NCBI GenBank assembly: GCA_026988815.1
Contig: JALSKP010000724.1
Location: 1 to 39,604, forward strand
Origin: Myxococcales bacterium
GTDB lineage: Bacteria > Myxococcota_A > Bradymonadia > Bradymonadales > Bradymonadaceae
Direction: 5' to 3'
DNA: 39,604 bases
The notes under the pieces are model-generated. The model made no database searches. It saw nothing but the letters and a program-made list of their open reading frames with translations, and was not told the DNA's origin. The translations under genes and the position numbers were made by a program. Shown piece after piece: positions 1 through 39,604 of this stretch. How positions within the stretch are numbered: position 1 is the stretch's first letter; every line of letters starts with the position of its first letter.

Positions 1-1
1 C

Positions 2-448
2 CAAGCGATGGGCGCTTTTGACAAATCTCGTCCCTTCGTGGCCTCAGCCTCGGTTGGTCTTGCTCGGGCGGCCTATGAACATGCTCGCTCCTACGCGCTT
101 GAACGACACACCTTCGGAAAGCCGATTGCCAAACATCAAGCTATCAGTTTTATGCTTGCAAATATGGTCATGAACATCGAAGCCGGACGACATTTGGTAC
201 GTAAATCTGCGTGGCTTCACGACCAGAAAACGAAGAACACAATGGAAGCAGCGATGGCCAAAGCCTTCTGTGCCGATATGGCAAACCAAGTCGCGACCGA
301 CGCGGTTCAGATCCACGGCGGCAATGGGTATAGTAAAGAATACCCTGTCGAAAAATTGTTTCGTGATGCGAAGATTTTTCAGATTTATGAAGGAACATCT
401 CAGATTCAAAGACTCATCATTTCTCGTGAACTTCTGTCTCGAGGCTAA
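2..448 (+). CDS. Acyl-CoA dehydrogenase, C-terminal part (5' end outside window)
   Basis: Frame open to the window edge; motifs [39 protein letters not shown] and [42 protein letters not shown] are typical of ACAD C-terminal domains. Confidence 0.95.
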
Positions 449-449
449 A

Positions 450-863
450 TTAATCCAGGAGATTAATTTTTTTAGGCGTGCCTTCGGCGCGTTTTTTTTC
501 GCCCAATTTTACTATCATATCGAAGAGTCCTCGATCTAATTTTAGCCATGCTTCTTGGACGTGGATAGGGACATCAAATTCCAATAGAATTTCTTTGAGG
601 ATGGTGTGGCGCCGATTAAAATGGCCTGCTGTGATTGGTAACTCTTCGTGCGCCTTTCTTAAATTCAAACCTTCGTAAACATGATTACGATTTCCCAAAT
701 TAGCCATCAGCCAACTCGTTTGTGATTTTACTAATTTTTCTTTCTCGTGCGGAGCGAAAAGAAAACCAATAAGAGGGTCTATAAAAAGACGATCATAGAA
801 GGCATTGAGAAGCAGATTCAACTCTTCTTGGCCACCCACAGCGGCGTCGAGATCAAAACTCAT
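450..863 (-). CDS. Truncated hemoglobin-like globin
   Basis: LLNAFYDRLFIDPLIGFLF...LGNRNHVYEGLNLRKAHEELPITAGHFNRRHTILKEILLEFDVP matches the truncated globin layout with proximal-His region; overlaps the upstream gene by ATGA. Confidence 0.8.
   Translation of the reverse strand: MSFDLDAAVGGQEELNLLLNAFYDRLFIDPLIGFLFAPHEKEKLVKSQTSWLMANLGNRNHVYEGLNLRKAHEELPITAGHFNRRHTILKEILLEFDVPIHVQEAWLKLDRGLFDMIVKLGEKKRAEGTPKKINLLD
477..499 (+). terminator. Rho-independent-type terminator for the acyl-CoA dehydrogenase gene
   Basis: cgtgcc-ttc-ggcgcg 6-bp stem (one G-T wobble) followed by 8 T (492-499), 29 nt after the stop codon; lies inside the 3' coding end of the convergent globin gene. Confidence 0.6.
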
Positions 864-2569
864 GCGCTAAGAATGAAGGTTAGGCCACCGAGAATGGCAT
901 CCATGATGGTCGAGATATTCTGAGATTGGAGCTTCGAAATATGAATACTGCGGTCGCCCCACCACTCACATTTTTGCTCGGCAGAAACACGAACGACGCG
1001 GACGCGCAGGGCGTTGTGGTTAAGTGTGGCTGAGACGGCTGGTATGGGAACGCGAAAGGAAAACTGAAAAGGTTTTTCCCGAACACCAATGATAAACACC
1101 GGACTTGGCTTAACAATTTGGTTCAAATCTGGACTTCGAAAAGGATCAAATAAAACAGGCAAATCCATGAGCGGGCGAAAAGCGTCGACCAAATCCACAA
1201 ATTTTTCCTCTAAACCCAACTTCGAATGATTGTGAAACCGGCGTTCCCAAATCATCTCTGCGCGAGGATATTGGTTCTCTAAAGTTTCCCTCATTGATAG
1301 CGTTGTCGATAATTTTTCATCCTCATCGAGTTCAAAAAATTTCGACACGATCAAGTTTCGCGCTGCGCTAAGAGCACTTGAGGTAAGGTGATGATCGTAG
1401 GAAGGAGCGGGGGATTGACGCGTACTAAGTTTGATTCCAACCGCCGGTAGATTCCCAGGAATTTTTAGGATCTCATTGGTCGCCTCTTCTTCTCGAAAAG
1501 GAATGAGGACGTGAGAGGGAAGGGTCTTATCAATGCCGATGAGAAGATCGCGTAAAGCAGTAATTTCTCGTTGCGACCAACACACCACCGGCGATGACCA
1601 GGGTAATTCTTGAGGTAAGGAAAGCCCGAAAAGCTCGCCGGCCGGTTTTGTGACTTTTAGTTTTCCGATATCGGAGGCCCATGCGACGCCAAAAAGCTGT
1701 CGTTCTCTCTGCACCATATTAGAAAAAGCCAATACCACGCCTCCGAAGGCGGGCCATCGTCTTAAGCACAGCTCCTCCCCATCAGCGAAAAGCGTTTCTG
1801 CGAACGCGGAGAGACATTTTTCGCTTATATCGGCGTCCAACGAAAGCGCCCTTAGCTCTTGTCCAACATTTTTTAGTTGAGACTGTTTGGTCAACGAGAG
1901 GCTATCCCATGTTAATTTCGGGAGGAGGGTTCCTACCTCGTTAAAGTCAGTATCAAAAAGACGTGCATTGACCCACTCTTCTACGCTTTCCACAAAAGGT
2001 CGGTCTTGGATACCCTCCCAATCAGGCCAACTTGCTGCCGAAAAATCGGGTGGAGTCAGAACGAGCTTCTCGCCTTCGGTCGTTAGAAAGTCGGCAATTT
2101 GGTTGATCCGTTTCTGAAAAACTTGAATACGGCTTGTGACGAAACTCCCGATCGATGTCGCTCGAACAAAGTTTTTTTGCGATCGTTTCAAACGGGATGC
2201 AAGATTTTTCCGAAAGCGTTCATCGGATTGAAATAAAAGCGCGATGTTGAGTTGAGAAACCTGGAGGGTTTGGGCAATCGGATCGGCGAGTGCCTGAAAC
2301 AAATCCTCGTCTGAAATACGTGAGAGAAGTTCAATGTTGAGTTCGAGAACGTCTCCGTCAAAATCCAGCGCCACACGTCGCCCCTTCTTAAAAATCGTCT
2401 CTTTGAGGATGGGCATTAGAATCACTTGTGCAACTTTATTAAGTCGCAGCATTTGTTCATCTTGGGCAATTTCTTTCTCAGCTAAGATAAGGGAAAACAA
2501 CTCAAGATAGTCGTTGATAACGCTTTGAGCGATATCGGCTACCCTAGATTCGAGGCGTTTTGTCTGCAA
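860..2569 (-). CDS. Hypothetical protein (569 aa), no recognised domain
   Basis: Long ORF, coding-like composition, between and co-oriented with 2599..3630 and 450..863. Confidence 0.8.
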   Translation of the reverse strand: MQTKRLESRVADIAQSVINDYLELFSLILAEKEIAQDEQMLRLNKVAQVILMPILKETIFKKGRRVALDFDGDVLELNIELLSRISDEDLFQALADPIAQTLQVSQLNIALLFQSDERFRKNLASRLKRSQKNFVRATSIGSFVTSRIQVFQKRINQIADFLTTEGEKLVLTPPDFSAASWPDWEGIQDRPFVESVEEWVNARLFDTDFNEVGTLLPKLTWDSLSLTKQSQLKNVGQELRALSLDADISEKCLSAFAETLFADGEELCLRRWPAFGGVVLAFSNMVQRERQLFGVAWASDIGKLKVTKPAGELFGLSLPQELPWSSPVVCWSQREITALRDLLIGIDKTLPSHVLIPFREEEATNEILKIPGNLPAVGIKLSTRQSPAPSYDHHLTSSALSAARNLIVSKFFELDEDEKLSTTLSMRETLENQYPRAEMIWERRFHNHSKLGLEEKFVDLVDAFRPLMDLPVLFDPFRSPDLNQIVKPSPVFIIGVREKPFQFSFRVPIPAVSATLNHNALRVRVVRVSAEQKCEWWGDRSIHISKLQSQNISTIMDAILGGLTFILSA

Positions 2570-2598
2570 AAAATCTTACCTGGTTTGAGGAGATACAT

Positions 2599-3630
2599 TT
2601 ACTCTACTACGAGAGAGAGGGGATCGAAAATAGCTAATTTGGGCCATTGGTGAAGTAATTTTTTTTCAATCTCTCCGCACGCGAAACGGTGTCCTTTAAC
2701 CGAAGTTGGATTGACCGAAATTGCAATAATCGCGTTTCCTTCGAAGGTTTCGATCGTCCATTTTTTTAACAACCTCCTTTTCACATGTTTTGATAAATGG
2801 AGCGATGTTGGGTCCCTCAAAATAATAAAGGAAGGGTCTTTTCTGTCCGGCAATTTTAAAAGATTTTTAGCGATGCTATCACTTAACATGCCCACGATTG
2901 CGATGCCTCGCGTCTGCGTCGTCCATAATTTTTCGGAATCTGAAAGCCCCAAAAGAGCAGAAGGATGAGAAAGAGGAAGGGCAATATTGGGCCCGCCGAT
3001 GAGCGATCGCTCCTGCGTCATGGCCTCTTGAAAAAGAGAAGCTCTCCAACCCGTCGCGCGAGAAATACTAAAATCTTTTACGATTTCTTTTGTCTTGATC
3101 AAGATTTCCTCAAGGGTCTCACCGGCAACAGCACCTGTTGAAAGAATGATCCCGTCGCAAACTCTTCCATGTGCGGCCATCAAACGGCCATAAGCACCGT
3201 CCATAAAAATATGTTCTACGGGACATTCTTTTTGAACTTCCGCTAAGTCTTGGCGATGGCGAAGACCGGTCAATACGATTTCGCCAGCCTTAACGACTTT
3301 GGCAATCACGGTTTCGCCGAGAGGGGTGTGAATTCCTAGTGCCGTTTGAATTTTTAAGGTCGCACTCGAACATTCCAACATTTTTTGCGTCGTTATACAC
3401 CACTGTCCCTCATAGAGAAAAACAGGGGGCTTGGGGGTGCCCAATAAAGCGTCAAGTCTCTCGCCATCAAGTCCAATCGATAGCGCGAGAACGTGTTTCT
3501 TTAACGCAAAAGCACGTGCGAGGCACCAATTGAGCGTGGTCGTTTTTCCGCTATTTTTGGCCACTCCAACAAAGGCGATCCGTCGTTCTTTAAATATTTC
3601 CCTATCTAATCTGTCTTGCAATTCTGTCAT
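2599..3630 (-). CDS. P-loop NTPase-type protein, resembling the KamB-type aminomutase reactivase subunit (tentative)
   Basis: Walker A-like FVGVAKNSGKTTTLN near the N-terminus; ALSIGLDGERLD, TPKPP and DGIILSTGAVAGETLEE segments recall KamB-like proteins; assignment from memory only. Confidence 0.55.
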   Translation of the reverse strand: MTELQDRLDREIFKERRIAFVGVAKNSGKTTTLNWCLARAFALKKHVLALSIGLDGERLDALLGTPKPPVFLYEGQWCITTQKMLECSSATLKIQTALGIHTPLGETVIAKVVKAGEIVLTGLRHRQDLAEVQKECPVEHIFMDGAYGRLMAAHGRVCDGIILSTGAVAGETLEEILIKTKEIVKDFSISRATGWRASLFQEAMTQERSLIGGPNIALPLSHPSALLGLSDSEKLWTTQTRGIAIVGMLSDSIAKNLLKLPDRKDPSFIILRDPTSLHLSKHVKRRLLKKWTIETFEGNAIIAISVNPTSVKGHRFACGEIEKKLLHQWPKLAIFDPLSLVVE

Positions 3631-3703
3631 ATTTTTTTATTCATGGACCCAAGGCAATACTACGAAACCTGGCTCGCGTCCACCAGGTGTTTAGTAACTC
3701 AAT

Positions 3704-4495
3704 TTAGTATTTTGGCAGGGTGTTAACCGGCGCCGATTTAGATTGACGCAATTTGACCAGATATTTCGCAAAGGCAACGACGCTGTCGTGTAACCCTCCT
3801 GATTTTGAAATATGGTGGATAACCGAAAAATTGATGCTCGGTAAAATGCGAAGTGTGCTTCCCGTACGCGTGAAAGGATTTTGCACGACCGCTTCCCGCA
3901 CCAGGGGTTCTTTGAACCACCGACTGCTCGTCACCACTTCGCTAATAAGGCGTTCGTAACTGGGTCGTCTGGCGGCAATAAGCTGGACATCTTTGACTTT
4001 TAGTCTTGGATTTCGAAGAACCTCTCGAAGAACCCTTGGGTTGGGATCATTTTGTAAGAATTTCCATAAGGTCGCGTGGGTTCTGGCGAGCGAACATCGT
4101 TCGCCCAGCGTTGTATCCCTCGATATGGGTAGGCGGACTTCGGGAAGTTTTGCGGCTCGTATCATTTCCCGATGATTCGGAGGATCGCGAAGGAGGAATA
4201 GAACCCCTTCTCGTTCTTCGTTGGCCGCGATCAAGAAAAGGGACTTAAACATTTCATAATGATCTGCGCATGCTCGAGTCTCAATGAGCGCACCCGCTAG
4301 CGCTACCATGGCGTCTATTTCCACGCTTTGCCCCCAAATTGCGCCACGTAGAATTTGGTCAATCATCCATACCGCATCATTGTTTGATGGATCAAAAATG
4401 AGATCTCTGGCTACCGAACGGCGCATGAGCGCTTCATCGAGAGAAGCAAAGCGTCTGAGATAATGTTGGTACTTTTTTCTTAGGGGATCGATCAT
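3704..4495 (-). CDS. Hypothetical alpha-helical repeat-like protein
   Basis: Repeated short NP-containing units (NDPNPRVLREVLRNPRLKVKDVQLIAARR, REAVVQNPFT) suggest HEAT/leucine-rich-repeat-variant-like helices. Confidence 0.65.
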   Translation of the reverse strand: MIDPLRKKYQHYLRRFASLDEALMRRSVARDLIFDPSNNDAVWMIDQILRGAIWGQSVEIDAMVALAGALIETRACADHYEMFKSLFLIAANEEREGVLFLLRDPPNHREMIRAAKLPEVRLPISRDTTLGERCSLARTHATLWKFLQNDPNPRVLREVLRNPRLKVKDVQLIAARRPSYERLISEVVTSSRWFKEPLVREAVVQNPFTRTGSTLRILPSINFSVIHHISKSGGLHDSVVAFAKYLVKLRQSKSAPVNTLPKY

Positions 4496-4510
4496 TAAAC
4501 GACCAAAGTG

Positions 4511-6187
4511 CTATTGGTCGATCAGCGTACGAAGGGAAAGTTTTCGGAAAGAATCCCCTTTCCGAAAAACCACGAAAAAAGGCGTGCTTCCTTTTTTAAG
4601 TATATCGACCTTTTTTGTAGATAGAGATTTTCCTTTTCCCCTTTCTTTAAACTGAGAGATATCTAAATGCTCGCCTATGTGAACCTCTTGTTTTTCCTCG
4701 CCATCTTTTGTGGAGATGACAACGTAGATGGTATTGGCGTTTTTACTTTTGTCGTTGGGATTATGGACTGAACCGTTGACGATTAAAACATGATTTTTCT
4801 TCGTGAGTTCGTAGGGAATCGCTGTGACGTCGCTGATATAAAGATCGCGTTGGGAAGTATCGGTTTTGTAGGGTTTACCCTCGAAAGCGACTTCGAGCAT
4901 GTGGAGAGGATTATTGAAATCAAAGATTCCACCCGCTTTATACGCAATAAAAGCGATAAAGCATGCAGAAAGAAAAAGTGCGATAAACAGAGTATCAAAA
5001 AGGCGCCGAAAACTATTTCCACCAATTTTATGGGGTTTTAGCGCAATAGGTTGCCTGGCTCGCGTGGATTCTTTGCGAGGCGAACGCTTTCCAGACTTTG
5101 CACCTTCAGATGGTTTCTTTCTTGGCTTATTGATGACCTGGGGCTTTATAGCGAGCTCAAGTTTAGGCTCTCTTTTCTCGACTTTGACGTCGGTTTTTTT
5201 CTCCTCTTTATCTGCTCGTAGGTCGACATGAATAGGAATATCTTTGTTTTCCGCTTCGCTAACTTCTGATGAAGCTCCTAGGGATTCGAAACTTCTCGCG
5301 CTCCCACCTCTCGAAAAATAATCTTCTCCGTTTTTCGAATCGTCCAAAGAATTACTTTGGAAATCTGTTGGTGGCGACGGATTTTCACGGGCGGGTGGAA
5401 GAGAGGGAGGTTTTGCTTTCGTTTCCACAACAGAAATTTCAGACATCGCGATGCTTTCATTTTCTTGCGAAGAAATGTCGTTTGAGAAAGCAGGGTCACT
5501 AAAGAAAGACTTACTGTCTGTTGGAAAGAGCTCCTCTTCTTCAGGTTCGTCAAATGCGCCGAAAAAGGGGTCTTCAATTGAAGGATCGTTATTGGAAAAA
5601 TTGAAACCAGAATCATCGCCGAATAGATCCAAATGATCGGAGGGAACCGGCGTTAGCTTTCTACGTGAAGAGGCGATCACCGGCTTGGCGGGGGGAATCG
5701 CGTCGGATTTTTCTTCAGCGAAGCCTTTTTCTTTGGTCGCAGGTGGTGTGATAATAGGCGTCAAAACTGGCGCCCTTAACGCTTTCATCGTCGGTTTAAC
5801 GGGCGCAAAAGTGCGTTGTTCTTCGTTCGAAAAGGAGTGCTGCGTTTTGTTGGCTTGAACACCTTTGGTTCGCGGAGAGGTCCCGGTTCGGGCGGGGGCA
5901 CCAAAGCGTGTTTCTCCTCCACGTTCAATGGTTTCGAGCTGATGAGTTTCCCGGATCTGTTCAATTTTTGGGCGGTGGGGACCGCCTATTTGTGTTGCAT
6001 TGGGATCCACATGGCTTCGATTTTTTTCTTTATCGCTGCTTTTATAAAAAATTTCTGTTCTGTCGTCGGTAATTCGGACGCGAAAAAGATGATTACATTT
6101 TGAACATCTTAGTTTGGCACCTTTGGCCGGAATTTTTTCTTTAGCTAGATTGAAACCGGTTTGACATTCTGGGCACCTAACGATCAT
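4511..6187 (-). CDS. MJ0042-type zinc-ribbon protein with disordered linker, one TM helix and DUF3426-like C-terminal domain
   Basis: MIVRCPECQTGFNLAKEKIPAKGAKLRCSKCNHLFRV (CxxC...CxxC) at the N-terminus; TM FDTLFIALFLSACFIAFIAYKAGG; C-terminal VLIVNGSVHNPNDKS...; start chosen at MIVRCPEC rather than the upstream ORF start. Confidence 0.8.
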   Translation of the reverse strand: MIVRCPECQTGFNLAKEKIPAKGAKLRCSKCNHLFRVRITDDRTEIFYKSSDKEKNRSHVDPNATQIGGPHRPKIEQIRETHQLETIERGGETRFGAPARTGTSPRTKGVQANKTQHSFSNEEQRTFAPVKPTMKALRAPVLTPIITPPATKEKGFAEEKSDAIPPAKPVIASSRRKLTPVPSDHLDLFGDDSGFNFSNNDPSIEDPFFGAFDEPEEEELFPTDSKSFFSDPAFSNDISSQENESIAMSEISVVETKAKPPSLPPARENPSPPTDFQSNSLDDSKNGEDYFSRGGSARSFESLGASSEVSEAENKDIPIHVDLRADKEEKKTDVKVEKREPKLELAIKPQVINKPRKKPSEGAKSGKRSPRKESTRARQPIALKPHKIGGNSFRRLFDTLFIALFLSACFIAFIAYKAGGIFDFNNPLHMLEVAFEGKPYKTDTSQRDLYISDVTAIPYELTKKNHVLIVNGSVHNPNDKSKNANTIYVVISTKDGEEKQEVHIGEHLDISQFKERGKGKSLSTKKVDILKKGSTPFFVVFRKGDSFRKLSLRTLIDQ

Positions 6188-6683
6188 GTGGTAAATTCCT
6201 ATAAGGGTTATGTGTGGTTCCAATAAGGGTCGAATCTTTTGGAGCTAACACATTTTCGATGCGTAGCAGCGTCTTTTCGATGTGTTGAACGCGTACTTCT
6301 AAGCTGCTTATCTTTTGTTCTAGTTTAGGGAACTTGCTCGATTTTGAAAAGGCGTCTTTGAGATCTTCGACAATCATTTCTTTCAAGGCCGCCACATCTA
6401 ATTGAAGTTCCTGAATGGGACTTGGCTCTTTCTTTTCGATACTCCCTGCTTGAATCATCGATCGCAAGGTCGACAGAGAAAGTACGTTTTGCTGAGCTTT
6501 CTCGCGCTCAAAAATAATCTGAGCAAAGGTAGAGTTGGTAATGTCTTCTTTGGTTTTATTATCAAAGATTCGTAAATCCTCTCCCTCCTCCACCATTGCT
6601 TGAATCTGCTCTAAGGTAACGTAGGTACTATGTTTGGTATCGTAGAGTTTTCGATTTGCATATCGCTTGATTATTCGAGTCAT
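6177..6683 (-). CDS. phaR: Polyhydroxyalkanoate synthesis regulator PhaR-like DNA-binding protein
   Basis: N-terminus MTRIIKRYANRKLYDTKHSTYVTLEQIQAMVEEGEDLRIFDNKTKEDIT is the characteristic PHA/PHB accumulation regulator DNA-binding domain. Confidence 0.9.
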   Translation of the reverse strand: MTRIIKRYANRKLYDTKHSTYVTLEQIQAMVEEGEDLRIFDNKTKEDITNSTFAQIIFEREKAQQNVLSLSTLRSMIQAGSIEKKEPSPIQELQLDVAALKEMIVEDLKDAFSKSSKFPKLEQKISSLEVRVQHIEKTLLRIENVLAPKDSTLIGTTHNPYRNLPHDR

Positions 6684-6686
6684 CTC

Positions 6687-7601
6687 TTAAAAGTCTAGAC
6701 CACCCGAAAAAGTTGCTTGAGAAACGTCTCCGATCACGCCTTCAAGAACGAAGTTTAGAATCCAAACGTTGAGACGAGCGCCAAAAAAGAAACGGTTGAT
6801 TTGCGCTGTTTCTGTTTCAAAAACGAATTCTGGACTAAAGGTCGTCGATCCCGTTCCGTTCGGATTGGTCCGATCAAATTGAGGAGATCGCGGGTCTTGC
6901 GGGTAGGCATTTAACAGACGGCTTGTCCCAAAAACAACCATTAGTTGGTACCCAACGTAGGGTGTAACTTGCATGACGCCCGAAATACCGAAGGCTTTGG
7001 AGGCCGAAATATCTCCCCCTGTTGTGATAAGTTGCAGATCTCTTGAGCCCAAAAGCGTATTAACCGTTCCGCGTACGGCCAAATCCGGGAAGTATTTAAA
7101 CCCCTCGTTCAATGCCCATTTAATATCTGTTCCTAGCGTGAACATTTCACTCTTGAGCAAATAACCCATATTTCCGGCAACTTCGAAGGAAAAAGGGAGT
7201 CCTTTTCTTACTTGAAGATGACCGGTAAACATCGTGCTTTCGGGAGCGCGATCTTTGACCCCTTTTTGCCAATGCTCGGCATTCTTATCGATAAAACTTA
7301 AACTCGTCATGAGATTTACCGCAAAACCAGCTTCTCCCAAGGTTTCGGCAGGGTTGGCGATACGCGGCCCCATAACCTGGCCCATATCCTGAACCAAACC
7401 CTTAAAAAGTTTCTCGTCAGGTGTAACGGTGCCGCATGCATTCGGGCACGCGTTTCCATATTCTGAAGGATTAAAGGTAGAGAATCTCGATAAAACAAGG
7501 TCGTTGTCGCCAGCGAAAGCCGTGCTGCTAAGACCTAAGACGAGAATATTTACAATGGTTAATAACCAGAGAAATGATTTGGATTGTCGAAAGCAACTCA
7601 C
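6687..7601 (-). CDS. Probable secreted/outer-membrane beta-barrel-like protein
   Basis: N-terminal signal peptide (FLWLLTIVNILVLGLSSTAFA); alternating aromatic/hydrophobic strands and C-terminal ...FSGGLDF. Confidence 0.65.
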   Translation of the reverse strand: MSCFRQSKSFLWLLTIVNILVLGLSSTAFAGDNDLVLSRFSTFNPSEYGNACPNACGTVTPDEKLFKGLVQDMGQVMGPRIANPAETLGEAGFAVNLMTSLSFIDKNAEHWQKGVKDRAPESTMFTGHLQVRKGLPFSFEVAGNMGYLLKSEMFTLGTDIKWALNEGFKYFPDLAVRGTVNTLLGSRDLQLITTGGDISASKAFGISGVMQVTPYVGYQLMVVFGTSRLLNAYPQDPRSPQFDRTNPNGTGSTTFSPEFVFETETAQINRFFFGARLNVWILNFVLEGVIGDVSQATFSGGLDF

Positions 7602-7699
7602 GCTAACCTCTATTTAAAGATTTCAAATGTTTACACCAATAATACCAGGTTTCGCAACGATCTTACGATTTATTCAACAGTCCCCAATCAGAATATTGA

Positions 7700-7971
7700 A
7701 TTTACACCCCAACCTCCTCCTCGTTTGAAAACTATCCACTCGAAGAGGTCGTCGCGTTTTTTGAAAAACGTATCACCTAGGGAGAGAAGGCCCTCAAGAT
7801 CGCGCGTCGGAAAAGAAGAAAAAAGTGATTGGTATGAAAAAATGTTACGAACTCAATCCCAAAAGCAGCCGCGTAAAACGGTCAAGATGTCGATTGCGAG
7901 GCGTTCTTGAAAACGATGCCTTTTTTGTCAAAGTTTTTAAAGACAGCCTCGCCGTCAAATTTTTTGAATAG
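7700..7971 (+). pseudogene. Possible decayed coding remnant
   Basis: Frame 1 reads SSSFENYPLEEVVAFFEKRIT-[TAG 7778]-GEKALKIARRKRRKK-[TGA 7826]; frame +2 from 7834 reads MKKCYELNPKSSRVKRSRCRLRGVLENDAFFVKVFKDSLAVKFFE-stop; frame change coincides with the A-rich run 7811-7824. Confidence 0.3.
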
Positions 7972-7987
7972 TTGATTTTCGGATGCA

Positions 7988-8075
7988 TGTAGGTTGCGGT
8001 TGACGGAGCGGAGCGACGAAACCCAACAAGATACCGTTGGGTTTCGTCGCTTCGCTCCGTCAACCACAACCTACA
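7988..8075. repeat. Long palindromic (REP/MITE-like) hairpin element
   Basis: 40-nt arms tgtaggttgcggttgacggagcggagcgacgaaacccaac / gttgggtttcgtcgcttcgctccgtcaaccacaacctaca, 38/40 complementary, 8-nt loop aagatacc. Confidence 0.9.
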
Positions 8076-8159
8076 CCGGCTAGCAAGCATTGAAGTTTTA
8101 TTTGTCTCTCCCGTCAAACTCACTATCTTGCTGATCCAAGAGGTCGCAAAGGAGTGTCT

Positions 8160-9194
8160 ATGCGTGGTTTTTTTCTTTTCAGTTTTATCGCTTTCTTCGC
8201 CTCTTGTACGGATGCTAATCCGGGCTATCAGTCCGATCCCTCGCTGCCCGGCGAGTGTCGGCGTGGTGAGGCGATCAACCAAACCTTTGATAACTTTGAG
8301 CAAAGCGATCTGCTCGATATTCTCTTTGTAGTCGACGCTTCGGGAAACTCAGAAACCTTGCTGAACTTAACAAAAGAGGCCCTTCCGGGTTTTCTTGAAC
8401 GCTTTGAAAACAAAGAAATCCACGTCAAAATGGGCGTGGCGACGACGCAGCGAAAATCAAAAATAAGTAGCGGCGAAAATTGCGCTGAATCTATTAAGAT
8501 TGTCGACAGTGTGGATGATTCGAATTGGAAAGAAATCGCGGCCTGTAATACAACGCAAAAGCTCGAAGCCGATGCCGCCGACGAGCCCTTAAGTGTTGCC
8601 TTGGCTCTGCAAAATTCTGCGCTTTGGCGAAAACGGGCCAAACGTTTGGTGGTCATCATTAGTCGCGATGACGATTGTTCGGGTGCCAATATTTCAGGTG
8701 ATAAGCCGCGGGAGAAATGCAATGACGCTGAACGAATGCCTCTTAATGTTTTCGAAGAGGGGTTCTTGAAGGACATCAAAAGCGAAGAAGGATTTACTTT
8801 GGCGATCATTGCAGGTCCTTCGTCAGGGGATGTCAATCGACCCGTTTGTAATTCAAGCGTTGGCCCCGTATACGCAGCCAATCGCCTGAACGAACTTGCC
8901 GATTCGCTCGGTGAACGCGCGATAAGGCAAAACCTTTGCGGCAACAATTTAGGACCGCCTTTGAAAAAAATCGCGGAAAAAATTGTCGCCTCAGGTACAA
9001 CTTTATGCGCTCAGAAAAAGATGGAACATGAACCCTTGCGTGTCGTTGATGGGGAAGATCGCATTCTCAATCTCGGTAAAGACGGGTTTATTTATGAGGC
9101 GGACCAACATTCCTGTGAAAATGGCGCAATTGTCTTGGATCATAGTGGCTCGCGAGCCCTAGAAGAGGTAAAAGTAACCTACTGCGTACTCTAG
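8160..9194 (+). CDS. Lipoprotein with vWA-like domain
   Basis: MRGFFLFSFIAFFASC lipobox; LLDILFVVDASGNSE (MIDAS-like) and RLVVIISRDDDCSG; AAGGAG 6 nt upstream of ATG 8160. Confidence 0.75.
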   Translation: MRGFFLFSFIAFFASCTDANPGYQSDPSLPGECRRGEAINQTFDNFEQSDLLDILFVVDASGNSETLLNLTKEALPGFLERFENKEIHVKMGVATTQRKSKISSGENCAESIKIVDSVDDSNWKEIAACNTTQKLEADAADEPLSVALALQNSALWRKRAKRLVVIISRDDDCSGANISGDKPREKCNDAERMPLNVFEEGFLKDIKSEEGFTLAIIAGPSSGDVNRPVCNSSVGPVYAANRLNELADSLGERAIRQNLCGNNLGPPLKKIAEKIVASGTTLCAQKKMEHEPLRVVDGEDRILNLGKDGFIYEADQHSCENGAIVLDHSGSRALEEVKVTYCVL

Positions 9195-9211
9195 GCTCCA
9201 AGGTTACTTAA

Positions 9212-10120
9212 ATGGCGAAAAAACCAGCACCAACTTCCATATTTAAAAATCTTTACCCTGCAATGGCCGGTCCGCCGCAGGATATCAAAGAAGAAAGCGG
9301 CTTTTTTGACGCCGCCGATGGGACCGATATTTTCTGGCGAGTATGGGAAAACGAAGACGCTCCCAAAGGGCTTATTGTTTTGGTTCATGGATTCGGTGAA
9401 CATTCGGCGAGGTATCATCACGTTGCAAGCGCATGGGTCCGGGCCGGTTACGCTGTTTTTTCTTTTGATTGTCGAGGCCACGGACGTAGCGGCGGAAAAC
9501 GCGCATTCATTAGGGCGTTTTCAGATTACGCCACCGATTTAGAAGCGGTGGTTGAAAAAGCAAGAGCGCGATATCCAGATTTAAATACCTACATCTTCGG
9601 TCATAGTAATGGCGGGTTGATCACCGTTTACCATTCCGCCTATTCCTCACAAACATCACAAATAAAGGCCTATGCGATAACAAGTCCCTTGCTCGGATTT
9701 ACTGAGGTACCGGCCGTCAAAGAAGCCGCTGCAAAAGTATTAAGCGTCCTCGCTCCGGCCTTAAAACTTGGAACGGAGCTCGACGCGAGTAAGATTTCGC
9801 GAAGCATTGAGGTCGTCAAAAAGTACAAAGAAGATCCGATGGTACTGAGCGCGGCGACGGGTCGATGGTTTACCGAAACCAGCAAAGTCACCCTTGCTTT
9901 AGAGGAAGGCGTAAAAAAGATTCAGCAGCCCTCGCTTTGGATCATCGCCAAGTCAGATGAGATTGTTGATAGCTCAGCGAGCGAAAAACGATTCCCTGAT
10001 GTTGGGTGCGAGGATAAAAAATTAGTCCTTCTTCCCGACCATTATCATGAGGTCCTCAATGAACCCGATTGGGAAGTTCACGCACAATCTATTATCGATT
10101 GGTTTGGAGCGCATTCATGA
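9212..10120 (+). CDS. Alpha/beta hydrolase (monoacylglycerol lipase/lysophospholipase-like)
   Basis: LIVLVHGFGEHSARYHHVASAWVRAGYAVFSFDCRGHGRSGG, nucleophile GHSNGG, C-terminal LPDHYHEVLNEP. Confidence 0.9.
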   Translation: MAKKPAPTSIFKNLYPAMAGPPQDIKEESGFFDAADGTDIFWRVWENEDAPKGLIVLVHGFGEHSARYHHVASAWVRAGYAVFSFDCRGHGRSGGKRAFIRAFSDYATDLEAVVEKARARYPDLNTYIFGHSNGGLITVYHSAYSSQTSQIKAYAITSPLLGFTEVPAVKEAAAKVLSVLAPALKLGTELDASKISRSIEVVKKYKEDPMVLSAATGRWFTETSKVTLALEEGVKKIQQPSLWIIAKSDEIVDSSASEKRFPDVGCEDKKLVLLPDHYHEVLNEPDWEVHAQSIIDWFGAHS

Positions 10121-11703
10121 AAAGAAGATGGCTTCTCATAGCACAGCTGGTTGTACTTTTTTCAATAAGCACTGCGATGGATTGTGAGGAAAGCAAAGAA
10201 TTCACTTTAGAAGAAAAGAAAAACATCGTATCTTTGTTTACTAATGGGACAACTTTCCAGGATCAATTTGTGCGCGCGGAAACCTTTCGTGTCATCAATC
10301 TTTTGCACGATAAGGATCTTTCAGCGCTTGCCATAGGAAGTGAAAAAGATAGCTCGGCGATGGTCCGTCTGGTGGGGCTACGCGTCCTTTTACAATCCAA
10401 GCATGAGAGCGCAAGAAGCAGCGCCTTGAATGCATTTAGCCAAGGCACCGCAAAGGAGCGTTACGCCGTTCTTGAGGCTGCCTTTGATCTCGGAGATCCC
10501 GCTTTAAAAGCAGAACTGAGCGCGCGTGCTTTTCGAGGCGACAACCCGCAGATAAAGAGAATGGCGTTTGAACAAGGGTTTCTAGCGCGTATTGATAAAG
10601 CCATCCAAGCCAAAGAAAGCAAACTTCTTGAACGTACGTTATTGCCGGATTTGGGACGATTTGTAAGCGAAAAAGATCCGACACTTGCCGCCCTTGCGTT
10701 GAAAAAGTTGGTGCAGGCTGGGCAGCCTGAACGCGCTGATCGTTTGTTAAAACAACTCAACGATAAGAACGAAACGACTCAAACCCGACTATTGGCGGCA
10801 ACGATTTTGGCTCGGGCAAAAATTTCTCAGGCCAACCCCACCTTTAAAAAACTTCGAGACGAATACGATAATAGTCTCACTGGAACAGCGTTAAAAGTTC
10901 CTGGTCGCATCGTTCCACCAGAAATCTTAAAATGGGCCATCTTGGGACTCGCGGGTTCGGGTGGTGAGGCAGACATTTTGCGTGCGAATAAGTATCGCAT
11001 CAAAGCCAATGTTGAGACCTCGATCGATGTTCTGGAATCCTTTTCAAAAAATCCAAATAGCGATGCAGCGATTGCACTTCGAAACGCGATGGGCGATGCC
11101 CGAGCTCCGATTCGCCGCCGTGCAATCGAACTCTACCTTACCCGAGAAGACGCAAACGCAGCTTCTCTCATGGAGGTGTTGCCTTCGGCAGATCAGGAAA
11201 CACGCGTTAGTATTTTCCGTAAACTTGTGGACCACTTCTCCAAAGAAACTGTTCCTCTTTTGGAGCTAAGTTTGAAACGAACCAGCGAGGTCGATCTCAC
11301 TTTAAAACTCCTAACCGATGTCATAAAAAACAAAGAAGATGCCGCAAAAATCCTCCGACCTTTGGTTCCCCTTCTTGAAGCTATTTATACGAGTGATAAC
11401 AAAGAGCGTACGCAAAAAGCGCGTTACCTTGTCGCGATTTCTAGTTCGGATAAAGTCGCAAAAGAATCTTTGTTGACCACCCTTTCGGAGAATATGTTGT
11501 ATGGATATTTGGAATTTGCGCTCATTAATTCACCCAAAGCCCATAAAGCCATCTTTCGAAAATATGCGTTAAGCGACCTCTATTCGGTACGACTTATTTC
11601 CCTAGCTGGTCGCATCGCCGCTCACTCTCCCCGACCTGGCGCGGGTTCACCGCCTAGCGTGGGCTCGCCTCGACCCAGTACTACTGCGACAAAAGCAGAA
11701 TAA
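10117..11703 (+). CDS. HEAT-repeat-like secreted protein
   Basis: ATGA overlap with upstream stop gives start 10117 (MKRRWLLIAQLVVLFSISTAMDCEES signal peptide); repeated helices (AALALKKLVQAGQPERADRLLKQL..., APIRRRAIELYLTREDANAASLMEVL); Ser/Pro/Gly-rich tail. Confidence 0.75.
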   Translation: MKRRWLLIAQLVVLFSISTAMDCEESKEFTLEEKKNIVSLFTNGTTFQDQFVRAETFRVINLLHDKDLSALAIGSEKDSSAMVRLVGLRVLLQSKHESARSSALNAFSQGTAKERYAVLEAAFDLGDPALKAELSARAFRGDNPQIKRMAFEQGFLARIDKAIQAKESKLLERTLLPDLGRFVSEKDPTLAALALKKLVQAGQPERADRLLKQLNDKNETTQTRLLAATILARAKISQANPTFKKLRDEYDNSLTGTALKVPGRIVPPEILKWAILGLAGSGGEADILRANKYRIKANVETSIDVLESFSKNPNSDAAIALRNAMGDARAPIRRRAIELYLTREDANAASLMEVLPSADQETRVSIFRKLVDHFSKETVPLLELSLKRTSEVDLTLKLLTDVIKNKEDAAKILRPLVPLLEAIYTSDNKERTQKARYLVAISSSDKVAKESLLTTLSENMLYGYLEFALINSPKAHKAIFRKYALSDLYSVRLISLAGRIAAHSPRPGAGSPPSVGSPRPSTTATKAE

Positions 11704-11761
11704 AGTTTAGAGAAATAACATCGCGACCAGCATGTCCTCTTCGTCAAAACGATAACCTGGG

Positions 11762-12115
11762 CTAACAATCTTCACACTTCTTTGTGCCTCTAAATGTGTT
11801 TATCTTTTTTTGATGAGTGGTGTTTTTGGGATTGAACCAAAATATATTTTTCTCAAGGGACACCTTATTTGGTAAACCCTTATGTATTTTTATCAAACTC
11901 TGGCGGTCGGGTAGGTCCACAGAATAAACGAAACTATTTTCGGAATAGGTATGAACGATGGGTTGATAAATCATGATTTCCAACTCGCCGAATTTACAAT
12001 GCGCACGTATCGCTTTGCTATCAAATTGGGTGACGCCTATTTGATGATTCGCGTTGAGAATGGCCAGAGCCAACGCTTTTGTTCGGTGGTCAGAAGGTAG
12101 GGACAAGAGCTTCAA
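11762..12115 (-). CDS. Hypothetical protein (117 aa), C-terminus possibly frameshifted
   Basis: ORF with plausible composition; an alternative frame continues to 11707 as HLEAQRSVKIVSPGYRFDEEDMLVAMLFL-stop. Confidence 0.45.
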   Translation of the reverse strand: MKLLSLPSDHRTKALALAILNANHQIGVTQFDSKAIRAHCKFGELEIMIYQPIVHTYSENSFVYSVDLPDRQSLIKIHKGLPNKVSLEKNIFWFNPKNTTHQKKINTFRGTKKCEDC

Positions 12116-12165
12116 TCATTTAAGTTTCCCGACTAAACGTTCTCGAGGAAAGGTCAACTTGCTTA

Positions 12166-12867
12166 CTATATCGTCCATCTCCCTTTGGTCTTGTCCCCTC
12201 CCCCGCTGGGAGAGGGAGGTAAAAGGCTGGTAGGACATGTCACGCCAGTACCTCCTATGCCGCAATAGCCTGCAGGATTTTTGGCGAGGTATTGCTGGTG
12301 GTAATCCTCGGCATAGTAGAAGTTTTGGGAGGCAAGGATCTCTGTTGTGATCTGGTCAAAACCCATTTCGCTAAGTTGGGTTTGGTAGCTCGCTCGCATG
12401 TTTTCAGCGAGGTTGAATTGGGCTTGAGTTGATGTGTAAATTCCGCTCCTGTATTGGCTTCCTCGATCGTTACCTTGTCGCATACCTTGTGTAGGATCGT
12501 GATTTTCGAAGAAGACAACGAGAAGCTCTTCGAAGGAAATCATACTCGGATCAAACACAACGAGCACGACTTCATTATGTGCTGTTTTTCCAGAACACAC
12601 TTCCTTGTAGTTTGGGTTCTCAGTGTAGCCCGCCGCATATCCAACTGCAGTTATGTAGACACCATCGCGTTGCCAGAAAATTCTTTCCGCTCCCCAGAAG
12701 CAGCCCATTCCAAAGAGGACGCTTTCTAAGTGGGCATCAAAGGGTGGATTAATAGTATGCTGATTTACGAAGTGTTGGGTTTGAAGACGTTCTATTTGTT
12801 CCGATCGACCTTTTAAGGCCTCTGATGCAGAGACAAGATGTGGGGTTTTGAAATTGAGTTTGAACAT
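12166..12867 (-). CDS. msrA: Peptide-methionine (S)-S-oxide reductase MsrA
   Basis: [57 protein letters not shown]...[22 protein letters not shown]. Confidence 0.97.
12196..12216. repeat. GC-rich hairpin within the 3' end of msrA
   Basis: ccctccccc-gct-gggagaggg, 9-bp stem with one wobble/mismatch and a 3-nt loop; encodes the atypical tail PPSPSGGG. Confidence 0.65.
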
Positions 12868-12907
12868 AATGTTTGCCCGTAAATTATTTAATATTTAGTC
12901 GGTGTAT

Positions 12908-13816
12908 TTAATCGCCGATCGTTTTATCTGCCCAATTGATGAGCGCCGGTAGGATGAGATCTTCAAGCTTCCCACCATCAAAATTATTGGTTCCATGACG
13001 TCCTTTATCGAGCGTAATAATCTTCCAATTTTCGGAGAAATTTTTGAACGCATTGGCGTAGGGCTCGCCGGATGGATGAACAATCAAAAGAGAAAGCGCT
13101 TGGAGCTGCGCTTTATGGTCGGCGATTTTATTCTGGCCTTCCGTGTAGGATCCGGGTGATAACCATGCCACGGCTTTGGGATCGGGGAGGGACTTATCAT
13201 CGCGTCCGGTCGTGTAATCCATCACGGATGTAGTGCCGTTGCTGGCGCCAACGAGCATGATTTTCTGAGGATTGGACGCGCATTTGCGATCCGTTGAAAG
13301 CACAAACTTCACGGCGGCTTCCACATCAAAACGTCCTTTGGGGCCAGAATAAGCGTCCTTGGCGGTGCCCTCTGATTCTCCGGCACCACGCCTGTCGACA
13401 TTGAGCACCGCATATCCCGCTTTTGAAAATGCTTCTCTAACGCGTAGGGGGTAACCCTTTCGATTGTTGCTGGGCGGAATCATGTGAAAAAGAATCACCG
13501 CACCTTTGGCAGTTGCTGCAGGGGGATGATAATCGGCGGTGAGTTTCACCCCATCGGTTGTCGAAAATTGTACAACGTCAACCTTACCGCAATCTTGGTT
13601 TCCGCCATCGGTCGACGGCAGGTCTTTTTCTCCGCCGTCTTTACCGATCTTCATGTCGGTTTTAGAAGACTGATCTTTTTTGCTAAGATCTTTTTGGTTG
13701 CTTCCATCTTTAACACTTAGGTCAGGGTCGGAGGAGGCGTCCTCGTTGGATTTGGCCTCAGAGTCGGTTTTGCAATTTGTGAGGAAGAGAAGGGTGAAAA
13801 TTAGAAAATATTTCAT
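12908..13816 (-). CDS. Alpha/beta hydrolase lipoprotein with Asp/Lys/Ser-rich linker
   Basis: MKYFLIFTLLFLTNC lipobox; linker DPDLSVKDGSNQKDLSKKDQSSKTDMK; hydrolase AVILFHMIPPSNN...NVDRRGAGESEG, nucleophile GASNGT. Confidence 0.85.
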   Translation of the reverse strand: MKYFLIFTLLFLTNCKTDSEAKSNEDASSDPDLSVKDGSNQKDLSKKDQSSKTDMKIGKDGGEKDLPSTDGGNQDCGKVDVVQFSTTDGVKLTADYHPPAATAKGAVILFHMIPPSNNRKGYPLRVREAFSKAGYAVLNVDRRGAGESEGTAKDAYSGPKGRFDVEAAVKFVLSTDRKCASNPQKIMLVGASNGTTSVMDYTTGRDDKSLPDPKAVAWLSPGSYTEGQNKIADHKAQLQALSLLIVHPSGEPYANAFKNFSENWKIITLDKGRHGTNNFDGGKLEDLILPALINWADKTIGD

Positions 13817-14022
13817 GAGGACTCGTTTTAGGTTCTATCTTAGATTCGCGAAAAGCTTACGCGTTGCGAATAAGAAAAGAAATATTTTTTCGTCAATTTC
13901 ACGGAATCCTAAATTTCGTCCAAACGGCGAGCTAGGGTCGTAAATTAAAAATATTTTCGAATCGACTCGCTTCGTGGTCTATTTCAGATTAAGAAGAATC
14001 ACACAAAAATCCGGAGCTATAA

Positions 14023-16149
14023 GTGATAAAATGGATGTCTATTGTTTTACTTTTTTCAGTCGCCTGTGGTGCCCAACATCAACCTAAAATCGTTTCTACA
14101 AAGAGTGAGATTCCTATGGAAATCAAAGCGCCACGCGCAAAAAAAGAGCCTAAAATTCAAGACATTCACGACGACTCTTTGGTCGATAATTATTTTTGGA
14201 TGAGGGATAAGAAAAACCCGCAGGTTATCGCCTACCTGGAAGCAGAAAACGCGTATACGAAAACAATGATGGCCAAAAGCGAGGCGCTTCAAGCATCGAT
14301 ATTCAAAGAAATGAAAGGCCGAATTCGAGAAACAGATGAAACCCCACCTTATCGCGATGGCGACTATCTTTATTACCAGCGCACGGTCGAGGGTTTAAAT
14401 TATCCGATTCATTGTCGCAAAAAAAACGAGGCCAATAGTCCCGAAGAAATTATTTTGGACGAAAACAAAATGGCCAAAGGGCACGAGTATTTCGAGATTG
14501 GTGTTCTAGAAGTTTCGCCTAATCATAAAATTCTGGCTTACTCTACTGATGTTTTGGGTAACGAACGTTATACCCTAAAGTTTAGAGATCTAGAGAGTGG
14601 AAAAGATTTCGAATACGAGATCAAAGATACGTCCTACTCTCTTGTTTGGGCGAATGATAATAAAACGATTTACTATGATCGGGTCGACAAAGCGTCCCGG
14701 CCCTACCGTGCTTTTCGGCATGTCCTGGCCAGCGCGCCTGCTGATGACGTGCTTGTTTATGAAGAAAAAGACGAACGCTTTTTTCTTTCATTGGAGAAAA
14801 CGCGCAGCAATCAATATATTTTTATTCAACTCGCAAGTGCGGAGACCTCCGAATATCGAATGCTAGATGCCAACGCCTCCAAACCGACAGTGACCATTTT
14901 TGCGCCGCGAAAACAAAAAGAGGAGTATTATGTCACCCACCAAAATGATGCTTTTTACATTGTAACGAACGCGGACGCCATGAATTTCAAAGTCATGAAA
15001 AGTGATCTCAAACACACCTCGAGAAAAGATTGGAAAGAAGTTCTCGCTCAGCGCGCCGAAACCCAAGTTGTTTCCATCGATGCATTTAAAGATTATTTGG
15101 TTATTTCAGAACGTCATAAAGGCGTCCCGCGTTTGGTAATCACTACAACTTTTTCTGATTTCAATGTGGTCGAACAACCCGAACCCGTCTATGATGCGTA
15201 TTTAGTTCGTAACTTTGTTTACGATACTGACAGGATTCGTTTTCGTTATACCTCTCTTGTGACGCCGCGTTCGACCATTGATTATGTGGTAAAAACGAAG
15301 GAGCGAAAGCTTATCAAAGAAACACCCGTCAAAGGGTATGACAGGTCCCAATACCAGTCTGAGCGCTTACTGGCCGCGGCATCTGATGGGACACAAATCC
15401 CGATCTCGTTGGTGTATAAGAAAGATAAAAAATCGGGAAGCATGCCCCTATTGCTCGCAGGTTATGGCTCCTATGGCGCAAGTTATGATCCCTATTTTTC
15501 ATCTACCCGCATTTCCTTACTTGACCGCGGCGTCGCCTTTGCCATTGCCCATATTCGTGGGGGCGGCGAGATGGGACGCAATTGGTACTTAGACGGAAAA
15601 TATTTGAAGAAAAAAAATACCTTTAATGATTTCATTAGTGTCTCAGAATTTCTTATCGAAAAGGGATATACGGATTCGACGCAGCTGGCCATTACCGGGC
15701 GAAGCGCGGGCGGATTGCTCATGGGGGCGGTTACAAATATGCGCCCTGATCTGTTTAAGGCCGTCATCGCCGGTGTGCCTTTTGTGGACGTCATCAATAC
15801 CATGCTTGACGCGACCATCCCCTTAACGGTTACAGAATGGGAAGAGTGGGGAAATCCAAATGATAAGGTATTTTACCAATATATGAAAAGCTATGCGCCC
15901 TATGAAAATGTGGAAAAGAAAGATTATCCGAACATGTTGGTGACAGCGGGTTTAAATGATCCTCGTGTTGCTTACTGGGAGCCGGCGAAATGGGTCGCAA
16001 AATTACGAGATATGAAGACGGATAAGAATCTACTTTTATTAAAAACGAATATGGGAGCCGGCCATGGCGGCGCGTCTGGACGCTATGATTATTTAAAGGA
16101 AGTTGCGTTTGAGTACGCCTTTATCTTGAATATGATTTTGAAGAAATAG
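14023..16149 (+). CDS. Oligopeptidase B-like S9A serine peptidase (probable lipoprotein); start GTG 14023 or ATG 14035
   Basis: DNYFWMRDKKNPQVIAYLEAENAYT; GGGEMGRNWYLDGKYLKKKNTFNDFISVSEFLIEKGYTDSTQLAITGRSAGGLLMGAVTNMRPDLFKAVIAGVPFVDVINTMLD; lipobox-like LLFSVAC. Confidence 0.93.
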   Translation: MIKWMSIVLLFSVACGAQHQPKIVSTKSEIPMEIKAPRAKKEPKIQDIHDDSLVDNYFWMRDKKNPQVIAYLEAENAYTKTMMAKSEALQASIFKEMKGRIRETDETPPYRDGDYLYYQRTVEGLNYPIHCRKKNEANSPEEIILDENKMAKGHEYFEIGVLEVSPNHKILAYSTDVLGNERYTLKFRDLESGKDFEYEIKDTSYSLVWANDNKTIYYDRVDKASRPYRAFRHVLASAPADDVLVYEEKDERFFLSLEKTRSNQYIFIQLASAETSEYRMLDANASKPTVTIFAPRKQKEEYYVTHQNDAFYIVTNADAMNFKVMKSDLKHTSRKDWKEVLAQRAETQVVSIDAFKDYLVISERHKGVPRLVITTTFSDFNVVEQPEPVYDAYLVRNFVYDTDRIRFRYTSLVTPRSTIDYVVKTKERKLIKETPVKGYDRSQYQSERLLAAASDGTQIPISLVYKKDKKSGSMPLLLAGYGSYGASYDPYFSSTRISLLDRGVAFAIAHIRGGGEMGRNWYLDGKYLKKKNTFNDFISVSEFLIEKGYTDSTQLAITGRSAGGLLMGAVTNMRPDLFKAVIAGVPFVDVINTMLDATIPLTVTEWEEWGNPNDKVFYQYMKSYAPYENVEKKDYPNMLVTAGLNDPRVAYWEPAKWVAKLRDMKTDKNLLLLKTNMGAGHGGASGRYDYLKEVAFEYAFILNMILKK

Positions 16150-16304
16150 GCTTCACAAGCTCCCTACGTTTGGCAATACAAAATCGTTCGAAAAAAGTCG
16201 TCATCGTCGGGCGTGCTTTCGCACCGTTTTGGAGAACATGACATCGTTGATTTCAAGATGGTGCGTGGAAGGTAGGGCGTTTAAAGTAAAACAGCTTGCT
16301 ATTT

Positions 16305-16796
16305 TCAACCGCGTTCGAAGAAGCCTTCAGGATATCTTTTTTTTAGTTTTCCAATATTCTGGGCAAATGTTTCGGTCTGACTTTGCTTATCTATTCCGGA
16401 AATAGAGTCGACGTATCGTTTTGTCGCACGCTTGAGAGGATCTAAAATATCGTTAAATTCTCTTCCGTGAAAAACATGTTTTTTTACGAGTTCACACACC
16501 TTTCCGGAAAAATAATACGCGTCTTTTAGATGGTCTTCACTTTGGGAAGGACTGGCTTCATAGGATTCAACATTGAGCGCCCAAAGTAGAGTGTAGGCAT
16601 ACCAATACCCATCGCCGATTTCGTCGGAGCTTGGAAGTTCTGAAATCTCGGCAGCCTCGCCGCTCAAACCTAGGGCGCAGTTTGTCATTAACTCTGCACG
16701 TGCGTTCTGAACGTCGCCCTCGAAATCGAATTCCCAATACTGGTGAATTTTGGGGACCGTTCGTAGGCACAAGGATTGGTATTGGGCGCTATTCAT
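16305..16796 (-). CDS. MazG-like (all-alpha NTP pyrophosphohydrolase) protein
   Basis: NCALGLSGEAAEISELPSSDEIGDGYWYAYTLLWAL matches the GLxGEaxE...(D/E)ExGDxxWY signature. Confidence 0.7.
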   Translation of the reverse strand: MNSAQYQSLCLRTVPKIHQYWEFDFEGDVQNARAELMTNCALGLSGEAAEISELPSSDEIGDGYWYAYTLLWALNVESYEASPSQSEDHLKDAYYFSGKVCELVKKHVFHGREFNDILDPLKRATKRYVDSISGIDKQSQTETFAQNIGKLKKRYPEGFFERG

Positions 16797-18837
16797 TTTC
16801 CATCTCGATGTTAAGTCGATTGAGCTCCTCGACGACGATATGTCGTAACTCCTCGTTCACCTCAAAGGCAAAAGGTCCCAAACGAACAAGCACTTTGGAC
16901 AGTGTTTCGAGCTCATAAAGTGCATCGGCCAAGACTTCGTCTTCAATCCAAAGGATGCTGATATTCTCTCTAAATTGCGCGCTCGTTCCGCCCGTCAGCG
17001 CATTTCTAAATGCGACCCTTTGTTCAGCGGGAACACCCCCTTCGGAATGGGGTTCCAAGAAGGTCATCAAATCGTCGAAGCCATCAAAATAGGTGTTAAT
17101 TTTTTCGGGATCAAAAACAGCAAGGCGCGTTTTTTTATCGTAAACACATATACTTTCTATGATTGAGGCGCTTGAAATATTGGCGCGAAAAGGATCATAG
17201 GTTGCTTCCAAGGCTATCGAGCCAAATTTGAAACAAGGGCTTGGCGTGTTTTGGCAGATACTAATGGGTTCGGCGAAAAGACGCGTCATACCGTTTATAT
17301 CAATGCCGGACACAAAGACGCTATCGCCAGAAAGATGGACAATCTGAGCATCAGGATTTTCGTGTTTGAGCTGACCTAGAGCCATATCCAATTTGTCATA
17401 ATCGCGACAACGAATAAGTTTACCACAGGGATAGATCGTATGTTGCTTGTGGATGCGATACGCGTCGTTGATCTGGAAAAGGATGGTGTCGGGGATGGGC
17501 GTCAAAGAATGTTCGGTCAAATAGGAGACCATATCTTTATCGCTTAAACCGCTCCCAAAACCGAGCTGCATAGACTCGGCACTAAGTTTAAAAATAATCG
17601 TCTTTTCTTGACGGTCACTTACCTCGGCAAAAGGTAGAATCCCCTGAAATTGGTCCAAATTGAGAGGGTCAAAAAATACCGAAACCTCGCCGTTGGGCTG
17701 GGGCACAAAAGACTTATGAATTTCCATTTTATGCGCAGGCGTCTTTCGAATAAACTTTTGGGTTCCCTCTTTGGACACCTCTAACCCACCAATAAGGTGC
17801 ATGGCTCTTACCCATTTTGGGATATATTTTTCCATGGTCATCTCGAGCGGATCTAGCGCATGTTCAACAAAAGCGCGATCGACGGCGAGACAATAACGAA
17901 TCAAAGTATCCACACTAATCCACTGTTCGGTATCAATGCGGGTGAAGACAGAAAGCACATATCGACGAACAGCAGGCAAGGCACCGGTGGTGTTTTGAAT
18001 GGCACCGCCTCGGCGATTTTCATTCCACCATTCCGTCGTCAGGTAGCCCTCTAGAAAGTTGGAACTCAGAAATTCCACACCTTTTTCGATGGCCGAGATT
18101 TCAGAATTTTCGATTTCCAGAAGTTCCATTCCGAATAAAATCGAAATGAGAAACGAGAAATCCCCAAGTTCGGAATCATTGGCAAGCGAAAGGTTTCCAA
18201 TTTCTGGAACCCATAGTTTTTCGGCGAGGTATTGAATGCTACGACGATTGGGGAGGTCCTGTTTGGTGAGCGTTAAATTTTTCCGTTTTAGACCGTGATA
18301 AAGTAGTGCTAAATTGAGTGCCGTTTGCTTTGGATCGTCACTATTTTGTGGTTCAAGATCGTCGCGCGTTTCGATGTTCGCACCAATGCGTTCGTCGGAA
18401 ACCACGGCAGTTAATACCGTTGCCGCGATGGCAAAATCACGATGAAAAAAGGTCGATTTATGAATCATCTCACTTAAAGAAATATTGTTTTCGTCGACCA
18501 CCAAAGGAAGGATAAGACCTTTGTTTGCCAGATTCTTCATCGTGCGCGACACATCATTATGGCCACGCAAGGTGAGTTTTTTTCGAATCTGTTCGCCATC
18601 AGCGCGACCACCTACAGCGGCAAATTCGGAAAGAATAATGCGTTCATCTTCCTCGATACGCTCGAGAATAGAGGCGACTTTTTCGGGCGAGGCCATCGCT
18701 GTAGAGATTTCGTTTGATTCCCAATGGGACACCCAATCTTTGATCGTTTGGTGATCAAATTTGGCGCGCAAGATTTTGATCTCGGCCAGTTTTAGAGGTC
18801 CCGCGGCTTTCACGATCGGTGCTATTTCTAAACTCAT
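16789..18837 (-). CDS. Protein with XPB/Ssl2-type helicase-associated domain (no helicase motor seen)
   Basis: winged-helix-like N-terminal region; GEVSVFFDPLNLDQFQGILPFAEVSDRQEKTIIFKLSAESMQLGFGSGLSDKDMVSYLTEHSLTPIPDTILFQINDA layout of helicase-associated (Helicase_C_3-like) proteins; no Walker A/DEAH motif. Confidence 0.55.
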   Translation of the reverse strand: MSLEIAPIVKAAGPLKLAEIKILRAKFDHQTIKDWVSHWESNEISTAMASPEKVASILERIEEDERIILSEFAAVGGRADGEQIRKKLTLRGHNDVSRTMKNLANKGLILPLVVDENNISLSEMIHKSTFFHRDFAIAATVLTAVVSDERIGANIETRDDLEPQNSDDPKQTALNLALLYHGLKRKNLTLTKQDLPNRRSIQYLAEKLWVPEIGNLSLANDSELGDFSFLISILFGMELLEIENSEISAIEKGVEFLSSNFLEGYLTTEWWNENRRGGAIQNTTGALPAVRRYVLSVFTRIDTEQWISVDTLIRYCLAVDRAFVEHALDPLEMTMEKYIPKWVRAMHLIGGLEVSKEGTQKFIRKTPAHKMEIHKSFVPQPNGEVSVFFDPLNLDQFQGILPFAEVSDRQEKTIIFKLSAESMQLGFGSGLSDKDMVSYLTEHSLTPIPDTILFQINDAYRIHKQHTIYPCGKLIRCRDYDKLDMALGQLKHENPDAQIVHLSGDSVFVSGIDINGMTRLFAEPISICQNTPSPCFKFGSIALEATYDPFRANISSASIIESICVYDKKTRLAVFDPEKINTYFDGFDDLMTFLEPHSEGGVPAEQRVAFRNALTGGTSAQFRENISILWIEDEVLADALYELETLSKVLVRLGPFAFEVNEELRHIVVEELNRLNIEMENE

Positions 18838-19043
18838 TCTTCGATCCTTGGATACACGCCTTGTTGGCGGAGTAACTCGCTAAGTGCCTCGGCAAATTCA
18901 GCCGGTACTAAAATAGCTTTCGGATTAATTCTGTGATGAGGAATATCGCTCAAATCGACTTTAACTAAAGCCTCTTCAAGGAGCGACGGTGTTTCACAAA
19001 TAAGAAGGGCGACGCCTTCTGCAATTACTGGTAGGTCTTCCAC
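18834..19043 (-). CDS. Small hypothetical protein (69 aa), possibly DUF2007-like
   Basis: Overlaps the next gene by ATGA; ALLICETPSLLEEALVKV...AILVPAEFAEALSELLRQQGV. Confidence 0.6.
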   Translation of the reverse strand: MEDLPVIAEGVALLICETPSLLEEALVKVDLSDIPHHRINPKAILVPAEFAEALSELLRQQGVYPRIEE

Positions 19044-19116
19044 TGCAAAACCTTGCTAAAAAGGAAACCGGAATCCTAGCGCAGGATCACCATAAGGTCC
19101 ACTTAACTCCGCAAGT

Positions 19117-20574
19117 TTACTGATTTTTCATTTTCATTCCGATGAAATATATTATTCCAGAGAGAAAAAATCCGACAAACCATGCGTAGGTGTAGATCGA
19201 TTGGAAGACCAAAGGGACCGATTCTTTACCGACCAATCCCGCTTGAACCAAAAAACCGGGGACATTAGGGGCGATACCCAAGATCATCGCAACGACAGCA
19301 ACCGGGTTGTATCCCTTGTTGTACCAATAGGGTCCCTTGCGTTGATAGAGCGCGTTGAGATCAAGTTCGGTTTTCCGAATCAAAAAATAATCGACGATAA
19401 CAATGCCGCCAATGGAACCTAGCAAGGCAGAATAGCCGATCAACCAGGTGAAAATGTAGGAGCCTGCTGATGCTAGAAGTTTCCAAGGAAACATCGCCAC
19501 GCCAATCCCGGCTGTAATCATACCGCCGGTTCGAAAGGAGATTTTATGGGGCGCGAGATTAATAATCGCATTCGCGGGCGAGACGACATTGGCGGCGATA
19601 TTGGTCGATAAGGTTGCAATGGTGAGTGCAAAAAGAGAAATCAAGATGGCAAAACCGCCGCCCATTTTTCCAAGAAGAACGGTGGGGTCGCTAATCGGTT
19701 CGCCGTAGATAACGACCGTGGCCGAGGTTACGGCCACGCCGATAAAGGCGAAGAGGGTCATAAAGGTTGGCAGACCGATGGCTTGACCGAGGATCTGATC
19801 ACGCTGCGATTTTGCGTAGCGGGTAAAGTCTGGAATATTGAGGGAAAGGGTCGCCCAAAATCCGACCATGGCAGTAAGAGAGGGGAAAAAGACCGACCAA
19901 AATTGACCCTCTTTTGGTTCCCCTTCGGCGAACTGACTTGGGGCGGAAAGCATTGGCCCGAAACCGTCGGCCTTCACGTAAGCCCACGCAAGAAGCGCCA
20001 AACCCATCAAAATAAGAAAAGGCGCTGCCCAGGTTTCAAGAACTTTAATCGATTCAATTCCTTTCCAAATAATGGCAACTTGAATTCCCCAAAAGAGTAA
20101 AAAGCACAGAAGTTGAATAAGGTTTATCCCGAGAATAGGAAGAGCCTCACCGGCCAGGCCGTCTCCTAGGACAACCAGGAGAAGCTGGTAAATCGCCTGT
20201 CCGCCAATCCATGTATTGATTCCAAACCAGCCGCAGGCGACAAGTCCACGAAGAACCGCGGCGATGTTTGCGCCCAAAATACCAAAACTTGCACGCGAGA
20301 ACACGGGAAAGGGTATACCGTATTTTGTGCCTGCGTGGCCGTTGAGGATCATAGGAATGAGAACGATGACGTTTCCCAAACAAACCGTAAGTACGGCTTG
20401 CCACCAATTCATGCCGGCCGAAATGAGTCCGCCGGACAAAAGATAGGTGGGTACGCATACGACCATTCCGACCCAAAGTGCGGCCATGTTGAAGACCGAC
20501 CAAACGCGTCCCTCCTTGGGTGTGGGAGCGATATCATCATTGATGAGGGTGGGATCGGGATTGATGAGTTTCAT
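19117..20574 (-). CDS. NCS1-family nucleobase/hydantoin-type cation symporter
   Basis: VWSVFNMAALWVGMVVCVPTYLLSGGLISAGMNWWQAVLTVCLGNVIVLIPMILNGHAGTKYGIPFPVFSRASFGILGANIAAVLRGLVACGWFGINTWIGGQAIY. Confidence 0.95.
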   Translation of the reverse strand: MKLINPDPTLINDDIAPTPKEGRVWSVFNMAALWVGMVVCVPTYLLSGGLISAGMNWWQAVLTVCLGNVIVLIPMILNGHAGTKYGIPFPVFSRASFGILGANIAAVLRGLVACGWFGINTWIGGQAIYQLLLVVLGDGLAGEALPILGINLIQLLCFLLFWGIQVAIIWKGIESIKVLETWAAPFLILMGLALLAWAYVKADGFGPMLSAPSQFAEGEPKEGQFWSVFFPSLTAMVGFWATLSLNIPDFTRYAKSQRDQILGQAIGLPTFMTLFAFIGVAVTSATVVIYGEPISDPTVLLGKMGGGFAILISLFALTIATLSTNIAANVVSPANAIINLAPHKISFRTGGMITAGIGVAMFPWKLLASAGSYIFTWLIGYSALLGSIGGIVIVDYFLIRKTELDLNALYQRKGPYWYNKGYNPVAVVAMILGIAPNVPGFLVQAGLVGKESVPLVFQSIYTYAWFVGFFLSGIIYFIGMKMKNQ

Positions 20575-20661
20575 GATATCCTAATTGTTAGAGTGAAAAT
20601 TGGTAAAGAATGCAACCATCGATGTCAAGCATAGGGGCTGTGAAGGAGGTTGTTCGTGAAT

Positions 20662-21405
20662 TTATTTGAAGGTGTCGAGATAGACCTTCCACTTTGCAGC
20701 TCTGATCTCGTTTTTAATTTCGATTGAATCAGGTTTGGTTTGCTCAATTTTGGTGAGCAAGATGAAGTCGCAGGACTCAGGTTTGTCGGAGTGGGTGGGT
20801 TTATGAAGTCTGACAAGTGCGCCGACGGCGGAGAGGTTGGAAAGGGCACGTTGTTCTTTTTCAAAGGTTGGATCTGGAAGACGGGTTGAAAAGTTCACAA
20901 CATCTAGGTCGTGAAGGTCGCCATAGTCGAGCAGATTCGCGGGGGTCTGTTTTGATTCTTTTTCAAAGGCGCAGGGATAGGCGTTTAGTTTGAGTCCATA
21001 ATGGACGATCGTTGTTTGCTTTTTTTCTTCTTCAAGAATGTCCTCGGGGGTCACCTGAATGATTTTATGTGATGCCAAGGCTTGGCTTTTTCGAATCGCG
21101 CGTAGGGTTTGGGAGACGACGAAAGGGTCTTTGTCGAATCCCTTTTTTGCGGCGTAGTGTGCAAGTACTTCAAACTGAGCCACGGCGGCGAGGTAGGCTC
21201 TCTTTTCTTCAATTGTCGTGAGTCGTGCGGCCGCGAAGTCAGGAAGAGCATCAATGCGTCTGTTAAATTCGTTGAGAGAAATTTCTTCGCCTTCTAAGAT
21301 AATCAGCGGTGCGGACCCGTCATGTTTATCGTTTTTTGGATCGGGTTTTTGGGGTGCGCAGCCGACGGCGCATAGACAACAAAAATAAGGTAGAAGACGG
21401 AGCAT
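20662..21405 (-). CDS. SurA/peptidyl-prolyl-isomerase-like chaperone lipoprotein (PPIase core not evident)
   Basis: Lipobox LLPYFCCLCAVGC; LEGEEISLNEFNRRIDALPDFAAARLTTIEEKRAYLAAVAQFEVLAHYAAKKGFDKDPFVVSQTLRAIRKSQALASHKI. Confidence 0.6.
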   Translation of the reverse strand: MLRLLPYFCCLCAVGCAPQKPDPKNDKHDGSAPLIILEGEEISLNEFNRRIDALPDFAAARLTTIEEKRAYLAAVAQFEVLAHYAAKKGFDKDPFVVSQTLRAIRKSQALASHKIIQVTPEDILEEEKKQTTIVHYGLKLNAYPCAFEKESKQTPANLLDYGDLHDLDVVNFSTRLPDPTFEKEQRALSNLSAVGALVRLHKPTHSDKPESCDFILLTKIEQTKPDSIEIKNEIRAAKWKVYLDTFK

Positions 21406-21506
21406 TCTTGGTTTTAGCTGTCGACGAAGAAAGTGGCAATAGGATAAAAAACTAAGATTTAGGAGGTACCTTGTTGCGATCTAGATCGGGGAGATTCAGT
21501 CAAACG

Positions 21507-21569
21507 CGTTCCCAAGCTCCGTTTGGGAATGGCTTCGAACGAGGCATTCCCACGTGGAGCATAGGAACG
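21507..21569. repeat. Two-armed palindromic repeat upstream of gyrB
   Basis: Arms cgttcccaagctccgtttgggaatg (21507-21531) and cattcccacgtggagcataggaacg (21545-21569) are 20/25 complementary; the left arm itself forms ttcccaa-gctccgt-ttgggaa. Confidence 0.7.
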
Positions 21570-21732
21570 AGAAATTTAAAGAATTTTTAAATCGCCGGGA
21601 AAATGACCGTACTAGATGGTAAGATTTGGATGGTATCTTTTTGCGTTTTGGCGTGACTTAAAGGGTTCAAAATGTTAGATTTTCAAGTCTGTTTTTCGTC
21701 CAGAAAGTGAAACCAGACAGGACTATATTTAG

Positions 21733-24676
<2,944 letters not shown>

Positions 24677-24680
<4 letters not shown>

Positions 24681-26251
24681 ACACCTTCGGACCATACGAA
24701 TTAATAAAACAAATCGGTGTTGGAGGAATGGCCGAGGTATGGCTCGCCAGAGATAAAAATAAAAATCTGTGTGCAATAAAACGCATCCTGCCCCATCTTA
24801 GCAAGGAAGAAAGGTTCATCGAAATGTTTCTCGATGAAGGCAAAATTGCCGCCAAATTTGACCATCCCAATATCGTCGAGATCCACGATGTGGGCACCAT
24901 TGATAATGTGTCTTTCATGGCGATGGAATTTCTTGATGGAGGCGATCTAGCTGATATTTTAGATTGCATTGAAAACACAACTTTTCAAATTCCTATCAAT
25001 ACCGCACTGGAGATCGTCGCGCTGGCGACCGACGCCCTGGGTTATGCGCATCGCTTCAAAGACAAGGGCGTTCCGCAAAATATTATCCATCGCGATATTT
25101 CTCCGCACAATATTCTTATCACCAAAGAGGGGCGAGTTTGCCTTGTGGATTTCGGTGTCGCCAAAGCCATCGATAGACACGCGAAAACAGAAACCGGAAT
25201 TGTAAAAGGTAAACTTTCCTACATGTCTCCAGAACAAGTTCAACAAGAAGAGATGGACCATCGATCCGACCTTTTTTCGATGGGCGTGGTGCTCTATGAA
25301 CTCCTCACCTTGCAGACCCCTTTTGGCCGAGAGCTCAAAGCCGTCAGCGGTATCCTGCATATGCCCACACCGGACCCACGAGCGTTACGTCCCGAACTTG
25401 ATGCCTCCATTGTTCAACTTATTTACACGGCACTCGAAAAATCCCCCGATAAACGTTTTGCATCCGCCTTTGAAATGGCCTCAGCCATTCGGTCTATACA
25501 AGCGGCTTTCTACCCCAAGGGGGGGCCAAAACTTATTCGTGATTTATACACCAAGGTTGCTGCTATTCCGCGGCCGCCCGATCCCATCTTTCAAGTCGAT
25601 GACTCTAAGGCGGCTCTTTTCTCCCAAACGACAAAAGAAAATGATCAAAACCAGATCATAGACGGGCCTGTCGTAAACACAAAAAATAATAAACTTACCT
25701 ACCTTATCGGTCTGCTCATCCTCGCTCTCTTATCGGGTTGGGGAATATATGAAATTTCAAAAGACGATACACCTAACCCGACACTTGCGAGGGCCTCCGT
25801 TGAAAAAAAAGGGGAGATAGAAAGGGTTACAGAAACGCCTGCTAGCGAAACCCCTCTTTTTAAAAAAATCCTAGCCACACTTTCTCTTAGAACGCATCTA
25901 CGACAACCACTCAGCCTTACTCACCTTGAAATGAAGAAAGTGCTCAATTATCGAATTGGCGTAGATACCCAAAATTACCTCATCGATAAAAAGGTAAATA
26001 GATTTACGAATATTTTCGAAGATGAACCGAATGAGAAAACTTCCCTTATCGATCCGGGTAATCCAAAAGCGAAGTTTAATTTACGAACGACCCTGGCCGA
26101 GCGACGTCAACGACGTAAAGACGCCAAAGACCTCCGGAAAATTCGTGCGGAACGCTTACGTAAGAAAACGTTGGCGGAACGAAGAAAAAAGAAAAGAAAA
26201 CAAAAGAGAAAAGATAAGCTTATCGATAAAGCCATCCCGAGCGGAATGTAA
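24677..26251 (+). CDS. Hanks-type Ser/Thr protein kinase with TM helix and highly basic C-terminal region; TTG start
   Basis: YELIKQIGVGGMAEVWLARD, HRDISPHNILIT, DFGVAK, GKLSYMSPEQ; TM LTYLIGLLILALLSGWGIY; tail RTTLAERRQRRKDAKDLRKIRAERLRKKTLAERRKKKRKQKRKDK; TTG overlaps TGA of the upstream gene. Confidence 0.95.
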
Positions 26252-26253
26252 TA

Positions 26254-27582
26254 CTAGATTCCGGCAATCTGAAGGTAGGGATCGAGGGTTTTTACATCAC
26301 GAATAAACTGCTCTTCTACGATCTCCAGGTGAGGATCCCAAAGCGGTCCTGTTTCATATATTTTTGAACCCTCATGCACACGGTATATGAAGGTAGCCAC
26401 CTCGGGAATCGCTGAACGATCGGCAAGTAGATTCTGCCGTTCGAGGGGATACTGGTTGCATATTGTTAGCCAGGTAAAGAAGGTGAGAACATGTTCAAAG
26501 TCGCGCAGATGAAGTTGGGTTCCCGAACTTGCAAAAAGAAAAAGGTCGTTCATCACTTTGCGCATAAGGCGAGCACGGCCCAATTTTGAATCGTGGAAAA
26601 TACGAACACCCGCGTCGATAAACCAATCCGGTGAAAGATTCATTCTTGTGCGAATGATATCGTGGAGTGAGTCCGTCCCCGCACTCGTTGGGAATTCTTC
26701 TTTCATAATCCCTTGCAGTGCGCGCTCGAGTTCGGTGCCGTTACGTTCCGGCAAATTAAATCGCGTCGAAAATATTTTCGCCAAATATTGCTCTGCATCA
26801 AAGGCGTTGACATGGTAGCGATTTTCGATTGAGGTACGGACGATGGCTGGATCGAGTCCCGCGTAAATCGTTACAGGTGCGCCAGCTGAGGCTAGAAAAA
26901 TAATGCTCTCAATAATTTGAACCTGCGCGCCGGGGGCGCAACGGTCCAGATCATCAATGCAAATAAGCAAGCGATTGCCATATTCTGCCTCTTCGGAACT
27001 AATGGAATGTCCGACCAGATCTGAGAAGGCCTCGCCCAATTTAATCATGGGGTCGTTCCATTCTAAGGTATCGCTATTGGATTTTTTATAGGTCCCCATC
27101 AAGGATGGTAAACCCATGATGGCACCGCCGATGATCGGATTTCCGGATGCCATCAAGGCCGCACCTCCGGCTTTTTGCAGGAACGCGAATCCGGCCGAGA
27201 CCATTGTGTTGAGTGCTTTTTCCCTTTCCCCTTTTCCGAGTTTTAAACGGTTTACTAAAATGGATGCGATCGGCGAGATCACGTCCGGTACACTCTGACG
27301 CCAGGGGTTTATCCAAATCGGATAGTATTTTTCTGCGTCTTTTTCTTTTCCTGCGAACTCGTCGAGGCGACGATTTCTTTCTTCAATAAAGATACGGGCT
27401 AGAAGATCGGTCTTTCCCGTTCCCCATCCTCCTTGAATTGCGATGACACTTCCGGGAGCGAGCTGACTAGCGCGTTGATGAAAAATCGTGGCAAGCTTGT
27501 CGTGCTCGAACCAATCCTTTGGAGGATTCCAATCTGAAAGAAGCTGTTTTTGGGTAAAAAAATCTCGTCGAATATTTTTCAT
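26254..27582 (-). CDS. KAP-family P-loop NTPase
   Basis: IAIQGGWGTGKTDLLARIF Walker A; IWINPWRQS; LLICIDDLDRCAP Walker B; AEQYLAKIFSTRFNLP. Confidence 0.9.
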   Translation of the reverse strand: MKNIRRDFFTQKQLLSDWNPPKDWFEHDKLATIFHQRASQLAPGSVIAIQGGWGTGKTDLLARIFIEERNRRLDEFAGKEKDAEKYYPIWINPWRQSVPDVISPIASILVNRLKLGKGEREKALNTMVSAGFAFLQKAGGAALMASGNPIIGGAIMGLPSLMGTYKKSNSDTLEWNDPMIKLGEAFSDLVGHSISSEEAEYGNRLLICIDDLDRCAPGAQVQIIESIIFLASAGAPVTIYAGLDPAIVRTSIENRYHVNAFDAEQYLAKIFSTRFNLPERNGTELERALQGIMKEEFPTSAGTDSLHDIIRTRMNLSPDWFIDAGVRIFHDSKLGRARLMRKVMNDLFLFASSGTQLHLRDFEHVLTFFTWLTICNQYPLERQNLLADRSAIPEVATFIYRVHEGSKIYETGPLWDPHLEIVEEQFIRDVKTLDPYLQIAGI

Positions 27583-27619
27583 GATGGGGTCGCGCCGAGT
27601 CTATAAATAGTAAACCAGC

Positions 27620-29167
27620 TTAGCTTTTTGCGATATTTTCCGCAAGAGCTAAACACTGTGCCATGATCGTCACTTGGGGATTGACACCCAGCGCGGTCGG
27701 CAACAAGGAGGCGTCCATGACGTAAAGACCTTCGTGATCGTGGGTACGGGCGTCTTGGGGTCGGACCACATTTTCCTTTGGGTTCTCGCCGATTCTACAC
27801 GTTCCCATCGGGTGGCTAGCGTACAAATCAAGCGCCGAAACTTTCGTAATGGAACGAATAAATTGTTGGCAAGAATTCCACGAGGTAAAAAATTGGGAAC
27901 CATAGACCTGGGGACGTACACCTTTGGCACCCGCTTCAAAATACATTTTTGCTACGAATTCTATCCCTCGCTTGAATTTTTGGAAATCACGATCGATGAG
28001 ATGGTATTTAATATCAGGGTTTTTATTCCCTTTGGATGTCACACTACCCGAGGAGTGGTCGCGAACCAAAATCCCACTTCCGGCAATATGTTTGAAATCC
28101 CGAAGGAAGTCCGATGCCGCCGCACCGATGCGACTCGTCTGGGTCAAGAAGGCTTCTGGCGGAGCAGAGAAGGTTTCGGCTAGAATTTCGGTCTCGGTCG
28201 GATGATAGGCGAAGTAGCCCTGCGTGGCGCCCGACCAAATACGAACTTCTTCCTCAAACTTTGCCAGTACCGCTGAGCCGGGTTGAATGTGTAAATTCTT
28301 TCCAACCATTCCCGAGCTCATCGCAAGGTTATTGTTCTGCAGAAGCAAGGGAGTATAGATGGTCCCCGCCGAGAGAATGACCTTGTCCGCGTGGATAGTA
28401 AATTTATTTACCGCTTTTAAGGAATCAGGATCAATAATGTTTCCACTCACCCCGATCGCTCGACCGTCTTTCATCAAAATATTTTCTACACGCGCATCGG
28501 CGAAGAGCCTTGCGCCTTTTCGCATCGCTTGGGGTAGCCAGTTCAGATCCGACGACGCTTTGCCACCGACCGGACACCCTGTCTGACACGTACCACAACC
28601 GGCGCATCCTGGCGTATTTCTGGGCATGTAGTCGTGTGTCACGCCGCCCATTTTGGTGAAACCGCGGCGAGCAATTTCTGTATTTGTCCCACCGATAGAT
28701 TTCCTGGTTGGTGCCACGCCGATGGTTTTCTCGACGGTGGAAAATAAAGTTTCTCGATCGGACCAATACTCTAAACCTTGAGCTTTCGTCCATTCATCGA
28801 GAACGTAGTCGGGAGCACGAAAACAAATACCCGAGTTTACTAATGTTCCGCCTCCCACACCTCGGCCACTGACCAATGGAATGAATGCATTTCCTACGGC
28901 GATACGAACACCGCGATCTTGAAAAAGATGTTTTGTCGCGAAGGACTGTTGGCGGCGAAAATCTTTGTGTTGCCAGAAGCGTCCTGATTCCAGAATCAAC
29001 ACACTCAATCCTGCGTTGGCCAGGACAGAGGCAGTAACTAGACCGCCGGGGCCCGAACCTACAATGACCACGTCTACTTTCTCCGCGATCTCTTTCCCCT
29101 TGAGATGTTCGGAAGTTTTTAAAGAGGAGCCAAGCTGGGTATGTGCGAAATAGTCTAGGGGTGTCAT
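27620..29167 (-). CDS. GMC-family FAD-dependent oxidoreductase with Cys-cluster
   Basis: VDVVIVGSGPGGLVTASVLANAGLSVLILESG; GCAGCGTCQTGCPVGGKASSDLNWLP; C-terminal SHPMGTCRIGENP...LYVMDASLLPTALGVNPQVTIMA. Confidence 0.93.
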   Translation of the reverse strand: MTPLDYFAHTQLGSSLKTSEHLKGKEIAEKVDVVIVGSGPGGLVTASVLANAGLSVLILESGRFWQHKDFRRQQSFATKHLFQDRGVRIAVGNAFIPLVSGRGVGGGTLVNSGICFRAPDYVLDEWTKAQGLEYWSDRETLFSTVEKTIGVAPTRKSIGGTNTEIARRGFTKMGGVTHDYMPRNTPGCAGCGTCQTGCPVGGKASSDLNWLPQAMRKGARLFADARVENILMKDGRAIGVSGNIIDPDSLKAVNKFTIHADKVILSAGTIYTPLLLQNNNLAMSSGMVGKNLHIQPGSAVLAKFEEEVRIWSGATQGYFAYHPTETEILAETFSAPPEAFLTQTSRIGAAASDFLRDFKHIAGSGILVRDHSSGSVTSKGNKNPDIKYHLIDRDFQKFKRGIEFVAKMYFEAGAKGVRPQVYGSQFFTSWNSCQQFIRSITKVSALDLYASHPMGTCRIGENPKENVVRPQDARTHDHEGLYVMDASLLPTALGVNPQVTIMAQCLALAENIAKS

Positions 29168-29168
29168 G

Positions 29169-29675
29169 TTAGGCTCCGCATCCGAAACGAATGCCCATCG
29201 CACTGAGAACCTTCGGATGTTCACAATAGGCCGTGCTAAACAAAAGCTTGATACTTCTAAAACTTCCTCGCCGTTCTGGAATAGAAGATTGGTCCCATGC
29301 ATCTAAAATTTCTATTCTTTCGTTCAAGGGTCGTGTTCTAAAACGTGCGAAAGTAGAAAGAGGGAAATCGTCGATGGCGTGAAGCAAGACACGAAGAAGA
29401 TTGGCCGTGGGGCGATCGATAGCGGCGAGATAATCATCGAACAATTCCACGACGCCAACTTGGGAACCTTTGGGTAAAGGATTGTCCCAGTCGTCTCCGG
29501 GGAACATCGCGTCTGCGATGCTATTGACGATTTCAACTTCGTCGGCGCTGAGGATTTTATAATTGGGTGCACGTTCGTTATCGAACCAAGAGTAGATTCG
29601 TGCACCGCCACCTAAGAGGCCGAGGCCGCCGCCGATGGCGACGTATTTAACAAATTGTCTTCGATTGAAGTTCAA
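29169..29675 (-). CDS. Tat-exported small subunit, gluconate 2-dehydrogenase subunit 3-like
   Basis: NRRQFVKYVAIGGGLGLLGGGA Tat-like signal; LSADEVEIVNSIADAMFPGDD; stop 1 nt before the GMC gene start. Confidence 0.75.
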   Translation of the reverse strand: MNFNRRQFVKYVAIGGGLGLLGGGARIYSWFDNERAPNYKILSADEVEIVNSIADAMFPGDDWDNPLPKGSQVGVVELFDDYLAAIDRPTANLLRVLLHAIDDFPLSTFARFRTRPLNERIEILDAWDQSSIPERRGSFRSIKLLFSTAYCEHPKVLSAMGIRFGCGA

Positions 29676-29728
29676 GATTTTTCCAGGTGAGGGCGGACTA
29701 TTCCGACCCGCTGGTTTTTTTACTTGAT

Positions 29729-30289
29729 TTATGGAAGAGGATCAACACAAACCGCAGAAACTATTTGTGCGCCAGCACAGTTTTTTGCGACTGCTTGGCT
29801 AAGACGACAGTTGGCGGTGTCTTCGGTGTCATTGGCTTTCGCTGTTCCTTCAAGAGGAATTGTTCCAGGGCAGTTATTTAGGCAATCGTTGAGCTCACCG
29901 AAATCGGCGTTGAATTCGCTTTTACAGGATTCAAAGTATTCGGTGCAGTATTTATCACACACAGTGACGACGTCTTGGCAGGTGTCGATGGTGCTCATGA
30001 GGGAGGCGTGCGGACAATGTGTGGCCGGATTTGAAGCTGCCACATCGACGTGATAAATTCGGCATTGGAGGGTATTTCCTGCGACACGCCCTTCTTCAGC
30101 AGCGCGATCTTTGAGAATTGAGCAGGTAGCAAAACAATCCTCGTCATTATCGTACAAAGCATTTTTGCCAACACAATTTGCTTTGGCGTCGGCACAATAA
30201 ATCTGGCAATTCTCACTAGCCCCTTCCCCCGCATCCGAAGAACAGGCACCTAAAAGAAAAGCTAAAAGAGTAAATACAACGAACTTCAT
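29729..30289 (-). CDS. Cysteine-rich lipoprotein with internal duplication
   Basis: MKFVVFTLLAFLLGAC lipobox; two seven-Cys units with matching spacing. Confidence 0.8.
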   Translation of the reverse strand: MKFVVFTLLAFLLGACSSDAGEGASENCQIYCADAKANCVGKNALYDNDEDCFATCSILKDRAAEEGRVAGNTLQCRIYHVDVAASNPATHCPHASLMSTIDTCQDVVTVCDKYCTEYFESCKSEFNADFGELNDCLNNCPGTIPLEGTAKANDTEDTANCRLSQAVAKNCAGAQIVSAVCVDPLP

Positions 30290-30346
30290 ATACAAACCTG
30301 AGGAGAGTTGTGTAGATTACCGTGAATCAGAAAACATTCAAATAAA

Positions 30347-32122
30347 TTAGCTCAATGCCGATGAGATTAAATTTTCTCGGCTCTTTGCGATGAAGTGGGC
30401 GACGCTTCTAACTTCGCTCAAGCGCTCATCCACTTCTTTGGCGAGCGCGACGACGTCATCATCGTCTTTCCTCTCTTCCAAAACTTGCTCCAGCACTTCC
30501 TCAATTTGTCGATAAAGTTTATCGCCCGCCGTTTCGACGAATGTTTTCAGCCGATCGCCGTAATCGTGAATGACGTGTAAGAGTTCTTCTTCGACTTTCT
30601 GGCTGGCTGATTCAATTGACTTAACGCCAGCCTCGCGCGCCCGGTCTTTTATCTGAGAATCGACTTTATCTTTCAAAAAGAACGCTAAAACAGGAGCGGC
30701 GAGGGTGAGTAATCCGCCGACCAACGCGTTAGCAAAAAGGTAAACTGAAACGCCCAGCGCTCCCAATGCAAAAACACCAACATCGTAGGCGATGGTGTCC
30801 ACTTCCAAGTCTAAATCTTTGCCCACACCAAGTTCGTCCCGTAAGGATTCGACGGTATCGCGTAGGGATTCGTTGGTTATTTGGATGATTTCTTCGGCGA
30901 GCTCTTCCAGATCTCCGGCAAGGTTTTCACCTTCTTTTTCGAGGAACCCCTTAAAGGTGTCTTGGATAAAAGAGGGGAGATAGAGTTTTACATCTTTTGC
31001 GTCCGCTTTTTCAATTTCCATGGGTAGGGCAGACTGAAAGGCTTCGTTAAAGGTTCTGAGATTTCGTTTCGCGCTCGCGGCAATATCGGAAACTTTCTCG
31101 TCGATAAGATCGAGATTTTCGGCGATGAGCTTTCGCGAACTTTCAAGCTTTTCGCTGACATTGGCAATACGTTTTACGAGTTCATCTTTTTCAAGCAAGT
31201 ACCCTTGCTTTTTTATCGCAAGGTTTTGTTCAAGCATTGTCGCAATGCGAGCACCTCCGCCGAGCGCGCTGTCGAGAATAATGTAGGCGCGTTGGTCACT
31301 TAAAAAGTTCGATAGATGATCTTTGAATTTCAAAAATTCCGGTGGTGCCGGTTTTCCCTCGGATTGAAGATCGAGCGCCGCTTTTCCAGAAAGGGCAAAT
31401 AGTTGGACCTCACCGATCAGTCCCTCCAGACGTTCGCGCGCGTAGCTTTCGACCTCGGCGGCATCATCTTCATCAAGTGCATCAATTTTACCCAAGATAA
31501 AAATAATCCGATCGCGGTTGGCTGTTAAAAGGCGATCACGGATAAAGACCACTTCGCTTTTCTTTAAGACTTGGGTGGCGTCAAGAACATAGAGGATCAC
31601 ATCGGCACGTGGAACGTAGCCGTAGGTGATTTCTACTTTCTGCCGAGAAATATCGTTAACGCCTGGAGTATCGACAAGGGTCAAAGACTGATTAAGAAAG
31701 GCGTTGGGATGGGAAATTTCTACAAATTCAGGTTCATCTTTTTCGTCCTCGGCATGACGAATGACATCCTCAAGTTCGCTGAGTTCGATTTCATATTTTT
31801 CCCCAAACACGGGCTTCACCGAAATCTTTCGCTTTTGGCCATAAACCAGGTGCGTGATAACAGCGGTTGTTGGTGTAATCCCCATGGGGAGAACTTCTTC
31901 ATTGAGAAGCGCATTCACAATGGTGGATTTCCCATGATTGAATTCGCCAAGAACGACAAGCGTAATTTGCTCCTGGGTCAGCATAGGCAAACGTTCTTCA
32001 AAAACTTCTTTTTTGAGAGATTGTAGGCCACTTCTGTCCGCGATTTCACCAAGTTCGGTGAGGAGATCGGCGACCTGTTCGGCAGAGATTCGACTCGTTT
32101 CTTTTTGTGTTTCTTCGCTCAT
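30347..32122 (-). CDS. Bacterial dynamin-like GTPase
   Basis: LVVLGEFNHGKSTIVNALL (G1), TPTTAVIT (G2), TLVDTPGVND (G3), LGKID (G4-like); hydrophobic pair AYDVGVFALGALGVSVYLFANALVGGLLTLAAPVLAFFL; start chosen at MSEETQK. Confidence 0.9.
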   Translation of the reverse strand: MSEETQKETSRISAEQVADLLTELGEIADRSGLQSLKKEVFEERLPMLTQEQITLVVLGEFNHGKSTIVNALLNEEVLPMGITPTTAVITHLVYGQKRKISVKPVFGEKYEIELSELEDVIRHAEDEKDEPEFVEISHPNAFLNQSLTLVDTPGVNDISRQKVEITYGYVPRADVILYVLDATQVLKKSEVVFIRDRLLTANRDRIIFILGKIDALDEDDAAEVESYARERLEGLIGEVQLFALSGKAALDLQSEGKPAPPEFLKFKDHLSNFLSDQRAYIILDSALGGGARIATMLEQNLAIKKQGYLLEKDELVKRIANVSEKLESSRKLIAENLDLIDEKVSDIAASAKRNLRTFNEAFQSALPMEIEKADAKDVKLYLPSFIQDTFKGFLEKEGENLAGDLEELAEEIIQITNESLRDTVESLRDELGVGKDLDLEVDTIAYDVGVFALGALGVSVYLFANALVGGLLTLAAPVLAFFLKDKVDSQIKDRAREAGVKSIESASQKVEEELLHVIHDYGDRLKTFVETAGDKLYRQIEEVLEQVLEERKDDDDVVALAKEVDERLSEVRSVAHFIAKSRENLISSALS

Positions 32123-32129
32123 TTTTCGC

Positions 32130-33011
32130 TCAAATAACTTTGATAATGTCTTCAACTTCTCGATCAATTTCGTCTAAAGGCCGTCCGCCTTTCTCTCCGA
32201 TCAAATTTCTATAATAACTTGATTCGGCAAAGAGTTTTAAGGCTTGGATCCGTTTGGGAAGGTAGGGATGGGTTTTGGTCAGTTCGGTCAGGCGACCCCA
32301 CCCCTCTTTGATGTCTTCAAGTTGAGACACGAATTCATCGACGTCCATTTTCGGGTACATTTTTTGACTTCCCAGTCCCATTCTCATGATCGATTCTAAG
32401 GCCACCTTTTCATCGCGACAGCAGATCAATCCCGCACGATCGCAGGTAATTTCACTACGGCGACTCCACGCGTTTAGCGCCAGTCCTGCGGGCATACTCG
32501 CCCACTTTACGACAATACCTAATCCATTGGCCAATTGCTTGGCCGCACTATGGTAGACGACGTGATTATTTTGAATGTGCCCACTTTCATGCCCCAGTAC
32601 GAAGAGCACTTGTTCATGGGTAAACGAATCGACAAGCGCTGAATTGACAACGATAAAGGATTCGGTGTTCGTTCCGTAGGTTCCAGCATTAATCGTTGGA
32701 TTATGGGTGACGTAAACGGTTGGAACAACGATTTTTAGAATTTTTGCACAATGTAAAATTTGATCGTGAAATGCTGGAAATTGGCGCGAGTTTACGCGCA
32801 CCGCAGTTCCTAAAAGATCGGAACGTTGGAAGGTTTTCCAAAATCTCACCGATGCTTCTACGACCATGCGAACAGGGGCTAAGCGTTCTAATTTTCGGAG
32901 AACGCGTAAGTCGCCGGAGAAGGCATAATCACCAAAATTGCCGCGCTCTTCGGCAGTTCCACTTGGGCTTTTCTGTTGGTCAATATAGTGTTGAAAATCG
33001 AATGTCGTCAT
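32130..33011 (-). CDS. M48-family zinc metallopeptidase
   Basis: FTHEQVLFVLGHESGHIQNNH (HExxH), ITCDRAGLICC downstream glutamate-region equivalent; start at MTTFDFQHYIDQQ. Confidence 0.88.
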   Translation of the reverse strand: MTTFDFQHYIDQQKSPSGTAEERGNFGDYAFSGDLRVLRKLERLAPVRMVVEASVRFWKTFQRSDLLGTAVRVNSRQFPAFHDQILHCAKILKIVVPTVYVTHNPTINAGTYGTNTESFIVVNSALVDSFTHEQVLFVLGHESGHIQNNHVVYHSAAKQLANGLGIVVKWASMPAGLALNAWSRRSEITCDRAGLICCRDEKVALESIMRMGLGSQKMYPKMDVDEFVSQLEDIKEGWGRLTELTKTHPYLPKRIQALKLFAESSYYRNLIGEKGGRPLDEIDREVEDIIKVI

Positions 33012-33019
33012 TGGAAATC

Positions 33020-33409
33020 CTATTTCGTGATTACGAATCGTTTTTTGGTTACGCGTTTCTTTGCATCCATTGCCTGAACGGAAATACGAAAATCGCCTTT
33101 GCAAATCATGGGCGGATCCCAGGATGTGGGTGGCTTCCATTCAAAAATATCATCCACCTCCGCACCGTCCCCAAGGGTCATGGACACACCGTTAACGGAG
33201 GCAATGAAACTATCAACGACAAGATCGCGATCTGGATCGCTGATATTGACCGTGATTTTATCAACGAGAGGGAAGTCGAAATTGCTATCCTCTTTGCAAG
33301 ATACTCGGGCATCTTCAACGGCCGGTGGAATCGGTGGAGGAACTTCTTCCTCTTCACATGAAAGGCTTAGAAAGAGGAAAGGAATCGTCACTAAAAGGGT
33401 CCAACGCAT
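33020..33409 (-). CDS. Small lipoprotein
   Basis: MRWTLLVTIPFLFLSLSCEEEEVPPP lipobox; followed by M48 gene after 8 nt. Confidence 0.7.
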   Translation of the reverse strand: MRWTLLVTIPFLFLSLSCEEEEVPPPIPPAVEDARVSCKEDSNFDFPLVDKITVNISDPDRDLVVDSFIASVNGVSMTLGDGAEVDDIFEWKPPTSWDPPMICKGDFRISVQAMDAKKRVTKKRFVITK

Positions 33410-33753
33410 GATATCTCCGAAAGACTTTCGTTGTAAAAAGATAACTTCGGCTACCTTAAGAAAATTCCTTTAAAACGTCGAGCACGATTATTTAAAAGGT
33501 ATCGTCTTGTGAGTGTTCGAATTTGAAATCTAAATTGGAATGGTTTTCTTTGTAAGATCAAAGTTTGAAAATCGAAATATATTGGTGACGAGGCCAACAA
33601 CCCTTCGGAACGGATTTGAGCATGTTGTGTGACGATGAAATCGTACATGCGAAGGAGCCCTAATCGACCAAGAAAAACACGTGGATACAAAATCGAAAAT
33701 CCGTTAATGTTTGGCAACAATTTATTTGTTGTACTTGTTTGAATTCAGGAGTC

Positions 33754-33795
33754 ATGAACAACAAAGACACGAATGTCGTTAATAATGAGGAGTAG
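33754..33795 (+). CDS. Candidate 13-codon leader ORF (MNNKDTNVVNNEE)
   Basis: ATG after AGGAG (short spacing); stop TAG ends 2 nt before the ATG of 33798; its GAGGAG codons form the Shine-Dalgarno of the downstream gene. Confidence 0.3.
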   Translation: MNNKDTNVVNNEE

Positions 33796-33797
33796 AC

Positions 33798-34964
33798 ATG
33801 TTTAAATATGTGACACCAAATCTCGATCGAATTCTATCAAGTTTAGTGTTCACTCTTTCCATTTTTGGATGTGATTCGGAAAAGTCCTCTTCGCCCGTCG
33901 TTGAAATTGACCAGTCGTCGTTCGAAGATATGAAAATGCGCGCCCAGGACGTGAGCAAGGATCTCGTTGAACCAGAACCGTGTGAAAGCGATTGTCCCTG
34001 GCCGAAATTTTCCGGCTCTGAAATCGTGTTTACGAATATCTTTGATTTTGAGGGCACTTCCGTGACATCGATTGCAGCTGATCCGAGTGTTATCCATACC
34101 GGTTTTCGATATGAGATGTTTTTTACCTGTATAAATTATGGACTGGGGGATCCTCCACCGACTCAGCTTTGTAGCGCATTCTCTTCCGATGGACGAAATT
34201 GGACCCAAACTCCCGGTCCATTTGGTGGAGGTATTCTCTCTGGTGAACAAGGCTCCGGAGCTTTTGCTCTGGAGGGCGTCGATACTGTCTATTTAGGGGT
34301 GGATGGATACGCACTTTTCTATTCCACTTACCCCGAGAGTGCGAATGCCGACCCGGTTTCCGGATATCCAGCGACGCTGAGATTAGCAACTGGAACCTCG
34401 GTGAATGGTCCGTTTGTGCCTCTGTCCGAGTCGCCATTACGTAAAACCCCAAGTGGACCAGATCATGACGCAATCTATAGTCCAAGTAGCATCCAAACTT
34501 CAGAGGGGTGGCAGATGGTTTATGCCGGACATTGTTTTCCGCGACAAGGTGTGGATTGCCCACTGACAGCAGGAGGGGTCTCACTACTTTTTGCGAAAAG
34601 CCCTAACCTTTTTGGACCGTGGGTGAAAATTGATCCGCCTGTGTTTGGAGAGAATCGACCTGAATGGGCTGGAATAATGGTAGCTGAACCATCGTTAGTT
34701 AAAGACCAAGATTTTTATTATATGTTCATCACTGGGTTTATTGCCGGTCCAGACGGAGAAAAGCCAAACGCTATAGGAATGGTTCGAAGTCGAACGCTTG
34801 ATGGTCCTTGGGAATGGAATCCAGTTCCCATTATCGAAAAAAAAGAAACGGAAATTGGTGTTGTGGCTCCAAGTGTTGTGGTCCGCGATGGAAAGTTTCA
34901 ACTTTGGTATACTTCCATTGATAGCGAGGGAATCTATAGGATCGCCTATTCTGAATCGAACTGA
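33798..34964 (+). CDS. Lipoprotein with GH43/five-bladed beta-propeller-like domain
   Basis: Lipobox-like FTLSIFGC; repeated blades with ADPSVIHTGFRYEMFFTC, DQDFYYMFITGFIAG, GPWVKIDPPVF, VAPSVVVRDGKFQLWYTS. Confidence 0.6.
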   Translation: MFKYVTPNLDRILSSLVFTLSIFGCDSEKSSSPVVEIDQSSFEDMKMRAQDVSKDLVEPEPCESDCPWPKFSGSEIVFTNIFDFEGTSVTSIAADPSVIHTGFRYEMFFTCINYGLGDPPPTQLCSAFSSDGRNWTQTPGPFGGGILSGEQGSGAFALEGVDTVYLGVDGYALFYSTYPESANADPVSGYPATLRLATGTSVNGPFVPLSESPLRKTPSGPDHDAIYSPSSIQTSEGWQMVYAGHCFPRQGVDCPLTAGGVSLLFAKSPNLFGPWVKIDPPVFGENRPEWAGIMVAEPSLVKDQDFYYMFITGFIAGPDGEKPNAIGMVRSRTLDGPWEWNPVPIIEKKETEIGVVAPSVVVRDGKFQLWYTSIDSEGIYRIAYSESN

Positions 34965-35192
34965 CCAACGAATTTTCTAGCCGGTTCAATACAATTGGAG
35001 GTTTTAAGATTCCTTACGAAGAGTGGTTTCCTTAGACTCACATCGAGCGGAAATGGGACCGATCACGTGAATCAGAAGTAGGATCTTTAAAACAAATTAC
35101 AAACACCTAACAAACATGGTTCCACGGGAATTCTTTTGAGGCGTTCTCGAGACCAAGCAAGGAATCTATCAAAGACAATGCCGAGACTCTAG

Positions 35193-37202
35193 TTATTCAA
35201 CCTCGAAGCTAAGCGTCCAAGAGACAAGTTTTCCAACGTCTACAGCCGCGCTATCAACGATGTGAAGGGTATATTCTCCAGAAAGCACCTCGCCTTTTAA
35301 TGCATCAAGTGCTTTGGAATCAATAATCACGTTCGCTTGAGCATCGGCGCCTTTATAGACCTCGATGGTCTTCGCGCCTTTTGAAAGCGTGATGCTAAGG
35401 TCGCCGCGGTAGGTGTGCTCGACGTTGAGATTAATGAGTGCTTTTGCGATCTTACCGGGCTCATCAATCACGATGTTATCAAACGCGCCTGAAGCGTCGT
35501 TATCAGGAATGGCCATATTGGGAGTTGATGTTTTCGTGACCGATTTTTGATTGTCATTTCCAGACGAAAGTTTCGAGCCGACCAAGGCAAAACTGCTTTT
35601 CGCGTAACCATCGATCATGATGTGAATCACACCAGCGCCGGCGAGTTCTACACGGCAGGTTTCATTTGAGCCTGATTTATAAGGACGACAATCGTAGTTC
35701 GCTTTCGTTGGTTCTGAACCCACTTTGACGTAAAGGTCGGCGTCACCGGTACCGCTTAAGACGAATTCGTAAACGCCAGCTGCGAGCACTGGAGTCTGGA
35801 AACGAAGATTTGCGCCACGTGCAAGATCGCCGCTTTCTTGCAAGCCTTTCCAATCTTTGTCTGCGTTATCTCCGCCACCAGGAACGAAGGTATTGTCTTC
35901 TTCGCCGGAAACGAGAACGACTTGTGCCGAATCAACGCCGCGAAACATTTGCTCGAAGGTTTGAGGGTCGTCATATTTCATAAGACCGCGAATCAAAGAA
36001 ATGGTGTCGCGTTCCATCGAACGGAAGAAGGCAGGCATCGCGTTGGTGATGATGTCCACATATTTTGTTCCTTTAGCATCGTCCGGATTTACACGGGCAT
36101 GGGCGTCATTTAATGCTGAATCAACGTAGGCATAAGTATCACAACCGTTCATGAAAACGATGGAATATTGACCTTGAATCCAATCGCCTTTGTTGGCAAG
36201 AGTACGAATATTTGCCCCCAAACCAGCGTGCCCGCCGTAGGCGATAAGATCGGCAGTTCTTGATAACTCTTCATAACGATCGTTGAAATCTCTTCCCGCG
36301 GTTCGAACATTATCGACCAGAAGGGTTGTGATTTTCATCGTTTTTCCGTTCCCAAGTGAGACTTCGAAATTGACTTCAGGATGTTCAACACCAGGGTTTT
36401 TTGTCCTGGGCTCAATCGTTGGACTCATTCCTCTCAATTCACGTTTCATCTTCTTAACGAATTGATTGTATGCAGATATACCAGCATCGGAACGGGTAGT
36501 AGCGCCGTCCTCGTATTTTCCAAAAATGGCAACGATGTTGAGAACATCATCTTCATAAATTTTGTGGTATTCAGGATATTTCCCTGTGGTGTTGATTTCA
36601 CTCACACTCACATTCGCCGTCGCAGTATAGACGTCTTCGTCGGCGAGCTCGCAGTTACGAGCTGTAGCGCGATAGTAATACCACATCGACGAGGTATCAA
36701 CGTCATGGGCGGAACGGTCGATGCAATCATGGTTGTATTTTTCAGTGAAGGCGTCTTGGGCGCTTCTTGCCATGTCGATCGGGATTTTAAATTCGTAGGT
36801 ACTTGGAACGTTGCTTTTCTTTCCCCATGCAACAGGCAAAACCACATCGTAGTTGATCCGTGTACGGCCGTTTTCCTGTGCCGTTTCAACGTTGGATAAA
36901 ATAATCTTATCCAGACGACCGATTGAATTATGCTCGTTGAGGTGACCAATCGTGAAAAGAAGTTGGTCTTCGATTTGGCCGTTGACGTTAAAGCGGGAGT
37001 CGCTGAGAAGCGTTCCGCTAAATGCCATATTTAGGAAAATGGCCTGCACGCTAGAATCGGCTTTTCCATCACTTTTGACGAAATCGCTTTCGCTAATATC
37101 CAATTTTTCTACGGGCGCCGAGATCTCTTCAGAACATGAAAAGGTAAGGCTGGAAACAAGAGCTGCGGCAAATAAAGATTTAATTTTCAAAATGATCTCC
37201 AT
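35193..37202 (-). CDS. Lipoprotein with putative caspase-like region, PPC-like domain and C-terminal P (proprotein convertase) domain
   Basis: Lipobox ALVSSLTFSC; TADLIAYGGHAG and QYSIVFMNGCDTY; PPC-like VYEFVLSGTGDADLYVKVGSEPTKANYDCRPYKSGSNETC; P domain ALINLNVEHTYRGDLSITLSKGAKTIEVYKG...LSGEYTLHIVDSAAVDVGKLVSWTLSFE. Confidence 0.8.
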   Translation of the reverse strand: MEIILKIKSLFAAALVSSLTFSCSEEISAPVEKLDISESDFVKSDGKADSSVQAIFLNMAFSGTLLSDSRFNVNGQIEDQLLFTIGHLNEHNSIGRLDKIILSNVETAQENGRTRINYDVVLPVAWGKKSNVPSTYEFKIPIDMARSAQDAFTEKYNHDCIDRSAHDVDTSSMWYYYRATARNCELADEDVYTATANVSVSEINTTGKYPEYHKIYEDDVLNIVAIFGKYEDGATTRSDAGISAYNQFVKKMKRELRGMSPTIEPRTKNPGVEHPEVNFEVSLGNGKTMKITTLLVDNVRTAGRDFNDRYEELSRTADLIAYGGHAGLGANIRTLANKGDWIQGQYSIVFMNGCDTYAYVDSALNDAHARVNPDDAKGTKYVDIITNAMPAFFRSMERDTISLIRGLMKYDDPQTFEQMFRGVDSAQVVLVSGEEDNTFVPGGGDNADKDWKGLQESGDLARGANLRFQTPVLAAGVYEFVLSGTGDADLYVKVGSEPTKANYDCRPYKSGSNETCRVELAGAGVIHIMIDGYAKSSFALVGSKLSSGNDNQKSVTKTSTPNMAIPDNDASGAFDNIVIDEPGKIAKALINLNVEHTYRGDLSITLSKGAKTIEVYKGADAQANVIIDSKALDALKGEVLSGEYTLHIVDSAAVDVGKLVSWTLSFEVE

Positions 37203-37293
37203 CAATGTGGTGTAACGAATAATCAACAAAGCAACTTTTAGGCCAAAAAACCTGCTTTAAATCCTCACGCAAATTCGCGCGATTTAAATCTTA

Positions 37294-37320
37294 TTGACGA
37301 ATTATTGTACAAATTGTCAA
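37294..37320. promoter_or_regulatory. Dyad-symmetric operator-like site upstream of the P-domain lipoprotein gene
   Basis: ttgacgaattattgtacaaattgtcaa: 9 of 13 base pairs symmetric; contains TTGACA on the minus strand. Confidence 0.35.
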
Positions 37321-37389
37321 GTCCACTTGCCACCAAGTGGGTCTCTCTTTGCACGTTTTGGATCCAAAACAGCGCGTAAGAGAATGGAA

Positions 37390-38616
37390 CTAGTTCTTGT
37401 TAACGTTGAGAACCAACTGGCGTTTTCCACCGACCATTCCCGGCGCTTCTGGTAGATCGATATGAAGGGTTCCAACGTCGGGGTGCTCCTTAATGATCTC
37501 TGGTAATTGCTTTACGATTTGGCGAAGAAGGTCTTCATATCCTTCGGGGGCACGTTGTGCTTCCCCGAAAAGATCGTCCAAAAGCGCACGAATATCGATA
37601 GGCTTGTTGGGATTGATTGGAATATTTTGAACAGGATTAAGGAAGCCGTAAACGTAGCCAGGCAAACGCGCGCTACCTTCGGTGTCTTTGCGCAACTCCA
37701 AGGCTCGGTCTTCTTTTCCCATGATGTCATAGGCTGAGGCTCTGAGCGACCAGAGGTCGGGAAGATCTCGCGCATTCTCGACTTTCGATTCCGCTTGCTT
37801 AAGTAAGGCGATCGCCTTCCCACCATCAACGCCGTGCGCAATCACCGAGGCCGCTGCTTGAAGGTAACCCCAAGGCTCGTCAGGAATCAGCGCGATCGCC
37901 GTCTCTGCATCTTCGAGAGCCGCCTCGCTGGCTTTTGAAAGCAAAGAAAGTTGGCTCCTCAAGATTGCGCCGGGCGCTACAAATTCAGGCGTTTCGCCTT
38001 TTTCAACCAACCAACCTAAGGCTTCCATCGCCGGATTGGTGCGTTGGTGCAAAGCATGGATCCTCGCCAAATTTAATCGAGACTCTTCGTCTTCAGGGTC
38101 CATTTGAACAGCGTGGTGAAGATCGCCCTCAGCGATTTCAATATTGCCCAAACGTACGTGAATTGAGCCTCTAATCGCGAAAGGTTGACCGTCTTGATCG
38201 TCGGCCTCAATAATACGATCCAAATCCAACATTGCCGCGTTGTAAAATCCCATATGCTCATGAACGATCGCGCGACCAGTAAGCGCATTTATCAAGTCAA
38301 CATCTTTTCCAATCGCCGCATTAAAATACTGGCGAGCACTTTCTGGATCGTCGTTGTAGAAAGCCGCGTAACCGCGACAACTGTAGGTTCGCGCTTCCCA
38401 TTCTGGATCGTCGATATTGACGAGTGCTTTTTCGCATAGCTCCAAACTCTTCGCATACTCCTCTTCTTCAAGCGCGATTTCGGCTTTCAAAACGGCCAAC
38501 TCAAATGCGTTGGGGTGATCTTCAAAGGCATTTTTTAAGGCACTTGTTGCAGAATCTACATCACCATCAAAAAGGGCGTCTTCGATGGTTTCAACATATG
38601 AGGAGAGTTCGGTCAT
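37390..38616 (-). CDS. Tetratricopeptide-repeat protein
   Basis: Repeated TPR-like units: AFELAVLKAEIALEEEEYAKSLELCEKALVNIDD, AYAAFYNDDPESARQYFNAAIGKD, RGSIHVRLGNIEIAEGDLHHAVQMDPED. Confidence 0.88.
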   Translation of the reverse strand: MTELSSYVETIEDALFDGDVDSATSALKNAFEDHPNAFELAVLKAEIALEEEEYAKSLELCEKALVNIDDPEWEARTYSCRGYAAFYNDDPESARQYFNAAIGKDVDLINALTGRAIVHEHMGFYNAAMLDLDRIIEADDQDGQPFAIRGSIHVRLGNIEIAEGDLHHAVQMDPEDEESRLNLARIHALHQRTNPAMEALGWLVEKGETPEFVAPGAILRSQLSLLSKASEAALEDAETAIALIPDEPWGYLQAAASVIAHGVDGGKAIALLKQAESKVENARDLPDLWSLRASAYDIMGKEDRALELRKDTEGSARLPGYVYGFLNPVQNIPINPNKPIDIRALLDDLFGEAQRAPEGYEDLLRQIVKQLPEIIKEHPDVGTLHIDLPEAPGMVGGKRQLVLNVNKN

Positions 38617-38785
38617 TCTATTTCCTTTGTCTTTGGCTCGGCTTTCTTACACCTATTCTTTGTCCAGGGATAGACTTTTGAGTAAGAGGGCGACCAAATA
38701 ATTTGACAACCATTCTCGCCGAGGTCGAAAAAGAAAGGGCTGACTCATTCGAATCAGCGTTTGTAACGTAAAAACAGGGGAATAA

Positions 38786-39604
38786 TGAAAAGGTATAAAA
38801 TCGAAAACTGGACCTATGAAGATATCTGTGAATGCAAACCACCGGAGGGCGAAGGTTTTGAACTTCGCTTTCCTGTCAAGGTTTTGGAGAGCCTTCGAAA
38901 ATTAACGTTTTTTAGAGAAGAGGGGCAACATTCTCAAAGTCGATTCGCATTATTAAAACGCGTAGGTATTGATGAAACTATTTTCCAAAGTGCGCATTTT
39001 TCAGCCTTTGGGTTTCCGCATATTTTAGAACATTCAACGCTTGATTTTTCGGATCCAAAGACGTGGCAACAATTTACGAAGACTTCAGGCAAGGGATGTG
39101 AAAAATGGGTTTTAAAAACGCTCAAAAACGCGCATTTGGACTGTTTTGAGGTGGAATCAAATCCCGATGGTGGACTCAGCACTTGTAGCTTACTCACTGG
39201 AAAACGTAGAGATCTTCATCTAAGTTTTTTCGAACTTCCACTTCGCAAAGGAGATTATTTTCTAGGAAGATTGTTCGAGACCCCGAAAGGAAATTTCGTA
39301 ACTTTTCCATTCGTTCTCACAAAAGAAGATGCCCTAGAATGTGTAACAACCTTGCAAAATATTTATGTGAGATCAAAGAAGGTTTCTTGGAAAAGCTTCA
39401 TGAAAAATGAGGGTGCGATTTCCTGCTTGTCTTTCCTCGTGGGTTTATTGAACACGTCCTTGTCCGCGGACATGGCATTATCAGGGCTTGGCCCCCATGC
39501 CTTGGTTTCTCTACAAAATGCATTTTCGGCTTTATCTGGGAACGTGGAATGCGAAAAATGCCTGTATGAAGGATTTACAAAAGAAGGGTGGATGTATTCC
39601 TTTG
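38786..39604 (+). CDS. Hypothetical protein, 3' end outside window (not in supplied ORF track)
   Basis: ATG 38786 opens 273 codons without stop to the window edge: MKRYKIENWTYEDICECKPPEGEGFELRFPVKVLESLRKLTFFREEGQHSQSRFALLKRVGIDETIFQSAHFSAFGFPHILEHSTLDF... Confidence 0.8.

Follow-up and report, generated by a model that had tools for sequence, protein, structure and literature searches.

The gene on the minus strand at positions 35193-37202 of the window (the whole stretch of Myxococcales DNA analysed, 39,604 nucleotides) very probably encodes an exported, lipid-anchored cysteine peptidase with a clan CD (caspase/gingipain-type) domain, belonging to a large undescribed lipoprotein family of Myxococcota. 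The family most likely consists of new clan-CD-type cysteine peptidases, whose catalysis, substrate and physiological role we infer. A preliminary description of this DNA had proposed a lipoprotein in which an undescribed caspase/gingipain-fold peptidase is fused to PPC and P domains. The gene and its parts are located as follows.

35193..37202, minus strand: whole gene, a 669-aa lipoprotein with an N-terminal domain, a predicted caspase-like domain, a PPC domain and a P domain
37134..37148, minus strand: lipobox LTFSC with the predicted lipidated Cys23 (from sequence)
37053..37067, minus strand: GKADS linker motif, residues 46-50, between lipobox and core (from homologue counts)
36588..37052, minus strand: N-terminal domain of the core, residues ~51-205, beta-rich, of no known family (AF2 model and conservation)
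35868..36587, minus strand: predicted caspase-like catalytic domain, residues ~206-445 (AF2 pLDDT 93; C14/C25/CHAT profile match)
36486..36488, minus strand: Asp239, before the first catalytic-domain helix, candidate S1-pocket acid (D in 115/119 members; putative role after PMC4357240)
36228..36230, minus strand: His325, predicted catalytic base, directly after a strand (119/119; AF2)
36141..36143, minus strand: Cys354, predicted nucleophile, directly after the next strand (119/119; AF2)
35610..35771, minus strand: PPC domain PF04151, residues 478-531 (E 6e-11, over the Pfam cut-off)
35205..35435, minus strand: P domain PF01483, residues 590-666 (E 2e-8, over the Pfam cut-off)

The length of 669 aa is counted from an ATG, and a further in-frame TTG lies upstream at 37229. 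The core comprises about residues 51-445 (about 395 residues), and core numbering plus 50 gives protein numbering. Judged from its signal peptide and the lipobox LTFS-C23 the protein is a bacterial lipoprotein, with lipidation as a prediction; the Cys23 column is retained in 50/50 aligned homologues, and 114/119 have a lipobox-like site ahead of the core. The lipoprotein assignment and the two C-terminal domains of the preliminary description were thus borne out, as was its remark that no subtilisin or metallopeptidase motif is visible. The lipobox and the PPC/P domains fit a secreted peptidase, PPC and P domains being found most often on peptidases. The same C-terminal modules occur in secreted subtilases and metallopeptidases, but unlike in these, Pfam finds no serine or metallo catalytic domain in the window protein. 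In the N-terminal domain Cys160 and Cys184, each kept in 118/119 non-redundant members, form a possible disulfide. The convergent neighbouring gene (33798-34964) probably codes for a lipoprotein, one that is weakly similar to GH43 (E 2e-7, slightly under the cut-off).

That the family is undescribed, as had been proposed, is supported by its absence from Pfam, NCBIfam, PDB sequences and the papers searched. The core matched nothing in these three sequence collections, its profile found no match among PDB sequences, and a single-sequence PDB search returned only a PPC-containing metalloprotease and one chance-level match.

Both stretches on which the peptidase proposal was founded, TADLIAYGGHAG and QYSIVFMNGCDTY, are present in the window protein, where a GGHAG is followed by an NGC some 30 residues on. 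They place His325 in YGGHAG and Cys354 in FMNGC, 29 residues downstream. A hydrophobic-GH[AGS]...hydrophobic-[GSA]C pair was found in 5/20,000 shuffles of the window protein, in 3/1,909 ORFs outside the family and in none of the other window ORFs of at least 200 aa; the low frequencies in shuffles and non-family ORFs therefore indicate that the pair is not due to chance. Conservation is stronger evidence than shuffle frequency. His325 and Cys354, on whose conservation among homologues the preliminary description had staked its proposal, are invariant in 119/119 non-redundant family members and kept in 20/20 very distant ones, the pair being retained even at 15-23% identity. Tyr322 and Gly324, the latter directly before the His, are likewise each present in 119/119 members, and position 239 is Asp in 115/119. 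Across 50 sequences reaching down to 15% identity, the only strictly invariant residues are P160, Y272, G274, H275 and C304 (core numbering). The spacing between His and Cys is 26-30 in all members but one, and the 20 very distant members retain [YF]xGH[AS]G and GCxTY or come near it. The residue after the His is Ala in 94 and Ser in 25 of the 119 members and never Gly, the commonest in clan CD, which counts against a clan CD assignment; Ala or Ser is also found here in 7/28 bacterial C14 sequences and in some CHAT and C25 sequences. A papain/NlpC-type thiol enzyme was ruled out by the order of the two residues, His then Cys in this family and Cys before His in those enzymes.

The relationship to known clan CD families was assessed by profile-profile comparison (hhalign), with alignments of C14, C25, CHAT, C11 and a small-GTPase-like control built from related genomes, and with 100 column shuffles. 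The catalytic half of the family scored 34 against C14 (E 2e-4), 25-28 against C25, 24 against CHAT, 18 against C11 and 12-13 against the GTPase control. These scores were reached by 0/100 shuffles for C14, C25 and CHAT, by 2/100 for C11 and by 30/100 for the GTPases; the C11 match is indistinguishable from shuffles, and the GTPase control lies at the shuffle mean. In the displayed C14, C25 and CHAT alignments the His and Cys columns of the family coincide with those of the two catalytic residues, in agreement with the clan CD layout suggested earlier. The distant subset alone scored 39 against CHAT (E 9e-5), 27 against C25, 26 against C14 and 13 against the GTPases. By the same method the known clan pairs gave 74 (C14-CHAT), 50 (C25-CHAT), 41 (C14-C25) and 27 (C14-C11), the C25-C11 and CHAT-C11 relationships were not detected, and C14-GTPase gave 13. 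Since known clan pairs score 27-74 where detectable, the link between the family and C14 is about as strong as those among accepted clan members, with hhalign probabilities for the family against clan CD that are low in absolute terms. Neither the window protein nor the family members scanned reached the Pfam cut-offs of C14, C25, C11 or CHAT; one very distant member gave a weak Peptidase_C25 match (E 0.044).

The best match, C14 (bacterial caspase homologues and orthocaspases; PF00656), shares the GH..C layout, and the region past the Cys aligns too. Unlike C14, the family lacks a Pfam match, consists of lipoproteins with their own N-terminal domain and PPC, and has GH[AS] where C14 mostly has GHG. 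Gingipain-type C25 peptidases (PF01364) resemble the family in being secreted, in a YxGHxx and Cys in register and in C-terminal beta domains, but the family stays below the C25 cut-off, has a different N-terminal domain and is lipid anchored. The CHAT group (PF12770, including Csx29-type TPR-CHAT and separase-like peptidases) is the one matched by the distant subset, and separase is the best clan CD fold match of the main model. Unlike CHAT proteins, the family is exported and without TPR, and no Pfam CHAT match was found among 70 members scanned.

An AF2 model of the core, built with 83 sequences, reached pLDDT 93.2 and pTM 0.88. In core numbering, DSSP assigned to its second half a strand (170-178), a helix (190-209), a hairpin (226-246) and a helix (254-264), then a strand (269-274) followed at once by His275, a helix (278-288), and a strand (297-303) followed at once by Cys304, after which come helix, strand, helix and strand. 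In clan CD enzymes the two dyad residues lie where strands 3 and 4 end C-terminally, and a Gly adjoining the catalytic His is conserved (PMC4357240, a review). In the model His and Cys indeed follow two consecutive strands; the invariant Gly here stands before the His, not after it. The predicted fold is compatible with clan CD. On the six-stranded sheet of the caspase fold, with five strands parallel and one antiparallel, the fold-search evidence that follows is weak and mixed. A Foldseek search of the PDB gave no strong structural match for this main model: small GTPases lead (E 1.3e-4, query TM 0.21), and the best clan CD match is separase at rank 22 (query TM 0.24), an order that speaks against clan CD. 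A viral-model fold search likewise put small GTPases on top. When the model of a distant homologue (pLDDT 72; sequence 23% identical) is searched, the caspase Dronc comes first in the PDB (E 4e-4), and caspase-6 follows at rank 30, surrounded by GTPases and peptidyl-tRNA hydrolases. The earlier expectation of a caspase-like fold is thus upheld by strand positions and profiles and only weakly by Foldseek, and our fold argument leans on the former two more than on the latter.

These searches raise the alternative of a Ras-like fold, or another of Rossmann type, that has no relation to clan CD and in which His and Cys serve structure or metal binding. Small GTPases (Arl1, MglA) lead both the PDB and the viral fold searches, and the succession of strands and helices, with a hairpin following the first helix, is like that of a G domain. 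We nevertheless regard this alternative as highly improbable: the query TM values are only 0.20-0.24, there is no GTP supply for an exported protein, and His and Cys, both placed after strand ends, belong to the small strictly invariant set. A small GTPase identity as such was rejected, as there is no P-loop GxxxxGK[ST] after the first strand and the profile control is at noise. An unlikely but more serious competitor keeps the caspase fold and drops peptide hydrolysis, the dyad carrying out transpeptidation, ligation, amidase or thioester chemistry, or the domain being a non-catalytic binding module. A lipid anchor together with PPC would likewise be in keeping with a transpeptidase at the surface, for instance of the T9SS sortase type. 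The peptidase activity of the family is itself a prediction, and a passage of PMC6426788 mentions dead members of clan CD families, the pseudo-orthocaspases. That some 140 divergent sequences without exception retain both residues argues against a dead enzyme, and the customary association of PPC and P domains with peptidases argues against non-hydrolytic chemistry.

In the favoured reading of a clan CD peptidase, His325 would activate Cys354 for attack on the peptide bond that follows the P1 residue. Asp239, where the first helix of the catalytic domain begins, would be located at the site with which other clan CD enzymes read P1. The N-terminus of this helix is one of three clan CD regions setting P1 choice, and at that region Asp163 of RgpB and Asp365 of MALT1 select basic residues (PMC4357240). 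The near-invariant Asp239 stands at this position, so a basic P1 (Arg or Lys) would be favoured; by analogy this is the most likely specificity, and a reasonable guess. The N-terminal domain with its two conserved cysteines would be exported and probably disulfide-bonded, and the PPC and P domains are probably surface folding or binding modules, or may be removed on maturation. The likely job would be proteolysis at the outer surface or outside the cell, by a predatory or saprophytic myxobacterium.

A second conserved element lies next to the lipid anchor. GK.D is found between lipobox and core in 76/119 homologues, and the 20 very distant members all keep its K and D. A motif of the form GK[AE]D[STN], ~15-45 residues after the lipobox, occurs in this family and in unrelated lipoproteins of one relative (G005), three of which carry it (L292, L293 and L305; the types are P-domain, PSCyt-type and PGA_cap). 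GK-x-D is consequently not a signature of this family alone, and the idea of GKADS as an autoprocessing site special to it is weakened. A search of the window's own genome for further lipoproteins with GKAD[ST] found none, and a crude text search of the literature found no paper on the motif. GK-x-D may be a processing or sorting element, perhaps an undescribed myxobacterial lipoprotein motif. As an addition to the clan CD peptidase reading, and not as an exclusive alternative, the protein might cut its own Lys47-Ala48 bond in GKADS, leaving its lipid anchor, or might mature lipoproteins with the same linker. The frequency of the motif, its presence in the three G005 lipoproteins and the basic P1 suggested by Asp239 speak for this, but about a third of the near members are without it, the window's genome offers no second lipoprotein of this kind, and the motif could serve as a signal for sorting or be just a neutral linker; we consider self-processing quite unlikely. 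The wider version, in which surface caspase-like lipoproteins across the phylum, with basic P1, trim the shared GK-x-D linker of themselves and of other myxobacterial lipoproteins, is very improbable; if true, it would provide Myxococcota with a dedicated lipoprotein-shedding or maturation protease.

A core homologue, at most 75% identical, is present in 33/143 related genomes. When 84,980 species genomes were scanned, 147 relatives were confirmed; of these the best 80 were retained, almost all of them under titles such as Myxococcales, Deltaproteobacteria or Kofleriaceae. By profile search the family occurs, often in multiple copies, in 66/237 sampled Myxococcota species genomes, roughly a quarter. 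No homologue was found in the plasmid collection searched. The window's own genome (assembly 88% complete) gave no C14, C25, CHAT or C11 hits, which makes the window protein the only clan-CD-like protein detected there. The family loci examined showed no convincing conserved gene neighbours: clusters spanning most loci look like the family gene itself or ORFs overlapping it, and the remaining ones comprise at most 12 loci or short antisense-type ORFs. This lack of a genomic partner counts against the clan CD reading.

If the clan CD reading is true, a large unnamed peptidase family exported as lipoproteins is added to the caspase/gingipain clan, with His325/Cys354 as a concrete predicted active-site pair for mutation. 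Myxobacteria are predators with many secreted enzymes, of which a surface cysteine peptidase family would be a testable part; the unusually conserved linker motif beside the lipid anchor is a second testable question.

The fusion of the core to both PPC and P domains, as described for the window protein, is real but atypical of its close relatives. Among 134 ORFs (some genes being counted twice, as two loci) there are 95 with core and PPC, 28 with core only (among them ORFs truncated at a contig end or with a different tail), 7 with core and P and 4 with core, PPC and P. The last group is the window gene and its same-genus counterpart, present repeatedly. PPC is the usual C-terminal domain of the family, the P domain being confined to the window genus and some distant clades. 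In the 20 very distant members (L265-L284) the alignment covers chiefly the catalytic half, and lamin-tail or Cys-rich C-termini are frequent, with lamin-tail PF00932 in 11/20 and Cys-rich repeats TIGR04201 in 5 after the catalytic domain. In L033 and L040 a hydrophobic stretch with an Arg-rich tail, like MYXO-CTERM surface-anchoring signals, takes the place of PPC. The same-genus genome carries a tandem second copy with core only and without PPC and P domain (L059:8168-9346), and in one genome a divergent member (L130:4332-5495) lies near a close member on the opposite strand.
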